64,000 nucleotides of DNA, taken from the NCBI GenBank assembly GCA_027365225.1, contig DAHXNV010000006.1, positions 1 to 64,000 of the forward strand, given 5' to 3'. Source of the stretch: Gammaproteobacteria bacterium. GTDB lineage: Bacteria > Pseudomonadota > Gammaproteobacteria > Steroidobacterales > Steroidobacteraceae. Position 1 is the first letter of the stretch. Each line of letters begins with the position of its first letter. The notes under the pieces are model-generated. The model had not been told where the DNA came from. It saw nothing but the letters and a program-made list of their open reading frames with translations, and made no database searches. This document shows positions 1 through 64,000 of the stretch, in pieces. Position numbers and translations under genes: made by a program.

Positions 1-136
1 GCGGCGGGAGCGTGGACACCCTGGTCAACATGAGGTCCTGGCACGGCCCGCGCATCCCCCTGGAACGCTCTGCGGGCCGACCGTCCAGGGTGCCTGCCGG
101 CCTGCGGTGGCAGCTGGTCGGGAAGGCAAAGGCGCG

Positions 137-1786
137 CTAGTGCTGGTGATCGGTCGAGTCGATGAATGCCACGATGTTGGCATGCAACTGCTTCAGCGCC
201 GGCACGTGCACGTAGATCATGTGACCGGACTTGTAGTAGTGGTACTGGATGTTCGCCTGCAGCTTGCGCTCCATGGGCAGGTGCCGCATCTCGTAGATGC
301 CCTCGTAGAAGGGCGTCGCGAGGTCGAAGTAGCCGCCGTTCAGCATCACCTTCAGATCCGGATCCTGCTTCATCGCGTTCGCGAGATCCGGCATCACGTT
401 GAGCGCCCGGGACAGCGCGTAGCCCACCCCGGGCTGTCTGTGCTCGAAGTTCCAGATCCGCCAGACCGGAATCTGCATCTTGTAACGCAGTCCCATGCCG
501 AAGTGCAGGACCTTGCGCGAGTAGTCGTTGAACGCCGCGGCATACGCGGAGCTGATCGCCGCGGACTGCGGATCGTATTGGGCGCGCTGCCCGAGCGGAT
601 TCAATGACGCACCGGCGAAGCGGGAGTCGAGCCGGCCGGTGGATTCATCGGTGCCGGCGAGCAGCTCGTGCTGGAACTCGCCCCCGGTGACACGGAGATT
701 CGCTTTTTCGATGTAGCCGACCGGTAGCCCCGTGTACTCGTGCAGTTTTGCCGCGATGGCATCGAAGTCCGAGGTGCGCAGCAGCGAGCCGGCGCGCAGC
801 GCCTGCGCATAGTCGGTCATCGCGAAGTGCTCGACTCGGGCGAGCAGCGGCCTCAATGGGGGCTGGCCGCCCGGCAACTTGTGGTGATACCACGCGGTGG
901 CGGTGAAAGACGGCAGCGAGAGCTCATAGGGCAGGTCGATCCCGGGATTGAAGCGCGCCATTCCGATTCCATTGGAATCGTCGAAGTTCAGGATTGCCGA
1001 GAGCAGGATCACGCCGTTGAAGTCGATATTGTGACGGGTCTCGAGGGCGTTGACGAGCATGGCCGAGCGCGGCGTGCCGTAGCTCTCGCCGAGGAGGTAC
1101 TTCGGGGAGTTCCAGCGGCCGTACTTGGACAGGAACTTCATGATGAACTGCGAGAACGCGTGCACGTCCGCGTCCGCACCATAGAAGTTCTTGGCCGGGT
1201 CGGGACCGCGCACCCGGCCGAATCCCGTTCCGGGGGCATCGACGAACACCAGGTCCGAGGCATCGAGCAGGCTGTACTCGTTGTTCACGAGCTTGTAGGG
1301 GGCTGGCGGGGTCTGCGTGTGATCGGCCGTGATCACGCGGCGGGGGCCGAAGGCGCCCATGTGCAGCCATACGCTCGCCGAGCCTGGGCCGCCATTGTAG
1401 AGGAAGGTGATCGGACGTTTGCTCGGTTTGGCCCCATTCTTGAAATAGGCCACGTAGAACATCGCGGCCTCGGACTGCACCCGCTTGGCCTTGCCGGGAT
1501 TCGGCTGTCCGAATCCGTACGCGCCCGTCGCGTCATTCCAGCCAGGGCCGTGCACGATGATCATGCCCGCCACGGCTCGGTAGTGGATGGTGTGGCCGTT
1601 CACCGTCACCGCACCTTTTGTGGTGCTCGCGTGGGTATGGAAATACGGGTTGTGCGTGCGACGCCAGGGCCGCTTTGCCGGCGACTTGGCGAGGGCGGTC
1701 GTGGCGGCGCCGACCGCCCCGAGCGCGATGGCCGCGAGCAGCGCGGCGCCACCGGTCAGGGCGCGGCCGTGCATCGTGTGACTCAT
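137..1786 (-). CDS. S10 family serine carboxypeptidase-like protein (distal paralog)
   Basis: A 549-residue secreted or periplasmic alpha/beta-hydrolase peptidase of the S10 (serine carboxypeptidase) family. The N-terminus has a hydrophobic segment (about residues 10-33) that looks like a signal peptide. The oxyanion-region motif NGGPGSAS lies near residue 130, the nucleophile motif GESYGT near 232, the likely catalytic Asp in NGGYFDLATPF near 483, and the His in SGHMIYV near 523, so the triad looks intact. A GGGAGG ribosome site precedes the ATG by 6 bases. The start overlaps the stop of the upstream paralog as ATGA, so the two are co-transcribed. The substrate cannot be read from sequence; bacterial S10 homologs are poorly characterised. 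Confidence 0.9.
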   Translation of the reverse strand: MSHTMHGRALTGGAALLAAIALGAVGAATTALAKSPAKRPWRRTHNPYFHTHASTTKGAVTVNGHTIHYRAVAGMIIVHGPGWNDATGAYGFGQPNPGKAKRVQSEAAMFYVAYFKNGAKPSKRPITFLYNGGPGSASVWLHMGAFGPRRVITADHTQTPPAPYKLVNNEYSLLDASDLVFVDAPGTGFGRVRGPDPAKNFYGADADVHAFSQFIMKFLSKYGRWNSPKYLLGESYGTPRSAMLVNALETRHNIDFNGVILLSAILNFDDSNGIGMARFNPGIDLPYELSLPSFTATAWYHHKLPGGQPPLRPLLARVEHFAMTDYAQALRAGSLLRTSDFDAIAAKLHEYTGLPVGYIEKANLRVTGGEFQHELLAGTDESTGRLDSRFAGASLNPLGQRAQYDPQSAAISSAYAAAFNDYSRKVLHFGMGLRYKMQIPVWRIWNFEHRQPGVGYALSRALNVMPDLANAMKQDPDLKVMLNGGYFDLATPFYEGIYEMRHLPMERKLQANIQYHYYKSGHMIYVHVPALKQLHANIVAFIDSTDHQH

Positions 1787-3402
1787 GATCTGCCTCCCAA
1801 GTTGTCGGTCTGGCGAATGAAGGCTACGACGTTGGCATGAAGCTTCTTCAGGTCCGCGACCCGCACGTAGATCATGTGTCCGGACTTGTAGTAGTGATAC
1901 TGAATGTTCTTGTCCAGGCTCCGCGGTATCTGCAGGTGATGCATCTCGTACCAGCCTTCATAGAACGGGGTGGCTAGATCGAAAAAGCCGCCGTTCAGCA
2001 TGATCTTCAGATCCGGATCGTATTTCATCGCGTAAGCGAGGTCGGGCATGACGTTGACGTCGATGGGCAGTTTCATGGAAGCATTCGGGGGGCGATGCTT
2101 CATCTGCCAGTCGGGTATGTTGATCTCCGGCAGGTACGTAAGATCGGTCTTGTAATGCAGGTCGGCGGTCACGTACGTATTGAACGCGGCAACGTATGCC
2201 GAGCTGATGGCGGCGGCCTGTGGATCGTACTGGGCATGCTCGTTGAGGGGATCTATCGATGGGCCGGCGAAGCGGGTGTCGAGCCGGCCAGTGGTCTCGT
2301 CGTGCGAGTTGAGCAACTCGTGCTCGAACATCAGACCGCTGACCTGCAGGTCGGCCTTCAACAGATAGGGGATCGGCAGAGCGGTGTACTGGTGCAGCCG
2401 CTCGGCGATCGAGCGCTCCTGCGCGCGCGGGAGGACGGCGCCTTGCGCGAGCGCATCGGCGTAGCGTCCCATCGCGAATCGCTCCACTTTCTTCAGGAAC
2501 GGCCGCAGGTGAGCGGGCTCCTCGGGCAGAACGTGGTGATACCATGCGGTGGCCGCCATGGACGGCAGCGCGATTTCGTAGGGCAGCTCGATGCCTGGAT
2601 TGTGCTGCGGGTCATCGGCGCTCAGGTCGAAGTTCAGAATCTGCGACTGCATGATCACGCCGTTGAAGTCGACATCGTCGTTGACCTCGAGGTCGTAGAT
2701 GAGCGCGGCCGACCGGGGTGTTCCGTAGCTTTCCCCGTAGAGGTACTTCGGCGAATTCCAGCGGTGGAAGCGCGAGAGGAACTGCATGATGAACGAGGCG
2801 AACGCGTCGGCGTCCTGATCGACTCCGTAGAACGCCTTGTCCTTTCCCTTGCCCTCGATCCGGCTGTAACCGGTGCCCGGGGCGTCGATGAACACCAAGT
2901 CAGAGGCGTCGAGCAGACTGTACTGATTGTTGACGAGGCGGTAGGGTGCCGGGGGCGTGTGCGTGTTGCTGTTGGTCACGACCCGCACGGGACCGTAGGC
3001 GCCCATGTGCAGCCATACGCTCGAGGAGCCCGGTCCGCCGTTGTAGAGGAACGTGATCGGCCGGTCCTGAGCGGGCACGCCACGCTGGAAATACGCGACG
3101 TAGAACATCGAGGCGACTGGCGGACCGTCGGGCATGCCGAGCGCATGCTTGCCCGTGGCCGGTGTCGCCGCGTCGTCCCAGTTCGCCGGATGTACGATGA
3201 GCGTTCCGGCCACCGCCTCGTAGGCGATCTTGCGCCCGTTGACCGTGACCGTACCGAAGCTCTTCACCGCACGGGGCGTGAACAAACTCGAGGCCGACGC
3301 TGCGGCGGGCCGGGCCTGGTGGCCGGCGGCGAAGGCAGGCGTGAGACACGCCGCGCAGGCAGCGAGCGAGGCAATCGCCACTACGGGGATGACAGGCTTC
3401 AT
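1783..3402 (-). CDS. S10 family serine carboxypeptidase-like protein (proximal paralog)
   Basis: A 539-residue S10 peptidase and first gene of the two-gene operon. It shares long blocks with its downstream neighbour and is therefore probably a tandem duplicate. An N-terminal signal peptide (about residues 1-25, ending in AFA) points to export. Motifs: NGGPGSSS near residue 121, GESYGT (nucleophile Ser) near 222, NGGFFDLATPF (Asp) near 472 and SGHMIYV (His) near 507. A strong GGAGGAG ribosome site sits 7 bases before the ATG. The two copies differ mostly in the N-terminal linker and in the cap region, which may mean different substrates (inference). Confidence 0.9.
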   Translation of the reverse strand: MKPVIPVVAIASLAACAACLTPAFAAGHQARPAAASASSLFTPRAVKSFGTVTVNGRKIAYEAVAGTLIVHPANWDDAATPATGKHALGMPDGPPVASMFYVAYFQRGVPAQDRPITFLYNGGPGSSSVWLHMGAYGPVRVVTNSNTHTPPAPYRLVNNQYSLLDASDLVFIDAPGTGYSRIEGKGKDKAFYGVDQDADAFASFIMQFLSRFHRWNSPKYLYGESYGTPRSAALIYDLEVNDDVDFNGVIMQSQILNFDLSADDPQHNPGIELPYEIALPSMAATAWYHHVLPEEPAHLRPFLKKVERFAMGRYADALAQGAVLPRAQERSIAERLHQYTALPIPYLLKADLQVSGLMFEHELLNSHDETTGRLDTRFAGPSIDPLNEHAQYDPQAAAISSAYVAAFNTYVTADLHYKTDLTYLPEINIPDWQMKHRPPNASMKLPIDVNVMPDLAYAMKYDPDLKIMLNGGFFDLATPFYEGWYEMHHLQIPRSLDKNIQYHYYKSGHMIYVRVADLKKLHANVVAFIRQTDNLGGRS

Positions 3403-3636
3403 GCGGATGCTCCTCCGGCGCGCGGGCCCGATCTTGGTGGACTGGATTCACGGGAGCCCGAAGCGGGCATGATGCCGTATCGCCCCTCGAGAGGGGATGG
3501 CGGTCGCCGGTTGGCCCGCCGGATTTGCGGCGAACTCACCTGCAAGCGCGACGAAGCGAGCCGGCACGGGGGGCGGCCGGGTTGGCGTGCTCAGCGCCGG
3601 CTTGCTCCCCACAGCAGGCGGCGCTAGCGTAGCACG

Positions 3637-3831
3637 GTGGTGAAGCTGCTCCTCTGGCTGATTCTCCTCGTGCTGTGCTGGCCGCTGGCGGTGCTGGCGC
3701 TGCTCGCGTGGCCGATCCTGTGGTTGCTGTTGCTGCCGCTGCGATTGCTCGGGATAGCCGTGGATGGTGTATTTCAGCTGCTGCGGGCCGTCGTACTGTT
3801 GCCGGCGCGAGTACTGAGCGGGCGGCTGTAA
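3637..3831 (+). CDS. small hydrophobic membrane protein
   Basis: A 64-residue protein with a GTG start, made almost wholly of Leu, Val, Ala and Trp with a few Arg. It can form two membrane segments (about residues 3-22 and 24-42) followed by a hydrophobic but Arg-containing tail. The pattern (MVKLLLWLILLVLCWPL start, repeated LLLLPLR and LLPAR motifs) resembles small uncharacterised membrane proteins I associate with Xanthomonadales, but no function is known to me. It stands alone between the S10 peptidase operon (divergent) and the hydrolase gene downstream. A second GTG codon directly follows the first, so the start could be one codon later. Confidence 0.55.
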   Translation: MVKLLLWLILLVLCWPLAVLALLAWPILWLLLLPLRLLGIAVDGVFQLLRAVVLLPARVLSGRL

Positions 3832-3873
3832 GGTGGCGGATTCTGCCGCGCGCGCGTGTTACGCTGTGCCGTC

Positions 3874-4569
3874 ATGGAATACGTCCTCACTCCGCCGCGC
3901 ATAACGAGCGCGCCAGTCGCCGGCACTGCCCGGCGCTTCCCCGTGCATCGCATCTATTGCGTGGGCTCGAACTATCAGGCCCATGCCCAGGAGATGGGCC
4001 GTACCGGCGGCGAGCCGCCGGTGTTCTTCATGAAGCCGGCGGACGCGTTGCTGCCGGTCGAGTCCGGCGAGGTGGGGCGGCTGCCCTATCCGAGCCTGAC
4101 CCATGACTTTCATCACGAGGTGGAACTGGTCGTGGCGATCGGCGAAGGCGGATGCGACATCCCGCCCGCCGAGGCGCACCGGCACGTGTACGGCTATGCC
4201 GTCGGTCTCGACATGACCCGGCGCGATCTACAGGCCCAGATGAAAAAGCGCGCGGGACCGTGGTGCATCGGCAAGGGGTTCGAGTATGCCGCGCCGATTG
4301 GACCGGTCACCGGGCATGCGCAGGCCGCGCAGATCGGCGCGGCGGTGATCGCGCTGAACGTCAACGGCGTCGAGCGCCAGCGCGGCGCGATAGCGGAGAT
4401 GATCTGGAGCGTGCCGCAGATCATCGCGCAGCTGTCGGCCGCCTGGACGCTTGCGCCCGGTGATCTGGTGTTCACCGGCACGCCGGCCGGGGTCGCCGCC
4501 GTCGAGCGGGGCGATCTGCTCGAGGCCAGCGTCACGGGTCTCGAGCCATTGCGGGTGCGGGTCGCCTGA
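3874..4569 (+). CDS. fumarylacetoacetate hydrolase family protein (fumarylpyruvate hydrolase-like)
   Basis: A 231-residue protein of the FAH family, metal-dependent enzymes that cleave or decarboxylate C-C bonds of 2-oxo acids. It lacks the long N-terminal domain of true fumarylacetoacetase. The N-terminal signature RIYCVGSNYQAH followed by EPPVFFMKPADAL resembles fumarylpyruvate hydrolases of the gentisate pathway (NagK type). Visible family landmarks: acidic metal ligands in HHEVELVVAIGEGG (about residue 81), DMTRRDLQ (about 111), GKGFEYAAPIGP (about 134) and GDLVFTGTPAGV (about 200). The ATG at 3874 is chosen over an in-frame GTG at 3856. No gentisate genes are nearby, so the substrate is uncertain. 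It converges with the thiolase gene. Confidence 0.85.
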   Translation: MEYVLTPPRITSAPVAGTARRFPVHRIYCVGSNYQAHAQEMGRTGGEPPVFFMKPADALLPVESGEVGRLPYPSLTHDFHHEVELVVAIGEGGCDIPPAEAHRHVYGYAVGLDMTRRDLQAQMKKRAGPWCIGKGFEYAAPIGPVTGHAQAAQIGAAVIALNVNGVERQRGAIAEMIWSVPQIIAQLSAAWTLAPGDLVFTGTPAGVAAVERGDLLEASVTGLEPLRVRVA

Positions 4570-4597
4570 GGCGCCCCCGCAACAGGCGGCGTGTGTG

Positions 4598-5812
4598 TCA
4601 AAGGCGCTCGATCAGCAGCGCGATGCCCTGACCGACGCCGATGCACATGGTGCATAGCGCACGCCGCCCGCCTGCGGCTTCGAGTTGATTCAGCGCCGTG
4701 GCGATGAGCCGCGCTCCGCTCGCCCCGAGGGGGTGGCCGATCGCGATCGCGCCCCCATTGGGGTTCACGTGCCCGGCATCATCGGGCAGGCCGAGCTCGC
4801 GCAGGACCGACAGCGACTGCGCGGCGAACGCCTCGTTGAGTTCGATCAAATCGATCTTGGCGAGCGATGTTCCGGTACGCTGCAGCAGCTTGCGCGTCGC
4901 CGGCACCGGTCCGATGCCCATGATGCGCGGCGGCACGCCGGCCACGGCGCTGCCGATCACCCGGGCGCGGGGCGCGAGGCCAAAGCGCCGCGCCGCCGCT
5001 TCGCTCGCCAGCAACACCGCGGCGGCGCCATCGTTGATGCCCGAGGAGTTGCCGGCGGTCACCGCGCCCTCGGGTCGTACGATGCCTTTGAGACGGGCGA
5101 GCGCCTCCAGGGTGGTCTCAGGTCGTGGGTGCTCGTCCTGCCGGATCTGCTGGGCGGGATGCTTGGGATGAGTCACAGTGACCGGGACGATTTCGCGCTC
5201 GAAGAACCCGTCCGCATGGGCGCGCGCATAGCGTTGCTGGCTGCGAAGCGCGAAAGCGTCCTGGTCGGCTCGGGAAATTCCGCGCTCGGCGACGAGATTC
5301 TCCGCCGTCTCGGCCATGGAGTCGATGCCGAAGCGGCTGCGGATGACGGGGTTGACGAATCGCCACCCGAGTGTGGTGTCTTCGAGCCTCGTGCCGCGCT
5401 CGAACGCCGTGTTGGCTTTGCCGAGGACGTAGGGAGCGCGCGTCATGCTCTCTATTCCGCCGGCGATCATCAAATGCGCCTCGCCGGCCGCGATGGCGCG
5501 GGCCGCGATGGCGATGGCATCGAGGCTCGAGCCGCACAGCCGGTTCACGGTGGAGGCGGGCACACTCTCGGGTAGCCCCGCCAGTAGGACCGCCATGCGC
5601 GCCACGTTGCGATTGTCCTCGCCGGCCTGATTGGCGCAGCCGAGGTAGACGTCGTCGAGGCTGGCCCAGTCGACCCGGGGGTGCCGCTCGAGCAGGGCGC
5701 GTATCGGCACGGCCGCGAGGTCGTCCGTGCGGACACCTCCGAGCGAGCCCCCGTAGCGGCCGAATGGTGTCCGCAGAGCATCACAGATGAGAACCGGACT
5801 GAGGTCTACCAT
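4598..5812 (-). CDS. pcaF: 3-oxoadipyl-CoA thiolase-like acetyl-CoA C-acyltransferase
   Basis: A 404-residue thiolase. The nucleophilic Cys lies in [10 protein letters not shown] (about residue 90), the catalytic His in [14 protein letters not shown] (about 355) and the second Cys in [10 protein letters not shown] (about 387). The stretch [17 protein letters not shown] is characteristic of PcaF/PaaJ-type 3-oxoadipyl-CoA thiolases, which release succinyl-CoA and acetyl-CoA at the end of the beta-ketoadipate and phenylacetate routes. Since paaABCDEGZ lies 31 kb away without its own thiolase, this gene could provide the PaaJ step (inference). It is divergent from acuI, and a perfect palindrome covers its start codon, which suggests direct repression. 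Confidence 0.85.
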
Positions 5813-5823
5813 ACAAGTGTATG
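5810..5823. promoter_or_regulatory. palindrome overlapping the thiolase start codon
   Basis: The sequence CATACA-AG-TGTATG is a perfect 6-bp inverted repeat with a 2-bp centre. Its left arm begins with the complement of the thiolase ATG. A dyad at this place in an AT-rich divergent spacer looks like the operator of a dimeric repressor. The regulator is unknown and no regulator gene is adjacent. Confidence 0.5.
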
Positions 5824-5839
5824 AAAAATATGGTCATTA

Positions 5840-5852
5840 CACTAGGCTAGTG
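5840..5852. promoter_or_regulatory. second palindrome in the thiolase/acuI divergent spacer
   Basis: CACTAG-G-CTAGTG is a perfect 6-bp inverted repeat with one central base, 16 bases from the palindrome over the thiolase start. The two dyads differ in sequence, so they may bind different proteins, or this one may be chance. The whole spacer (5813-5956) is markedly AT-richer than its surroundings, as expected for a region with two promoters. Confidence 0.35.
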
Positions 5853-5956
5853 ATTCGTAATTATCCAGTTTCCTGGATCCGGAACTCAGGTGTTCCGGCG
5901 CCGCGCCCGCGGTGAGGCCGATACAATAGAACGATTCGCCCGCCAGCGCCGCCGTC

Positions 5957-6961
5957 ATGACCTCTTTCAAGGCCTTACGCGTTCATCAGACCCCGAAGGG
6001 GCCGACCGCATGCGTCGAATCGGTGCGCCTCGAGGACCTGACGCCGGGCGAGGTTCTCGTGCGTGTCGCTTATTCGGGACTCAACTATAAGGACGCCCTG
6101 GCGGTGACCGGCCGGGGCGCAATCCTGCGCGCGTACCCACGGGTCGCGGGCATCGATTTGTCCGGAGTGGTCGAGCACAGCAGCGATGTGACCTTCAAGC
6201 CGGGAGATCGGGTGTTGGCGACCGGCGCCGGGCTGGGAGAGTGGCTGGACGGAGGATTCGCCGAATATGCGCGCGTGCCCGCCGAGGCCCTCGTACCGCT
6301 GCCGCCGGGACTGAGCCTCCTTGAGGCGATGGCCCTTGGAACCGCCGGCTTCACGGCGGCGCTGGCGCTGCGGCGCATGCTCGAGAACCACCAGCATCCC
6401 GGGCAGGGTGCCATCGCGGTAACCGGTGCCACCGGCGGCGTCGGTGGGATCGCGCTGGCGCTGCTGAAGCGCGCGGGCTTTACCGCCGCGGCGATCACCG
6501 GCAAGCCGCAGGCCGCCGCATTTTTGCGCGCGCTCGGCGCCGATGAGGTGATTGAGCGGGCGCGGCTCGATCTGGGCCGCAAGCCGCTCGAGACGGCCGT
6601 CTGGGGCGGGGCGCTCGACAACCTCGGCGGGGAGGTCCTCTCGTACCTGACACGCACGGTCAAGCCATGGGGCAACATCGCCTGCATCGGGCTCGCGCAC
6701 TCCCCGGCGCTCTCCGGCACGGTCATGCCGCTGATCCTGCGCGGCGTCAGCCTGTTGGGAATCCACTCGGTGCAGGTGCCGCGCGCCTGGCGTCTGGCGG
6801 TATGGGGGCAGCTCGCCGGGCCATGGCGGCCCGCCGCGATCGAGCAGCGAATCGTCCGCGCGGTGATCGGGCTCGAGTCCGTGCCCGATGCGGCGCAGAC
6901 GCTGATCGCGGGGCAAGCAACCGGCCGCTTCGTGGTGCGCCTGCGGGGCGCGGAGTGTTGA
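5957..6961 (+). CDS. acuI: YhdH/AcuI-family NADPH acrylyl-CoA reductase / quinone oxidoreductase
   Basis: A 334-residue zinc-less medium-chain dehydrogenase/reductase. GLNYKDALAVTGRG (about residues 41-54) and AGIDLSGVVE near 65 are typical of the YhdH/YhfP/AcuI subgroup. The NADP-binding Rossmann motif VTGATGGVGG lies near 155-164. AcuI reduces acryloyl-CoA to propionyl-CoA and detoxifies that reactive electrophile. A role in clearing reactive enoyl-CoA would fit the acyl-CoA catabolism encoded in this window (inference). It is transcribed divergently from the 3-oxoadipyl-CoA-type thiolase across a 144-bp spacer. Confidence 0.85.
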   Translation: MTSFKALRVHQTPKGPTACVESVRLEDLTPGEVLVRVAYSGLNYKDALAVTGRGAILRAYPRVAGIDLSGVVEHSSDVTFKPGDRVLATGAGLGEWLDGGFAEYARVPAEALVPLPPGLSLLEAMALGTAGFTAALALRRMLENHQHPGQGAIAVTGATGGVGGIALALLKRAGFTAAAITGKPQAAAFLRALGADEVIERARLDLGRKPLETAVWGGALDNLGGEVLSYLTRTVKPWGNIACIGLAHSPALSGTVMPLILRGVSLLGIHSVQVPRAWRLAVWGQLAGPWRPAAIEQRIVRAVIGLESVPDAAQTLIAGQATGRFVVRLRGAEC

Positions 6962-7266
6962 GCGCGCTGCGCCAGGGCACCGAGGGGTCCGCAGCGGCAG
7001 CATGCCCCTGAAGCGCGGGCAGGGCATCGGGGTCGAGGTGGCCGAGCGCCACTGCTGACCCTGCGGGTGGCCGGCTCGCGCCGGCCTGTGCCGGCCGGTA
7101 TGCTTGCGCCCGCGGCGGCGATGCGCCGCGGGCGGCAATGAGAGCAGGCGGAGCAGATGAGCGGTACGTTGGCAGGGGCAACCGCGTGGCGGCGCGGCGG
7201 GCGCGGTGATTTCGCGGCGGCGGTGGCTGGATCGCCGGCCATTGCGCTTGGCTGAGACCGCACCCG
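6962..7266. other. non-coding spacer between acuI and murJ
   Basis: About 305 bases with no convincing gene. It holds a run of GCCGGC-type palindromes (about 7068-7096) and the GC hairpin listed at 7108-7133. An ATG at 7157 would give only a 32-codon peptide with no recognisable features, which I do not call. Confidence 0.6.
7108..7133 (+). terminator. GC-rich stem-loop between acuI and murJ
   Basis: A perfect 10-bp stem (GCCCGCGGCG pairing with CGCCGCGGGC) with a 6-base loop. No T-run follows, so it may be a Rho-dependent or hairpin-only end for acuI, or an mRNA-stabilising structure ahead of murJ. It lies 147 bases past the acuI stop. Confidence 0.4.
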
Positions 7267-8886
7267 ATGCCATCCTCTGAACCGTCGGCGCCCGCGAGCG
7301 CGCCGGGTGAGAAGCTCAATACCCGCGGCGCCATCCTGATAGCCATCGCGGTGCTGTGCAGCCGGGTGCTCGGCTTGGTGCGCCTGATCGTATTCGGCGC
7401 GCTGTTTGGCGGCGGACGGCTCATGGATGCGTACATCACCGCCTTTCGCATTCCCAACCTGCTGCGCGATCTGGTGGGCGAAGGAGCGCTCTCGACCGCT
7501 TTCGTCACCACCTTCAGCAAGACACTGCTGCGCGAAGGCGAGCAGTCCGCCTGGCAGCTCGCCAACAAGGTGCTCACGCTGGCGGTCATCGGCATCAGCG
7601 CGCTGGTGTTGCTCGGCATTGCGCTCGCGCCGTGGTTGGTGGCGATGCTTGGCTGGGGGTTCAGTCCGGCCAAGGCGGCGCTGACCGTGGAGCTGGCGCG
7701 GATCATGTATCCGTTCATCCTGATCGTGTCGCTCGCGGCGCTGGTCATGGGCATGCTGAACGCGCGCAACGTATTCGGCCTACCGGCGCTGGCGTCGTCC
7801 TTCTTCAATCTCGGCACGATCATCGCCGGGGCGGGTCTGGGCTGGTGGCTCGATCCGCACTTCGGTCCCAAGGCTACCGTGGGGCTCGCGATCGGCACCC
7901 TCATCGGCGGGCTGCTGCAACTGGGGGTGCAGATTCCGCGGCTGCGGCGGTTCGGCTACCGGTTCCGCCCGGATTTCCGCTGGCGGGATTCGAGGGTCAA
8001 GGCCATCCTGTTGATCATGGGCCCGTCACTGATCGCCGCGAGTTCGGTGCAGGTCAATGTCGTGGTGAACTCGGGGTTCGCATCGCTGCTCGGCAACGGA
8101 CCGATCACTTGGTTGCAGTACGCCTTTCGACTGATGCAGTTCCCCCTCGGGATGTTTGGCGTCGCCTTCGGCACGGTCGCCCTGCCCATGCTCGCGCGGA
8201 TGGCCGCGGCCGGCAATCACGAGGGGTTTCGCACCGAACTTGCCCGTGGTCTGCGCCTGGTGCTGCTGTTGACCGTGCCGGCGGCGATCGGTCTGATCAT
8301 GCTCGCCGGCCCGATCGTCTCGGTTCTTTATCAACACGGGCGCTTCAGCGCGCACGATGTGCTCGAGACGGCCAGCGCGCTGCGCATGTACGCCATCGGG
8401 CTGTGCGCCTATGCGGCGCTGAAGGTGCTCGTCAATGCCTTCTACGCCATCGACCGGCGCAAGACCCCGATGATGGTGAGTCTGTGCGCGATGGGGCTCA
8501 ACGTGCTGCTGTGCTGGCTGACGACTTTGCGGCTACACTGGGGCCCGCAGGGCCTGGCATTCTCGACCGCGTGCGTGGCCACCGTGAATTTCGTGGTGCT
8601 GTATGCTCTGATGCGCCGGCACCTCGGCCGGTTCGAATCGCGCGCGATGCTGACGCTGCTGGCGAGGCTGGGCGTCGCCTGTGCAGTACTCGCGCTGATC
8701 TGCTGGGGCGGATCGAGCACGCTGCTCGCCAATTGGCCGGGCGAGGCCTTCTGGCCGAAACTCGGCGGGTTGCTGCTGGTCATCGTAACGAGTATCGGCG
8801 CGTTTTTTGCTTGTGCGATGCTGCTCGGCATTGAGGAGATGCACGACATCGCGCAAGTGGTCAAACGTAAGCTGCGTGTCGCGTGA
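7267..8886 (+). CDS. murJ: lipid II flippase MurJ
   Basis: A 539-residue polytopic inner-membrane protein of the MOP exporter superfamily (MurJ/MviN), which moves lipid II across the membrane for peptidoglycan synthesis. The N-terminal block with SRVLGLVRLIVFGALFGGG and then MDAYITAFRIPNLLRDLVGEGA is the classic MurJ signature. It carries conserved Arg residues of the central cavity and the segment AFVTTFSK. About 14 membrane segments are expected and the length fits. No strong ribosome site precedes the ATG. In many gammaproteobacteria murJ sits beside rpsT and ribF-ileS; neither is here. Confidence 0.96.
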   Translation: MPSSEPSAPASAPGEKLNTRGAILIAIAVLCSRVLGLVRLIVFGALFGGGRLMDAYITAFRIPNLLRDLVGEGALSTAFVTTFSKTLLREGEQSAWQLANKVLTLAVIGISALVLLGIALAPWLVAMLGWGFSPAKAALTVELARIMYPFILIVSLAALVMGMLNARNVFGLPALASSFFNLGTIIAGAGLGWWLDPHFGPKATVGLAIGTLIGGLLQLGVQIPRLRRFGYRFRPDFRWRDSRVKAILLIMGPSLIAASSVQVNVVVNSGFASLLGNGPITWLQYAFRLMQFPLGMFGVAFGTVALPMLARMAAAGNHEGFRTELARGLRLVLLLTVPAAIGLIMLAGPIVSVLYQHGRFSAHDVLETASALRMYAIGLCAYAALKVLVNAFYAIDRRKTPMMVSLCAMGLNVLLCWLTTLRLHWGPQGLAFSTACVATVNFVVLYALMRRHLGRFESRAMLTLLARLGVACAVLALICWGGSSTLLANWPGEAFWPKLGGLLLVIVTSIGAFFACAMLLGIEEMHDIAQVVKRKLRVA

Positions 8887-8922
8887 GCGCTCGGGGTGAA
8901 CTCGGCACGCGCGGTGGGATCG

Positions 8923-8938
8923 GGCGCCATGCGGCGCC
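8923..8938 (+). terminator. short GC stem-loop after murJ
   Basis: GGCGCC-ATGC-GGCGCC, a 6-bp stem with a 4-base loop. It lies 37 bases past the murJ stop and just before the ribosome site (AAGGAG) of the beta-barrel gene. With no T-run and such a short stem, it may instead affect translation of the downstream gene. Confidence 0.3.
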
Positions 8939-8953
8939 GTAAGGAGCTAACAC

Positions 8954-9634
8954 ATGAATCGCTATCTTTACCCGCTGGGGGCGCTGGTCCTCCTCGGTCT
9001 GTCGGCGCGCGCGTCGGCCCAGACGTACTACGAGCAAACCTTCAGGCCCGTGCAGCCGGTGCGCTGGCATTTCGACTTGGGATACACCCCGACCATTGGC
9101 ACCACGTCGCAGTACTTCCAGGGCGGGTGGACGCTCGGCGGGGGACTGACCTGGCAGCCGCGCCCGAGCATACCGATCGCATTGCGCGCCGATGTCGACT
9201 ACAGCGCCTTCAACGCCACGCGCAACCTCATCGCCATCAATGAGGCGGCGGATCAGACCCAGATCGACGGCGGCTTCGGCGATGTGTTCGGGCTGAATGT
9301 CGATGCGGAATACCGGGTGCCGATCTCCCCGCGGGTCACGGGGTTCACGCTGGTCGGGATCGGGGTGGATCACATGCATGTCGGGCTCACCCAGACCGTG
9401 GCGGTTGGATCCTACCTGTGCAACCCCTGGTTTGGTTACTGCGCATACGGACTGGTGCCCGGCCAGGTGGAGGTCGCCAGCGGCTCTACCACGCGTTTTT
9501 CATGGAATGCGGGCGTCGGCCTCGATTTCGCGCTGAGCGGCGGGCAGACACTGTTCGTCGAAGCGCGCTATCAGCGCATACAGACAACCCAGCCCACGGC
9601 ATTCGTTCCAATCCTGGTCGGGCTGCGTTTCTGA
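8954..9634 (+). CDS. outer-membrane beta-barrel protein
   Basis: A 226-residue exported protein. The signal peptide (about residues 1-22) ends in ARASA before QTYYEQTF. The mature part has alternating hydrophobic and polar strands (for example VRWHFDLGYTPTIG, IALRADVDYSAF, AEYRVPISPRVTGFTLVGIGVDHM) and ends in the aromatic residue of VGLRF, the usual C-terminal signal for BAM-mediated outer-membrane insertion. The size suits an eight-stranded barrel. A good AAGGAG ribosome site lies 8 bases before the ATG. No specific function can be assigned. It immediately precedes the arn lipid A operon, which could be chance. Confidence 0.75.
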   Translation: MNRYLYPLGALVLLGLSARASAQTYYEQTFRPVQPVRWHFDLGYTPTIGTTSQYFQGGWTLGGGLTWQPRPSIPIALRADVDYSAFNATRNLIAINEAADQTQIDGGFGDVFGLNVDAEYRVPISPRVTGFTLVGIGVDHMHVGLTQTVAVGSYLCNPWFGYCAYGLVPGQVEVASGSTTRFSWNAGVGLDFALSGGQTLFVEARYQRIQTTQPTAFVPILVGLRF

Positions 9635-9710
9635 GGGCCCCGGGGTCCCGGCGCGTGCCGCGAGCGCTCGCGCGCTCGGGATCAAGTCGGTGCGCGTGCC
9701 GGCTGGAAGC

Positions 9711-9719
9711 TGGTAAAAT
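9711..9719 (+). promoter_or_regulatory. possible extended -10 promoter of the arn operon
   Basis: TGGTAAAAT fits an extended -10 element (TG-N-TAAAAT), 45 bases before the first arn gene. No good -35 is seen at 17-bp spacing (TGCGCG), which suits an extended -10 or an activator-dependent promoter. I see no convincing PmrA or PhoP box. Confidence 0.4.
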
Positions 9720-9764
9720 TGCTCTTTTCATGCATCGGGCCGGCCGCTGGCACGAAGGACTTCC

Positions 9765-10823
9765 ATGGCACTGAAGATCATGATTCTCGGAGCGAACGGA
9801 TTCATCGGCAGCGCGCTCACGAGCGCCATTCTGCGCGAGCGGGACTGGGAGGTCTACGGCATCGATCTCGCCGACAACAAGCTTGGCGAGCTGCCGAAAG
9901 ACGAGCGCTTCCACTTCGTCGAGGGCGACATCACCATCAACAGGGAATGGGTCGAGTATCACGTCAAGAAGTGCGACGTGGTCGTGCCGCTGGTCGCGAT
10001 CGCCAATCCCGCCCAGTACGTCACCCATCCGCTGCGGGTCTTCGAGCTCGATTTCGAGGCCAATCTCGCCGTGGTGCGCCACTGCGTCAAATACGGCAAG
10101 CGGCTGGTGTTTCCCTCGACCTCCGAACTCTATGGCATGTCCCCGGATGCGGTGCTTGATGAGGAGACGAGCCCGCTCGTGTATGGGCCGATCAACAAGC
10201 AGCGCTGGATCTACGCCGCCTCCAAGCAGCTTCTCGATCGGGTGATTTACGCGTACGGCGTGCGCGACAGCCTGGATTACACACTGTTTCGGCCGTTCAA
10301 CTTCATCGGTCCGAATCTCGACAACATCGAGGAGCCCAAGGAGGGCAGCTCGCGGGTGTTTACCCAGTTTCTCTCCAACGTTCTGTATCGCCGGCCCTTC
10401 AAGCTGGTCGACGGCGGCCGCCAGAAGCGCTCCTTCACCTTCATCGATGACGCCATCGAGTGCCTGCTGACGATCCTCGAGAACCGGGACGGACGGGCGA
10501 CCCGGCGCATCTTCAATATCGGCAATCCGGACAATTGCGTCTCGATCCGCGAGCTCGCCGAGCGGACCATCCGCATTGCGCAGGAGTTCCCGGAGTTGCG
10601 CGATGCGGCCAGGGCCACCGAGATTATCGAGGTGTCGGCCGGGGAGTACTACGGCAAGTACTATCAGGACATCCAGGTGCGCGTGCCGGCGATTCAGGCG
10701 GCCAAACGCGACCTCGGCTGGCAGCCCCATACCGATCTCGACACCGCGATCCGCCGCACGATCGAGTTCTACGTCAAGCTCGGCAGCTTCGATCCGCTCA
10801 ACGCCGCGGCGAGTGGACTGTAG
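9765..10823 (+). CDS. arnA: ArnA-type UDP-glucuronate decarboxylase (C-terminal ArnA domain as a free protein)
   Basis: A 352-residue NAD-dependent short-chain epimerase/dehydratase-family enzyme matching the C-terminal half of enteric ArnA. It oxidatively decarboxylates UDP-glucuronic acid to UDP-Ara4O, the first committed step to L-Ara4N. Visible are the NAD motif GANGFIGS (about residues 9-16), the Ser/Thr loop STSELYGM (about 120), the Tyr-Lys pair in YAASKQLL (about 149-156) and FRPFNFIGPNLD. In Escherichia coli this domain is fused behind a formyltransferase; here that domain is a separate gene at 15087-16007. An AAGGA ribosome site precedes the ATG. First gene of the arn operon. Confidence 0.92.
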   Translation: MALKIMILGANGFIGSALTSAILRERDWEVYGIDLADNKLGELPKDERFHFVEGDITINREWVEYHVKKCDVVVPLVAIANPAQYVTHPLRVFELDFEANLAVVRHCVKYGKRLVFPSTSELYGMSPDAVLDEETSPLVYGPINKQRWIYAASKQLLDRVIYAYGVRDSLDYTLFRPFNFIGPNLDNIEEPKEGSSRVFTQFLSNVLYRRPFKLVDGGRQKRSFTFIDDAIECLLTILENRDGRATRRIFNIGNPDNCVSIRELAERTIRIAQEFPELRDAARATEIIEVSAGEYYGKYYQDIQVRVPAIQAAKRDLGWQPHTDLDTAIRRTIEFYVKLGSFDPLNAAASGL

Positions 10824-10853
10824 GCGCCAGCGGCCGCGCGAGGGAGCGAATTC

Positions 10854-12500
10854 ATGAGCACAGCGCACGCGCGCGGCGGCAGACTCAGATGGTGGGCGTG
10901 GATCGTGCTGGCGGTGGTCTGGTTCGCCACCATGCAGATCCGTCCGATGCTCGATCCGGACGAGGGCCGCTACGCCGAGATTCCGCGTGAGATGCTCGTC
11001 AGCGGCAACTGGGTGACTCCGCGGCTCGATGGCCTGAAGTACTTCGAGAAGCCGGCGTTGCAGTATTGGGCGACCGCGACGATCTACTCGGTGTTCGGTG
11101 TGGGCAACCTGACCTCGAGGCTCTGGACCGTGGGGCTCGGCTTCGGCTGTCTCGCGCTGATCTATGCGTGGCTCGCGCGGCTGTACGATCGGCGCTCGGC
11201 GCTGGCCGCGGTGGCTCTGCTGGCCATGAGTCCGTATTTCGGTATCGTCGCGCACCTCGACCTGCTCGACGCGGGCCTGTGTTTCTGGCTGACGGCGATG
11301 GTGCTCGCGTTCACACGCGCACAATGCGCCGAGCCGGGCTCGAAGTCGGAACGTAACTGGATGCTGCTTGCCTGGGCAGTTGCGGCACTGGCGTTGCTGA
11401 CCAAGGGGCTGGAGGTGTACGTGCTGGCCGGGCTGGCGCTGATCGGCTACACCGTCCTCGAGCGTGACGCGCGCCCCTGGCGGCGCCTGCACGCAGGACT
11501 CGGAGTGCCGATCATGGTCGCGATCGGGGCGCCCTGGCTCGTCCTCGTGTCGCTGCGCAATCCGACCTTCGCCCACTATTTTTTCATCGTGCAGCACTTC
11601 GAGCGCTTTCTGACCAATCGGGCGCGGCGCGTCGAGCCGTGGTACTACTTCATCGTGATCCTGGCCATCGGTGCGTTCGCCTGGCTCGTGCCGCTGGCGC
11701 GCGCGGCGCGCGCGACCTGGTCCGATCCGGGTCCCGTGCCGCATTTCAAGCCGCTGAAATTTCTGCTGCTGTACTCGGTGCTGACGCTGATCTTCTTCTC
11801 GCTGTCGCACTCGAAGCTCGCGACCTACATCCTGCCGATGTTTCCGCCACTGGCCGCGTTGAGCGGTGTGTACATCGTGCGCCGTCCGGGCGGCATCGCC
11901 CGGGCCACGTGGATGGCGGCCGGTCTGGCGGTGTTCGTCGCGGCGGGGTTGCTCGTCTATTCCCATGAGCGCAACGGCTTCATCCCGGGTGCGGCGCTTG
12001 CCTGGGCGGCCGCCGCGCTGGTCGCGGCGCTGATAGCGGCGGCGGCCGGGCCGCGGGCCGCGGACGATGCCGCCACCGAGCGCGCGCCGGTCGGGATGTT
12101 CGTGGTGATGCTGATGTTCATCTTCGTCTGGCAGGCGCTGTTGTGCGAGTACACGGTGATTCCGCCCTCGCGTTCGGCCTATCAGCTGGTGCAGGAAATC
12201 AAGCCCGACGTTCACCCTGGCACCGCGCTCTACAGCGTCGGCCAGTACCGGCAGACCATCCCGCCGTACTTGGGCCGCCTGCTCACGCTGGTGGGCTACT
12301 CCGGGGAGCTCGGCTACGGGGAGAGGCTCCAGCCCGGACTGATGACCGCGACACCGAAGCAGTTCGTGCGGCGATGGGACGCGAGCCATGATGCGGTCGC
12401 CTTCTTCGGCCCCGCGGTGTGGCGGCGTTATCGCAAGGAGGGTCTGCCGGGCCGGGTGATCGGGCGGGACAGTTTCACGGTGGCGGTGAGCCGCCGATGA
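10854..12500 (+). CDS. arnT: ArnT-like lipid A 4-amino-4-deoxy-L-arabinose transferase
   Basis: A 548-residue polytopic GT-C glycosyltransferase of the PMT/ArnT family. It would transfer L-Ara4N from undecaprenyl phosphate to lipid A phosphates on the periplasmic face of the inner membrane, lowering negative charge and giving polymyxin resistance. The first periplasmic loop holds DPDEGRYAEIPREML (about residues 36-50), with the catalytic acidic pair, followed by DGLKYFEKPALQYW, a block typical of ArnT. About 12 membrane segments are visible, and the C-terminal periplasmic part begins near 430. A GAGGGAG ribosome site precedes the ATG. It sits 30 bases after the decarboxylase and overlaps the SMR gene as ATGA. 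Confidence 0.9.
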   Translation: MSTAHARGGRLRWWAWIVLAVVWFATMQIRPMLDPDEGRYAEIPREMLVSGNWVTPRLDGLKYFEKPALQYWATATIYSVFGVGNLTSRLWTVGLGFGCLALIYAWLARLYDRRSALAAVALLAMSPYFGIVAHLDLLDAGLCFWLTAMVLAFTRAQCAEPGSKSERNWMLLAWAVAALALLTKGLEVYVLAGLALIGYTVLERDARPWRRLHAGLGVPIMVAIGAPWLVLVSLRNPTFAHYFFIVQHFERFLTNRARRVEPWYYFIVILAIGAFAWLVPLARAARATWSDPGPVPHFKPLKFLLLYSVLTLIFFSLSHSKLATYILPMFPPLAALSGVYIVRRPGGIARATWMAAGLAVFVAAGLLVYSHERNGFIPGAALAWAAAALVAALIAAAAGPRAADDAATERAPVGMFVVMLMFIFVWQALLCEYTVIPPSRSAYQLVQEIKPDVHPGTALYSVGQYRQTIPPYLGRLLTLVGYSGELGYGERLQPGLMTATPKQFVRRWDASHDAVAFFGPAVWRRYRKEGLPGRVIGRDSFTVAVSRR

Positions 12501-12868
12501 AGTGGTCGGTATTCGGCTTTCTGTTCGGCGGCGTGCTGCTGAACGCGGTGGCCCAGCTCGCTCTGAAGGCCGCCACTGACGATACCGGCGCGCTGTTCGG
12601 CTCGGGCGTCAACGTCACGCGGCGGCTGCTCGAGCTCGCGACCGTGCCATGGATGTGGTTCGCGTTAGGCTGTTATGGCGTATCGCTGATCGTGTGGGTC
12701 ATCGGGTTGTCGAGGGTGCCGGTGACTCAGGCCTATCCCATGCTCTCCCTCGGGTACATCATCAACGTGGGACTGGCGTGGTGGCTGCTCGGAGAGGCGC
12801 CCAACCTGGAGCGGGTTGCGGGTATTCTCGTGATCATCTTCGGGGTGGTGCTGGTGGCGCGTTCGTAA
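12497..12868 (+). CDS. SMR-family protein, probable undecaprenyl-phosphate-L-Ara4N flippase subunit (ArnE/ArnF-like)
   Basis: A 123-residue, four-helix small multidrug resistance-type protein. GVLLNAVAQLALKAA near the N-terminus and the block from VPVTQAYPMLSLGYI (about residues 76-90) to LLGEAPNLERVAGILVIIFGV are typical of ArnE/ArnF and related EamA-half proteins. In enterics ArnE and ArnF form a heterodimer that flips Und-P-Ara4N. Here only one such gene is present, so a homodimer or a partner elsewhere is implied (inference). The start overlaps the arnT stop (ATGA), and arnB begins 3 bases after the stop. Confidence 0.82.
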   Translation: MKWSVFGFLFGGVLLNAVAQLALKAATDDTGALFGSGVNVTRRLLELATVPWMWFALGCYGVSLIVWVIGLSRVPVTQAYPMLSLGYIINVGLAWWLLGEAPNLERVAGILVIIFGVVLVARS

Positions 12869-12871
12869 CAT

Positions 12872-13999
12872 ATGAGCACTTTTCTGCCCTTTACCCGGCC
12901 GAGCATCGACGAGCAGACCATCGCCGAGGTCGCCGAAGTGCTGCGCTCCGGCTGGCTCGCCAGCGGCCCGAAGGTCAAGGCCTTCGAGGCGGCGCTGTCC
13001 ACGTACTTCGGCGGCCGGCCGGTGCGCACCCAGACCTCGGCCACCGCCAGCCTCGAGCACGCGCTGCTCGCTTGCGGCATCGGCGCGGGGGACGAGGTGA
13101 TCGTGCCGGCGATGAGTTTTGTGGCGAGCGCCAATGTCGTGGTGCGCACCGGCGCCCGCCCGGTGTTCGTCGATGTGGATCTCGACACGCGCTCGATCGA
13201 TCTCGATCAGGCCGAGGCGGCGATCAGCGCGCGCACGCGCGCCATCATGCCGGTGCACCTGGCGGGACTGCCGGTCGACCTCGATCGCGTGTACGCGCTC
13301 GCCGAGCGGCACGGGCTGCGGGTCATCGAGGATGCCGCCCAGGCGCTGGGCTCGAGCTATCGCGGCCGGCGCATCGGCAGCAGCGGCGACCTGGTCTGTT
13401 TCAGCTTTCATCCCAACAAGAACATCACCTCGATCGAGGGTGGCGCGGTGGTCGGGGGCTCGAGCGAAGAGGTGCGCGAGCTGGAACTGCATCGCTTCCA
13501 CGGTCAGGCCAGGATCGCGGCCGATCAGGTCGAGACCTACTTCGCCGGCGGCAAGGCCAATCTGTCCGATGTCGCCGCCTGCGTCGGGCTCGGGCAGTTG
13601 CGCCAGCTCGAGGCCTTCACTGCGCGCCGCCGCGAACTCGTGGCCCGCTACTTTGCGCTGTGGGGCGAGGAGCCGCCGCTGCGGCTGCCGGCGCGGGGCG
13701 ATGCGGGGCACAATTGGCACATGTTCGCCGCGCTCCTGCCGCTCGATCGACTGCGCATCGACCGGGCGGAATTCATCGCGGCGATGGCCGCGCGCGGCGT
13801 CGGCATCGGGGTGCACTACCCGGCGATCCATCTGTTCAGCGCCTATCGCGCGCTCGGCTACCGCGAGGGCCAGTTCCCCAACGCCGAGCGGATCGGCCGC
13901 GAGACGGTCACGCTGCCGCTGTTCCCGGCGATGAGCGACTCGGACCCGGAGCGGGTGGTCACTGCTGCCCGCGAGGTGCTGCGCGGAGCAATGCAATGA
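12872..13999 (+). CDS. arnB: UDP-4-amino-4-deoxy-L-arabinose aminotransferase
   Basis: A 375-residue PLP-dependent sugar aminotransferase of the DegT/DnrJ/EryC1/StrS family. It converts UDP-Ara4O to UDP-L-Ara4N with glutamate as amino donor. The PLP-binding Lys lies in FHPNKNITSIEGG (about residue 186); upstream are the cofactor-binding EDAAQALG (about 153-160) and the substrate loop LRSGWLASGPKVKAFE near the N-terminus, all typical of ArnB. The length fits the family. The ribosome site is weak, so translation is probably coupled to the preceding SMR gene. Its stop overlaps the arnC start as ATGA. Confidence 0.94.
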   Translation: MSTFLPFTRPSIDEQTIAEVAEVLRSGWLASGPKVKAFEAALSTYFGGRPVRTQTSATASLEHALLACGIGAGDEVIVPAMSFVASANVVVRTGARPVFVDVDLDTRSIDLDQAEAAISARTRAIMPVHLAGLPVDLDRVYALAERHGLRVIEDAAQALGSSYRGRRIGSSGDLVCFSFHPNKNITSIEGGAVVGGSSEEVRELELHRFHGQARIAADQVETYFAGGKANLSDVAACVGLGQLRQLEAFTARRRELVARYFALWGEEPPLRLPARGDAGHNWHMFAALLPLDRLRIDRAEFIAAMAARGVGIGVHYPAIHLFSAYRALGYREGQFPNAERIGRETVTLPLFPAMSDSDPERVVTAAREVLRGAMQ

Positions 14000-15090
14000 G
14001 TGCGACGCTCTCGGTCGTCATCCCCGTCTACAACGAGGAGGCGGGGCTCGAGGCGCTGGCCGAGCGCCTGTATCCGGTGCTCGATGCGCTCGGCCGCGCC
14101 TACGAGGTCATTTTCGTCGATGACGGCAGCCGCGACCGCTCGGCGGCCGTTCTGCGGCAGCTGTTCGAGCGCCGGCCGCAGCGCACGCGCGTGGTGCTAT
14201 TGACGCGCAATGCCGGCCAGCACATGGCCATCCTGGCCGGTTTCGCGCACACGCGCGGCGATTACATCATCACGCTCGATGCGGACCTGCAGAACCCGCC
14301 GGAGGAGATCGGCAAGCTGGTGAGGGCCCTCGATCAGGGCGCGGACTATGTCGGCACGGTGCGCGCGCGGCGGCACGATGCGCTGTGGCGCAAGGCCGCC
14401 TCCCGGCTGATGAACCGGGTTCGCGAGCGCACCACGCAGATTCGCATCAGCGATCAAGGCTGCATGTTGCGCGGCTATCACCGCACCATCGTCGATGCCA
14501 TCAATCGTTGTCTCGAGGTGAGCACCTTCGTGCCGGCCCTCGCATATACCTTCGCCCGCCATCCGGTCGAGGTCGAGGTGGCGCACTCGGAGCGCGCCGC
14601 CGGGCAGTCGAAATACTCGATCTACCGGCTGATTCGCCTGAATTTCGATTTGTTGACGGGTTTTTCGGTGGTGCCGCTGCAATTCTTCACCATGGTGGGC
14701 ATGGTGGTCGCGCTGATCTCGCTCGCCTTCGTGGTGGTGCTGGCGGTACAGCGCATCTTCATCGGTCCGGAAGTCCAAGGCGTATTCACCTTGTTCGGGC
14801 TCGCGTTCTTCTTCATCGGTATCTTGCTGGTCAGCGTCGGGGTGATGGGGGAGTACGTCGGGCGGATCTACGAGCAGGTCCGTCAACGGCCGCGCTACAC
14901 CATCACGGCGATCCTGGAGAGCGAGCCGCTCCAGGGGGAATTCCCGGGCACGGCGTCCGGCCCGGCCAGTGCGGCGGGCTCGAGTCCGGATCACCGGCGT
15001 GGGGATCTCGAGCCGCCGAGCAGGGCCAACCCCGCGCTCGATCACACGGAGATGCTGCGCGCCGAGCACGAGCCGGGCCGTACGCCGTGA
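13996..15090 (+). CDS. arnC: undecaprenyl-phosphate 4-deoxy-4-formamido-L-arabinose transferase
   Basis: A 364-residue family-2 glycosyltransferase that joins Ara4FN from UDP to undecaprenyl phosphate at the inner membrane. The N-terminal GT-A domain shows VVIPVYNEEAGLE (about residues 6-18), the FVDDGSRDRS acidic motif, TRNAGQHMAILAGF and TLDADLQNPPEEI. Two C-terminal membrane helices (about 235-260 and 270-295) anchor it. A tail of about 50 residues rich in Gly, Pro and Ser follows and looks disordered. Neighbouring arn genes, and DLQNPPEEI together with QGCMLRGY, favour ArnC over a generic dolichyl-phosphate mannose synthase. It overlaps both neighbours by 4 bases. Confidence 0.92.
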   Translation: MSATLSVVIPVYNEEAGLEALAERLYPVLDALGRAYEVIFVDDGSRDRSAAVLRQLFERRPQRTRVVLLTRNAGQHMAILAGFAHTRGDYIITLDADLQNPPEEIGKLVRALDQGADYVGTVRARRHDALWRKAASRLMNRVRERTTQIRISDQGCMLRGYHRTIVDAINRCLEVSTFVPALAYTFARHPVEVEVAHSERAAGQSKYSIYRLIRLNFDLLTGFSVVPLQFFTMVGMVVALISLAFVVVLAVQRIFIGPEVQGVFTLFGLAFFFIGILLVSVGVMGEYVGRIYEQVRQRPRYTITAILESEPLQGEFPGTASGPASAAGSSPDHRRGDLEPPSRANPALDHTEMLRAEHEPGRTP

Positions 15091-16007
15091 GCCGTGTTCG
15101 CGCGGTCGTGTTCGCCTATCACGACGTCGGGGTGCGCTGTCTGAAAGCGCTCCTGTCCGGCGGCGTCGAGGTGCCGCTGGTGGTTACGGTGGCCGACGAC
15201 CCGGGCGAGCGTCAATGGTTCGCGAGCGTGGCCGAGGTCGCCCGCGAGTACGGCATCGAGGTCATGACAGCGCAGGATCCCGCCGCGCCGCGCCTCGCGG
15301 AGCGCCTGGCCGCGCTCGCACCGGACTTCGTGTTCTCGTTCTACTACCGGGCGCTGCTGCCGGAGGCGCTGCTGCGCTGCGCCCGTCGCGGCGCGCTCAA
15401 CATGCACGGCTCGCTGCTGCCGAACTACCGTGGCCGCGCGCCGGTCAACTGGGCGATCCTCAACGGCGAGCGCGAGACCGGTGCGACACTGCACGAGATG
15501 GTCGCGCGCGCCGATGCGGGCGATATCATCGATCAGATGGCGGTGCCGATTCTCGCCGACGACGAGGCCCGGGAGGTGTACGCCAAGGTCACCGTTGCCG
15601 CGGAAATCGTTCTCGTGCGCGCTCTGCCCGGGCTGCTCGCCGGCACCGCGCCGCGCCGCCCGCAGCCGATCGTGCCCGGGCAATACTTCGGGCGGCGGCG
15701 GCCCGAGGACGGTCGGATCGACTGGCGCTGGCCGGCGCCACGTATCCACAATCTGGTGCGCGCCGTTGCGCCGCCGTTTCCGGGTGCGTTCAGCGATGTC
15801 GGGGAGGAACGCCTGTGGATTCATCGTACCCGTCTCGCGGCGCACAGCGACACGGGTGCTCCGCGGCTCTATGGCCGGGCGGGCGCATGTTATGCGGTGT
15901 GCGGTCAGGGAACGCTGCGGATTCTGGCGGCGGCCGACGCCCGAGGGCCTCTGGACCTGAGGCGGGCGGCCGAGGAGTGGGCGGCGCAGCCGCGGTTGCT
16001 GGTCTGA
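15087..16007 (+). CDS. arnA: ArnA-type UDP-L-Ara4N formyltransferase (N-terminal ArnA domain as a free protein)
   Basis: A 306-residue 10-formyl-THF-dependent formyltransferase matching the N-terminal half of enteric ArnA. It formylates UDP-L-Ara4N so that ArnC can use it. The catalytic Asn and His lie in LNMHGSLLPNYRGRAPVNWAI (from about residue 100), and the catalytic Asp in ADAGDIID (about 140). A C-terminal OB-like domain follows from about 205. The GTG start overlaps the arnC stop (GTGA), so the start is well supported. The partner decarboxylase lies four genes upstream, so the bifunctional enzyme of enterics is divided and its parts are encoded far apart in one operon. Confidence 0.9.
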   Translation: MSRVRAVVFAYHDVGVRCLKALLSGGVEVPLVVTVADDPGERQWFASVAEVAREYGIEVMTAQDPAAPRLAERLAALAPDFVFSFYYRALLPEALLRCARRGALNMHGSLLPNYRGRAPVNWAILNGERETGATLHEMVARADAGDIIDQMAVPILADDEAREVYAKVTVAAEIVLVRALPGLLAGTAPRRPQPIVPGQYFGRRRPEDGRIDWRWPAPRIHNLVRAVAPPFPGAFSDVGEERLWIHRTRLAAHSDTGAPRLYGRAGACYAVCGQGTLRILAAADARGPLDLRRAAEEWAAQPRLLV

Positions 16008-16028
16008 GGACTGTGCGCGCTAGGGTTC

Positions 16029-16931
16029 ATGAGCACCATTGCGCTGAAGATCGATGTCGATACGTATCGGGGTACCCTCGAAGGTGTCCCGCGCCTGATG
16101 ACCGCGCTCGAGAGCGCCGGTGCCCGCGCGACCTTTCTCTTCAGCCTCGGTCCCGATCACACCGGCAGAGCGATCAAGCGGGTGTTGCGCCGCGGCTTTC
16201 TCGGCAAGGTGCGCCGGACATCGGTGGCGAGTCATTACGGGCTGCGCACGTTGCTCTATGGTGTCGTGTTGCCGGGTCCGCGAATCGGGCGGCGCTGCGA
16301 GGCGGTGCTGCGCGAGGTGGCCGCGCGCGGCTTCGAGGTGGGCGTGCACACCTGGGATCACGTCAAGTGGCAGGATGGCGTGGCACGTGCGAGCGCGCCG
16401 TGGACTCGCCGCCAACTGTGGCTCGCGCGCGAGGAGTTCGTCCGGATCTTCGGGCGGGCGCCCGAATCGCACGGTGCGGCCGGTTGGCAGGTCAATCGCT
16501 TCGTGCCGCAGCTCGAGGCCGAGGCCGGTTTCCGTTACGCCTCCGACACGCGCGGCGTCGGCCCATTCGTCCCGGTCGTGGAGAGTCGCGAGATTCCCGT
16601 GCCCCAATTGCCGACCACGCTGCCGACGCTCGATGAGCTGATCGGCCGTCCCGATCTGCGCGGTGTCGATCCGATCGAGCACCTGTTGGCGCTGACCGAG
16701 GTCCCGGGCGAGCACGTGTTCACTCTGCATGCCGAGCTCGAAGGCGGGGCGTATCGAGCGGGTTTCGAGCGGCTGCTCGCCCGGTGGCGCGCCCGAGGGG
16801 TCGGGTTGACCGACTTGGCGAGCTATGCGGCCTCATTGGACTGCACTTGTCTGCCGCGCTGCCCGATCGAGTCGGGTAGGGTGCCCGGGCGTGCCGGCAT
16901 GCTCGCATTGCAAGGGGAGGCCAACGCATGA
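16029..16931 (+). CDS. arnD: 4-deoxy-4-formamido-L-arabinose-phosphoundecaprenol deformylase
   Basis: A 300-residue NodB-fold polysaccharide deacetylase-family metalloenzyme. It removes the formyl group from Und-P-Ara4FN so that the lipid-linked sugar can be flipped and transferred. The metal-binding motif begins with KIDVDTYRGT (about residues 7-16), and the His motif is VGVHTWDHVKWQDG (about 107-120), close to the ArnD pattern. The C-terminal part carries HGAAGWQVN and PLP-independent, family-typical LHAELEGG. It completes the arn pathway in this operon; only Ugd (UDP-glucose dehydrogenase) is not in the window. Its stop overlaps the next start. Confidence 0.92.
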   Translation: MSTIALKIDVDTYRGTLEGVPRLMTALESAGARATFLFSLGPDHTGRAIKRVLRRGFLGKVRRTSVASHYGLRTLLYGVVLPGPRIGRRCEAVLREVAARGFEVGVHTWDHVKWQDGVARASAPWTRRQLWLAREEFVRIFGRAPESHGAAGWQVNRFVPQLEAEAGFRYASDTRGVGPFVPVVESREIPVPQLPTTLPTLDELIGRPDLRGVDPIEHLLALTEVPGEHVFTLHAELEGGAYRAGFERLLARWRARGVGLTDLASYAASLDCTCLPRCPIESGRVPGRAGMLALQGEANA

Positions 16932-17926
16932 GTGAATTGCCCGCCAGCATTGCTGTCGTGGAAATCGTCTCGCCGGGCGGTCCGGAGGCGTTGCAACCGG
17001 CGCGGCGGCCGATGCCGCAGCCGGGAGCTGACGAGGTGTTGATCCAGGTGGCGGCGGCCGGTGTCAACCGCCCGGACGTCTTGCAGCGTCTGGGCCGATA
17101 TCCGCCCCCGCCGGGTGCGAGCGATATCCCCGGGCTGGAAGTGGCCGGGAAAGTGGTGCGGGTGGGCTCGCGGGTGCGGGAGTGGTCCCCGGGTGATCGA
17201 GTGTGCGCGCTGCTTGCGGGCGGGGGCTACGCCGAGTATGCCGTGGCGCCGGCGGCCCAGTGTCTGCCCGTGCCCGGCAATCTGTCGCTGGAGGAGGCCG
17301 CGGTGTTGCCGGAGACGGTCTTTACCGTCTACTACAATGTCTTCGAGCGATCGTGCCTGCGGCCCGGACAGTGGCTGCTGGTCCACGGCGGCTCGAGCGG
17401 AATCGGCGTTACCGCCATTGTGCTCGGCAAGGCGTACGGCGCCGCAGTCATTGTCACGGCGGGAAGCGCGGAAAAATGCGCGGCATGCCGCGCCCTTGGC
17501 GCTGATGTCGCGATCAACTACAAACAGGAGGATTTCGTGGCCGCGACCGTGAGCGCCACCGCAGGCAAGGGTGCCGATGTCATCCTCGACATGGTCGGCG
17601 GGGAGTACGTGCCGCGCGATATCGCTGCGGCCGCGTCCGACGGGCGGATCGCGATCATCGCGACCCTGGGCGGGCGCAAGGCCGAGCTCGACTTGGCGCA
17701 GCTGATGGTCAAGCGACTGACGATCGGCGGCTCGACGCTGCGGGCGCAGAGCCTCGCGAGCAAGGGCCGGATCGGCGCGGGGCTGCGCCGCGAGATCTGG
17801 CCGCTCATCGGCTCGAAATCGCTCCGCCTGCCGATCCATGCAACCTTCCCGCTGGCCGAGGCGGCGCGCGCGCATGCGCTGATGGAATCCGGCGCTCACA
17901 TCGGCAAAATCGCGCTGCGAGTTTGA
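16928..17926 (+). CDS. NAD(P)H quinone oxidoreductase (PIG3-like MDR)
   Basis: A 332-residue zinc-less medium-chain oxidoreductase resembling the TP53I3/PIG3 and Qor groups. Visible features: AAAGVNRPDVLQRLGRYPPPPGAS (a PIG3-type substrate loop, split here by family variation, about residues 40-63), EVAGKVVRVG, and the NADPH-binding HGGSSGIGVTAIVLGKAYG (about 155-173). It would reduce quinones or enones with NADPH. The start overlaps the arnD stop by 4 bases, so it is probably co-transcribed with the arn operon, although no role in lipid A modification is known. It converges with the Lrp-type gene, with 18 bases between the stops. Confidence 0.85.
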   Translation: MSELPASIAVVEIVSPGGPEALQPARRPMPQPGADEVLIQVAAAGVNRPDVLQRLGRYPPPPGASDIPGLEVAGKVVRVGSRVREWSPGDRVCALLAGGGYAEYAVAPAAQCLPVPGNLSLEEAAVLPETVFTVYYNVFERSCLRPGQWLLVHGGSSGIGVTAIVLGKAYGAAVIVTAGSAEKCAACRALGADVAINYKQEDFVAATVSATAGKGADVILDMVGGEYVPRDIAAAASDGRIAIIATLGGRKAELDLAQLMVKRLTIGGSTLRAQSLASKGRIGAGLRREIWPLIGSKSLRLPIHATFPLAEAARAHALMESGAHIGKIALRV

Positions 17927-17944
17927 ACGGACCTCCGCGACCGT

Positions 17945-18406
17945 CTAGCGCACCGGAAGCGCGGTGGAGCGGGTGACGGTGCGCATCGCGAAACTCGACT
18001 GGATGCGCACCACACTCGGCAGGCGCGTGAGGTGCTGGCTGTGGATGCGCTCGAAGTCATCGAGATCGGCCACCACCAGGCGCAGCAGGTAATCGTGCTC
18101 GCCGGTCATCAGATAGCACTCCATCACCTGGGGGATCTTGCGCACCGCGGTCTCGAAGGCCTCGAGCCCGGACTGGCTCTGGCGGTCGAGCGTGATGTTG
18201 ACGAACACGTTGACTGGATAGCCGGCCTTGTGCTGGTCGATGAGCGCGGTGTACCCCTGGATCAGGCCGGATTCCTCCAGCGCCTTCACGCGCCGCAGGC
18301 AGGCGGACTCGGACAGGCTCACGTCCCCCGCCAGGCGCGCGTTGGTGATGCGCGCATCCTGCTGCAGCCGGCGCAGGATGGCGTGATCGTAGCGATCGAG
18401 GCTCAT
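17945..18406 (-). CDS. Lrp/AsnC-family regulator, probable regulator of ald
   Basis: A 153-residue transcription factor. The N-terminal winged HTH (about residues 4-60, LQQDARITNARLAGDVSLSESACLRRVKALEESG) is followed by a C-terminal RAM/ligand-binding domain (about 70-145, with VMECYLMTGEHDYLL). Family members sense amino acids and often control a divergent amino acid enzyme. The divergent alanine dehydrogenase gene makes alanine the likely effector (inference). The ATG at 18406 gives the usual family length. Longer readings upstream lack the family N-terminus. Confidence 0.92.
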   Translation of the reverse strand: MSLDRYDHAILRRLQQDARITNARLAGDVSLSESACLRRVKALEESGLIQGYTALIDQHKAGYPVNVFVNITLDRQSQSGLEAFETAVRKIPQVMECYLMTGEHDYLLRLVVADLDDFERIHSQHLTRLPSVVRIQSSFAMRTVTRSTALPVR

Positions 18407-18422
18407 GGTCGCAAGAGTCTGC

Positions 18423-18452
18423 CATAAAAATACGAGAATGCGGCAGTTTATG
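18423..18452. promoter_or_regulatory. inverted repeat in the lrp/ald divergent spacer
   Basis: CATAAA and TTTATG arms separated by 18 bases, in the most AT-rich part of the 138-bp spacer between the Lrp-type gene and ald. Lrp-family octamers bind spaced A/T-rich half-sites, so this is a candidate autoregulatory and ald-activating site. Confidence 0.4.
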
Positions 18453-18544
18453 CGGCTGAAGCCCCTTCTGGTGCGTAACTCGCAAGCTCCCGCCGGCCGC
18501 GCTCCATAAGCTCTGGGCCCATTCCATCCCCCGGGGACAGTGCC

Positions 18545-19657
18545 ATGCGTATCGGCGTTCCAAGCGAGATCAAGGTTCATGAATATCGGGTCGGGCTGGT
18601 GCCGGCCGGAGTGCGCGAGCTCACCGGGGCGGGCCACGAGGTGCTGATCCAGTCCGGTGCGGGCGTCGGCATCGGGGTGGCCGATGCGGCCTACCGGGCA
18701 GTCGGCGCCCGCATCGTGCCGGGTGCGGCCGATGTGTTTGCCGGCGCCGATCTGGTGGTGAAGGTGAAGGAGCCGCAGCCGGCGGAGTGCGCGCTGCTGC
18801 GCCGCGGTCAGGTGCTCTTCACGTACCTGCATCTGGCGCCCGATCCAGAGCAGGCGCGCGCCGTGATGAAATCCGGCGCCACGGCCATCGCCTACGAGAC
18901 CGTCACGCATGAGGGCGGACTGCCGTTGTTGACCCCCATGAGCGAAGTGGCCGGCCGCATGTCGGTGCAGGTCGGTGCCACCTGTCTGCAGAAGGCCAAT
19001 GGGGGCAGCGGCGTGCTGCTCGGGGGCGTGCCGGGCGTATTGCCGGCGAAGGTCGTCATCCTCGGCGGCGGGGTCGCCGGTACCCATGCTGCGCAGATGG
19101 CCGTCGGCATGCACGCCGACGTCACGGTGGTCGACCGCTCGCTCGGGCGGCTGCGCCAGCTCTCCGAGCAGTTCGGCTGCGCGCTGCGCACCGCGTACTC
19201 GACGACCGCGACGATCGAGCGGTTGGTCGCGGAGGCGGACTTGGTGATCGGGGCGGTGTTGATCGCGGGCGCGGCGGCCCCGAAGTTGATCACGCGCGCC
19301 ATGCTCTCGAGCATGCAGCCCGGCTCCGTGCTGGTCGATATTGCCATCGACCAGGGGGGGTGCTTCGAGACCAGCAGGGCGACCACGCATGCCGAACCGA
19401 CCTTCGTCGTAGACGGGGTGGTGCACTATTGCGTCGCGAACATGCCGGGCGCGGTGGCCCGTACCTCGACGTTCGCACTCACCAATGCCACGCTGCCGTA
19501 CGTGCGCCGGATCGCCGACCTCGGCTGGGAAGAAGCGCTGCGGCGCGACGCGGGTTTCGCCGCGGGGCTGAATGTGCACGCCGGCGCCATTACCCACGCG
19601 GCGGTGGCCGACTCGCTCGGCCTGCCGCTCGCTCCGTCGCCGATCCGCGCCGGCTGA
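18545..19657 (+). CDS. ald: alanine dehydrogenase
   Basis: A 370-residue NAD-dependent L-alanine dehydrogenase (alanine to pyruvate plus ammonium, reversible). The N-terminal signature MRIGVPSEIKVHEYRVGLVP contains the substrate-contacting Arg and is diagnostic of the Ald/PntA family. VKVKEPQP carries the catalytic Lys (about residue 75), YLHLAPDPEQ the catalytic His (about 96), and the NAD fold is at LGGGVAGTHAAQMAVG (about 172-187). The length equals that of classical Ald. GGGGA precedes the ATG. It is divergent from a Lrp-type regulator, a common arrangement for ald. Confidence 0.95.
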   Translation: MRIGVPSEIKVHEYRVGLVPAGVRELTGAGHEVLIQSGAGVGIGVADAAYRAVGARIVPGAADVFAGADLVVKVKEPQPAECALLRRGQVLFTYLHLAPDPEQARAVMKSGATAIAYETVTHEGGLPLLTPMSEVAGRMSVQVGATCLQKANGGSGVLLGGVPGVLPAKVVILGGGVAGTHAAQMAVGMHADVTVVDRSLGRLRQLSEQFGCALRTAYSTTATIERLVAEADLVIGAVLIAGAAAPKLITRAMLSSMQPGSVLVDIAIDQGGCFETSRATTHAEPTFVVDGVVHYCVANMPGAVARTSTFALTNATLPYVRRIADLGWEEALRRDAGFAAGLNVHAGAITHAAVADSLGLPLAPSPIRAG

Positions 19658-19700
19658 GCGAGCGCGCCTGAGGACATAACCGGAAATTCTCGTGGCTCGA

Positions 19701-19729
19701 GCGCCGCCCGGCAGCCGTCCGGGCGGCGC
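19701..19729 (+). terminator. stem-loop after ald
   Basis: A perfect 11-bp GC-rich stem (GCGCCGCCCGG with CCGGGCGGCGC) and a 7-base loop, 43 bases past the ald stop and 41 bases before cysQ. The following bases, ATTGTGTAG, are only weakly T-rich. It is a likely terminator separating ald from the cys genes. Confidence 0.55.
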
Positions 19730-19770
19730 ATTGTGTAGACTGTGGGCCGGTTTCCCAACGGATCGATCCC

Positions 19771-20592
19771 GTGTCCTCGACCACAGATTCCGAGCTTCTC
19801 GAGTCGCTCCTGCCGGTGGCGGTGGCCGCCGGCCGTGAGGCCCATGCCGTGTACCTGCGCGGTGACGCCACCGTCGAGTACAAGGCGGACCGCACTCCGG
19901 TCACCGAGGCGGACCATGCCGCCGAGGCGGTCATTCTCGAGAGCTTGGCGCGCATCGCGCCCGGTGTGCCGGTGGTGGCCGAAGAGTCCTGTGCCGCGGG
20001 GCACGTCCCGACGGTCGGCGCGACGTTCTTCCTGGTCGATCCGCTCGATGGCACCAAGGAATTCATCGGGCGCCGCGGGGACTTCACGGTCAACATCGCG
20101 CTGATCCGCGCCGGCGCGCCGGTGCTCGGGGTGGTCTATGCCCCGATCGGCGGCATGCTCTACGCCGGTGACGCACAGTCGCGGCGGGCATTCCGCTTGG
20201 CGCAGCCGGCGGCGCCGCGCTCGGCCGCGGGCGCAGCGCGCCAGGCACTGCGCGTGCGCGCGGCGCCTCAGGGCGGACTGACTGCGGTGGTATCGCGTTC
20301 ACATGCCACCCCGGAAACAGAGATTTACCTGCATGGCTATGCGGTGCGCGAGCGTGTCTCGGTCGGCTCTTCCCTGAAGTTCTGCCTGGTCGCCGCGGGC
20401 GAGGCGGATCTTTATCCGCGCCTCGGACCAACGATGGAATGGGATACCGCGGCCGGGCACGCAGTGCTTGCGGCGGCGGGCGGCCAGGTGCTCGCCGCCG
20501 ACGGCGCGCCACTGCGCTATGGCAAGCCGGGTTTCCGGAATTCCTTCTTCGTTGCCGGCGGGGCATTCCCGCTCGTACCACTGGCCGCCTGA
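19771..20592 (+). CDS. cysQ: 3'(2'),5'-bisphosphate nucleotidase CysQ
   Basis: A 273-residue inositol monophosphatase-fold, Mg-dependent, Li-sensitive-type phosphatase that hydrolyses PAP (and PAPS) to AMP (and APS), removing a toxic by-product of sulfate assimilation. Metal-binding motifs: VVAEES (about residues 68-73), LVDPLDGTKEFI (about 89-100) and the C-terminal WDTAAGHAVLAAAGG (about 226-240). GTG start. It is followed after 6 bases by cysD, so cysQ-cysD-cysNC form one operon. An insertion of about 25 residues rich in Ala and Arg near residues 145-170 is not typical of short CysQ proteins. Confidence 0.92.
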   Translation: MSSTTDSELLESLLPVAVAAGREAHAVYLRGDATVEYKADRTPVTEADHAAEAVILESLARIAPGVPVVAEESCAAGHVPTVGATFFLVDPLDGTKEFIGRRGDFTVNIALIRAGAPVLGVVYAPIGGMLYAGDAQSRRAFRLAQPAAPRSAAGAARQALRVRAAPQGGLTAVVSRSHATPETEIYLHGYAVRERVSVGSSLKFCLVAAGEADLYPRLGPTMEWDTAAGHAVLAAAGGQVLAADGAPLRYGKPGFRNSFFVAGGAFPLVPLAA

Positions 20593-20598
20593 GTCGCG

Positions 20599-21540
20599 AT
20601 GAACGACACCACCGCGAGCGCCCGCGATACCCGGCGCGCACCCCTCTCGCCGCACCTGCGCCGTCTCGAGTCGGAGTCGATCGGCATCATCCGGGAGGTG
20701 GCCGCGGAGTTTCGCAATCCGGTCATGCTGTACTCGATCGGCAAGGACTCGGGTGTCATGCTGCATCTGGCGTTGAAGGCCTTCTATCCCGGCAAGCCGC
20801 CATTCCCGCTGCTGCACATCGACACCACGTGGAAATTCCGCGAGATGATCCGCTTCCGCGATCAGATCGCCGCACGTTACGGGGTGCAGCTCCTCGTGCA
20901 CACCAACCCCGAGGGGCTCGCCCGCGGCATCAATCCCATCAGCTCCGGATCGAAGCTGCACACGCAGGTGATGAAGACCGAGGCGCTCAAGCAGGCGCTC
21001 GACAAGTGGCAGTTCGATGCGGCCTTCGGCGGGGCGCGCCGGGACGAGGAGCAAAGCCGCGCGAAGGAGCGCATCTTCTCGTTCCGCTCGCCGGGTCACG
21101 TGTGGGACCCGCGCAACCAGCGCCCGGAGCTGTGGAACCTGTACAACACCCGGATCAATGCGGGCGAGACCATCCGGGTCTTTCCGCTCTCGAACTGGAC
21201 CGAGCTCGACGTATGGCAGTACACCCGCGCCGAGGGCATCCCGGTGGTGCCGCTGTACTTCGCCGCGCCGCGTCCGGTGATCGAGCGCGACGGCCAGCTG
21301 ATCATGCGCGACGATGAACGCATGCCGCTGAAACCCGGGGAGCGCGAGCAGGTGCGCATGGTGCGTTTTCGCTCCCTGGGGTGCTATCCGCTCACCGCTG
21401 CGATCGACAGTCGCGCCACGACGCTCGATGCGATCATCGAGGAGATGCTGTTGATGCGCACTTCCGAGCGCTCCGGGCGGTTGATCGATGTCGATGAGGC
21501 GGCATCAATGGAGAAGAAGAAACGTGACGGATACTTCTAA
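20599..21540 (+). CDS. cysD: sulfate adenylyltransferase subunit 2
   Basis: A 313-residue ATP-sulfurylase small subunit that makes APS from sulfate and ATP, driven by GTP hydrolysis in its CysN partner. The PP-loop of the N-type ATP pyrophosphatase family is [16 protein letters not shown] (about residues 43-58). [20 protein letters not shown] (about 140) and [12 protein letters not shown]-like [12 protein letters not shown] (about 195) follow, and it ends with the [15 protein letters not shown] tail that contacts CysN. The length is close to the 302 residues of E. coli CysD. It overlaps the start of cysNC. Confidence 0.97.
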
Positions 21541-23455
21541 GATGCACGCGCCGCGGCCGCAGGGTGCGCAGTCCGGGCTCGCCGGAGCCGATGCGGCTCT
21601 CGAGAGCGGCGCGGGCAAGGCGCTGCTGCGCTTTCTCACCTGCGGCTCGGTCGATGACGGCAAGTCGACTCTCATCGGCCGGCTGCTGTACGACACGCAG
21701 CTCATTCACGAGGATCAGTTGAGCGCCCTCGAGCGCGACAGCCGCAGGCACGGCACCACGGGCGAGGAGCTCGACCTGGCGCTGCTGGTCGATGGGTTGC
21801 AGGCCGAGCGCGAGCAGGGCATCACCATCGATGTCGCCTACCGGTTCTTCGCCACCCCGCGCCGCGCCTTCATCGTGGCCGACACACCGGGGCACGAGCA
21901 GTACACGCGCAACATGGCCACCGGCGCCTCGAACTGCCAGGCGGCGGTGATCCTGATCGACGCGCGCAAGGGGGTGCTCACGCAGACGCGCCGGCACAGC
22001 TACATCTGCGCGCTGCTCGGCATCAAGCACGTGGTGCTCGCGGTCAACAAGATAGATCTGGTGGAGTTCTCCGCCGCGCGCTTTCAGCAAATCGTCGCCG
22101 ATTATCTCGGCTTTGCCGCGGCGCTGAAGTTCACCTCCATCGCCAGCATTCCGCTCTCGGCGCGCTACGGCGACAACGTCGTGCACCGCTCGCAACGCAT
22201 CGGTTGGTACGAGGGCCCGACGCTGATCGAGCAGCTCGAGAGGCTCGATGTCCTCGAGGGGCTCGAGGAGAAGCCGCTGCGCTTTCCGGTGCAGTGGGTC
22301 AACCGCCCCAATGCGGATTTCCGCGGTTTCTCCGGTACCGTCGCCTCGGGCGTCGTGCGGCCCGGGGACCCGGTGGTGGTGGCCGTGTCGGGCCGCGAAA
22401 GCAAAGTGCAGCGCATCGTCAGCGCCGACGGCGATCTGCCCGAGGCGCGCGCCGGTGATGCCGTCACACTGACGCTGGCGGACGAGGTGGATATCGCGCG
22501 CGGGGATGTGCTCGCCCACGCCCACGCACGCCCGGAGGTCGTCGATCAGTTCGCCGCGCAGGTCCTGTGGATGGTCGAGGAGCCGATGCTTCCGGGCCGC
22601 TCGTATCTGTTGCGCATCGGAACGCGCTACGTGCCGGCGCGCGTGACCAGCCTGAAGCACAAGGTGGACGTCAATACGCTCGAACACATTGCCGCCAAAA
22701 CATTGGGGCTGAACGAGATCGGGTTCTGCAATCTCGTTACCGCCTCGCCGGTGGCGCTGGACGCGTACGAGGAGAATCGCGCCACCGGCGCGTTCGTGCT
22801 GATCGATCGCTTCACGAACGCCACCGTCGGAGCGGGCATGATCAGCTTCGGCCTGCGGCGCGCCACGAACATCCACCGCCAGGCATTGCTGATCGACAAG
22901 TCCGCGCGCGTGCGCCTGAACGGCCACCGCCCGGCGGTGCTGTGGTTCACGGGCCTGTCGGGCTCGGGCAAGAGCACGATCGCGAACATCGTGGAGCGCG
23001 AATTGCATGCCCAGGGCGCGCATACCTACATGCTCGACGGCGACAACGTCCGCCAGGGGCTGAACCGCGACCTCGGCTTCACCGATGCCGATCGGGTCGA
23101 GAACATCCGTCGTGTCGGGGAGGTGGCCAAGCTGTTCGTCGACGCGGGTGTGATCGTGTTGTGCTCGTTCATCTCGCCGTTTCGGGCCGAGCGGAACATG
23201 GTGCGCGAGTTGGTCGATGCGGGCGAGTTCATCGAGATCTTCGTCGATACGCCGCTCGAGGAATGTCGCCGGCGCGATCCGAAGGGGCTGTATGCGCGCG
23301 CCCTCGCGGGCAAGATTCGCAACTTCACGGGCATCGATTCCCCGTACGAGCCGCCAGAGAATCCGGAGCTGGTGCTGGTGCCGAGTCCGCTCGGGGCCGA
23401 AGAGCAGGCGCGCCGGGTGCTCGAGCAGCTCAAGGTGCGGCGCATCATCGTGTGA
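21524..23455 (+). CDS. cysNC: CysNC: sulfate adenylyltransferase GTPase subunit fused to APS kinase
   Basis: A 643-residue fusion. Residues about 30-440 are the EF-Tu-like GTPase CysN, with GSVDDGKST (about 42), DTPGH (about 119), NKID (about 175) and two beta-barrel domains. Residues about 465-640 are APS kinase CysC, with GLSGSGKST (about 476), [11 protein letters not shown] and the lid and PAPS-binding regions. Together with CysD it turns sulfate into APS and then PAPS. The GTG at 21524 is chosen because GAGAAGAAGAAAC precedes it; this overlaps the cysD end by 17 bases. An ATG at 21542 is the alternative. The kinase activity is notable because the reductase in this window looks APS-specific. 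Confidence 0.94.
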
Positions 23456-23565
23456 AGAGGCGCACGCCCCGCTCTGGCCGCGGATAGGGCGCGCGCCATG
23501 GGGCATGGCTCGAATTGCCGGCCCGGGCGCGTTAGCATCGATCAATCCAGGCGTTGGGGATTGCC

Positions 23566-25638
23566 GTGCCGACCCATTTTCGCCGTGACGGCGACGTCGC
23601 GCTGCTCGAGATCGACAACCCGCCGGTCAATGCGCTCGATCTTGAGGTGCGTATCGGACTGCAGGCGGGACTGCGGCGCGCAGCCGAGGATCCGGCCGTC
23701 AGGGCCGTTGTGCTGTGCGGCGCGCGCGCCTGCTTCCCGGCCGGCGCCGACCTCAACGAGATCGCCTCGGGGGTGGCATTTCAGCGGCCCATCCTGCTCG
23801 AGCTGCAGGCGCAGATGGAAGCGCTCGGCAAGCCGATCGTGGCGGCCATCGAGGGCGCCGCGCTCGGTGGCGGTTTGGAGCTGGCACTGACGTGCCATGC
23901 TCGCATCGGCGCGCCCGAGGCGCGTCTCGGGCTGCCGGAAGTCAAACTCGGCCTGATTCCCGGCGGCGGGGGCACGCAGCGCTTCACGCGTCTGGCCGGG
24001 CCCGCCGCGGCTCTCGAGGCCATCACCTCGGGCGCTCAGCTTGCGGCGGCGCGTGCCCTGAGCATCGGGCTGCTCGATGCGATCGCGGCCGACACGGTGC
24101 GCGCAGCGGTGCACTCGGCGCGGCGGCTGGCCGGCGGCGCGGCGCTGCCGGTGCTCGCGCGGGCGCGCCCGGACAAGATCGCCGTATTCGAGCCTGACTT
24201 GTTTGCCGAGTTTCGGGCGGCGCGCGCCCGTGCCTTCCGCGGCCAGCTCGCGCCCTGGCGCATCGTCGATGCGATCGAGGCGGCCTGCACCCGGCCGGCC
24301 GATGAGGGGTTCGCGCTCGAGCGCCAGTGGTATCTCGAGTGCCGCGAGAGCCCGCAGTGCAAGGCGCTGATGCACGTGTTTCACGCCGAGCGCGCGGCGC
24401 GCCGGATTGCCGATGTCGGTCCCGAGGTCGCGCCGCTGCCGATCGAGCGCGCGGGCGTGGTCGGGGCGGGGACCATGGGGACGGGCATAGCGATGTGCCT
24501 CGCCAATGCCGGCATCGAAGTAACGCTGCTGGATGTATCACGCGCGGCGGTCGCCCGCGGACTCGAGCGCATTGGCGCGCTCTACGCTGAGGGCCTCGAG
24601 CGCGGCAAGCTGACCGCGGAGCAGGCGGATGCGGCGCGCGCGCGCATCCGTGGCGCCGGCGAATACGCGGCGCTCGCGGACGTCGATATGGCCATTGAGG
24701 CGGTGTTCGAGGATCCGGCGCTGAAGTGTCAGGTACTCCAGCGGCTCGATGCGAGCACGCCGCCGCGGGCGATCCTCGCCAGCAACACCTCGACGCTCGA
24801 CATCGATCGGCTGGCCGCGTGCACCTCGCGGCCGCAACAGGTGGTCGGAACGCATTTCTTCAGCCCCGCGCACGTGATGAAGCTGATGGAGAACGTGCGC
24901 GGACGGGCGAGCTCGCCGCAGACCCTCGCCACCGTGATGGCCCTCGCCCGGCGTCTCGGCAAGATCGCGGTGCTGGCGGGCAACGCCGATGGCTTCATCG
25001 GCAATCGGATGCTGCAGTACTACGGCGCCGAGGCGGAGCGGCTCCTCGAGGAGGGCGCAACGCCCGAGCAGGTCGATGGGGTGATCGAGGCGTTCGGTTT
25101 CGCGATGGGACCGTTCGCGATGCGCGATCTGGCCGGCAACGACGTCGGCTGGGCGATCCGGCGCAATCGCGCGTTGCCCGCCGATGAGCGCTGGTCGCCG
25201 ATCCTCGAGCGCATGGCGGCGCAGGGGCGGCTCGGGCGCAAGAGCGGCCGCGGCTTCTATCTCTACGAAGGCCGCGAGCGACGCCCCGATCCGCAGGTGC
25301 TCGCGCTCATTCACGAGGTATCGCGCGAGCTCGGAATCGAGCGGCGCGCGATCGGCGCGGAGGAAATTCTCGCGCGGCTGCTGCATCCGCTGATCAACGA
25401 AGGCGCGAAGCTGCTCGCCGAGGGGGTCGCGGCCCGGGCCGCAGATATCGACGTCGTCTACATCCATGGCTATGGCTTTCCCGCCTACAAGGGCGGCCCG
25501 ATGTATTGGGCCGAGCGGGAGGGGCTCGAGAAGGTCATCGTCACGCTCGAGCAGCTCGCTGCGAGCCACGGGGCGCGCTGGCGGCCGTGCGCGCGGCTGC
25601 GCGAGGCGGCCGCGCGCGGCGGTTGGCAGAGCGCTTGA
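23566..25638 (+). CDS. bifunctional enoyl-CoA hydratase / 3-hydroxyacyl-CoA dehydrogenase (ECH-HAD fusion)
   Basis: A 690-residue trifunctional-alpha-like fusion without the mitochondrial or FadB leader. The N-terminal crotonase domain (about residues 1-190) has oxyanion segments ARACFPAGADLNE and GAALGGGLELAL and both catalytic Glu (in LELALTCH and LGLPEVKLGL). The HAD domain begins at VVGAGTMGTGIAMCLANAG (about 298), then NTSTLDI and HFFSPAHVMKL, and C-terminal helical domains follow. It hydrates trans-2-enoyl-CoA and oxidises L-3-hydroxyacyl-CoA with NAD. The GTG at 23566 has GGGGA 5 bases upstream; an in-frame TTG at 23554 is possible. It could also serve PaaF/PaaH-like steps, which are missing from the paa cluster (inference). 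Confidence 0.88.
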   Translation: MPTHFRRDGDVALLEIDNPPVNALDLEVRIGLQAGLRRAAEDPAVRAVVLCGARACFPAGADLNEIASGVAFQRPILLELQAQMEALGKPIVAAIEGAALGGGLELALTCHARIGAPEARLGLPEVKLGLIPGGGGTQRFTRLAGPAAALEAITSGAQLAAARALSIGLLDAIAADTVRAAVHSARRLAGGAALPVLARARPDKIAVFEPDLFAEFRAARARAFRGQLAPWRIVDAIEAACTRPADEGFALERQWYLECRESPQCKALMHVFHAERAARRIADVGPEVAPLPIERAGVVGAGTMGTGIAMCLANAGIEVTLLDVSRAAVARGLERIGALYAEGLERGKLTAEQADAARARIRGAGEYAALADVDMAIEAVFEDPALKCQVLQRLDASTPPRAILASNTSTLDIDRLAACTSRPQQVVGTHFFSPAHVMKLMENVRGRASSPQTLATVMALARRLGKIAVLAGNADGFIGNRMLQYYGAEAERLLEEGATPEQVDGVIEAFGFAMGPFAMRDLAGNDVGWAIRRNRALPADERWSPILERMAAQGRLGRKSGRGFYLYEGRERRPDPQVLALIHEVSRELGIERRAIGAEEILARLLHPLINEGAKLLAEGVAARAADIDVVYIHGYGFPAYKGGPMYWAEREGLEKVIVTLEQLAASHGARWRPCARLREAAARGGWQSA

Positions 25639-25663
25639 CCCGGTGGCGGAAAAACTGTACGTT
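25635..25663 (+). promoter_or_regulatory. promoter of the tetR-fadN-fadA transcript
   Basis: TTGACC (25635-25640), a 17-base spacer, then TACGTT (25658-25663). The -35 is good and the -10 is weak. It begins on the stop of the preceding ECH-HAD gene and lies directly before the palindrome at 25664, consistent with autorepression by the TetR-type product. Confidence 0.5.
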
Positions 25664-25679
25664 TAAAACGAGTGTTTTA
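25664..25679. promoter_or_regulatory. palindromic operator before the TetR gene
   Basis: TAAAAC-GAGT-GTTTTA, a perfect 6-bp dyad with a 4-base centre, 3 bases before the regulator ATG and immediately after a -10 element. Its form resembles operators of TetR-type fatty acid regulators such as PsrA, which carry AAAC and GTTT half-sites. Confidence 0.6.
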
Positions 25680-25682
25680 GTC

Positions 25683-26642
25683 ATGCCGACGATGCCAACA
25701 TCCCCGCCCGGCGAGTCGAACGGGCAACCGAAGTCGCGATATTCCGCGACCGCCGCGCGCATTCTCGATGTCGCCGAAGGGCTGTTCGTCGAGTTCGGCC
25801 TGAAGGCCACCTCGTTGCGGCTGATCACGCAGCGGGCCGGGGTCAATTTGGCGGCGGTCAATTATCATTTTCGATCCAAGGATGCGCTGTTCGGGGCGGT
25901 GTTCGCGCGGCGTTTCGCGCCGTGGGCGCGCGAGTGCCTGCTCGAGCTCGATGCGCTCGAGGCGCGCCTCGCGGCGCGACAGGCGGCCTCGAGCGTCGAG
26001 GAAATCGTGATGTGCTACGTGCGCCCGGCGCTGTCGCTGTCACGCGATCCGGTACGGGGTGGGGCGGTGTTCGCGCGGTTGTTCTCGCGGGCGCTGGTGG
26101 AGAATCACCGCCAGCTGCGTGAGCCGCTCTCGCGCGATTGGGGGCATCTGGTCACGCGCTACACGCGGGTTCTCGAGACCGCCCTACCGGAGCTGTCGAG
26201 CGAGGAGGTGGCCTGGCGGCTGCATCTTGGCTTCAGTGTCATGTTTCACGCGTTCGCCGGCAACGACATTCTCAAGATGTTTGGACGCTCGGCGGTCTCG
26301 GCGCGCGACCCTGATTTGATCGTCAAGCACGTCGTGCCGTTCGTGGTGGCGGGTATGCGCTCGCGGCTGAGCTGGGAGGAAATCGCCGGTGGCGATCCGC
26401 AGGGCGGTGAGGAGTCGGCCGTGCGGGCCGAGGCAGGCGCGGCTACGGGCCGCGGGCGCAACGGCGCGGAAACGGCCGGCGGCTGGCGCGCCGCGAGTCC
26501 GGCGGCGAAGCCGCCGGCGCCTGCCGGGCGGCTTGTGGCGAGGCGCGATGTGATGTTGGAAACCGGTGCCATGGCACCCGGAAAGGCGGTGTCCCGCAAG
26601 CGCCCGCAAGGGCGCTCGGCGAGCCGGCGGGCCCGCGGTTAG
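25683..26642 (+). CDS. TetR-family regulator of fatty acid degradation (inferred)
   Basis: A 319-residue TetR-type repressor. The HTH lies at about residues 20-68 (ILDVAEGLFVEFGLKATSLRLI, then AGVNLAAVNYHFRSKDALF), and the helical ligand domain, of the CerR/DUF1956-like C-terminal type, extends to about 225. The last 90 residues are unusual: a low-complexity Ala, Gly, Pro and Arg tail ending in a very basic SRKRPQGRSASRRARG. A typical member ends near 220, so this is an extension with unknown role. A palindrome lies 3 bases before the ATG. It sits 11 bases ahead of fadN, and so is likely to control fadN-fadA, perhaps through long-chain acyl-CoA (inference). Confidence 0.85.
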   Translation: MPTMPTSPPGESNGQPKSRYSATAARILDVAEGLFVEFGLKATSLRLITQRAGVNLAAVNYHFRSKDALFGAVFARRFAPWARECLLELDALEARLAARQAASSVEEIVMCYVRPALSLSRDPVRGGAVFARLFSRALVENHRQLREPLSRDWGHLVTRYTRVLETALPELSSEEVAWRLHLGFSVMFHAFAGNDILKMFGRSAVSARDPDLIVKHVVPFVVAGMRSRLSWEEIAGGDPQGGEESAVRAEAGAATGRGRNGAETAGGWRAASPAAKPPAPAGRLVARRDVMLETGAMAPGKAVSRKRPQGRSASRRARG

Positions 26643-26652
26643 CGAGGAAATC

Positions 26653-29022
26653 ATGGCTGAGACAAATTTCGTGATACGCAAGGTGGCCGTGCTCGGGGCG
26701 GGCGTGATGGGTGCGCAGATCGCCGCACACCTGGTCAACGCCGGCGTCCCGACCGTGTTGTTCGATTTGCCCGAGCCCGGGGGCGGCAACGGCATCGTCC
26801 TGAAGTCGATCGGCGCGCTCGGCAAGCAGCAGCCCCCGCCGCTCGGGACGCGGGATCTGGCCGAGTTCATCGAGCCGGCGAACTACGAGGAGCACCTCGG
26901 GCGCCTTGCGCAGTGCGACCTGGTCATCGAGGCGATCGCCGAGCGGCTCGACTGGAAGACGGAGTTGTATCGCAAAGTCGCGCCGGCGCTGTCGCCGCAG
27001 GCGATCTTCGCCACCAACACCTCGGGACTGTCGATCGGGGCGCTGGCCGCCGCCTGTCCGCAGTCGCTGCGTGCGCGCTTCTGCGGCGTGCATTTCTTCA
27101 ACCCGCCGCGCTACATGCATCTGGTGGAGCTGATTCCGAGCGCGGCTTGCGCTCCCGAGATGCTCGATCGGCTGGAAACCTTCCTGGTCACCACCCTCGG
27201 CAAGGGCGTGATCCGCGCCAAGGACACGCCGAATTTCCTGGCCAATCGCGTCGGGGTTTTCTCGATGCTCGACACGGTGGCTAACGCCGCGAAGTTCGGC
27301 TTGCGCTTCGATGTGGTAGATGCCCTCACCGGGCCGTTGCTCGGGCGACCGAAGTCGGCCACGTTCCGTACCGCCGACGTGGTCGGTCTGGATACGTTCG
27401 CGCACGTGGTGCGTACGATGCACGCGGGCCTGCGCGAGGATCCCTGGCACGAGCTGTACACGGTGCCCGAGTGGCTCGAGCGGTTGATTGCCGCGGGCGC
27501 ACTGGGCGCCAAGACCAAAGGCGGTATCTACCAGAAGCGCGGGCGTGATCTGTTCGTGCTCGATCCGGTGAGCGGCGCGCATGTAGCGGCCGGTGCGCAG
27601 GCCGACGGCAAGGTGGTCGAGGTTCTGAAAGTTGCCAACATCGAGGAGCGTTTCAGCGCGCTGCGCGCGAGCGACCATCCGCAGGCGCGGTTTCTCTGGG
27701 CCTGCTTTCGCGACACATTTCACTACATCGCCTACCATCTGGCCGATATCGCGCATTCGGCGCGCGACGTCGATCTGGCGATGCGCTGGGGTTTCGGCTG
27801 GAGGCGCGGGCCGTTCGAGCTGTGGCAGGCGGCGGGCTGGTCGCGCATCGCCGGCTGGATCGAGGCGGACATCGGCGAGGGCAAAGCGCTGGCGCAGGCG
27901 CCGTTGCCGCGGTGGGTGAGTGAATCCGGCCGCACCGGCGTGCACACACCCGAGGGCTCGTACGATGCGGGGCAGAGCCGGGTGGTCGGCCCCTCGAGCC
28001 TGGCGGTCTATCGCCGGCAGCTCTCGCCGGTGACACTGCTCGCGGAGCGTCCGCCGCTCGGGCAGACCGTGTACGAGAACCCGGCGGTGCGGGCCTTCAC
28101 CAGCGGGGATGGCGTGCTCGTCGCCTCGCTGAAAACCAAAGCGCACTCGATCACACCCGAGGCGCTCGCGGGCCTGAATCAGGCGCTCGACCTGGCCGAG
28201 GCGCGCTTCCGCGCGCTGGTGATCTGGCAGAACGAGGCGCCGTTCTCGGTCGGCGCCAATCTCGAGGCGCTCAGGCCGGCGGTGGCGGCGGGCGATTGGG
28301 CGAGCATCGAGGCGGTGATCGGGCGCTTTCAGAGCACCTCGATGCGGTTGCGCTATAGCCTCGTGCCCACGGTGGCCGCCACGGAGGGCTACGTGTTCGG
28401 CGGGGGCTGTGAATTCGCCCTGCATTGCGATCGGGTGGTCGCGGCGCACGAGTCGTACCTGGGACTGGTCGAGGCGGGCGTGGGCCTGCTGCCCGGTGGC
28501 GGCGGGTGCAAGGAGCTCGCCCGGCGCGCCGCGCAGCGCAGCACGGGCGATCTGTTCGCCGCGCTGAAGGATCTGTACATGGCGGTCGCCACCGCGAAGG
28601 TGGCCGGCAGCGCGCTCGAGGCGCGCCAGATGGGGTATCTGCGCGGCGGCGACGTCGTGATCATGAATAGCGAGGAGCTGCTGTACGTGGCCAAAGAGCA
28701 GGCGCTCGCGCTGGCCGCATCCGGCTATCGCCCGCCGCTGCCCGGGGCGCGTTTCGCCGTTGCCGGCCGCGTCGGCGCCGCCTCGATCAAAATGCAGCTG
28801 GTGAACCTGCTCGAAGGGCACTTCATCAGCCCCTATGATTTCGAGATCGGTATGCGCATCGCGCAGGTCATGACGGGCGGGGACCTCGAGCCGGGCACCG
28901 AGGTCGATGAGGCGTGGATGCTCGCGCTTGAGCGACGTCACTTCATCGAGCTGCTGCAGAACGCCAAGACCCAGGAGCGCATCGCCCACACGCTTGCCAC
29001 GGGCAAGCCGCTGCGCAATTGA
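26653..29022 (+). CDS. fadN: FadN-type 3-hydroxyacyl-CoA dehydrogenase / enoyl-CoA hydratase (HAD-ECH fusion)
   Basis: A 789-residue beta-oxidation fusion with the domain order opposite to FadB. The HAD domain is N-terminal, with Rossmann motif LGAGVMGAQIAAHLVNAG (about residues 14-31), NTSGLSIGALA (about 120), HFFNPPRYMHLVEL (about 150) and helical domains to about 460. The crotonase domain is C-terminal, with oxyanion segment VFGGGCEFALHCD (about 579) and LGLVEAGVGLLPGGGG (about 602). Length and order equal FadN of Bacillus subtilis, which also pairs with FadA under TetR-type control. GAGGAA ribosome site. The next gene is the thiolase, 21 bases away. Confidence 0.9.
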   Translation: MAETNFVIRKVAVLGAGVMGAQIAAHLVNAGVPTVLFDLPEPGGGNGIVLKSIGALGKQQPPPLGTRDLAEFIEPANYEEHLGRLAQCDLVIEAIAERLDWKTELYRKVAPALSPQAIFATNTSGLSIGALAAACPQSLRARFCGVHFFNPPRYMHLVELIPSAACAPEMLDRLETFLVTTLGKGVIRAKDTPNFLANRVGVFSMLDTVANAAKFGLRFDVVDALTGPLLGRPKSATFRTADVVGLDTFAHVVRTMHAGLREDPWHELYTVPEWLERLIAAGALGAKTKGGIYQKRGRDLFVLDPVSGAHVAAGAQADGKVVEVLKVANIEERFSALRASDHPQARFLWACFRDTFHYIAYHLADIAHSARDVDLAMRWGFGWRRGPFELWQAAGWSRIAGWIEADIGEGKALAQAPLPRWVSESGRTGVHTPEGSYDAGQSRVVGPSSLAVYRRQLSPVTLLAERPPLGQTVYENPAVRAFTSGDGVLVASLKTKAHSITPEALAGLNQALDLAEARFRALVIWQNEAPFSVGANLEALRPAVAAGDWASIEAVIGRFQSTSMRLRYSLVPTVAATEGYVFGGGCEFALHCDRVVAAHESYLGLVEAGVGLLPGGGGCKELARRAAQRSTGDLFAALKDLYMAVATAKVAGSALEARQMGYLRGGDVVIMNSEELLYVAKEQALALAASGYRPPLPGARFAVAGRVGAASIKMQLVNLLEGHFISPYDFEIGMRIAQVMTGGDLEPGTEVDEAWMLALERRHFIELLQNAKTQERIAHTLATGKPLRN

Positions 29023-29043
29023 GCGGTGCCGGAGGGAATTCTG

Positions 29044-30246
29044 ATGACCCAGAACGTACGAGATGCCTTCATCGTGGCCGCGGTTCGCACACCGGTCGGC
29101 AAAGCCCCGCGGGGCATGCTGCGCCATACCCGCCCGGATGACATGCTGGTGCACGCGCTGCGCAGTGCGCTCGCGCAGACCCCCGCGATCGAGCCGGCGG
29201 CGGTGGAGGATGTGGTGGTCGGCTGCGCCTTTCCCGAGGCCGAGCAGGGCTTGAACATGGCGCGCATCGCGGCGCTGCTGTCAGGACTGCCCGATACGGT
29301 ACCGGGCGTCACGGTCAACCGTTACTGCTCCTCGGGGCTGAATGCCGTGCAGATCGCCGCCGACCGGATTCGGCTCGGCGAGGCGGATGTGGTGATTGCC
29401 GGCGGTGCCGAGTCGATGTCCATGGTGCCCATGATGGGCAACAAGATTGCGTTCAATCCGCAGGTGTTCGCCCGCGATGAGAACTATGCGATCGCCTACG
29501 GCATGGGCATCACGGCCGAGAAGGTTGCGCGGCAGTGGCGGGTGTCGCGAGAGGATCAGGATGCCTTTGCCCTGGAGTCGCATCGACGCGCGCTCGCGGC
29601 GCGCGCCGCCGGGGGCTTCGCCGCCGAGATCGCTCCGATCGAGGTCACGTATCGCACCGCCGACCTGGCCGGCGGCGAGGTGCATCGCAGCGTCAAGCGC
29701 CTGAGCGACGATGAAGGGCCGCGCGTGGACACCTCGCTCGAGGCGCTCGGCAAACTCAAGCCGGTCTTCGATGCCCAAGGTACCGTCACCGCCGGCAACA
29801 GCTCGCAGACCTCCGATGGCGCGGCCGCCGTGATCCTGGTGTCCGAAGCGGCTTTGAAACGCTATGCCCTGAAGCCGCTGGCCCGCTACGTCACTTTCGC
29901 GGTCAAGGGGGTTCCGCCGGCCATCATGGGGATCGGTCCGAAGGAAGCGGTGCCGGCGGCGCTGCGGCGCGCGGGTCTGGGGCAGGATGCGCTGCTGTGG
30001 ATCGAGTTGAACGAGGCGTTCGCGGCGCAGTCGGTGGCGGTGATCCGCGACCTCGGGTTGGATCCCGAGCGCGTCAATCCGCACGGCGGGGCAATCGCGC
30101 TCGGCCATCCGCTCGGGGCGACCGGGGCGATACGCACCGCGACGCTGGTGCACGGTATGCGCCACCGGCGCCTGAAGGGCTTCGGCATGGTGACGATGTG
30201 CATCGGCACCGGCATGGGGGCGGCGGGAATCTTCGAGGTCTTCTGA
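29044..30246 (+). CDS. fadA: acetyl-CoA acyltransferase (beta-oxidation thiolase)
   Basis: A 400-residue thiolase I-type enzyme that cleaves 3-oxoacyl-CoA to acetyl-CoA and a shortened acyl-CoA. The nucleophile Cys is in NRYCSSGLNA (about residue 93), the catalytic His in GGAIALGHPLGATG (about 348) and the acid/base Cys in CIGTGMGAAG (about 385). A strong GGAGGG ribosome site lies before the ATG at 29044. It is last in the tetR-fadN-fadA operon and would complete the cycle with FadN. No acyl-CoA dehydrogenase or acyl-CoA ligase is in the window. Confidence 0.93.
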   Translation: MTQNVRDAFIVAAVRTPVGKAPRGMLRHTRPDDMLVHALRSALAQTPAIEPAAVEDVVVGCAFPEAEQGLNMARIAALLSGLPDTVPGVTVNRYCSSGLNAVQIAADRIRLGEADVVIAGGAESMSMVPMMGNKIAFNPQVFARDENYAIAYGMGITAEKVARQWRVSREDQDAFALESHRRALAARAAGGFAAEIAPIEVTYRTADLAGGEVHRSVKRLSDDEGPRVDTSLEALGKLKPVFDAQGTVTAGNSSQTSDGAAAVILVSEAALKRYALKPLARYVTFAVKGVPPAIMGIGPKEAVPAALRRAGLGQDALLWIELNEAFAAQSVAVIRDLGLDPERVNPHGGAIALGHPLGATGAIRTATLVHGMRHRRLKGFGMVTMCIGTGMGAAGIFEVF

Positions 30247-30623
30247 GCCTCACGCGGGCCGCAAGCCGGCCGCGATCGACAGGCGGACCGTGCGAATTGC
30301 CGGCAACGGGCCGCCGCTCACACCTGCCAAGATGGCGATGAACGGCGCCGGGTTGCGCGCCTGCGCGGGAAAGTAGCGGGTTTCGCGCGGCACGCTGGCG
30401 TCTCATTGCCCCCGCGCGAGGCGGGAGTGAATGGCGCGCTCGCATCCCGCCGAGCGAATAGGATTTCGACGCCGTGGCCCGCATCGAGCGCGGCCGCGAC
30501 CGTTCGCGCTGCGCCGACACGCCGAGAATTGATCTATGTCATGGGCCGCCGAAGGGGCCCGTGCGAGGATCTGCGCCGCTTGCGGAACGTAGTGAAATAT
30601 CTGGAATCAAGGCGTCAATCATC
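30247..30623. other. non-coding spacer between fadA and the cytochrome gene
   Basis: About 377 bases in which I see no supported gene or strong terminator. Open frames run through it, including one joined to the cytochrome, but their residues look like random GC-rich coding. The segment 30590-30625 is somewhat AT-richer and may hold the cytochrome promoter, but no clear -35/-10 pair is evident. Confidence 0.5.
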
Positions 30624-31382
30624 GTGCGATTTGGAAATCCAACAGCCCTGTTGCGTCGCGCTCTGCGGGCGGCCCCTGTAGCGGCGCTCCTCGTGGCGAG
30701 TGCTCCGGCATTGGCCCATGGGACGTATCAGCCGTCGGCACGGATCCGGAATCTGGCCGTCGGCGTCTGCGGCGTCTGTCACGGGGACGCCGGCGTGAGC
30801 AAGAACCCGATGTTCCCGAACCTCGCGGGTCAGAAGGCCTGGTACATCGAGCAGCAGCTGAAGGAGTTCCGCGATCGCTCCCGTGGCGACGCGTACGCGG
30901 TGGGCTACATGTGGGGCATGGCGAGCCGGCTGTCCAATCGAACGATCGTCGCGCTGGCCCGATACTTCGCACACCAGACGCCCAGTCCCGGAACGTCACA
31001 TTCCGCGGCGACGGTGCTCGCGGGGGAGCGGATCTACCACGAAGGCATCCCGGCACAGGGCGTACCGGCCTGCGCGGCATGCCACGGTCCGAGCGGGCTC
31101 GGCAATGCGAACTTCCCGCGCCTGGCCGGGCAGCACGCCGAGTACATCCTGAAGCAGCTCAACGCGTTCCGTACCAACATGCGCAACGTCGCGATCATGC
31201 ACGGAATCTGCACGACGCTGCACGTCAAAGACGATAAGGCGCTCGCCGATTATCTGGCGTCGCTCCCGAGTCACGGTCAGGGCCATGTCGCGACGCTGGC
31301 CAGCCGCTCGGGCCCTGCGGGGGAGGGCGGGCGCGGCGCAAGCGTTTCCGCACGGGCGCACGCCGCGACGGGCGCGCGTTAA
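30624..31382 (+). CDS. diheme cytochrome c (c4-like)
   Basis: About 252 residues. An Ala-rich signal peptide (to about residue 32, ending ASAPALAHG) sends the protein to the periplasm. Two heme c motifs, CGVCH (about 48-52) and CAACH (about 149-153), each followed by a similar domain with NLAGQKAWYIEQQL and RLAGQHAEYILKQL, make it a tandem two-domain protein like cytochrome c4, which carries electrons to terminal oxidases. Met residues further on in each half could be axial ligands. The last 30 residues are low-complexity. The GTG at 30624 is the likely start; a TTG at 30651 is also possible. Confidence 0.82.
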   Translation: MRFGNPTALLRRALRAAPVAALLVASAPALAHGTYQPSARIRNLAVGVCGVCHGDAGVSKNPMFPNLAGQKAWYIEQQLKEFRDRSRGDAYAVGYMWGMASRLSNRTIVALARYFAHQTPSPGTSHSAATVLAGERIYHEGIPAQGVPACAACHGPSGLGNANFPRLAGQHAEYILKQLNAFRTNMRNVAIMHGICTTLHVKDDKALADYLASLPSHGQGHVATLASRSGPAGEGGRGASVSARAHAATGAR

Positions 31383-31415
31383 AGCCGCCGCGAGGTATCA
31401 CGGAAGCGCAATCGC

Positions 31416-31892
31416 TCACCCGGGAGCCTGCAGCGGCAGCCGGGTGGTGAACTTCTGGGTGCGCAGCACGAAGCTGGTGTTCACCGAGCGCACCGCGGCC
31501 AGCTGCAGCACCTGGGTCGAGAGAAACCGCTCGTAGGCCTCCATGCTTGCCGCGACGATCCGCAGCAAGTAATCGTTGGTGCCGCTCATGGCGTGGCATT
31601 CGAGCACCTCGGGACGCTCGCGCACCAGCCGGTCGAAGGCGGCCACGGTTTCGGCATGATGGTTCTCGAGCGAGATCAGCGCATAGGCCTGGATGGGCAG
31701 GCCGATCGCCGGGGCCGACAGCAGCGTCGCATACCCGGCGATGACGCCCTCGCTCTCCAGGCGTTTCAGGCGCCGCCAGCACGGCGCGGGCGACAGACCG
31801 ACTCGCTTGGCGAGATCCTGATTGGTGATGCGAGCCTCGAGCTGCAGCTCTGTGAGGATCCGGCAGTCCAGGCGGTCGAGGGGGCGTGTCAC
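31416..31892 (-). CDS. Lrp/AsnC-family regulator, BkdR-like
   Basis: A 158-residue regulator with an N-terminal winged HTH (about residues 6-60, with LEARITNQDLAKRVGLSPAPCWRRLKRLE) and a RAM domain after it (with EVLECHAMSGTNDYLLRI). It is divergent from a branched-chain-type 2-oxoacid dehydrogenase, as BkdR is in Pseudomonas, where it activates bkd in response to branched-chain amino acids; the same role is inferred here. The GTG at 31892 has GGAG 6 bases upstream. An in-frame TTG at 31904 is the alternative and would add four residues. Confidence 0.9.
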   Translation of the reverse strand: MTRPLDRLDCRILTELQLEARITNQDLAKRVGLSPAPCWRRLKRLESEGVIAGYATLLSAPAIGLPIQAYALISLENHHAETVAAFDRLVRERPEVLECHAMSGTNDYLLRIVAASMEAYERFLSTQVLQLAAVRSVNTSFVLRTQKFTTRLPLQAPG

Positions 31893-31919
31893 CGCGTGCT
31901 CCAATGAGGTCGAGCGAGA

Positions 31920-31969
31920 GCAATAATATTGCCAGACCGTCGCAAATTAGAGCAATAAAGGCAAGATAA
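31920..31969. promoter_or_regulatory. Lrp-type half-site array between bkdR-like gene and bkd E1
   Basis: A perfect palindrome GCAATA-A-TATTGC (31920-31932) is followed by further GCAA-A/T-rich half-sites at 31942 (GCAAATTA), 31952 (GCAATAAA) and 31961 (GCAAGATAA). The spacings are 22, 10 and 9 bases, near whole helical turns, as expected for a wrapped Lrp octamer. The region is strikingly AT-rich for this genome. Confidence 0.6.
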
Positions 31970-32032
31970 TTTCGCGTCCCAGCGCATAAACTCTGTCGCA
32001 GGCAGGCTCATTCGTTTGCCTTCGGAGCGTGC

Positions 32033-34144
32033 ATGGCGGTCACGGCCTCTTCGACGGCGCGCTCCGGGCGCCCTCCGCGCAGCGATGCGCAACCCGACTG
32101 GGAGCGGGTGACGCGCCTGCTGCAGCAATCCCGGGCGCTCGATGAGATCGAGGAGACGCGGTTGCTGCCCTCGCGGCAGATCCTCTATCAATTCTCGGCG
32201 CGCGGTCACGACCTGGCGCAGATCCTGCTCGGCGTGCAACTGACCGATCCGCATGACGGGGTGAGCGTCTACTACCGCTCCCGTCCCCTGATGCTTGCCG
32301 TGGGCGTGGACCTGGAGGACGCGGCAGCCGCTCCGTTGGCGCGCCGCGGAGGGTTCAGCGACGGGCGGGACATCGGCGTGGTGTTCAACAAACCGGGGCG
32401 CGGCGCGGTAACCGTGCTGCCGGCCTGTGGCGGCGTCGGCGCGCAGTACACGCCGGCGGCGGGCTGGGCGCAAGCCATTGGCTATCATCATGGCACGCTC
32501 GGGCAGGCCGACTACGCCCGCAGCATCGCCGTCGTGCTCGGGGGCGATGCCTCGGTGGCCACCGCGGGGTTCTGGTCGGCGCTCACTCTGGCGACGACGC
32601 TGCGTCTGCCGATGCTCTTTTACGTCGAGGACAACGGCTTCGGCATCTCGGTGAGCTCGCAGCTGCAGACTCCGGGGGGCAACATCGCCGCCAACCTGCG
32701 CTCGTTCTCGGGCTTGTCGATCTACGAAGGTGACGGCGCCGAGCCGCTCGAGGCGGCCGAGCGGATTGGCACGGCGGTGCGGTTCGTGCGCGAGCAGCGC
32801 GCCCCGGCGCTGCTGCGCCTGACGGTGCCGCGGCTCTGCGGCCACTCGGGTCAGGATACCCAGGCGTACAAGTCCGCCGCGACGCTCGCGCGCGAGCGCA
32901 GCAACGATCCGCTGCAGCGGCTGTATCGCCACCTGGTTCCCCAATGCATGTCCGATGGCGCGTGGCGGCAGCTCGAGGCCGAGGCGGTGCGCGCCGTTGA
33001 GCGGGCGCTCGAGCGCGCGCTCGAGCGCCCGGCGCCGGACCCGGGCCGGGTGCGCCGCTACGTCTTCACCGAGCACGACGCCGCCGGGCGCCTCGAGTTG
33101 CAGGAGCAGGGCGGCCTCGCGCCCCTCGGTGTGGCCGTTGCTCCGGGCGGCGCGGTGGCCGAGCCCGAGCCGAACCGCATCAACATGTTGACCGCGATAC
33201 GGCGCACCCTCGATGTCGAGCTCGCGCGCAATCCGCGCATGGTGGTGTTTGGAGAGGACGTCGGCCCGAAAGGTGGAGTGCACGGCGCGACGCTCGGTCT
33301 GCAGGAAAGACACGGCGCGGCGCGAGTGTTCGATACCAGCCTTTCCGAGGAGGGTATCATCGGCCGGGCCGTCGGGCTCGCGCTGGCGGGACTGCTGCCG
33401 GTGCCGGAGATCCAGTTCCGCAAGTACGCTGATCCGGCTACCGAGCAGCTCAATGACTGCGGCACGATGCGCTGGCGCACCGCCAACCGATTCGCCGCGC
33501 CCATGGTCGTGCGGATGCCCGTGGGCTTTCTCAAGTGCGGCGATCCGTGGCACAGCCAGACCAACGAGGTCGCCTGGGTGCACGGAATCGGCTGGCGCGT
33601 GGCCGTGCCGTCGAACGCCGAGGATGCGGTCGGACTGCTGCGCGCGGCACTGCGTGGCAACGACCCGACGCTGTTTCTCGAGCACCGCTTGCTTCTCGAT
33701 GGCGCGTCGGCGCGCCGGCCCTATCCCGGTGATGCGTACCTGCTGCCCTTCGGTAAGGCGCAGCGCGTACGGGAGGGCTCGGAGCTGACCGTCGTCACCT
33801 GGGGAGCGATGCTCGAGCGCTGCGAGCTCGCCGCCGAGGGCTCGGGCGTGCAGGTGGAGATTCTCGATCTGCGCACGCTCCTGCCGTGGGATCGTGCGGC
33901 GGTACTGGAGTCGGTGCGCAAGACGCGGCGCTGTCTGATCGTGCACGAGGACACGCTCACCGCCGGGTTCGGTGCGGAGCTCGCCGCGACGCTCGCGCGC
34001 GAGGCGTTCTTCAGCCTGGATGCCCCGATCGAGCGACTGACGATGCCCGATATCCCGAGTCCGCACAGCCCGGTGCTGCTGAGTGCGGTGGTGCCGAGTG
34101 TCGAGTCCATCACGCGCGCCATCCGGGCGCTGGCGAGCGTGTAG
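32033..34144 (+). CDS. fused E1 alpha-beta of a branched-chain 2-oxoacid dehydrogenase-type complex
   Basis: A 703-residue thiamine-diphosphate enzyme that joins the normally separate alpha and beta subunits. The alpha part (about residues 20-345) holds the ThDP/Mg motif GGDASVATAGFW to VEDNGFGI (about 170-205). The beta part (about 384-700) begins INMLTAIRRTLDVEL, has VFGEDVGPKGGVHGAT and the transketolase C-terminal domain. It decarboxylates 2-oxoacids, probably those from Val, Leu and Ile, and passes the acyl group to lipoyl-E2 next door. The substrate assignment rests on the BkdR-like neighbour and is not proven; acetoin or pyruvate remain possible. The ATG gives a Ser/Thr-rich N-tail. 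Confidence 0.87.
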   Translation: MAVTASSTARSGRPPRSDAQPDWERVTRLLQQSRALDEIEETRLLPSRQILYQFSARGHDLAQILLGVQLTDPHDGVSVYYRSRPLMLAVGVDLEDAAAAPLARRGGFSDGRDIGVVFNKPGRGAVTVLPACGGVGAQYTPAAGWAQAIGYHHGTLGQADYARSIAVVLGGDASVATAGFWSALTLATTLRLPMLFYVEDNGFGISVSSQLQTPGGNIAANLRSFSGLSIYEGDGAEPLEAAERIGTAVRFVREQRAPALLRLTVPRLCGHSGQDTQAYKSAATLARERSNDPLQRLYRHLVPQCMSDGAWRQLEAEAVRAVERALERALERPAPDPGRVRRYVFTEHDAAGRLELQEQGGLAPLGVAVAPGGAVAEPEPNRINMLTAIRRTLDVELARNPRMVVFGEDVGPKGGVHGATLGLQERHGAARVFDTSLSEEGIIGRAVGLALAGLLPVPEIQFRKYADPATEQLNDCGTMRWRTANRFAAPMVVRMPVGFLKCGDPWHSQTNEVAWVHGIGWRVAVPSNAEDAVGLLRAALRGNDPTLFLEHRLLLDGASARRPYPGDAYLLPFGKAQRVREGSELTVVTWGAMLERCELAAEGSGVQVEILDLRTLLPWDRAAVLESVRKTRRCLIVHEDTLTAGFGAELAATLAREAFFSLDAPIERLTMPDIPSPHSPVLLSAVVPSVESITRAIRALASV

Positions 34145-34146
34145 CC

Positions 34147-35352
34147 ATGTCCGAGCCGTCAGTCGAGGTGCGCGCCCCGGCGGAGCAGCAAGAGGGCACC
34201 CGCTCGCAGGTGCTGCGCTGGCTCAAGGCGCTCGGGGAGCCGGTGAGCGAGCACGAGCCGCTGATCGAGCTGGAAACCGACAAGGTAACCGTGGAAGTGG
34301 CCGCGCCGGCCGCGGGTGTGCTCAGCGAAATCCTCAAGGCCGAGCGTGACGAGGTGGCGCCGGGGGAGCTGTTGGGGCGCATTGCACCAGCCGGCGAGCG
34401 GCGGCAGCCCGCGGGCGAGCCGGCGGGCACGGCCGGTCCGCCCGCGGCCCCGGCCCGCTTCGCGCCGGCGCGCACCGCCGAGCCGATGCGGGAGAGTCCG
34501 GCGGTGCGGCGGCTGCTCGCCGAGCGCGGCCTCACGGCGGCGCAGGTTCGCGGCACCGGTCCCGGCGGGCGGATCACGGTGGACGATGTGTTGGGTCATT
34601 CGGGCTCGCCGGCCGGTACGGCGCTGGGGGCCGAAGCGCGTGCAGGCGCTGGCAGCAACGTGCGGCGAGTGCCGCACACCGCGCTGCGCACGCGCATCGC
34701 CGCGCGCATGGTCGAGAGTCTCCTGCACACCGCGCCGCACGTGACGACCGTGTTCGAGGTCGATCTTGCAGCGGTGCTCGAGCATCGCCGGCGGCATCGG
34801 GAGGCCGTGGCGAGCCGCGCCGCCGCGCCGACCCTCACGGCGTATTTCGTGCGCGCGGCCGTGGCGGCCATTCAGGCGGTGCCGGAGGCCAACAGTCGCT
34901 GGACCGATGCGGCCCTCGAGGTGTACACGAGCGTCGATTTCGGCATAGCAACGGCCACGCCCGAGGGGCTTATCGTGCCGGTGCTGCGCTCGGCCGAGAC
35001 GCTCGATCTGGAGCACACCGCGCGCGGCATCGAGGAGCTGGTCGGGCGCGCGCGCGCGGGCGGGCTGAGGCCCGAGGACGTGCGCGGCGGCACGTTCACA
35101 CTTTCCAACCACGGTGTCAGCGGCAGCCTGCTCGCGACGCCGATCATCCTGCCGGCCGGGCAGGCCGCGATTCTCGGGGTGGGCAAGCTCGAGAAGCGTG
35201 CGGTGGTCATGGAAACCCAGGGTGAGGATCGTGTGGAAATCCGGCCGCGCTGCTATGCCACCCTCACCATCGACCACCGGGTCATGGACGGGGAGCGGGC
35301 GAACCGGTTCATGGGGATCTTCGCCGAGCGCCTGGCGAGCTGGACGGAGTGA
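34147..35352 (+). CDS. dihydrolipoamide acyltransferase E2
   Basis: A 401-residue E2 of a 2-oxoacid dehydrogenase complex. One lipoyl domain (about residues 5-80) carries the lipoylated Lys in ETDKVTVEV (about 45). An Ala/Pro-rich linker follows, then the E1/E3-binding domain (about 115-150, SPAVRRLLAERGLTAAQVRGTGPGGRIT). The catalytic domain (about 175-400) ends with TIDHRVMDGERA, which contains the His and Asp active-site residues. It starts 2 bases after the E1 stop. No E3 (lipoamide dehydrogenase) gene follows, so a shared E3 from elsewhere must be used. Confidence 0.93.
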   Translation: MSEPSVEVRAPAEQQEGTRSQVLRWLKALGEPVSEHEPLIELETDKVTVEVAAPAAGVLSEILKAERDEVAPGELLGRIAPAGERRQPAGEPAGTAGPPAAPARFAPARTAEPMRESPAVRRLLAERGLTAAQVRGTGPGGRITVDDVLGHSGSPAGTALGAEARAGAGSNVRRVPHTALRTRIAARMVESLLHTAPHVTTVFEVDLAAVLEHRRRHREAVASRAAAPTLTAYFVRAAVAAIQAVPEANSRWTDAALEVYTSVDFGIATATPEGLIVPVLRSAETLDLEHTARGIEELVGRARAGGLRPEDVRGGTFTLSNHGVSGSLLATPIILPAGQAAILGVGKLEKRAVVMETQGEDRVEIRPRCYATLTIDHRVMDGERANRFMGIFAERLASWTE

Positions 35353-35358
35353 GCGCCT

Positions 35359-35407
35359 GCGCCCTCACGGCGGCGCGCAACTCGCGGTGCAGCAGCGGGT
35401 GAGGCGC
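35359..35407. terminator. possible bidirectional terminator between E2 and paaX
   Basis: Inverted arms GCGCCCTCAC and GTGAGGCGC (one bulged C) span most of the 60-base gap between two convergent stops. The loop is about 30 bases and there is no T-run, so the call is weak. Confidence 0.3.
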
Positions 35408-35412
35408 CCGGC

Positions 35413-36336
35413 CTAGCGGATCAACCCGCCAAATCGGGCCTGTGATTCGGGGCCGGCCGGCGGCAGGGGACCGCGCAGCGTCGCGCCGTACTCGCTCAAA
35501 TGTTGCTCGGCGGCGGTGAAAACGGCGGTATACAGGCCGGCACACAGGGCGTAGGCCTCGACCCCGATCCAACTCTCCGGCAGCAGAGCCGGGGGCAGGA
35601 GCGGGTCGCGCAGATGGATCTTGCGGTAGTCGTGAATCAACAGCGTGCGCACCACGAACGCCGATTGCGGCCGCAGCGCGCGCAGATCGCGCGCCGCTGC
35701 GATCGGTGCAAAGGTGTCGCGGAACTTGCGGTAGCGGCGCGCGATCTGCTCGAGGTCCCACGCCAGACTCACGCAGCGGCGGTCGGCCTGCGCGCTCTCG
35801 CCTCGGCTCTCGAACAGCCAGCCCGCATCGGCCCAGCCGCGCAGCGCGAGCCAGGCGCGCGCTTGCGCGCAGGTGAGCGCCGGGTGCGCATAGAGCCCGG
35901 GGGTGATCTGCCCGAAACCGAGCCAGCGCAGCGCTGCGCGCAGGCCGCTACGGTCGGCGCGCCCCGCTGCCAGGGCGAGCAGCGTCCAGCGCCCGTGCCA
36001 CGCGCTCGGGTTCGGCGCGTAGATCCGCGCGGTCGCCTCGGCGAAAACGGCGCGGCCGGTCTCGGTGAGGCGGTATTCGCTGTGCCGTCCTGCTCGGACG
36101 GAGAGCAGCCAATCCGCGGCGGCGAGCCGCGCCACGGCGGTGCGCACCAGCCGCTCGGCCAGCCCGAACGGCTCGGCCAGTCGAATCAGGCTGCCGAGGG
36201 TGATGCGCCCGCCGCGCGGGGCGATCGCGTCCCCGAAGATCGTCATCAGCAGCGAGCCGCTGCGCAGCGGACGTTGCGCGCGGAAGCGGCGCCGAAGCGC
36301 CTCGATTGCCGGTTGCGCGTCGTGGGTCGAGTCCAT
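35413..36336 (-). CDS. paaX: phenylacetate operon repressor PaaX
   Basis: A 307-residue GntR-superfamily-like repressor. An N-terminal winged HTH (about residues 20-90, with [23 protein letters not shown], split here by its loop, and [16 protein letters not shown]) is followed by the PaaX central and C-terminal domains ([20 protein letters not shown] and [19 protein letters not shown]). PaaX represses paa genes and is released by phenylacetyl-CoA. The ATG at 36336 gives the family length; a longer reading from 36399 would run into the paaA promoter. It is divergent from paaA across 113 bases that hold a promoter inside an inverted repeat. Confidence 0.93.
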
Positions 36337-36390
36337 GGGCCCCCGGGGAGGGATTTGGCAGGGGACGGACACATTGTGCCATGAATTCTC

Positions 36391-36418
36391 TTGACACAAA
36401 AACGGGACGGAATATAGT
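36391..36418 (+). promoter_or_regulatory. sigma-70 promoter of the paa operon
   Basis: TTGACA (36391-36396), 16-base spacer, TATAGT (36413-36418). This is the best sigma-70 promoter in the window, with a perfect -35 and five of six bases in the -10. Transcription should start near 36425, leaving a leader of about 25 bases before the paaA ATG. Confidence 0.8.
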
Positions 36419-36430
36419 TTTTCGGTGTCA
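36392..36430. promoter_or_regulatory. candidate PaaX operator spanning the paa promoter
   Basis: Arms TGACACAAAAAC (36392-36403) and GTTTTTCGGTGTCA (36417-36430) are inverted copies apart from a two-base insertion. They cover the -35, the -10 and the expected start of transcription, so binding would block RNA polymerase. PaaX operators in other bacteria are also spaced inverted repeats at the promoter, with a different sequence. Confidence 0.65.
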
Positions 36431-36449
36431 CGTTAGGCTCGGCTTCGGC

Positions 36450-37463
36450 ATGTATACGCAAGCATTGGATTCGGCAGGCGCCGCCGAGCCGCAGGGCGAC
36501 GTGGAGGAGGCCGCGCGTCTGGAGCGGTTTCAGGCGCGCATCGATCGCGACGAGAAGATCGAGCCGAAGGATTGGATGCCGGAGGATTACCGGCAGGCGC
36601 TCATCCGGCAGATCGCCCAGCACGCCCATTCGGAAGTCGTCGGGATGCTGCCGGAGGGCAACTGGATCACCCGCGCGCCGTCGCTGCGGCGCAAAGTGGT
36701 GTTGATCGCCAAGGTGCAGGACGAGGGTGGCCATGGGATGTACTTGTACAGCGCGGCCGAGACGCTCGGTGTCTCGCGCGCGGCGCTGATCGAGCAGCTG
36801 CTCGCGGGGCGCGCCAAGTACTCGAGCATTTTCAATTACCCCACGCTCACCTGGGCGGACATCGGGGCGATCGGCTGGCTGGTCGACGGCGCGGCGATCA
36901 TGAATCAGATCCCGCTGTGCCGCTGCTCGTACGGGCCGTATGCGCGCGCCATGGTGCGCATTTGCAAGGAGGAGAGCTTCCATCAGCGCCAAGGCTATGA
37001 GCTGATGCTGACGCTTGTGCGCGGCAGTGCCGCGCAGCGCACCATGGCCCAAGAGGCGCTGAACCGCTGGTGGTGGCCGTCGCTGATGATGTTTGGGCCG
37101 AGCGATGCGCACTCGGTGCACACGGCGCAATCGCTGCGCTGGAAGATCAAGCGATTCAGCAACGACGAGCTGCGGCAGAAATTCATCGACGTGACGGTGC
37201 CGCAGGCTCAGTACCTGGGGCTCACCGTGCCGGATCCGCAGCTGTGCTGGGACGAGCCGGCGCAGCACTTTCGCGCCGGTCCGATCGACTGGAGCGAGTT
37301 CCAAGCGGTGCTCGCGGGCGATGGTCCGTGCAACCGCGAGCGGCTGGCCGCGCGGCGCGAGGCGCACGAGGCCGGTCGCTGGGTGCGCGAAGCGGCGGCG
37401 GCGTATGCCGAGAAGCACCGCACGGCGCGCCCGCGCCCAGCGGCTGAGGAGGGCGGAACATGA
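36450..37463 (+). CDS. paaA: phenylacetyl-CoA 1,2-epoxidase subunit PaaA
   Basis: A 337-residue catalytic diiron subunit of the PaaABCE monooxygenase, which epoxidises the ring of phenylacetyl-CoA. The ATG beginning MYTQALDS matches the conserved family start. Ferritin-like helices carry carboxylate and His ligands in [33 protein letters not shown] and [16 protein letters not shown]. Length and motifs fit PaaA closely. Its stop overlaps the paaB start, and it is the first gene of paaABCDE-paaG-paaZ. Confidence 0.97.
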
Positions 37464-37744
37464 CCGAGGATTGGCTGTTGTACGAGGTGTTCATCCGTTC
37501 GCGCTCGGGACTCGAGCACAAGCACGTCGGCAGTGTGCATGCCGCCGATGCGCGCATGGCGATCGAGCATGCCCGCGACACGTACACCCGACGCCTCGAG
37601 GGGGTGAGCATCTGGGTCGTGCGCTCGAGTGAGATCGTCGCTTCCGATCCGGAGGAGGCCGAGGCGCTGTTCGAGCCGGCGCGCGACAAGATCTATCGTC
37701 ATCCGACGTTCTACGCGATCCCGGAGGAGGTCAAGAACCTATGA
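37460..37744 (+). CDS. paaB: phenylacetyl-CoA epoxidase subunit PaaB
   Basis: A 94-residue small subunit of the epoxidase, thought to bridge the PaaA-PaaC heterodimers into a larger assembly. The family features [24 protein letters not shown], here read over two lines, and [12 protein letters not shown], then [13 protein letters not shown] are all visible. The start overlaps paaA by ATGA and the end overlaps paaC by ATGA, a tight coupling that suggests balanced subunit synthesis. Confidence 0.96.
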
Positions 37745-38529
37745 GCGCGGCGATCGCCCCCGAGCGGCCGCACGCCACCGCCGAGGAGCGCTTCGAGTAC
37801 ACGCTGCGCCTTGCCGACACCAGCCTGGTGGCAGGCCAGCGTCTCGCCGAGTGGCTCGGGCACGGCCCGGCGCTCGAGGAAGATCTGGCGCTGGGCAACA
37901 TTGCGCTCGACCTGATCGGCCAGGCGCGGCTGCTGCTCGCGCTCGCCGGCCGCATCGAGGGGCGCGGCCGCGACGAGGACGCGCTTGCGTTCTGGCGCGA
38001 TGCCGGGCAGTTCCGCAACGTCTCGCTGGCCGAGCAGCCGAACGGGGACTTTGGCCAGACCATCGTGCGACAGTGCCTGCTCGATGCGTGGCAACTCGAG
38101 ACCTACGCGAGCCTGGCCGGCTCGCTCGAGGCCGAGCTCGCCGACATCGCCAAGAAGGCCGTCAAGGAATGCCGGTACCACTGGCGCTACAGTTCGGGGT
38201 GGCTGGTGCGCCTCGGGGATGGCACCGAGGAAAGTCACCGGCGCGTCGGTGCGGCGGTGCAGGATCTGTGGCGTTTCACCGATGAGCTGCTCACGCCCGA
38301 TGCGCTCGATGCGCGCATGACCGAATGCGGTATCGCGCCGCCGGCGGCGGCGATCCGCGAGCGCTGGGAGCGGCGCGTGGCGGGGGTGCTGGCGGAGGCG
38401 AAACTGCCGCAGCCGGCGCGTTCGCACTATCCGTGGCACGGCAAGCGCGGCGTGCACACCGAGGCGCTCGGGCATCTGCTCGCAACCCTGCAACATCTGC
38501 CGCGGACCTACCCCGGAGTGTCGTGGTGA
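37741..38529 (+). CDS. paaC: phenylacetyl-CoA epoxidase subunit PaaC
   Basis: A 262-residue structural ferritin-like subunit that pairs with PaaA but lacks catalysis in known systems. Typical segments are LRLADTSLVAGQRLAEWLGHGP, split by variable residues, then ALGNIALDLIGQARLLL and SLAEQPNGDFGQTIVRQ. The C-terminus ends in HTEALGHLLATLQHLPRTYPG. The overlap with paaB and a GTGA overlap with paaD support both ends. Confidence 0.96.
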   Translation: MSAAIAPERPHATAEERFEYTLRLADTSLVAGQRLAEWLGHGPALEEDLALGNIALDLIGQARLLLALAGRIEGRGRDEDALAFWRDAGQFRNVSLAEQPNGDFGQTIVRQCLLDAWQLETYASLAGSLEAELADIAKKAVKECRYHWRYSSGWLVRLGDGTEESHRRVGAAVQDLWRFTDELLTPDALDARMTECGIAPPAAAIRERWERRVAGVLAEAKLPQPARSHYPWHGKRGVHTEALGHLLATLQHLPRTYPGVSW

Positions 38530-39011
38530 GCGCGCCGGCGGCCGCGGCCGCGGCACTGCGCGAGCGGCGCGTCTGGCGCACGCTCGAGTCGGTGCCGGAC
38601 CCGGAGATTCCGGTGGTCAATGTCGTGGAACTCGGCATCGTGCGCCACGTGCGCACGGCGGGGGATGGGCGCATCCACGTGGGGCTCACTCCGACGTATT
38701 CGGGGTGCCCGGCTACGGAGGTCATCGAACAGGCGGTGCGCACGGCGCTCGATCATGCGGGCCTGGATGATGTGGCGCTCGAGACGGTGCTGTGGCCGGC
38801 CTGGTCGAGCGAGTGGCTGAGCGAGTCGGGTCGGCGCAAGCTCGAGGCGTTCGGTGTCGCGATCGAGCCCCGGGCGGGGGCGGCGCCGGCCTGTCCGCGC
38901 TGCGCCAGCCGCAACGTCGAGCGTATCGGGGAGTTCGGCTCTACGCCCTGCAAGGCGCATTATCGCTGTCGGACGTGCCTCGAGCCGTTCGATACGTTCA
39001 AGTGCATTTGA
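38526..39011 (+). CDS. paaD: phenylacetate degradation protein PaaD (Fe-S assembly-like)
   Basis: A 161-residue DUF59/MIP18-family protein thought to help mature the metal centre or Fe-S cluster of the epoxidase complex. The N-terminal DUF59 part has VPDPEIPVVNVVELGIV (about residues 20-36) and LTPTYSGCPATEVIEQ (about 53-68). The C-terminal part has four Cys in CPRC and CRTC pairs (about 123-153), a probable zinc or Fe-S site. The start is GTG overlapping the paaC stop; a GTG codon directly before it is an alternative. Confidence 0.93.
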   Translation: MSAPAAAAAALRERRVWRTLESVPDPEIPVVNVVELGIVRHVRTAGDGRIHVGLTPTYSGCPATEVIEQAVRTALDHAGLDDVALETVLWPAWSSEWLSESGRRKLEAFGVAIEPRAGAAPACPRCASRNVERIGEFGSTPCKAHYRCRTCLEPFDTFKCI

Positions 39012-39012
39012 G

Positions 39013-40083
39013 ATGCTGAGATTCCACAGGCTGCGCGTCGTCGAGGTGCGCCCCGAAGCCGAGGATGCCGTCGCTGTTGCGCTCGAGGTGCCCGCTGGGC
39101 TGCGCGGGGAATATCGCGGCTCGCCCGGCCAACACATCGTGCTGCGCGCGACGGACGGGGACGGGGAGCTGCGCCGGACCTATTCGCTCACCGACGCGCC
39201 GGGGTCGGAGCCGCTGCACATCCTCGTGCGCAAGCAGCCGCAGGGGCGCATGTCGCAATGGCTGGCGGGCCTGAGGTGCGGAACACAGATCGAGGTGCTG
39301 CCGCCGAACGGCAGCTTCACGCCGCACTCCGGCTCGCTCGATCGCGGCCTGCGAGTCGCATTCGCCGCCGGCAGCGGCATCACGCCGGTGCTGTCGGTGA
39401 CGCGCGCGGTGCTGGCCGCCGGCGGTGCCATGATGATCTTTTACGGCAATCGCGCCAGCGCCCGCGCCATGGGGCTCGAGACGCTGCAGGGACTGAAGGA
39501 TCGCTATCCCGAGCGGCTGTCGCTGCATTTCATCATGAGCCGCGAGCCGCAGGAGGTCGGGCTCTACAACGGACGGCTCGATGGCGCGAAGGTCCGCGAG
39601 CTGGCCGGCGCGTTCTTCGAGCCGCGACGGATCCTCGAGGCGTTCGTCTGCGGTCCGGGCGACATGGGCGGGCAGGCGAGGGCGGCGCTGCAGGCGCTCG
39701 GTATGCCGGCCGAGCGCATTCATGTGGAGCATTTTGCGGTGGCCGGTGAGGCGGTGGCCGAGGCTGACTCGCCGGCGGCAGAGCAGGCCCCTCGGGCGGG
39801 GATGGCCGAGGTCGGTGTGACGCTCGACGGCCGGCGCCGCTCGTTCCCGATGGCGCTCGATGCCGATACGGTGCTCGATGCCGCGGAGCGGGCCGGCATC
39901 GAGCTGCCCTTTTCCTGCCGCTCCGGCGTGTGCTCGACCTGCCGCACCAAGGTTGTGCGCGGCAAGGTTCGCATGGAGCACAACTACGCGCTCGAGGCGT
40001 GGGAGCTCGAGCAGGGCTACGTACTGGCGTGCCAGTCGAGGTGCCTGACGCCGCAGCTCGAGCTCGATTACGACGAGCGGTGA
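39013..40083 (+). CDS. paaE: phenylacetyl-CoA epoxidase reductase subunit PaaE
   Basis: A 356-residue electron-transfer subunit. The ferredoxin-reductase part has the FAD motif RRTYSLTDAPG (about residues 56-66) and the NAD-binding FAAGSGITPVLSV (about 116-128). The C-terminal plant-type [2Fe-2S] domain (about 265-356) holds CRSGVCSTC and a later Cys in LACQSRC. It moves electrons from NADPH to the PaaA diiron site. The ATG begins 1 base after the paaD stop. A linker rich in Ala and Glu (about 240-262) joins the two parts. Confidence 0.96.
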   Translation: MLRFHRLRVVEVRPEAEDAVAVALEVPAGLRGEYRGSPGQHIVLRATDGDGELRRTYSLTDAPGSEPLHILVRKQPQGRMSQWLAGLRCGTQIEVLPPNGSFTPHSGSLDRGLRVAFAAGSGITPVLSVTRAVLAAGGAMMIFYGNRASARAMGLETLQGLKDRYPERLSLHFIMSREPQEVGLYNGRLDGAKVRELAGAFFEPRRILEAFVCGPGDMGGQARAALQALGMPAERIHVEHFAVAGEAVAEADSPAAEQAPRAGMAEVGVTLDGRRRSFPMALDADTVLDAAERAGIELPFSCRSGVCSTCRTKVVRGKVRMEHNYALEAWELEQGYVLACQSRCLTPQLELDYDER

Positions 40084-40107
40084 GTCGGCCGGCAGGGTGA
40101 GGATCCC

Positions 40108-40899
40108 ATGAGCTACCAGACCATCGACTACGCGGTTGCCGCAGGCATCGCCCGCCTCAGGTTGAATCGGCCGGAACGGCTCAACAGCTTCAATGCGCTC
40201 ATGCACCAGGAGGTGCGCCATGCGCTCACGGCGCTCGCGGCCGACACCGAGGCGCGAGTGTTGATCCTCACCGGCGCCGGTCGCGGCTTTTGCGCCGGAC
40301 AGGACCTCGGCGATCGGGCGAGTGTCCCGGGGGGCGCGCCGGCGGACCTCGGGGAGTCGATCGAGCGCCATTACAACCCGTTGATCCTGATGTTGCGCCG
40401 GCTGCCGTTGCCGGTCATCGCCGCGGTCAATGGCGTGGCGGCCGGCGCGGGCGCGAATATCGCGTTCGCCTGCGATCTGGTGCTGGCGGGGCGCTCGGCG
40501 AGTTTCGTGCAGGCGTTCGCGCGTATCGGTCTGGTACCGGATTGCGGCGGCACGTGGTTCGTGCCGCGGCTGGTCGGAGCGGCGCGGGCGATGGGACTGG
40601 CGCTGCTCGGGGAGAAGCTGCCGGCCGCGCAGGCGGCGCAGTGGGGACTGATCTGGCGCTGTCTCGAGGACGATGAGCTCGGGCCGGAGGTCGATTCGCT
40701 CGCCGAGCGGCTGGCCGCCGCCCCGACCCGCGCGCTGGCGCGCGCCAAGCAATTGATCTGGCAAAGCGCAAACCGCACGCTCGAGCAACAGCTCGATGCG
40801 GAGCGGGACGCGCAGCGTGAGCTCGGCTACAGCGTCGATTATGCCGAAGGGGTCGCGGCGTTCATCGGCAAGCGCGAGCCGCGATTCACGGGGCGATGA
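40108..40899 (+). CDS. paaG: 1,2-epoxyphenylacetyl-CoA isomerase PaaG
   Basis: A 263-residue crotonase-family enzyme that rearranges ring-1,2-epoxyphenylacetyl-CoA to oxepin-CoA. Oxyanion segments are GRGFCAGQDLGDRA (about residues 56-69) and NGVAAGAGANIAFACDLVLA (about 108-127). The catalytic Asp region is RIGLVPDCGGTWFVPRLVG (about 139-157), as in PaaG. GGTGAGGA ribosome site. It lies between paaE and paaZ in the same operon. Confidence 0.93.
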   Translation: MSYQTIDYAVAAGIARLRLNRPERLNSFNALMHQEVRHALTALAADTEARVLILTGAGRGFCAGQDLGDRASVPGGAPADLGESIERHYNPLILMLRRLPLPVIAAVNGVAAGAGANIAFACDLVLAGRSASFVQAFARIGLVPDCGGTWFVPRLVGAARAMGLALLGEKLPAAQAAQWGLIWRCLEDDELGPEVDSLAERLAAAPTRALARAKQLIWQSANRTLEQQLDAERDAQRELGYSVDYAEGVAAFIGKREPRFTGR

Positions 40900-40917
40900 C
40901 CCAGCGGGGGAGAGCTG

Positions 40918-42960
40918 ATGCAATTGCGAAGTTACATCGCAGGCGAATGGGTGAGCGGCGCGGGCAGCGGCGCGGCGCTGCGCGATGCGAGCACCGGGGA
41001 GGTGATCGCCAGCGCCTCGAGCGACGGTCTCGACTTCGCCGCCGTGCTCGAGCATGCCCGCGCCGTCGGCGGCGCCAATCTGCGCCGCCTGAGCTTTCAC
41101 GAGCGCGCCGCGCGCCTGAAGGGGCTCGCCAGATTCCTCACCGAGCACAAGGCGGAGCTCTACGGGCTTTCCTACGCCACCGGAGCGACGCAGGCGGATG
41201 CCTGGCTCGATATCGACGGAGGCATCGGCACGCTGTTCGTCTACGCGAGCAAGGGCATGAAGGAGCTGCCCGACGGATATGTGTACGTCGACGGCCCGAC
41301 CGAGTCGTTGGCCAAAGGCGGCAGCTTTCTCGGCCAGCACATTTATCTGCCGCTCGAGGGCGCCGCGGTGCACATCAACGCCTTCAACTTCCCGGTCTGG
41401 GGGATGTTGGAGAAACTTGCGCCGACACTGCTCGCCGGGGTGCCGGCCGTGGTGAAGCCCGCCACGGCCACCGCCTACCTCGCCGAACTCGCCTTTCGGC
41501 TGATCATCGACTCCGGTGAGCTGCCGGAAGGTGCCGTGCAGTTGATCTGCGGGGGGGTCGGTGATCTGTTCGATCACCTGACCTGTCAGGACGCGATTGC
41601 CTTCACCGGCTCGGCCTCGACCGCGCGCGGGCTGCGCGCCCATCCCCGGGTTCTCGATCGGTCGGTGCGGTTCACGGCCGAGACCGACTCGCTGAACTCC
41701 TGCATTCTCGGACCCGATGCCGGCCCGGGCAGCCCCGAGTTCGATCTGTTCGTGCGGGAAGTGGTGCGGGAGATGACCGTCAAGGCGGGACAGAAGTGCA
41801 CCGCCATTCGCAAGGCGATCGTGCCGGCGGCGCACAGCGCCGCGCTGCTCGATGCGCTGCGCGCCGCGCTCGAGCAGGTAGTCATCGGGAACCCGCGCGA
41901 CGCGACGGTGCGCATGGGGCCGCTCGCCTCGCTCGCCCAGCGCCGCGAGGTGCTCGCGCAGCTCGGGCGCCTGGCGCGCGAGGCGCGCGTCGTGTGCGGG
42001 GGGAGCGCCGCGCCGAAGCTCACCGGCGCCGATGCCGAGCGCGGCGCATTCATTGCGCCGACGCTGCTGCGGTGTGACGACGGCGCGCGCGCTCACGCGG
42101 TGCACGAGGTCGAGGCCTTTGGTCCGGTCAGCACGGTGATGACGTACGACACGGTGGAATCGGCCGTGGAGTTGGCGCGCCGTGGCGGGGGGAGCCTGGT
42201 CGGCTCGGTGTTTACCGCCGACGATGCGCTTGCGGCGCGGCTGGTGCTGGGGCTTGCGCCGCTTCATGGCCGGGTGCTCGTGGTCAACCGCCACTGTGCC
42301 AAGGATTCGACCGGCCACGGCTCGCCGCTGCCGCATCTGGTGCACGGCGGGCCGGGACGGGCCGGCGGCGGTGAGGAGATGGGTGGAATCCGCGGGGTGC
42401 TGCACTACATGCAGCGCACGGCGGTGCAGGGAACGCCCGATGTGCTCAGCGCCGTCATGGGGCGCTGGGTCAGAGGATCCCGGGAACTCGATCCGGGCGT
42501 ACATCCGTTCCGCCAGCCGTTCGGCGCGTTGCGCATCGGTGACACGTTCCGCTCCGGTGAGCGGGAGGTGACGCTGCCGGACATCGAGCGCTTCGCGGCG
42601 ATCTCGGGGGATTACTTCTATGCGCACATGGACGAGGCGGCCGCTCGGCGCAATCCGCTCTTCGGCGGCCGGGTCGCGCATGGTTATTTGCTCATCGCGG
42701 CCGCGGCAGGCCTGTTCGTCGATCCGCCATTGGGCCCGGTGCTGGCCAACTACGGCATCGACGCGCTGCGTTTCACGCAGCCGGTCAAGCCCGGCGATCG
42801 GATCAAGGTCCGCCTGACCTGCAAGGAGAAGTCGCTGCGCGCGGGACAGGGCTATGGCGAGGTGCGTTGGGATACTCAGATCACCAATCAGGATGGCGCG
42901 ACGGTCGCGCAATACGATGTCCTGACCCTGGTGAGCGAGCAGGCGGTCCCGGGCGGTTGA
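40918..42960 (+). CDS. paaZ: bifunctional oxepin-CoA hydrolase / semialdehyde dehydrogenase PaaZ
   Basis: A 680-residue fusion. The N-terminal aldehyde dehydrogenase (about residues 1-525) has the catalytic Glu in FTAETDSLN (about 252) and nucleophile Cys in KAGQKCTAIR (about 294). The C-terminal MaoC-type hydratase (about 535-680) has FYAHMDEAAARRNPLFGGRVAHGYL, with catalytic Asp and His. It opens the oxepin ring and oxidises the resulting aldehyde to 3-oxo-5,6-dehydrosuberyl-CoA. The fusion matches PaaZ fully. GGGGGAG ribosome site. Last gene of the operon, with a strong hairpin right after the stop. Confidence 0.96.
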   Translation: MQLRSYIAGEWVSGAGSGAALRDASTGEVIASASSDGLDFAAVLEHARAVGGANLRRLSFHERAARLKGLARFLTEHKAELYGLSYATGATQADAWLDIDGGIGTLFVYASKGMKELPDGYVYVDGPTESLAKGGSFLGQHIYLPLEGAAVHINAFNFPVWGMLEKLAPTLLAGVPAVVKPATATAYLAELAFRLIIDSGELPEGAVQLICGGVGDLFDHLTCQDAIAFTGSASTARGLRAHPRVLDRSVRFTAETDSLNSCILGPDAGPGSPEFDLFVREVVREMTVKAGQKCTAIRKAIVPAAHSAALLDALRAALEQVVIGNPRDATVRMGPLASLAQRREVLAQLGRLAREARVVCGGSAAPKLTGADAERGAFIAPTLLRCDDGARAHAVHEVEAFGPVSTVMTYDTVESAVELARRGGGSLVGSVFTADDALAARLVLGLAPLHGRVLVVNRHCAKDSTGHGSPLPHLVHGGPGRAGGGEEMGGIRGVLHYMQRTAVQGTPDVLSAVMGRWVRGSRELDPGVHPFRQPFGALRIGDTFRSGEREVTLPDIERFAAISGDYFYAHMDEAAARRNPLFGGRVAHGYLLIAAAAGLFVDPPLGPVLANYGIDALRFTQPVKPGDRIKVRLTCKEKSLRAGQGYGEVRWDTQITNQDGATVAQYDVLTLVSEQAVPGG

Positions 42961-42965
42961 GACCC

Positions 42966-42986
42966 CCGGGGGCGCAGCGCCCCCGG
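42966..42986 (+). terminator. GC hairpin immediately after paaZ
   Basis: CCGGGGGCGC-A-GCGCCCCCGG, a perfect 10-bp dyad, begins 5 bases past the paaZ stop. Steric limits would leave a loop of 3-5 bases. No T-run follows. It probably ends or protects the paa transcript. Confidence 0.5.
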
Positions 42987-43364
42987 CGACGCACGGCCGC
43001 GCAACATGAGCGCTCCGATCCGGGCGTGGCCCGGGCATTCTGCGACGGCGTTGTCCCGAGACGAGCCCCGGCGGCGGTGAGGAAAATCGCCGATCGCCCC
43101 TTGGGCTCGCTGGGGTCCCTGGACGGCCTCCCAACAGCGCCGGCGTGAGCGTTGCGTGAAACCGCAGGAGCCCTCGCATCCGCGCATCGTGAGGGCACGC
43201 ATCCTGTCCAATGGCGCGGCGGCTCGTAGGCAGGCCGCCTCGAGCCCGCGTGCGCACGCCTTGAGTTAACCGTTTCCGGCCGCATCTCTTGGGCATGAGC
43301 GGCCGGCGCCGAAGCCGGCTCGCGCGGCAGTGGGCGGTGCATCTGCCGCTTCGGAGCGTGGCGC
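42987..43364. other. spacer between paaZ and hsp20
   Basis: About 378 bases without a supported gene. The only clear element is the heat-shock-type promoter at 43260-43287. Open frames on the minus strand here are shadows that continue into paaZ. Confidence 0.55.
43260..43287 (+). promoter_or_regulatory. sigma-32 (heat-shock) promoter of hsp20-lon
   Basis: CTTGAGT (43260-43266), 13 bases, then CCGCATCT (43280-43287). The sigma-32 consensus is CTTGAAA, 11-15 bases, CCCCATNT, so five of seven and six of seven specified positions match. It lies about 75 bases before the hsp20 ATG, in front of two classic heat-shock genes. Confidence 0.7.
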
Positions 43365-43784
43365 ATGAGCAGCGAGCGAGAATACGGGTGGATGTGGGAC
43401 GAGGCTTGCGAGCGGGTGGACGCCGCCGAGCGGGCCCAGCGGGGGCTGCTGCGTTACGTGGGGCCCGGAGCCGATGCGGCGGTGTGGGCGCCGCCGGTGG
43501 ACATTCAGGAGATTGCCGAGGGGGTGGTGGTCGTGTTCGCGCTGCCGGGTGTTGCGCTCGAGGACATCGAGCTGCGGCTCGAGCCCGCCGCGCTCCTCGT
43601 CAGGGCCGAGCGGCGCTGGAAGCTCGCCCACCCGGACGCGCTGATCCGCCGTCTGGAGATTCCATATGGGAGTTTCGTCCGCCGGATTCCGCTCTCGGGC
43701 GTGCCGCTGGTCCTCTCGGCCACCCGTTACGAGTACGGTTGTCTCGAGGTGCGCCTGGTGCGGGCGATGGAGAGTGATTTATGA
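43365..43784 (+). CDS. Hsp20 / alpha-crystallin family small heat-shock protein
   Basis: A 139-residue ATP-independent holdase chaperone that binds unfolding proteins. The alpha-crystallin domain spans about residues 42-135: PPVDIQEIAEGVVVVFALPGVALEDIEL, read in parts, then LLVRAERRWK and IPYGSFVRRIPLSGVPL. The usual conserved GxL motif near the end appears as YGCLEVRL. The C-terminal IxI/V tail seen in oligomeric members is absent or degenerate. GGAG ribosome site. It overlaps lon by ATGA, so the chaperone and protease are made together. Confidence 0.88.
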   Translation: MSSEREYGWMWDEACERVDAAERAQRGLLRYVGPGADAAVWAPPVDIQEIAEGVVVVFALPGVALEDIELRLEPAALLVRAERRWKLAHPDALIRRLEIPYGSFVRRIPLSGVPLVLSATRYEYGCLEVRLVRAMESDL

Positions 43785-46198
43785 CGGACCTATCGAACGC
43801 GTCCTCGGGGCCGAGCGGCGAGCTGCCGCCGCTGCCGGCAGATGTGGTGCCGATCGTTGCACTGCGCAACGTGGTGCTGTTTCCCGGCATCGTCTTGCCG
43901 GTGACGCTCGGACGGCAGGAGAGCATCGCCGCGGCGCAGGACGCGGTGCGCACCGGGCGCAAGGTCGGCTTGCTGCTGCAGCGGGATCCGGCGCTCGAGA
44001 AGCCGGCCGCGAGTGATTTGTACGACGTGGGCGTGCTTGCCACGGTGGTTCGTTACATCACCGGGAACGATGGCGCCCATCACCTGGTCTGCCAGGGCGA
44101 GAGCCGATTCCGGCTCGCGCAAATGGTGCGCGAGCAGCCGTTCCTCGCCGCGCGCGTCGAGTCGATCGCCGAGCCGCAGGCCACGGGTGCGGACATCGAG
44201 GCCCGCAGGGAAGTCTTGAAAGAGCGCGCCGTGGAGGCATTGTCGCTGCTGCCGCAGGCGCCCGCGGAGCTGGTGCGAATGGTCCGGGGCATCGAGTCCG
44301 CCGGGCAGCTCGCCGACCTCATCGTCAGCTTCATGGAGGTCAAGGCGGGAGAAAAGCAGGATGTGCTCGAGACCGTCGATTTACGCGAACGCCTCGACAA
44401 GGTCATGAAGATCCTGACCCATCGCCTGGAGGTGCTGAAAGTCACGCGCGAGATCGCCGAGCAGACTCAGGCGGCCCTCGGTGAGCGCCAGCGCGAGGCG
44501 GTGCTGCGCGAGCAGCTGCACCAGCTGCAGAAGGAGCTCGGCGAGGGCGAGGGCGAGGGGAGCGAGTTCGCCGAGCTCGACCGGGCGGTCGAGGACGCCC
44601 ACATGCCGCCCGACGTCGAGGAGCAGGCGCGCAAGGAGCTCAACCGGCTGCGCCGCATGAGCGAGGCGAGCCCCGAATACGGCATGGTGCGCACCTATCT
44701 TGACTGGCTGGTCGCGCTGCCGTGGAGCAAGTCGGACGCCGAGGACATCGACATCGAGCGCGCGCGCAAGGTACTCGAGGAGGATCACTACGGCCTGGAG
44801 AAGATCAAACGGCGGATCCTGGAGTACCTGGCGGTGCGCAAGCTCAATCCGCACGGCCGCAGTCCGATTCTGTGCTTCGTCGGGCCACCGGGCGTCGGCA
44901 AGACCTCGCTCGGGCAGAGTGTGGCGCGTGCGCTCGGCCTGAAGTTCGTGCGCGCGAGCCTCGGCGGCGTGCACGATGAGGCGGAGATCCGCGGTCACCG
45001 GCGCACCTACATCGGGGCGTTGCCCGGCAACATCATCCAGGGCATACGCAAAGCCGGTACGCGTAATCCCGTATTCATGCTCGATGAGATCGACAAGGTC
45101 GGCGCGAGCTTCCAGGGCGATCCGGCCTCGGCGCTGCTCGAGGTGCTCGATCCGGAGCAGAACTCGACCTTTCGCGACAACTACCTCGGTCTGCCCTTTG
45201 ACCTGCGGCACGTGCTGTTCATCGCGACCGCAAACGTGCTCGAGACGATTCCGGGACCGCTGCGCGACCGCATGGAGGTCATTCAACTGACCGGCTACAC
45301 CGATGAGGAGAAGCTCGAGATCGCGCGGCGCTATCTGCTGCCGCGCCAGCTCGAGGCGAATGGGCTCGAGGGCGCGCAGGTGCAAATCGCGGATGCGGCG
45401 CTGCTGCGGATCATTCACGAGTACACCCGCGAATCGGGGTGCCGGAACCTCGAGCGGGAGATCGGCGCGCTGTTGCGCAGCGCGGCCATGCGGATCGCCG
45501 AGGGCAAGGCGAGCGCGGTGCGCTTCGAGGGCGAGAACGTGCCCGAGGTGCTCGGTCCGGCGCGGTTCGAGAACGAGGTCGCACAGCGCACGTCGGTGCC
45601 GGGCGTGGCGACCGGGCTGGCTTGGACGCCGGTCGGGGGCGACATCCTGTTCATCGAGGCGGCGCGCCTGCCCGGCACCGGCAAGCTGATCCTGACCGGT
45701 CAGCTCGGTGATGTCATGAAGGAGTCCGCCCAGGCGGCGCTCAGTCTCGTCAAGGCGCAGGCCGAGGAACTCGCCATCGATCCGCAGCTGTTCGACCGGA
45801 GCGACATCCACGTGCACGTGCCGGCCGGGGCGATCCCCAAGGACGGTCCGAGCGCCGGCGTTGCGATGTACGTCGCGCTGGCCTCGCTGCTGAGGCGCCA
45901 GTCGGTGTCCCCGGATGTCGCCATGACCGGTGAGATCAGCTTGCGCGGCCTGGTGTTGCCGGTGGGCGGCATCAAGGAGAAGACCATTGCGGCCGCGCGT
46001 GCCGGCATACGCAAGGTCATCCTGCCGGCGCGCAACCGGCGTGATCTGGAGGAAATCCCCGCGAGCGTGCGCGCCACACTGCAGTTCGTGTGGGTCGAGG
46101 AGGTCTCGGGGGCGCTCGAGGAGGCGCTCGGCTCACCCGCCGATGCCCGCAAGTCCCCGGGCCGTGGCCCGGGGGACGCGCAGCGCACGGCGGCCTGA
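43781..46198 (+). CDS. lon: ATP-dependent protease Lon
   Basis: An 805-residue LonA-type cytosolic protease. The N-terminal substrate-binding domain (about residues 25-215) is followed by a coiled-coil helix, and the AAA+ module has GPPGVGKTSLG (Walker A, about 368) and FMLDEIDK (Walker B). The protease domain has the catalytic Ser in KDGPSAGVAM (about 689) and Lys in GGIKEKTIAAARAG (about 733). Its position behind hsp20 and a sigma-32 promoter, not next to clpX as is usual for the main lon, suggests it may be a second Lon (inference). The last 20 residues are a Gly/Pro/Arg tail whose codons form a strong hairpin. Confidence 0.96.
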   Translation: MTDLSNASSGPSGELPPLPADVVPIVALRNVVLFPGIVLPVTLGRQESIAAAQDAVRTGRKVGLLLQRDPALEKPAASDLYDVGVLATVVRYITGNDGAHHLVCQGESRFRLAQMVREQPFLAARVESIAEPQATGADIEARREVLKERAVEALSLLPQAPAELVRMVRGIESAGQLADLIVSFMEVKAGEKQDVLETVDLRERLDKVMKILTHRLEVLKVTREIAEQTQAALGERQREAVLREQLHQLQKELGEGEGEGSEFAELDRAVEDAHMPPDVEEQARKELNRLRRMSEASPEYGMVRTYLDWLVALPWSKSDAEDIDIERARKVLEEDHYGLEKIKRRILEYLAVRKLNPHGRSPILCFVGPPGVGKTSLGQSVARALGLKFVRASLGGVHDEAEIRGHRRTYIGALPGNIIQGIRKAGTRNPVFMLDEIDKVGASFQGDPASALLEVLDPEQNSTFRDNYLGLPFDLRHVLFIATANVLETIPGPLRDRMEVIQLTGYTDEEKLEIARRYLLPRQLEANGLEGAQVQIADAALLRIIHEYTRESGCRNLEREIGALLRSAAMRIAEGKASAVRFEGENVPEVLGPARFENEVAQRTSVPGVATGLAWTPVGGDILFIEAARLPGTGKLILTGQLGDVMKESAQAALSLVKAQAEELAIDPQLFDRSDIHVHVPAGAIPKDGPSAGVAMYVALASLLRRQSVSPDVAMTGEISLRGLVLPVGGIKEKTIAAARAGIRKVILPARNRRDLEEIPASVRATLQFVWVEEVSGALEEALGSPADARKSPGRGPGDAQRTAA

Positions 46199-46231
46199 GC
46201 CGCGATCGGCCGGCTAGCCGCTGCGCGGCTC
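46197..46231. terminator. bidirectional stem-loop between lon and wrbA
   Basis: GAGCCGCG and CGCGGCTC form an 8-bp outer stem around a second dyad (CGGC-TA-GCCG). It begins at the lon stop and lies between two convergent genes, a usual place for a shared terminator. No T-run is visible on either side. Confidence 0.5.
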
Positions 46232-46255
46232 GGTGGTTGGCCTCGGGTGGTGCAT

Positions 46256-46888
46256 CTACTGCGGGCCCGGACCACGCTCGCCCGCCCCGTTCACCAGTCG
46301 GGCGGCGATCTCGGCGACGTGTCGGCCTTGGAAGCGTGCGCCGGCAAGCTCGTTCTCGCTCGGTCGACGCGAGCCATCCCCCCCGGCGAGGGTCGTGGCG
46401 CCGTAGGGACTGCCGCCGCTGATCTCGTCCATGCGGGTCAGGCCCGCAAAGGTGTACGGCAGACCCACGATGATCATCCCCTGATGCAGCAGGGTGTTGT
46501 GGAAGCTCGTGATCGTGGTCTCCTGGCCGCCGTGCTGGGTCGCGGTCGACACGAACACACTGCCGACTTTGCCGACCAGGGCGCCCTTGGCCCAAAGACC
46601 GCCGGTCTGATCGAGAAAATTGCGCATCTGCGCGGCCATGTTGCCAAAGCGCGTCGGCGTGCCGAAGATGATGGCGTCGTAGTCGGCCAGCTCATCGACA
46701 CTGGCGACTGGCGCCTTTTGCTCGCTCTTCATACCCGCCTTGCGGGCGGTTTCCTCCGGCACCAATTCCGCAACGCGCTTCACGCTCACCACGCTGCCGC
46801 GCACAGCCGCCGCGCCCTCGGCCACGGCTTCGGCCATACGTTCGATGTGACCGTAGGACGAGTAATACAAAACGAGAACTTTGGCCAT
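46256..46888 (-). CDS. wrbA: NAD(P)H:quinone oxidoreductase WrbA
   Basis: A 210-residue flavodoxin-like, tetrameric FMN protein that reduces quinones by two electrons and limits redox stress. The N-terminus [20 protein letters not shown] holds the FMN phosphate loop. Later blocks [25 protein letters not shown], seen in sections, [16 protein letters not shown] and [25 protein letters not shown] are all WrbA hallmarks. Length is slightly over the usual 198-200. It is divergent from the TAXI-type gene across 84 bases. Confidence 0.95.
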
Positions 46889-46972
46889 GCTTGGCATCTC
46901 CTGCGCTGACTTGACGGCAGAGTATACGACCGCGCAGGCGCGCCGTCGTGGCTTTGGTAGACTCGCCTGGGC

Positions 46973-48376
46973 ATGGAACCGAAGCGGCAACCGGAGGATT
47001 CGGGGCAGCGCAGGAGCGCCGAGCGCGGCTTCGCGCCGAAGATCACCACCATCTCCTGGGGTGATCTGGTGGACGCGCTGGTGCCCATCCTGCTGATCAG
47101 CGCCGTGGCGATCTGGTTGACGGTGCATTTCACACAGCCGGAAACACCGCGGACTTTGACGATGAGCGGCGGGCCGCCGGGCAGCAGCTTCGCGATCGAC
47201 GCCGAGCGCTTCAAGACGATACTGGCCCGCAGCGGCGTCACGCTGCACGTCCTGCCCTCGCGGGGCTCGGCCGAGAATCTGCAGCGGCTGAACGCCGCGC
47301 ACTCCGGGGTGGACATCGCGCTGGTGCGCTCGACCACCCTCCTGTCCGCAACGGCCGGGCCCGCGGCGCCGGACAAGCCGAACCGCTCCAACCGCCTCGT
47401 CTCCCTCGGCAGCATGTTCTATCAGCCGCTGACCGTCTTCTACCGCGGCCGCCGGCTGCAGCGGCTCGCGCAGCTGCGCGGCGAGCGCATCGCCATCGGC
47501 AAGCCCGGCAGCGGTGCGCGCCAGCTCGCGCTGGCGCTGCTGAAGGCCAACGGCATCGTTCCCGGCGGGCCCACCCGGCTGCTCGGGCTCACCGGGACTG
47601 CGGCGCGCGAGGCGCTGCTGGCCGGGCGGGTCGATGCGATCTTCCTGACCGGGGATTCGACCCCGCCGTCGGTCATCGACAAGATGCTGCGCACGAGCGG
47701 CATCCGGCTGTTCGCCTTCACTCAGGCCAACGCCTACGTGCGGCGCTTTCCGCTGCTGCACAAGCTGAGCATTCCAGCCGGCACCTTCGACCTGGCGCGC
47801 AACCTCCCTCGCCGGCGAATCACGCTGCTCGCCGCGGCCGTCGAGCTGATCGCGCACAAGAATCTGCGTCCGGCGTTGTGCGATCTGCTGATCCAGACGG
47901 CTCGGCGCATCTACGGCCGCCCCAGCGTGCTGCACGCGGCGCGCGAGTTTCCCAACACCTCCACCTATCGCTACCGGCTCGACCGGCAGGCGGCCCGCTA
48001 TTACAAAACGGGCGACAAGAGCTTCATGTACCGGTATCTGCCGTTCTGGCTGGCGAGTCTGCTCAGCCGTATCGCGGTGGTGATGGTGCCGATCGTCGTA
48101 GTGCTCATCCCCGGGCTCGCCTATGTGCCGCAGCTGTACGGTTGGCGGGTCAAGCGCCGTATCCACCGCCGCTACGCGGAACTGATGGCCCTGGAGCGCG
48201 AATCGCTCGAGCCGCTGACAGCGGCGCGGCGGCTGGCGCTGCTCGAGCGCCTGCACGCCATCGAGCGGGCGGTGATCCTGCGGCGGATGCCGGGCTCGCA
48301 TGCCGAGCAGCTCTATCAGCTGCGCGCCCGGATCGGCTTCGTGCGCGAGATCCTCGCCCGTCCGGTCCCGGACTGA
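46973..48376 (+). CDS. TAXI-family TRAP solute-binding-like protein, membrane-anchored
   Basis: A 467-residue protein. One membrane helix (about residues 32-53) leads into a periplasmic TAXI-type ligand-binding domain (about 60-320): [21 protein letters not shown], read as strand plus phosphate-like loop, [37 protein letters not shown] and [13 protein letters not shown] second helix (about 363-385) returns to the cytoplasm, followed by a basic, helical tail of about 80 residues. TRAP permease genes are not adjacent, and the double anchor with a cytoplasmic tail suggests sensing or a scaffold role rather than soluble delivery (inference). Confidence 0.8.
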
Positions 48377-48379
48377 CGC

Positions 48380-48398
48380 GCCGGCCGATCACGCCGGC
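48380..48398. terminator. possible terminator between TAXI gene and cysK
   Basis: GCCGGC-CGATCAC-GCCGGC, a 6-bp stem with a 7-base loop, lies across the 12-base gap between two convergent genes and into the cysK 3' end. No T-run. Confidence 0.3.
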
Positions 48399-49420
48399 AT
48401 CACGAGGCGCACGTCGATCGGCTCGCCTCGCTTGGGCGGCGGCGCGCACTGCGCAAGTCCCTTCTGCGCGAGCCATTCCCGGTTGAACAGGCGCGACTGG
48501 TACTTCGCGCCGCCGTCGCACAGCACCGTCACCACCGTGTGGCCCGGGCCGAGCTCTTCGGCCACGCGCGCGGCGGCGGCCACGTTGATGCCGCTGGTGC
48601 TCCCGAGGAAAAGCCCCTCTTCGTACAGGAGGCGGTAGAGGTGGCCGACGGTCTCGCTGTCCTCGATATGGACCGCGGCGTCGATCGGCGCGCCCTCGAG
48701 GTTGGCCGTGACCCGGCCGATGCCGATCCCCTCGGTGATCGAGCCCGAGCCGGTCGCCTTGAGCGTGCCGCTGCGCACGTATTCATACAGGCTGCTGCCG
48801 GGAGGATCGGCGAGCACGCAGCGCACGGCCTTGCGCTTGGACTTGAGGAAATGGCTCACGCCGGCGAAGGTGCCGCCGGTGCCCGCGGCGCAGGTGAACG
48901 CGTCGATCCGTCCGCCGGTCTGCGCCCAGATCTCCGGGCCGGTGGTGTCGATGTGCGCCTGGCGGTTGACGGTGTTGTCGAACTGGTTGGCCCAGATTGC
49001 GTTGGATAGATGCGCCGCGAGGCGTTGTGCGACCTTCTGGTACTGGTTGGGATTGCTGTACGGCACCGCCGCGACCGTGTGCACCTCGGCGCCGAGGGTG
49101 CTCAGCAGGCGGTATTTCTCCGGTGACTGGTTGTCGGGCATCACGATGACGCAGCGGTAGCCTCGGGCATTGCACACATGCGCCAGGCCGATCCCGGTGT
49201 TGCCCGCAGTGCCTTCGACGACCGTGCCGCCGGGGACGAGGGCGCCGCTGCGTTCGGCGGCGAGCACGATGGCGCGCGCCGCGCGATCCTTGACCGAGCC
49301 GCCGGGGTTGAGGAACTCGGCCTTGCCGAGCACCTCGCAACCGGTCGCTTCGCTGAGACGTCTGAGCCGGATGAGCGGCGTCTGGCCAACCGTTGCGATA
49401 AACCCATCGTCAATGCTCAC
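48389..49420 (-). CDS. cysK: cysteine synthase A
   Basis: A 343-residue PLP enzyme that makes cysteine from O-acetylserine and sulfide. The PLP Lys is in NPGGSVKDRAA (about residue 45), the cofactor-binding loop is EGTAGNTGIGLAHV (about 70-83), and the Gly-rich phosphate site is CAAGTGGTFAGV (about 177-188). The GTG at 49420 is preferred because GGAGG lies 6 bases upstream; it overlaps the cysG end by 11 bases. The sequence GTAGNTG, where many CysK have PTSGNTG, and the length resemble the CysK/CBS-like group of some Proteobacteria, so cystathionine beta-synthase-like use cannot be excluded. Confidence 0.9.
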   Translation of the reverse strand: MSIDDGFIATVGQTPLIRLRRLSEATGCEVLGKAEFLNPGGSVKDRAARAIVLAAERSGALVPGGTVVEGTAGNTGIGLAHVCNARGYRCVIVMPDNQSPEKYRLLSTLGAEVHTVAAVPYSNPNQYQKVAQRLAAHLSNAIWANQFDNTVNRQAHIDTTGPEIWAQTGGRIDAFTCAAGTGGTFAGVSHFLKSKRKAVRCVLADPPGSSLYEYVRSGTLKATGSGSITEGIGIGRVTANLEGAPIDAAVHIEDSETVGHLYRLLYEEGLFLGSTSGINVAAAARVAEELGPGHTVVTVLCDGGAKYQSRLFNREWLAQKGLAQCAPPPKRGEPIDVRLVMPA

Positions 49421-50930
49421 GGGTGTCCTCCGCAGGTACGAGGGGATTGTCAAGATGCCCTTCGAGGTCCACCGGCCCCTCGGCCGCGGTTGCCTCGGCT
49501 CCGAGCGCGGCGACCTCCCCGACCAGCAGCAGTGCCGGGGGCGTGATGCGCGCTTCGCGGGCGAGGGCGGCGATGCTCGCGAGTGTGCCGCGCACGACCC
49601 GCTGTCCGGGCAGCGTGGCGCGCTCGATCAGCGCGACCGGCCGGGTAGGCTGCGCCCCGGCTGCGCCGAGTCGTGCGCAGATATGCTCCAGGTGCGCCAC
49701 CCCCATATAGAAGACCACCGTCTGGTGGGGGCGGGCAAGAGCGGCCCAGTCGAGGGTTTGCTCATCGAGCGCGTGGCCGGTGACGAATGTCAGGCTCTGG
49801 GCGATAGTGCGCTGCGTCAGGGGTATGGCGGCGGCGGCCGCCGCGGCGAGCGCCGCGGTAATGCCCGGCACGATGGTGAAGGGAATGCCGTGGCGCGCCA
49901 GCGCGTGTATCTCCTCGCCGCCGCGTCCGAAGACGAACGGGTCGCCGCCCTTCAAGCGCGCCACGCGCTCTCCGGAGCGCGCCAAACGGACCATGAGTTC
50001 CTCGATCTGCGCCTGATCGGTGTGTGCTCTGCGCGCTTCGCAGTTGGAGTCCTTGCCGACGAATACGCGGCGCGCGTCGCGACGCGCGCGCTCGAGGATC
50101 GCCTCGGGAACCAGGCGGTCATACAGGATGACATCGGCCTGCTGCAGCAGCTGCAGCGCCCGCAGGGTCAGCAGATCCGGATCGCCGGGGCCGGCGCCGA
50201 TCAGATAGACCTCCCCGAGGCGGCGCGCGCCGCTCAGCTGCGCCGCATGCAGCTCGCGCTCGAACTCGTCGCGTGCGCCGTGCGCATCGCCATGCAGAAT
50301 GCGCATGCCCGCAGCGCCGCGCACGATGCGCTCCCAGAACGCCACGCGGGCGCCCGGCGCGAGCGCGCGCTGCACGCGCTTGCGCCGCTCGCCGATGAAG
50401 CGGGCGAGCGACCCGAGGGTTGCGGGCAAGAGTGCCTCGATCTGCTCGCGTACCCAGCGGGCCAGCACCGGTGCCTGGCCGCCCGAACCCACCGCCACGA
50501 TCAGCGGCGCGCGGTCAATGATTGCCGGGAAGTAGAACGAGGACAGTTCGGCATCATCGACCACATTCACGGGAATGGCCCGCGCGCGCGCCGCGGCCGA
50601 AACCGCCGCGTTGACCTCTGTGCGGTCCGTCGCAGCGATGATGAGCCGCATCCCCTCGAGGTGCGGCGGTGCAAAGGCCTCGGCCCGGTGCGTGAGGCTG
50701 CCCGCGGCGGCGCGCGCGGCGAGCGTCTCGCACAGTCGTGGCGCAATCACCGTGACGTGCGCGCCCACTCGCAGCAGCAGCTCGATCTTGCGCTCGGCAA
50801 CCTGCCCGCCGCCGACCACGGCGACCGGCGTGGCGCGCAGCTGCAGGAAGATGGGCAGGTGGTCCAAGCCGCTTGCCGCGGCGCTCAGGCCTGGGCCGTC
50901 GCCGGACGCACTCTGGGGTGCAGACCGCAT
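49410..50930 (-). CDS. cysG: siroheme synthase
   Basis: A 506-residue multifunctional enzyme converting uroporphyrinogen III to siroheme, the cofactor of CysI. The N-terminal precorrin-2 dehydrogenase/ferrochelatase part has VAVVGGGQVAERKIELLL (about residues 36-53) and VVDDAELSSFYFPAII. The C-terminal SAM-dependent methyltransferase part (about 237-480) has VYLIGAGPGDPDLLTLRAL, YDRLV, RLKGGDPFVFGRGGEE and VPGITAALAAAAA. The ATG at 50930 overlaps the end of cysH by 46 bases; an in-frame TTG at 50867, nearer the usual family start, would remove the overlap, so the start is uncertain. Confidence 0.93.
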   Translation of the reverse strand: MRSAPQSASGDGPGLSAAASGLDHLPIFLQLRATPVAVVGGGQVAERKIELLLRVGAHVTVIAPRLCETLAARAAAGSLTHRAEAFAPPHLEGMRLIIAATDRTEVNAAVSAAARARAIPVNVVDDAELSSFYFPAIIDRAPLIVAVGSGGQAPVLARWVREQIEALLPATLGSLARFIGERRKRVQRALAPGARVAFWERIVRGAAGMRILHGDAHGARDEFERELHAAQLSGARRLGEVYLIGAGPGDPDLLTLRALQLLQQADVILYDRLVPEAILERARRDARRVFVGKDSNCEARRAHTDQAQIEELMVRLARSGERVARLKGGDPFVFGRGGEEIHALARHGIPFTIVPGITAALAAAAAAAIPLTQRTIAQSLTFVTGHALDEQTLDWAALARPHQTVVFYMGVAHLEHICARLGAAGAQPTRPVALIERATLPGQRVVRGTLASIAALAREARITPPALLLVGEVAALGAEATAAEGPVDLEGHLDNPLVPAEDTREH

Positions 50931-51601
50931 TCACGGGACTCGGGGTGCTCCCACCACCAGCGGCCGGCGCGCCGGCTCTCTCCGGGCTGGATGGCGCGCG
51001 TGCAGGGCGAGCAGCCGATGCTGGGGAACTGACGGTCGTGCAGCACGTTGTACGGCAGCTTGCGGGCGCGGATGTACTGCCACACCTCGGCCTCGGTCCA
51101 CTCGAGCAGCGGGCTTACCTTGTACAGGCCGTGCTCGCCGTCCCATTCCAGCGGTTGGGCGCGGCCGCGCGTCGTCGATTGCTCGTGGCGCACACCGGTC
51201 ACCCACCCGTCATAGCCGGCGATGGCGCGGCCGAAAGGCTCGAGCTTGCGCACCCGGCAGCACTCGAGGCGTGCCTGCAGGCTGTGGTAGAAGCCGTTGA
51301 CCCCCTGGGCGGCGGTGAGCCGCTCGAGCGCCGCGGCATCGGGGTACACCATCCGCAGTGGGCGCCGATAGCGCCACTGCAGCTTTTCCACCAGATCGTA
51401 GGTTTCCTGGTGGAGACGTCCCGTGTCGATGCTGAACATGTCGATCTCGGGCAGGTGCGTCCAGATGATGTCGGTGAGCACCATGGCTTCAGCGCCGAGG
51501 CTGTTGGCATACACCAGCCTCGGGTGCGCCCGCAATGCGGCGGCGAGCCGCTCGCGCACGGTGTGTGCCTTGTGCTCGATCGGGTTGAACGGCTCAGCCA
51601 T
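50885..51601 (-). CDS. cysH: adenylyl-sulfate (APS) reductase, CysH family
   Basis: A 238-residue thioredoxin-dependent reductase that makes sulfite. It has the ATP-pyrophosphatase fold with YANSLGAEAMVLTDII (about residues 31-46) and FSIDTGRLHQETYDL. The paired Cys in ECCRVRK (about 113) and CSPC (about 197) are the [4Fe-4S] ligands that mark APS reductases, and the C-terminal catalytic motif is ECGLH. E. coli-type PAPS reductases lack the cluster Cys. It is the first gene of cysH-cysG-cysK and divergent from cysB. Confidence 0.95.
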   Translation of the reverse strand: MAEPFNPIEHKAHTVRERLAAALRAHPRLVYANSLGAEAMVLTDIIWTHLPEIDMFSIDTGRLHQETYDLVEKLQWRYRRPLRMVYPDAAALERLTAAQGVNGFYHSLQARLECCRVRKLEPFGRAIAGYDGWVTGVRHEQSTTRGRAQPLEWDGEHGLYKVSPLLEWTEAEVWQYIRARKLPYNVLHDRQFPSIGCSPCTRAIQPGESRRAGRWWWEHPESRECGLHPRVRPATAQA

Positions 51602-51713
51602 GATACGCAGGACTATATCCAGGGGGGGGTGCGGTGCAGAACGAATGATTGCTTCTGAGGCACTACGGAGCGGTTATGGATGCTCCCGAGCCATTGCGCT
51701 ACGCTTCCCGGCC

Positions 51714-52685
51714 ATGAAACTGCACCAGTTGCGCTATCTGGCCGCGATCGCCCAGAACGGCCTGAACATCACGGCCGCGGCCGAGAAGCTGCACACCTCT
51801 CAGCCCGGGGTGAGCAAGCAGATCAAGCTGCTGGAGGACGAGCTGGGGTTTCAGATCTTCCTGCGCGAGGGGCGCACGCTCACCCGCATCACGCCGGCCG
51901 GTCAGGAGGTGATCGACCGGGCGCTGCAAGTGCTGCAGCAGGTGCAGAGCATTCGCGCGCTCTCGACGGAGCTGCGCGACGAGGGACGGGGGAGTTTATC
52001 GATCGGCACGACGCACACTCAGGCGCGCTACGTACTGCCGGCGGTGATCCAGGCGTTTCGGGCGCGCTATCCGAACGTACGCCTGAATCTGCACCAGGGT
52101 ACCTCGGAGCAGATCGCCGAGATGATGGCGCAGGACCGCATCGATTGCGTCATCGCAACCGGCTCGGAGCAGCGCTTCGCCGCACTGACGCTGCTGCCCT
52201 GTTATCGTTGGAGCCGGGTGGTGATCGTGCCGCGCGCGCACGCGCTGGCGCGCCTGGATCGGGTGACCTACCGGGCGCTCGCCGCCTACCCGCTGATCAC
52301 CTACACGTTCAGCTTCAGCGGACCGTCCTCGCTGAACGAGGCATTCTCCCGGGCGGGCCATACCCCGAATGTCGCGATCACGGCACAGGACGCCGATGTG
52401 ATCGTCACCTACGTTCGGCTCGGACTCGGAGTCGGTATCGTCGCGCCGATGGCGGTCGCCGAGGGGGTCGAGGACCTTGCGGTGCTCGATGCCTCGCACC
52501 TGCTGCCCGCGCACACGACCTGGCTCGGGTTTCGCCGGGGGGCGCTGCTGCGCGGGTACATGTATGAGTTTGCGCAGCTGCTCGCCCCGCATCTGGAGCG
52601 ACGGCTGGTCGAGCGGGCTCATCGGGCCGGCAATCCGGCCGCGACCGCCGCGCTGTTCGCGGACGTGCCGCTGCCGCAGCGCTGA
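51714..52685 (+). CDS. cysB: LysR-type regulator CysB
   Basis: A 323-residue LysR-family activator of sulfate assimilation genes. MKLHQLRYLAAIAQNGLNIT and the HTH (about residues 15-60, with AAEKLHTSQPGVSKQIKLLE) match CysB/Cbl very closely. The effector domain (about 90-300) includes IGTTHTQARYVLPAVIQAF, the CysB hallmark that binds sulfate or N-acetylserine. The length equals E. coli CysB (324). It is divergent from cysH with a 112-base spacer where its own and the cysH control sites should lie. Confidence 0.96.
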   Translation: MKLHQLRYLAAIAQNGLNITAAAEKLHTSQPGVSKQIKLLEDELGFQIFLREGRTLTRITPAGQEVIDRALQVLQQVQSIRALSTELRDEGRGSLSIGTTHTQARYVLPAVIQAFRARYPNVRLNLHQGTSEQIAEMMAQDRIDCVIATGSEQRFAALTLLPCYRWSRVVIVPRAHALARLDRVTYRALAAYPLITYTFSFSGPSSLNEAFSRAGHTPNVAITAQDADVIVTYVRLGLGVGIVAPMAVAEGVEDLAVLDASHLLPAHTTWLGFRRGALLRGYMYEFAQLLAPHLERRLVERAHRAGNPAATAALFADVPLPQR

Positions 52686-52728
52686 GCTGCGCAGCGCGGA
52701 GAAAACCCTGAACGCCGAACGTCTGACC

Positions 52729-54066
52729 GTGCTCGACCGGCGCCGCGCCGGGGTGCTGGCGCATCTGAGCTCGCTGCGCTGGCCGCTCGGTCGCGGCGGG
52801 CGCGCCTTCATCGACTGGCTGGCCGCCGCCGGGTTCACCGTCTGGCAGTTCCTGCCCGTCGGGCCGACCGGCCCGGACCGCTCGCCGTATTTTGCGCGCT
52901 CGGATTTTGCCGGCGCGCCGGCGCTGCTCGATCCGGCCGAGCCGCCGGGCGATGCGGTCGACCGCTCGGCATTCCTCGAGACGACGGCCCCATGGGTCGA
53001 GGATTACGCGCTGTTCGAGGCGGCGAGCGAGGCGTTCGGCGGTGCGCCGTGGTGGAGCTGGCCCGAACCGCTGCGCGAGCGCGAGCCGGCGGCGCTGCGG
53101 CGGCTGCGGCACGAGCGCGTCGCGCGGATCGAGCAAGTGCGGGCCGAGCAGTTCGCGTTCTTCGTTCAATGGCGCAGATTGCAGGACTACGCGCACGCGC
53201 ACGGAGTGCGGCTTTTCGGCGACCTGCCGTTCTACATAGGGCCGATGTCGGCCGAGACCTGGACGGACCGCGAGCAGTTTCAGCTGACCCCCGAGGGCCG
53301 GCCGGCTGCCGTGGCGGGTGTGCCGCCGGATTACTTTTGCGAAGGCGGCCAAGTGTGGGGCAATCCGTTGTACGACTGGACGGCCATGGGGCGCGACGGC
53401 TTCGCGTTCTGGCGGGCGCGCGTGCGCGCGCAGCTCGGGCGTGTCGACCTGCTCCGGGTGGATCACTTTCGGGCGTTCGCCGCGCATTGGGCGATTCCGG
53501 CCGGAGCACCCGATGCGCGCGGTGGCCGCTGGTGCCCGACCCCGGGGCACGAGGTGCTCGAGCGCCTGCGACAGGAGTGGGGGGTATTGCCGATCGCGGC
53601 CGAGGACCTCGGGGTGATCACCGCGGATGTGACGGCGCTGCGCAAGGCGTTCGCGCTGCCCGGTATGCGCGTGCTGCAATTCGCCTTTGACGGCTCGCCC
53701 GACAACCCGCATCTGCCCCAGCACTTCAGCGCCGACTGCATCGCCTATACCGGCACGCACGACAACGACACCACGCTCGGCTGGTACGAGAGCCTCGATG
53801 CCGGCACCCGGGCCTATGTCGATCAGACGCTCGGGCTGCAGCCGGGGTCGGTGCCCGAATCGATCGTACGGGTGGTGCTCGCCTCGGCGGCGCCGCTGGC
53901 GGTGATTCCGCTGCAGGATCTGCTCGGCCTCGGCTCCGAGGCACGCCTCAATACGCCCGGCACCTCGGGTTGGCGCAACTGGCGCTGGCAGCTGCCCGCC
54001 GGGGCTCTCAGCGCCGAGCGCGCCGCGCATTGGGCCGCACTCAACAGGGACTGTGGACGTGACTGA
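52729..54066 (+). CDS. malQ: 4-alpha-glucanotransferase (amylomaltase)
   Basis: About 445 residues, GH77 family, moving maltodextrin chains between glucans. The motifs RRAGVLAHLSSLRWPLGRGG, in part, then GFTVWQFLPVGPTG begin the barrel. The nucleophile Asp is in LLRVDHFRAF (about residue 245), the acid/base Glu in IAAEDLGVIT (about 292), and the third carboxylate in YTGTHDNDTT (about 345). Typical MalQ is about 500 residues, so this one is short, with a trimmed middle. The start is unclear: GTG at 52729 lacks a ribosome site, whereas a CTG at 52708 has GGAGA before it. It sits between cys genes and converges with DUF934. Confidence 0.88.
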   Translation: MLDRRRAGVLAHLSSLRWPLGRGGRAFIDWLAAAGFTVWQFLPVGPTGPDRSPYFARSDFAGAPALLDPAEPPGDAVDRSAFLETTAPWVEDYALFEAASEAFGGAPWWSWPEPLREREPAALRRLRHERVARIEQVRAEQFAFFVQWRRLQDYAHAHGVRLFGDLPFYIGPMSAETWTDREQFQLTPEGRPAAVAGVPPDYFCEGGQVWGNPLYDWTAMGRDGFAFWRARVRAQLGRVDLLRVDHFRAFAAHWAIPAGAPDARGGRWCPTPGHEVLERLRQEWGVLPIAAEDLGVITADVTALRKAFALPGMRVLQFAFDGSPDNPHLPQHFSADCIAYTGTHDNDTTLGWYESLDAGTRAYVDQTLGLQPGSVPESIVRVVLASAAPLAVIPLQDLLGLGSEARLNTPGTSGWRNWRWQLPAGALSAERAAHWAALNRDCGRD

Positions 54067-54078
54067 GGCGCAGCGCGC

Positions 54079-54564
54079 TTACGCGCCGAAGCGCACCCGT
54101 TCGACAGCCGGCAGCGGCTCGGCCTTCTGGTAGGCGACGCTGTAGCGCCCGAGGGCCTGCAGGGCGCTGTGCGGGTCCTCGCCCTCGGCCAGATCGAAGG
54201 CATCGCAGCCGCAGCGGGCCATGAGCAGCAGCAGGTCGCGCTTGACACCCGCGCCCACGGCGCGAATCTCGCCGGCAAAGCCGAGCCGGCGCAGGACCGT
54301 CGCCTGCGTGAAGCCGCGGCCGTCACTGAAGTTGGGGAATTCCACCGCCACTAGGCTCAGTCGCGGCAGGTCGGCGCGCAGCTGTTCCGGATCGTCCGCC
54401 GGTGCGAGTCGCACGCCGAGCTTGCCGCTGTGCCGCAACCATTGCTCGGGTTGCGCGCGCAGCTCGGCCAGCGGCACGATGAGCTCATCGGTCTGGCTGG
54501 CGGGCTCGCCGGGGTAGCGCCAGCGATCGATGATCCATTCACGCTGCCGCAAGATCCGTCGCAT
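54079..54564 (-). CDS. DUF934 family protein, sulfite reduction accessory
   Basis: A 161-residue DUF934 protein. Such genes commonly lie beside cysI or cysH in Proteobacteria without CysJ and are presumed to help sulfite reduction; the biochemical role is unknown. Visible features: VPLAELRAQPEQWL (about residues 29-42), LVAVEFPNFSDGRGFTQATVLR, seen as adjacent blocks (about 75-96), and LMARCGCDAFDLAEGE (about 117-132). It overlaps the 3' end of cysI by 26 bases and must be translated from the same mRNA. Confidence 0.9.
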   Translation of the reverse strand: MRRILRQREWIIDRWRYPGEPASQTDELIVPLAELRAQPEQWLRHSGKLGVRLAPADDPEQLRADLPRLSLVAVEFPNFSDGRGFTQATVLRRLGFAGEIRAVGAGVKRDLLLLMARCGCDAFDLAEGEDPHSALQALGRYSVAYQKAEPLPAVERVRFGA

Positions 54565-56194
54565 AGACACGTTCCTTGAAGGGCTCGATGCCGATGCGCC
54601 GCACCGTATCGATGAAGTACTCGCCCTCGGCGCGCGCATCGCGGTAGACCTCGACGATGCGCTCGAGGGTGGCGGGGACCTGCGCCTGCGGCACCGACGG
54701 ACCGATGACTTCGCCGAGGGTGGCACGGCCGCTGCCGGCGCCGCCGAGGGTGATCTGGTACCACTCCTCGCCGTGCTTGTCGACGCCGAGGATGCCGATG
54801 TGGCCGATGTGATGGTGACCGCAGGCATTCATGCAGCCGGACATCTTCAGCTCGATCGGGCCGAGATCGTACAGGTAGTCGAGGTCATCGAAGCGCGCCT
54901 GGATGGCCCGCGCGACACTCAACGTCCCGGCATTAGCGAGCGCGCAGAAATCCAGTCCCGGACAGGCGATCATGTCGGTGAGCATGCCGATGTTGGCCGT
55001 GGCGAGCTCGAGCTCGCGCAGGCGCAGCCACAGCCGGTACAGCTCGCTCTGCGGCACATCGGCGAGCACCAGGTTCTGATCATGCGTGGTGCGCACCTCG
55101 CCGAAGCTCAGCTCCTCGGCCAGATCCGCCACCGCCTCCATCTGGCCTGCCGTGATGTCCCCGGGATTGCGGCCATGGGCCTTGAGGCTCACGAACACCG
55201 CGCGGTAGCCGCCGACGCGGTGCGCGCGCGTGTTGTAGCGATACCAGGCGAGAAACGGCGCCTCGCGGCCGCAGGTCGGATCGATGTCGGGGCGGGTTTC
55301 GTAGGGGGGCGGCTCGAAATGCGCGCGCACCCGCGCGAGCTGCTCGGGCGTCAGCCGCGGGGAGTGCTCGCGCCCGCTGCGCCATTCCTGCTCGATCAGC
55401 TCGCGCATCCGTTCGATACCGAGGCTCTTGACCAGGATCTTGATGCGCGCCTTGTGGATGTTGTCGCGCCGGCCGAGGCGGTTGTAGACGCGCAGCACCG
55501 CCTCGAGGTAGGCGAACAGCTCCTCGGCCGGCAGAAATTCGCGAACGCGCTGGGCGAGGATGGGTTGGCGGCCGAGCCCCCCTCCGACCCACACCTCGAA
55601 ACCGAGCGGCGCGCCGGCCCCGCCTCGAATGCGCAGGCCGATGTCGTGCGCCTGGATCAGGGCACGGTCCTCGCCGGAGCCGCTGACGGCGATCTTGAAC
55701 TTGCGCGGCAGGTAGGTGAACTCGGGGTGCAGCGTCGCCCACTGGCGGATCAGCTCGCAGTACGGTCGGGGATCCTCGATCTCGTCGGGGGCGACCCCGG
55801 AGAGGTGGTCGCTGGTCACGTTGCGCACGCAGTTGCCGCTCGTCTGAATGGCGTGCATCTGCACTGCGGCCAGTTCGGCAAGGATGTCCGGCACCTCGGG
55901 CAGCTTCGGCCAATTCAACTGCAGGTTCTGCCGCGTCGTGAAGTGTCCGATGCCGCGATCGTAGCGACGGGTGATCGCGGCGAGCGCGCGCAGCTGGCGG
56001 CTGCTGAGCAGCCCGTACGGTATGGCGATGCGCAGCATCGGCGCATGACGCTGGATATACAGGCCATTGCGCAGGCGCAAAGCCTTGAATTCCTCCTCGG
56101 AGAGCGATCCGGCGAGGAAGCGGTGCGTCTGGTCGCGGAATTCCGCGACCCGCTGCTCGACGAACGCCTGATCGAGCGCATCGTAGTGGTACAT
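54539..56194 (-). CDS. cysI: sulfite reductase hemoprotein (CysI-like nitrite/sulfite reductase)
   Basis: A 551-residue siroheme and [4Fe-4S] enzyme reducing sulfite to sulfide. Two pseudo-symmetric halves are visible; the siroheme Arg region is FTTRQNLQLNWPKL (about residues 85-98), with SGNCVRNVTSDHL later. The cluster Cys are in CPGLDFC (about 410) and KMSGCMNACGHHH (about 450). The N-terminus begins MYHYDALDQAFVEQRV, as in the CysI group linked to DUF934. No flavoprotein CysJ is found, so ferredoxin or another donor is likely. It is transcribed before DUF934. Confidence 0.95.
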   Translation of the reverse strand: MYHYDALDQAFVEQRVAEFRDQTHRFLAGSLSEEEFKALRLRNGLYIQRHAPMLRIAIPYGLLSSRQLRALAAITRRYDRGIGHFTTRQNLQLNWPKLPEVPDILAELAAVQMHAIQTSGNCVRNVTSDHLSGVAPDEIEDPRPYCELIRQWATLHPEFTYLPRKFKIAVSGSGEDRALIQAHDIGLRIRGGAGAPLGFEVWVGGGLGRQPILAQRVREFLPAEELFAYLEAVLRVYNRLGRRDNIHKARIKILVKSLGIERMRELIEQEWRSGREHSPRLTPEQLARVRAHFEPPPYETRPDIDPTCGREAPFLAWYRYNTRAHRVGGYRAVFVSLKAHGRNPGDITAGQMEAVADLAEELSFGEVRTTHDQNLVLADVPQSELYRLWLRLRELELATANIGMLTDMIACPGLDFCALANAGTLSVARAIQARFDDLDYLYDLGPIELKMSGCMNACGHHHIGHIGILGVDKHGEEWYQITLGGAGSGRATLGEVIGPSVPQAQVPATLERIVEVYRDARAEGEYFIDTVRRIGIEPFKERVYATDLAAA

Positions 56195-56328
56195 GCGGCC
56201 GCACTATAGGCGTGGTGGCGAAGCGGGCTAAATACCGTGTGGTTTGGCGCTCCCCCCGACCGGTTATGAGCCGCCGGCCGATGGTGCGATAATGGCGCGG
56301 GCGCCGAGTCGGGCGCAAAGGGGCAGCG

Positions 56329-56778
56329 ATGGGTTTGTACTTCGAGGAATTCACCGTCGGACAGCGCTTCGAGCACCAAGTCCGCCGCACGGTCACCGAG
56401 ACGGACAACCTGCTGATCTGCGCCCTGACCATGAATCCGGCTGCCATCCATCTCGATGCGCAGTACTGTCGTGATACGCCCTTCGGCGAGCGCATCGTCA
56501 ATAGCGTCTTTACCCTGGGTCTGCTCGTGGGCCTGTCGGTCTATGACACCACCTTCGGCACCACCATCGGCAACCTCGGCTGGGATGAGGTCAAATTTCC
56601 GCGCCCGGTGCGGGTGGGGGACACGCTGCGGGCGGTGAGCACCGTGCACTCGGTGCGCGAGAGCCGTTCGCGGGGTGATTCGGGCATCGTGATATTCGAC
56701 CACCGCGCGTACAACCAGCACGACGAGGAGGTCGCCTCGTGCCGCCGCGCGGCGCTGATGTTGAAGCGGCCGCAATGA
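56329..56778 (+). CDS. MaoC-like hot-dog dehydratase (mesaconyl-CoA hydratase-like)
   Basis: A 149-residue single hot-dog protein. LYFEEFTVGQRFEHQVRRTV opens the fold, and the active-site stretch is NPAAIHLDAQYCRDTPFGERIVNS (seen in parts, about residues 37-60). In classical R-hydratases that last motif reads IAHG with a catalytic His; here it is IVNS, a variant I know from MaoC proteins next to CitE-like lyases such as mesaconyl-CoA hydratases. AAGGGG ribosome site. It overlaps the lyase by ATGA. The two may act on one C4-C5 branched acyl-CoA (inference). Confidence 0.8.
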   Translation: MGLYFEEFTVGQRFEHQVRRTVTETDNLLICALTMNPAAIHLDAQYCRDTPFGERIVNSVFTLGLLVGLSVYDTTFGTTIGNLGWDEVKFPRPVRVGDTLRAVSTVHSVRESRSRGDSGIVIFDHRAYNQHDEEVASCRRAALMLKRPQ

Positions 56779-57695
56779 GCGGCGCGCGGGTGTTGCGCTC
56801 GCTGCTGTTCGTACCGGGGGACAGCGAGCGAAAACTGGCGCGGGGACTGGGCAGCGGAGCCGATGCGCTGATCGTGGATCTGGAGGACTCGGTCGAGCCA
56901 CGCCGGCTCCCGAGCGCGCGTGCCCAGGTGCTGGAGTTCCTCCAGGGGGAAAACGAACGCCCGACTCCCGAGCTGTGGGTGCGGGTGAACGCGCTCTCGA
57001 GCGGCAGGCTCTACGAGGATGTCACGGCGGTTCTGCCCGGGCGGCCGGCGGGCCTGGTGCTGCCGAAAGTCGAAAGCTACGCGGATATCGATCGCATCGC
57101 GCTCACGCTCGAGGCGATCGAGGCCGGCCACGGACTGCCAATCGGCTCGACGCGCCTGATCGTGATCGGCACCGAGACGCCGGCCGCAGTGCTGGCGCTC
57201 GGTCAGTACCCGCAGGCGGCCGCCGTGCACCGCGCTTGCGCACACCGGCTGGCCGGCTTGACGTGGGGTATGGAGGATCTGTCGGCGGCGCTCGGGGTGA
57301 GCGCTCAGCGCGGCCCCGATGGCGCGCTGCGCCCGGTATTCGAGCAGGCGCGGACCACATGTTTACTCGCCGCCGCGGCGCTGGGCGTTGCAGCCCTCGA
57401 CGGGGTGTTCGCCGAATTTCGCGATGCAGAGGGCTTGCGGCGCGAGGCGCAGCGGGCGCGCGCCGACGGATTTACGGGCAAGCTGGCGATTCATCCCGAC
57501 CAGGTCCCGCTGATCCATGCCGCCTTTACCCCGAGTGCCGAGGAAATCGAGTGGGCGGGCCGCGTGCTCGCCGCGTTCGAGGCGGCCGGGACAGGTGTGA
57601 CGGCGCTGGACGGCCGCATGATCGACCGGCCGCATCGGTTGCTCGCGGCGCGTATTCTCTCGCTGGCGGGTATCGAGCCGGGGGCAAGGGTATGA
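56775..57695 (+). CDS. CitE-like HpcH/HpaI aldolase/lyase (malyl-CoA or citramalyl-CoA type)
   Basis: A 306-residue TIM-barrel lyase of the citrate lyase beta family. Signatures: LFVPGDSERKLARGLGSGAD (about residues 9-28), the substrate and metal-binding LIVDLEDSV (about 30-38), LVLPKVES with the metal Glu (about 96-103), TWGMEDLSAALG (about 163-174) and FTGKLAIHPDQV (about 233-244). Family members cleave malyl-CoA, methylmalyl-CoA or citramalyl-CoA; the exact substrate is unknown here. Translationally coupled at both ends (ATGA with the MaoC-like gene and with the DUF7009-like gene). Confidence 0.85.
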   Translation: MSGARVLRSLLFVPGDSERKLARGLGSGADALIVDLEDSVEPRRLPSARAQVLEFLQGENERPTPELWVRVNALSSGRLYEDVTAVLPGRPAGLVLPKVESYADIDRIALTLEAIEAGHGLPIGSTRLIVIGTETPAAVLALGQYPQAAAVHRACAHRLAGLTWGMEDLSAALGVSAQRGPDGALRPVFEQARTTCLLAAAALGVAALDGVFAEFRDAEGLRREAQRARADGFTGKLAIHPDQVPLIHAAFTPSAEEIEWAGRVLAAFEAAGTGVTALDGRMIDRPHRLLAARILSLAGIEPGARV

Positions 57696-58078
57696 AGCTG
57701 AGAATCAAAGGCAATACCCTGCGTCTGCGATTGACGCAGGGGGAGATCCGAGCGCTGGCCGAGCGTGGGCAGGTCGAGTCGCGGACGGAATTTCCGGGCG
57801 GGACGACATTGGTGTACCGTCTGCGGACGGATGATGAAAATCAAGAACTATCAGTTATTTATAAAAATAACCTCATGGAGTTTACTCTCTCTTCGGCGAG
57901 CGCCGAGCGCTGGTGTGGAACGGATCAGGTGACGGTGAGTGCCGAGCGGGACGTGCCGGGCGGAAAGCTGCAACTGGTTCTGGAGAAGGACTTCGCCTGT
58001 CTGGTGCCGCGGCCCGGCGAGGACGAATCCGACCACTTTCCCCATCCCGAGGCGGGACACGGACCGAGCCGGTGCTGA
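57692..58078 (+). CDS. DUF7009-like small protein
   Basis: A 128-residue protein starting MKLRIKGNTLRLRLTQGEI, a pattern of the DUF7009 family, with FPGGTTLVYRL and LEKDFACLVPRPGEDESDHFPHP (seen in parts) near the end. The last part, with Cys, Asp, Glu and several His, could bind a metal, but no role is established. It overlaps the CitE-like gene by ATGA. The middle (57831-57890) is only about 27% G+C by hand count, with AAA, AAT, TTT, TCA and CTA codons rarely used elsewhere in the window, and includes a 7-bp AT hairpin. Confidence 0.75.
   Translation: MKLRIKGNTLRLRLTQGEIRALAERGQVESRTEFPGGTTLVYRLRTDDENQELSVIYKNNLMEFTLSSASAERWCGTDQVTVSAERDVPGGKLQLVLEKDFACLVPRPGEDESDHFPHPEAGHGPSRC
57854..57871. 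repeat. AT-rich inverted repeat inside the DUF7009-like gene
   Basis: GTTATTT-ATAA-AAATAAC, a perfect 7-bp dyad. It lies in a 60-base stretch of about 27% G+C inside a coding region of a high-GC genome, so it stands out strongly. It may be a relic of transfer or a protein- or RNA-level signal. Confidence 0.45.
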
Positions 58079-58093
58079 AGCCGCTCAGGACGC

Positions 58094-58651
58094 TCAGCGC
58101 TGCCTCGCGCCGACGAGGGTGACTCCCGGGGGCAGTTGTGCGGCCACTTGGGCGTAGCGGGCGCGCTCCTCGAGAATCGAATCGGCGTCGATGGCGCACA
58201 CGGCGCGCCATCCGGCGATGCGCGGCAGCTTCGCAAATTGAATCTCGATGGCTTCGCGCCGCGGGCACCAGGTGGCATTGAAGAAGTGCGCGAATGCCTG
58301 CCAGGCCGCCCCGACTGTCTGCGGAGGAGCTGCCGCGAGCGCGGCCTCGAGGCGGGTCAGGGCTTGGCGGCTGGTGCCGGTGTGGCCGGCGAGCGTGGCG
58401 AGCTCCGCGGGCAGGTCGGTACGCTCGGCCGAGCCCGGGGCGCTACGCTCGATCAGCTCGGCAAGCAGCTGGTCGCGTTGCTCGAAGCGGCTGAGCACCC
58501 ATACGAGGTACTCGACGCTCGCGTCGCGAAAGGGGGTATGTGCCTCGGCAGCACCCGCCGCGCCATGGACGCTCGCGCAGGCGTTGGCGACCTGCGCGGC
58601 GTGGATCCGCTCGGTGGCGAGCTGAGTTCGGATGATGTCGAGCTCGTTCAT
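58094..58651 (-). CDS. conserved hypothetical protein
   Basis: A 185-residue soluble, mostly helical protein that I do not recognise. It starts MNELDIIRTQLATERIH and has regular Ala and Leu heptad-like spacing in the first 120 residues, consistent with a helical bundle. A motif FNATWCPRREAIEIQF (about 125-140) holds a single Cys-Pro-Arg-Arg cluster. No signal peptide or membrane helix is visible. On the minus strand, TAAAAT lies 11 bases before the ATG and may be a -10 element. It is convergent with the DUF7009-like gene and divergent from thrA, so it is probably monocistronic. Confidence 0.65.
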   Translation of the reverse strand: MNELDIIRTQLATERIHAAQVANACASVHGAAGAAEAHTPFRDASVEYLVWVLSRFEQRDQLLAELIERSAPGSAERTDLPAELATLAGHTGTSRQALTRLEAALAAAPPQTVGAAWQAFAHFFNATWCPRREAIEIQFAKLPRIAGWRAVCAIDADSILEERARYAQVAAQLPPGVTLVGARQR

Positions 58652-58792
58652 CTTGCGTCTATTTTAACCATTCCCACCCTGAACCTGGCCTGTCGAGTGG
58701 CGGGTTTGCACAGTCTTTCCGCCGATCCATTGCGCGCTTAGGTGCGCATAAGTAGAGTCGCACGGCTTTCCCTTCAGGTGGTTTGCCAGCCC

Positions 58793-61276
58793 ATGTCGAA
58801 TTCCGCGCCCTGGTTCGTGCACAAGTTCGGTGGATCGAGCGTCGCCGATGCGGCTTGCTTCGAGCGCGTTGCGAGCATCCTCGAGACGAGCGCGGCCGCG
58901 CGGCTGGGCGTGGTGCTTTCGGCCTGCAAGGGCGTCACCGACGCGCTGCTCGAGCTGATCAGCCTCGCCGAGGCACAGGACGAGCGCTACCGCGGCCAGG
59001 TTGCGGCGCTGCGTGAACGCCACATCGCGATCGCCGAGGCGTTGCTGCCGGCCGATGCGCTGCGCCTGTATGGCGCCGGCCTCGATCGCGATTGCCGCGA
59101 TCTGGAGGGCATCCTGCAGACCGTCAAGCTCACGCGAGCCGCCGCGCCGAACGTGCGCGACCTGATCGCCGGGTACGGGGAGATCTGGTCGACGAAGCTC
59201 TTTCATCGCTATCTCGAGTCGCGTGGCTCGCGGCGCGGGCCGTTGCAGTGGATCGACGCGCGGCGCGTGGTGGTGGTCGAGTGGGGGCCGCTCGGGCCCG
59301 CGGTGCAGTGGGACGCCTCGCGCGAGCGGCTCGCCGACCTCGTGGATGCGGACTTCAAGGGTACGCTGATCATCACCGGGTTCATCGCCGCCGACCGGCG
59401 CGGTGTCCAGACCACCCTCGGGCGCAACGGCAGCGATTTTTCGGCATCGATCTTCGGGGCGCTGCTGCGGGCGGCCGAGATCTACATCTGGACCGACGTG
59501 GATGGGGTGTTGTCGGCCGATCCGCGCCGCGTGCCCGATGCCACGGTGATCGATTCGCTTTCATACAGCGAGGCGATGGAGCTCGCCTACTTCGGCGCGA
59601 AGGTGCTGCACCCGCAGACCATGGCCCCGGCGGTGGGCGACGGCATTCCCATTTGGATTCGCAATACCTTCGCGCCGCACAAGCGCGGCACGCTGATCTG
59701 CGCGCATCCGGAGTCGCGCCTGCCGGTCAAGGGCATTACCAGCATCGAGCAGGTCGCGCTGGTGAACCTCGAGGGCGCCGGCATGATCGGGGTTCCCGGC
59801 ACGGCGCACCGTCTGTTCGGGGCGCTGCGCGAGGAAGGCATTTCGGTGATCCTGATCTCCCAGGGCAGCTCCGAGCATTCGATCTGCTGCGCCATCCCGC
59901 AGCGCGAGGGTGAACGAGCGGCGATGGTGATCCGCCGCGCTTTCGAGCGCGAGCTGCTCGAGGGTCACATTCAGAACGTCGAGATCGATCCGGACCTGGC
60001 CATTCTCGCGATCGTGGGCGACGGGATGGCGGGTACTCCGGGGGTGGCGGCCAAGGTGTTCAACGCGCTGGGCGGCTCCGGCGTCAATGTCCGCGCCATC
60101 GCCCAGGGCGCCTCGGAGCGCAATATCTCCGTGGTCATCGAGGGCCGCTCGACGACGCGCGCCCTGCGGGCGGCGCATGCCGGACTGTACCTCTCGGCGC
60201 ATACGCTCTCGGTCGGGATCATCGGGCCGGGCACCGTCGGTCGAGTGTTGCTCGATCAGATCGCCTCGCAGAGTGCGCGCCTGCGCGAGCAGTTCAACCT
60301 CGATCTGCGCGTGCGAGGCATACTCGGCTCGCGCCGCATGGTGCTTGCCGAAACCGGTCTTGCCTGCTCGAACTGGCGGGCCCAATACGAGGGCAGCGAG
60401 CAGCGCGGGGAGCTCGAGCGCTTCATCGAGCATGTGCATGTGGACTACCTGCCGCACACCGTGATCATCGACTGCACCGCGAGCGGCGAGATCGCCGCGC
60501 GCTATGCCGACTGGCTGCGCGCGGGCATCCACGTGATCACGCCCAACAAGAAGGCCAACAGCGCCGAGTTGTCCTACTATCGCGCGCTGCAGGCGGCGCG
60601 GCGCGCCGGCGGAGCGCATTTCCTCTACGAGGCGACCGTCGGGGCCGGTCTGCCGGTGGTGCACACGCTGCGCGATCTGCGCGAGACCGGCGATGAGATC
60701 ACGCAGATCGAAGGGATCTTTTCCGGCACGCTCGCGTATCTTTTCAATATCTACGACGGCGGCACGGCCTTCTCGGACATCGTGCGCGATGCGCGCCAGC
60801 GCGGCTTCACCGAACCGGATCCGCGCGACGATCTGTCGGGAATGGACGTGGCGCGCAAGCTGATCATCCTCGGGCGCGAGATGGGACTCGGACTCGAGCT
60901 CGGCGACGTGCGCATCGAGAGCCTGGTGCCCGCGGGGTTGGAGAGCGGGTCGATCGAGGAGTTCATGGCGCGCCTGGCGGGCTCGGACGGCGCGATGCGC
61001 GAGCGGTTCGAGCGGGCCAGGGCGCGGGGCAAGGTGTTGCGCTACCTCGGGCGCCTGGCCGCCGACGGCCAGGCGACGGTCGGCTTAGCGGAGCTCGATG
61101 CGAACCACCCCTTCGCCAACATCGCGCTCACGGACAACGTGGTCCGCTTCGCCACGCGCCGCTACTGCGACAATCCGCTGATCGTGCAGGGACCGGGCGC
61201 CGGACCGGAGGTGACCGCCGGCGGGGTGTTCGCCGATCTGCTGCGCCTGTCGACCTATCTCGGAGCACGGCTGTGA
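58793..61276 (+). CDS. thrA: bifunctional aspartokinase / homoserine dehydrogenase
   Basis: An 827-residue fusion catalysing steps one and three of the threonine branch. The aspartokinase domain starts FVHKFGGSSVADAACF (about residues 9-24), with TLGRNGSDFSASIF later. Two ACT domains (about 320-465, with GTPGVAAKVFNALGGSGVNVRAIAQGASERN, read in blocks) give threonine feedback control. The dehydrogenase has GIIGPGTVGRVLLDQ (about 475-489) and the KKANS catalytic region. Length and order match ThrA/MetL of gammaproteobacteria. The ATG at 58793 gives the family start. GTGA overlap with thrB. No thr leader peptide or attenuator was recognised upstream. Confidence 0.95.
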   Translation: MSNSAPWFVHKFGGSSVADAACFERVASILETSAAARLGVVLSACKGVTDALLELISLAEAQDERYRGQVAALRERHIAIAEALLPADALRLYGAGLDRDCRDLEGILQTVKLTRAAAPNVRDLIAGYGEIWSTKLFHRYLESRGSRRGPLQWIDARRVVVVEWGPLGPAVQWDASRERLADLVDADFKGTLIITGFIAADRRGVQTTLGRNGSDFSASIFGALLRAAEIYIWTDVDGVLSADPRRVPDATVIDSLSYSEAMELAYFGAKVLHPQTMAPAVGDGIPIWIRNTFAPHKRGTLICAHPESRLPVKGITSIEQVALVNLEGAGMIGVPGTAHRLFGALREEGISVILISQGSSEHSICCAIPQREGERAAMVIRRAFERELLEGHIQNVEIDPDLAILAIVGDGMAGTPGVAAKVFNALGGSGVNVRAIAQGASERNISVVIEGRSTTRALRAAHAGLYLSAHTLSVGIIGPGTVGRVLLDQIASQSARLREQFNLDLRVRGILGSRRMVLAETGLACSNWRAQYEGSEQRGELERFIEHVHVDYLPHTVIIDCTASGEIAARYADWLRAGIHVITPNKKANSAELSYYRALQAARRAGGAHFLYEATVGAGLPVVHTLRDLRETGDEITQIEGIFSGTLAYLFNIYDGGTAFSDIVRDARQRGFTEPDPRDDLSGMDVARKLIILGREMGLGLELGDVRIESLVPAGLESGSIEEFMARLAGSDGAMRERFERARARGKVLRYLGRLAADGQATVGLAELDANHPFANIALTDNVVRFATRRYCDNPLIVQGPGAGPEVTAGGVFADLLRLSTYLGARL

Positions 61277-62214
61277 GCGCGCTGCAATGGGCGAGGGCGT
61301 TTGCGCCGGCCTCGGTGGGCAATGTCGCGATCGGCTTCGACATTCTCGGTTTCGCGGTCGAGGCGCTCGGCGACACGGTGACCGTCAGCCGCACCGAGCG
61401 TCCGGGCGTGACCATCTCGGCGGTGAGCGGTATCGCCGGGGAGCTGCCCACCGATCCGAACGAGAATACGGCCGGCCGGGCACTGCTTGCGCTGTATGAG
61501 GCGCTCGGGCCGCACGGTGGCTTCGATATGCGCATCGAGAAAGGTATTCCTCTCGGCTCGGGCCTCGGCGGCTCGGCGGCTTCGGCGGTCGGGGCGGTGG
61601 TCGCGGCGAACGCGCTGCTCGGGGAGCCTTGCGATCGGCTGCGGCTGCTCACCTTCGCCATGCAGGGCGAGGCGGTGGCGAGCGGCTCGCTGCATGTGGA
61701 CAACATCTCCCCGTCGCTGTTCGGCGGCCTGGTGTTGACCGTCGGTATCGATCAGCCGCGGGTCAAGCGTATTCCGGTTCCGCAAGGGATGCGGGCGGTC
61801 ATCGTGCACCCGCACAGATTTCTCGCCACGCGCGAGGCGCGCGCCATGCTCAAGCGCGAGGTGACGCTGTCGGATTTCGTCTGGCAGACGGCCAACCTGG
61901 CCGGGTTCATATCCGGGTGCTACACCAACGATCTGGACATGATCCGGGCATCGTTTCAGGACGTGGTGATCGAGCCGCAGCGCCAGGCGCTGATTCCGGG
62001 CTTCGCCGCGGTGCGCGCCGCGGCGATGGCCGCCGGGGCGCTCGGCTGCTCGATCTCGGGGGCGGGACCGACGCTGTTTGCCTGGGCGCTGGAGGCGCAA
62101 GCTCCCACGGTGCTCGCGGCGATGCGCGCGCCGCTCGGCGCGGACGGAACCGCACTCGATGAGTGGGTGGTGGAGATGCGCCCGCAGGGCGCGCGCGTCG
62201 TGGCGAGCGGCTGA
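61273..62214 (+). CDS. thrB: homoserine kinase
   Basis: A 313-residue GHMP-family kinase that phosphorylates homoserine. The substrate loop FAPASVGNVAIGFDILGFAV begins at about residue 8, the ATP loop is GIPLGSGLGGSAASAVGAVV (about 92-111), and the third motif is GCSISGAGPTLFAW (about 257-270). The GTG start overlaps the thrA stop (GTGA). It is followed by thrC after 15 bases, giving the thrABC order of enteric bacteria. Confidence 0.96.
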   Translation: MSALQWARAFAPASVGNVAIGFDILGFAVEALGDTVTVSRTERPGVTISAVSGIAGELPTDPNENTAGRALLALYEALGPHGGFDMRIEKGIPLGSGLGGSAASAVGAVVAANALLGEPCDRLRLLTFAMQGEAVASGSLHVDNISPSLFGGLVLTVGIDQPRVKRIPVPQGMRAVIVHPHRFLATREARAMLKREVTLSDFVWQTANLAGFISGCYTNDLDMIRASFQDVVIEPQRQALIPGFAAVRAAAMAAGALGCSISGAGPTLFAWALEAQAPTVLAAMRAPLGADGTALDEWVVEMRPQGARVVASG

Positions 62215-62229
62215 GGCTCGCGGCAGGCG

Positions 62230-63555
62230 ATGGCAACCATGCGGTTCCAAAGTACACGCGACCCGGGGATTACGGCGGGTTTTGGCGCGGCGCTCTCGGA
62301 GGGGCTGGCGCCGGATGGGGGGCTCTATGTGCCGCAGGACTGGCCCGCGATTGCCGCGGCGGACCTGGATGGCGCGCCGGATCTGCCGGCGCTCGCAGCC
62401 CGGTTGATCGGACCGTTCGCCGAGGGCGATGCGCTGGGTGGATCGATGACGTCGATTTGCGCCGAAGCCTTCAGCTTTCCCGCGCCGGTGGTGGAGCTGG
62501 AGTCCGGGCGGCTCGCGGTCCTCGAGCTCTTTCACGGGCCCACGGCGGCCTTCAAGGATTTCGGCGCGCGCTTTCTCGCGGCGTGCCTCGCCCGGCTGCG
62601 CGAGCCCCGGTCGCGTACGCTCACCATCCTGGTGGCCACTTCGGGGGATACCGGCGGAGCGGTCGCCGCCGCATTCCACGGCCGGCCCGGAATCGAGGTG
62701 GTGGTGCTGTTCCCGAAAGGACGGGTCTCGCCCACCCAGCAGCAGCAGCTGACCTGCTGGGGCGGTAATGTGCGCGCCTTCGCGGTGCGCGGCACGTTCG
62801 ACGATTGTCAGCGTCTGGCCAAGCAGGCGTTTCTCGATCAGCCGCTGCGCCAGGCGCGGGAGCTCTCCTCGGCCAACAGCATCAATCTCGGGCGACTGCT
62901 GCCCCAGTCGGTGTACTACGCCGCCACGGCGCTGGCGCTGGCCGGTCCGGGCGGGGAGCCGGTTTCATTCATCATCCCGAGCGGCAATCTCGGCAACGCG
63001 ATGGCGTGCATCTGGGCGCGCCGACTCGGACTGCCGATCGGGGAGGTCGTGCTCGCGCACAATGCCAACCGCGCCGTGCCGGAGTTCCTCGGCGGTGCCC
63101 CGTGGCGGCCGCGACCGAGCGTGGCCACACTTGCCTCGGCGATGGACGTCGGGGAGCCGAGCAACATGGAGCGGTTGCGGGCACTGTATCCGGACGATGC
63201 GCAACTGCGCGCAGCGCTCAGCGCGTGCAGCGTCGATGACGTGGCGATCCGCGCGCGCATCCGCGCCGACTACCGGCGGCTCGGGCGGATCTGGTGTCCG
63301 CATACGGCCGTCGCGGCCGAGGCCTATGCGCGCCTGAGCGGAGCGCGCCGGCGCGCGGGCCGCTGGGTGTTGGTCGCGACGGCCCACCCGGGGAAGTTTC
63401 GCGAGATCGTCGAGCCGCTGATCGAGCGCGAGGTTGCGGTACCGGCATCGCTCGCGGAGCTGTTCGCGCGCCCGAGCGCCTATCGGGAGATCGAGGCCGA
63501 TCTTGGCGCGCTGCGCGAGGCGTTGGCGGGCGAGACGCGGGAGACGGGACGATGA
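62230..63555 (+). CDS. thrC: threonine synthase
   Basis: A 441-residue PLP enzyme converting O-phosphohomoserine to threonine. The N-terminus MRFQSTRDPGITAGFGAALSEGLAPDGGLYVP, seen in parts, is typical. The PLP Lys is in FHGPTAAFKDFGARFLA (about residue 113), the cofactor loop is ATSGDTGGAVAAAF (about 137-150), and SANSINLGRLLPQSVYY is conserved. The ATG follows GGCAGG. The stop overlaps the next gene as ATGA. Confidence 0.96.
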   Translation: MATMRFQSTRDPGITAGFGAALSEGLAPDGGLYVPQDWPAIAAADLDGAPDLPALAARLIGPFAEGDALGGSMTSICAEAFSFPAPVVELESGRLAVLELFHGPTAAFKDFGARFLAACLARLREPRSRTLTILVATSGDTGGAVAAAFHGRPGIEVVVLFPKGRVSPTQQQQLTCWGGNVRAFAVRGTFDDCQRLAKQAFLDQPLRQARELSSANSINLGRLLPQSVYYAATALALAGPGGEPVSFIIPSGNLGNAMACIWARRLGLPIGEVVLAHNANRAVPEFLGGAPWRPRPSVATLASAMDVGEPSNMERLRALYPDDAQLRAALSACSVDDVAIRARIRADYRRLGRIWCPHTAVAAEAYARLSGARRRAGRWVLVATAHPGKFREIVEPLIEREVAVPASLAELFARPSAYREIEADLGALREALAGETRETGR

Positions 63556-64000
63556 GCACTCAGGCACTACGGCCGTTTGTCCCCTGGGCGCTGCTCGCGC
63601 TCCTCGTGGCGCTCGTGATCGCACTGGTGTGGTTCGTACGCTGGTTCCGGCGCAGGCGCGCGCGCAAGGCGTTGCGGCTCGCGGTCACCGCGGTCGGCGC
63701 CGATCATGTGATCGATGCGCTGGTGCCGGACGGCATGGGTGCCGGCTTTCACGTTGATTTCCTGCTCTTGAGCGTGCACGGCATCCTGATCATCGACGTG
63801 CGCGAAGTGCAGGGCAACATCTTCGGCGGCGATCAGATGGCCGAGTGGACCGTGATGGACGGCGCGCATCGGTTCACCTTCGTCAATCCGCAGAGCGGCC
63901 TGTACGATCGCGTCGCTGCGGTGAAGGCCATCGCCGGGGAGGTGCCGGTGGAGGGGCGGGTCGTGTTCACCCGGCAGGGAAACTTTCCGAAGGGATTGCC
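63552..64000 (+). CDS. membrane-anchored NERD (nuclease-related) domain protein, partial
   Basis: The first 149 residues of a protein that runs off the window. One membrane helix (about residues 11-29, WALLALLVALVIALVWFV) is followed by an RRR-rich stop-transfer region. The NERD fold then appears: HVDFLLLSVHGILIIDVREVQGNIFGGD (in parts, about 70-97), where the (V/I)D-x-R/K motif of such nuclease-like domains is recognisable, and FVNPQSGLYDRVAAVKAI. NERD proteins are thought to act in DNA processing, but this is not tested. It overlaps thrC by ATGA, although no metabolic link is known. Confidence 0.75.
   Translation, partial: MSTQALRPFVPWALLALLVALVIALVWFVRWFRRRRARKALRLAVTAVGADHVIDALVPDGMGAGFHVDFLLLSVHGILIIDVREVQGNIFGGDQMAEWTVMDGAHRFTFVNPQSGLYDRVAAVKAIAGEVPVEGRVVFTRQGNFPKGL

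Follow-up and report, generated by a model that had tools for sequence, protein, structure and literature searches.

The window analysed here is a stretch of 64,000 nucleotides that forms part of contig C185 (87.8 kb) in a Steroidobacteraceae assembly of 1.96 Mb in 218 contigs, with an estimated completeness of 66%. It carries, in order, a promoter-like pair of boxes, a gene for a small heat-shock protein (hsp20) and a gene for a Lon protease that is termed lon2 here (Table 1). On the 5' side of hsp20 there is a paa-like gene block (a Fer2 oxidoreductase, an enoyl-CoA hydratase and paaZ), followed by an intergenic stretch of 404 bases. The whole promoter pair spans 43260-43287, and 77 bases separate the end of the -10 box from the hsp20 ATG. 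A preliminary description of this DNA presented hsp20 as overlapping lon in a two-gene arrangement, and the shared ATGA can indeed be read directly from the letters. An RNA thermometer in the presumed leader was considered and rejected: Rfam gave no match up to an E value of 1 across 42900-46500, and the folding of the leader is not unusual (z +0.88).

Table 1. Features of the hsp20-lon2 locus, with positions counted from the first base of the window
Feature	Position	Strand	Basis
-35 box CTTGAGT, sigma-32-type promoter	43260..43266	+	Direct reading; CTTGA conserved in orthologues
-10 box CCGCATCT, spacer of 13 bases	43280..43287	+	Direct reading; conservation
Presumed 5' untranslated leader	43294..43364	+	Inferred from geometry and letters; start site assumed about 6-8 bases past the -10 box
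GGAG, 8 bases ahead of the hsp20 ATG	43353-43356	+	
hsp20, 139 aa: YGWMW in an N-terminal helix, then the alpha-crystallin domain with Cys126 in its last strand; tail-less at the C-terminus	43365..43784	+	PF00011, PDB profile matches, model, fold search, alignment
ATGA, shared by the hsp20 stop and the lon start	43781..43784	+	Direct reading, 4 bases
lon2, 805-aa Lon	43781..46198	+	Substrate-binding, AAA+, lid and S16 protease domains; motifs; tree

The Hsp20 of the window scores 23.6 bits against Pfam PF00011 (cut-off 20.8). Profile and fold searches agree on an alpha-crystallin fold at residues 45-133, with seven strands in a model of mean pLDDT 77 and pTM 0.61, and all of the 50 PDB matches listed are small heat-shock proteins. 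The protein ends GCLEVRLVRAMESDL, with no (I/V)-X-(I/V) motif at its C-terminus; the accessible text of one paper portrays this motif as strongly conserved across small heat-shock proteins (PMC8155344). The "holdase" label given to it at the outset comes from the family name; since the conserved motif is absent, the classical role of a large-oligomer holdase is not assured for this sequence.

The product of lon2 matches TIGR00763 with 922 bits (cut-off 608), has the substrate-binding, AAA, lid and Lon_C domains in order, and falls below the cut-off of NF008053 (777 vs 891 bits). Walker A (GPPGVGKT), Walker B (VFMLDEIDK), the PKDGPSAG serine and the GGIKEK lysine are all present. The same four motifs occur in 68 of 68 hsp20-linked Lons, which were preselected on GPPG and PKDGPSA, so that the count tests only the other two. 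Another Lon is encoded on contig C140 of the assembly, directly behind clpX, and is 48-49% identical to that of lon2; E. coli Lon is 46% identical to the window protein. In a quick tree of 61 rows, a clpX-type clade (support 100) that holds E. coli Lon and the C140 copy stands apart from an hsp20-type clade (support 99); the tree was made by a quick method with every third hsp20-linked Lon (23 of 68 full-length), and L217 forms a long branch. The window Lon, with no adjacent clpX and a place in the other clade, is thus not a canonical clpX-linked Lon. It had been proposed from the letters that this lon lies away from the usual clpX context, with a look for another lon near clpX as a check. The proposal is borne out, since the clpX-lon pair sits on another contig and the window gene is a paralogue of its lon.

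The association of the two genes was followed in the best 80 of 122 confirmed Hsp20 relatives, which come mostly from proteobacterial or gammaproteobacterial metagenome assemblies. These 80 include Methylobacter, Ramlibacter, Burkholderiales, Betaproteobacteria, Alphaproteobacteria and one Candidatus Marinimicrobia, and one of the closest is labelled Steroidobacteraceae (L087). In 79 of the 80, hsp20 is followed by a lon in the same orientation, which by estimate lies no more than 161 bases away; at the eightieth locus the contig ends 30 bases past hsp20. Among 25 genomes of the genus, 15 have both hsp20 and lon2, one has hsp20 only, one lon2 only and eight neither (Fisher p 7e-5, uncorrected for relatedness). 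Both exceptions are at contig edges: the short contig with hsp20 only begins a lon, and the one with lon2 only is cut by the contig start. Plasmids carry the pair as well, by annotation in Phenylobacterium zucineum (with a 4-base overlap), Cupriavidus and a Paracoccaceae bacterium, and by position in Azospirillum, Paraburkholderia caribensis, Caballeronia and Porphyrobacter. Relatives of lon2 also occur in other surroundings. That of Azoarcus, in the plasmid collection, has no annotated hsp20 immediately upstream, and two genomes of the order to which the window's assembly belongs (G038 and G044) have lon2 with no detectable adjacent hsp20; in one of these the preceding ORF is divergent, and in the other lon2 stands behind a DnaJ-family gene and a 99-aa ORF. 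The exact 4-base overlap is found by alignment at 8 of the 32 closest loci and at none of the 48 more distant ones among the best 80 (a looser rule counted 13 of the 80). At 42 of those 48 the estimated gap is 15-161 bases, with the lon starts extrapolated. Overlap of the two frames, as far as these alignments indicate, is not general across the relatives.

The same 80 proteins (the best of 122) share features near both ends. By eye, the (I/V)-X-(I/V) tail is missing in 79 of the 80. An automatic check had flagged eight triplets, of which seven reflect mis-set strand ends and one is real: L093 alone among the lon-linked proteins has a true tail motif, RIDI, at its very end. All 80 stop 2-12 residues past the last strand as set, and all 80 have a cysteine in that strand, in the context GC[LV]. 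WMW is present near the N-terminus in 71 of the 80, a biased count because the patterns used for the scan (IRR[LM]EIP[HYQ]G and GWMWx[EQ]A) contained GWMW; the cysteine and the tail were not part of the search. Six Hsp20s of the genus that are not linked to lon (L032-L037), drawn from many such matches in the genus genomes, were compared by alignment, and all six have an (I/V)-X-(I/V)-like tail, for example IPKRPQEQPRRISVQAA, and a valine at the place of the cysteine. Loss of the tail suggests that the lon-linked proteins may form small assemblies. A more specific idea is that they are a distinct tail-less class, with an invariant cysteine and a WMW helix, that forms no large holdase assemblies and serves as dedicated, possibly redox-sensitive adaptors feeding heat-damaged clients to the partner Lon; we regard this as speculative and rather doubtful. 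The literature searched on hsp20-lon operons, Lon paralogues linked to small heat-shock genes, Lon in relation to IbpA/B, and tail-less adaptors, with most subscription papers lying outside the search, gave no account of a tail-less, cysteine-bearing, lon-linked class, and nothing on an hsp20-lon pair was found in the accessible portions of PMC3252397 and PMC12117332.

Within the window alone the promoter site is not striking. CTTGA-N14-18-CCNCAT occurs once on the two strands of the window, at the hsp20 upstream site; when three mismatches are allowed the site is not significant there (1 found vs 1.7 expected). The E. coli-type consensus pattern CTTGAA...CCCCATNT has no match, and a sigma-70 scan of 42800-43800 found no promoter. 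Across the 1.96-Mb assembly CTTGA-N12-16-CCGCATNT has two matches vs one for the reversed pattern, so rarity alone is weak evidence for a promoter. The second of these matches (C207:37486) was examined as possible support from hslV and falls in the last codons of xerC (LDFQHLARI); it is not counted as evidence because protein coding explains its conservation at least partly. Among 41 genus genomes the CCGCAT pattern lies ahead of hsp20-lon in 16 (14 matched by coordinates and 2 by letters) and at an apparent xerC-hslV junction, judged by letters, in 32; hslV was confirmed at 18 of the 31 loci read for this junction.

Comparison among loci is more telling, and the significance of the promoter site derives from conservation, not from the statistics of a single window. 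CTTGA...CCNCAT is present at most 200 bases upstream at 26 of the 32 closest orthologous loci, whereas 100 rounds of shuffling gave a mean of 0.01 and a largest value of 1. The DNA around the motif in these 32 loci has mostly diverged, and across the motif loci the -10 box lies anywhere from 36 to 133 bases ahead of the ATG. The strict motif is absent at six of the 32, at all 48 more distant loci (among the best 80 of 122 relatives) and at the Methylobacter and Ramlibacter loci scanned; six of the 48 agree with the E. coli-type consensus at 11 or more positions, where 1.2 such loci are expected and no shuffle gave more than 5. These loci come from a GTDB scan, a second collection with a large overlap with the set of genus genomes. 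Removal of near-copies left 21 non-redundant rows, in which CTTGA is invariant and the third base of the -10 box is G in 20 (0.95), the remaining row having CCACAT. Flanking columns mostly have majorities of 33-71%, with 86% at the base immediately 5' of the -35 box. Because presence of the motif was the condition for including a row, it is the contrast of the boxes with their flanks, not the invariance, that counts as evidence. Of 24 genus genomes with a close Hsp20 (the own genome and 23 others whose protein is 53-97% identical), 18 have CTTGA with CC[GA]CAT as their best upstream match, two have CTTGACT-13-CCTCACCT and four show no clear site. As judged from these alignments, the promoter site is kept while its surroundings move.

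A gene for the candidate sigma factor is at hand. The genome has rpoH (G000:C111; TIGR02392, 402 bits vs a cut-off of 323) and is one of 30 among 31 genus genomes that pass this profile; each of the 30 has one match over the cut-off except G012, with two on different contigs, and all other matches score far lower. CTTGAGT has the CTTGA(A) feature of sigma-32 -35 boxes. The sigma-32 -10 consensus is CCCCATNT, from which CCGCATCT differs at one base, and CCGCAT is found in 20 of the 21 motif rows. In the accessible text of another study the RpoH boxes are given as TTGAA / CnATnT and ccATcT (PMC9866376). Heat-shock genes of the genus have related boxes. The best site upstream of clpB is CTTGAA[CG]-13/14-CCCCA at all 16 located loci (18 of 25 fetched loci tried, 2 starts unlocated; no shuffle control), and that of groES is [CG]TTGAA[AT] at all 23 located loci, with CCTAT at 19 (24 loci, 1 unlocated; no shuffle control). 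For grpE, CTTGAAT-13-CCCCAC is present at three of three located loci out of 19, and is left uncounted as evidence. The 13-base spacing of the hsp20 site resembles that of clpB and groES, where an identical measure gives 13-14 and mostly 13, respectively. Sites ahead of the clpX-linked lon were not used: judged by their letters, matches like CTTGAAA-13-CACCATGT belong to the end of clpX, and the lon start is badly located in most rows.

Given the -35 core and the spacing common to the clpB and groES sites, RpoH is the best candidate for the sigma factor of the hsp20-lon promoter, and the CCGCAT variant leaves room for doubt. It would be a departure from this if another sigma factor, of the extracytoplasmic-function type or a second RpoH-like protein, read the promoter and the operon answered a stress other than heat. 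Such a factor could account for the -10 box, which is CCGCAT instead of CCCCAT (all 21 motif rows depart at the third base, 20 with G and one with A), and for base 6 of the -35 box, where motif-bearing rows have C, G or T but no A, whereas clpB and groES of the genus carry CTTGAA or GTTGAA with CCCCA or mostly CCTAT. The spacing and the CTTGA core nevertheless equal those of the clpB and groES sites, and no second RpoH over the cut-off was found in the 31 genus genomes, G012 alone excepted; we consider another factor improbable. The sigma-32-type promoter put forward in the preliminary description stands on its conserved footprint, the rpoH gene in the genome and the related boxes at clpB and groES.

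Taken together, the locus is quite probably an RpoH-controlled operon in which overlapping frames encode a second Lon and, ahead of it, a dedicated small heat-shock protein that lacks the tail. Unfolded proteins would release RpoH from its chaperones, and RNA polymerase carrying RpoH would start about 7 bases past CCGCATCT to give a single mRNA. Ribosomes ending hsp20 would restart at the overlapping ATGA, so that both proteins would rise together. Hsp20 would then bind unfolding clients and Lon2 would degrade those that are unsalvageable, adding to the housekeeping activity of the clpX-linked Lon.

How far the two proteins work together is open to other accounts. Hsp20 may be an adaptor, regulator or substrate of Lon2 and not a general holdase, either delivering selected clients or being degraded itself. 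The nearly constant pairing in the best 80 of 122 relatives would fit, as would the missing tail and the cysteine of the lon-linked proteins, set against the tail-like triplet and valine of the six unlinked ones; in E. coli, Lon degrades IbpA/B (Bissonnette 2010, cited in PMC8155344, as its accessible text has it). The lon2 relatives of Azoarcus, G038 and G044, with no annotated or detectable hsp20 directly upstream, speak against an obligatory partnership of this kind, and we hold it to be possible though on the whole unlikely. We give no greater weight to the notion that two stress genes merely share one promoter, with no joint mechanism. It is in keeping with the estimated gap, in place of an overlap, at most distant loci, and with a lon2 that may stand alone or behind other genes; near-universal adjacency among the best 80 of 122 relatives and joint presence or absence in the 25 genus genomes both count against it. 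The preferred reading remains the RpoH-controlled operon. Many proteobacteria have such a pair, and little about it is out of the ordinary save the unusually short tail of the chaperone.

If the two proteins do work together, the locus offers a compact two-gene test of whether a small heat-shock protein can commit clients to degradation and not refolding. Its spread over several groups of proteobacteria, with some copies on plasmids, means that the pair could be transferred to laboratory strains for testing. For a lineage known here mostly from metagenome assemblies, the conserved promoter provides a working sigma-32-type motif.

Several known systems invite comparison. The clpX-lon pair of E. 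coli is alike in Lon architecture, but its Lon belongs to the other clade. For the ibpAB genes of E. coli we know of no linked lon. Small heat-shock genes are under sigma-32 control in that organism, according to the accessible text of PMC8155344. In acidophiles, an hsp20 copy beside lon has been described and coordinated regulation proposed (PMC10490939). The hsp20.3-lon pair of Acidithiobacillus and Nitrospiria in that paper is similar in having a particular hsp20 copy beside lon in a conserved context; its accessible section on the pair is silent on a promoter, an overlap, Lon paralogy and the tail, and the likeness is by description only. On the P. zucineum HLK1 plasmid, PHZ_RS19715-PHZ_RS19720 are annotated as Hsp20 and lon and have an equal 4-base overlap, but this pair is plasmid-borne and its Hsp20 and Lon are 33% and 62.5% identical to the window proteins. 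A further counterpart is AsrA (PA0779) of P. aeruginosa, presumably a Lon paralogue. Listed as a stress-response ATP-dependent protease, asrA rises 8.1-fold on RpoH induction (PMC9866376), and in one RNA-seq study of PAO1 heat induces only a single gene more strongly (PMC4957987), as far as the accessible text of these papers goes. Compared by description only, it resembles lon2 as an RpoH- and heat-induced protease besides the clpX-adjacent lon (PA1802-PA1803); the gene with the adjoining number that is listed as RpoH-induced, PA0778, is icp and not an hsp20. Already known in print, then, from the accessible parts of these sources, are an hsp20 beside lon in acidophiles and an RpoH-controlled stress protease besides Lon, namely AsrA.

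The promoter pattern of the hsp20-lon operon has a second match in the same genome, CTTGATT-13-CCGCATCT, which lies within the 3' end of xerC with the hslV reading frame 86 bases downstream. The leucine codon of xerC embedded in this site is CTT; across 18 xerC frames of this kind, CTT accounts for about 7% of the remaining Leu codons. The letters of the site were found again in 32 of 41 genomes of the genus. Both the codon and the recurrence are biased as arguments because the search pattern itself demanded CTT; with that bias, they hint that the xerC-embedded site is a candidate heat-shock promoter for hslVU.

Antisense to the paa genes, a 1432-aa open frame extends as far as the promoter; it is probably a shadow frame, the window having a G+C content of 68.5%. 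Among the 32 closest orthologous hsp20 loci, paaZ lies upstream of hsp20-lon in 17, several others being too short to show it, and wrbA follows on the opposite strand in 10. The only Pfam HSP20 match in the source assembly (~66% complete) is the hsp20 of this operon.

Coordinates of features in and beyond the hsp20-lon region
Feature	Sequence	Position	Strand	Remark
1432-aa open frame	window	38998-43296	minus	antisense across paa genes, reaching promoter
paaZ upstream of hsp20-lon	window	40108-43365		
xerC-embedded site	L040 (fetched locus)	1501-1528		same site as next line
xerC-embedded site	C207 (own contig)	37486-37513		
DnaJ/CbpA-like gene, 99-aa ORF (preceding lon)	L215 (fetched locus)	4494-5750		genome G038

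In genome G038, from another family of the order, a lon of the lon2 kind (the hsp20-linked type) is preceded by a DnaJ/CbpA-like gene together with an ORF of 99 aa that may encode a CbpM-type modulator; Lon proteins of this kind may therefore pair with different chaperones. Genome G021 has, besides its hsp20-linked lon2, an extra lon2-like piece (L266, contig C74) with 82% identity to the window's Lon, in which internal stop codons were counted.

The -10 box varies with the target gene within one genus: that of groES is mostly of the CCTAT type (19 of 23 loci, L150-L172), whereas clpB has CCCCA and hsp20-lon CCGCAT.
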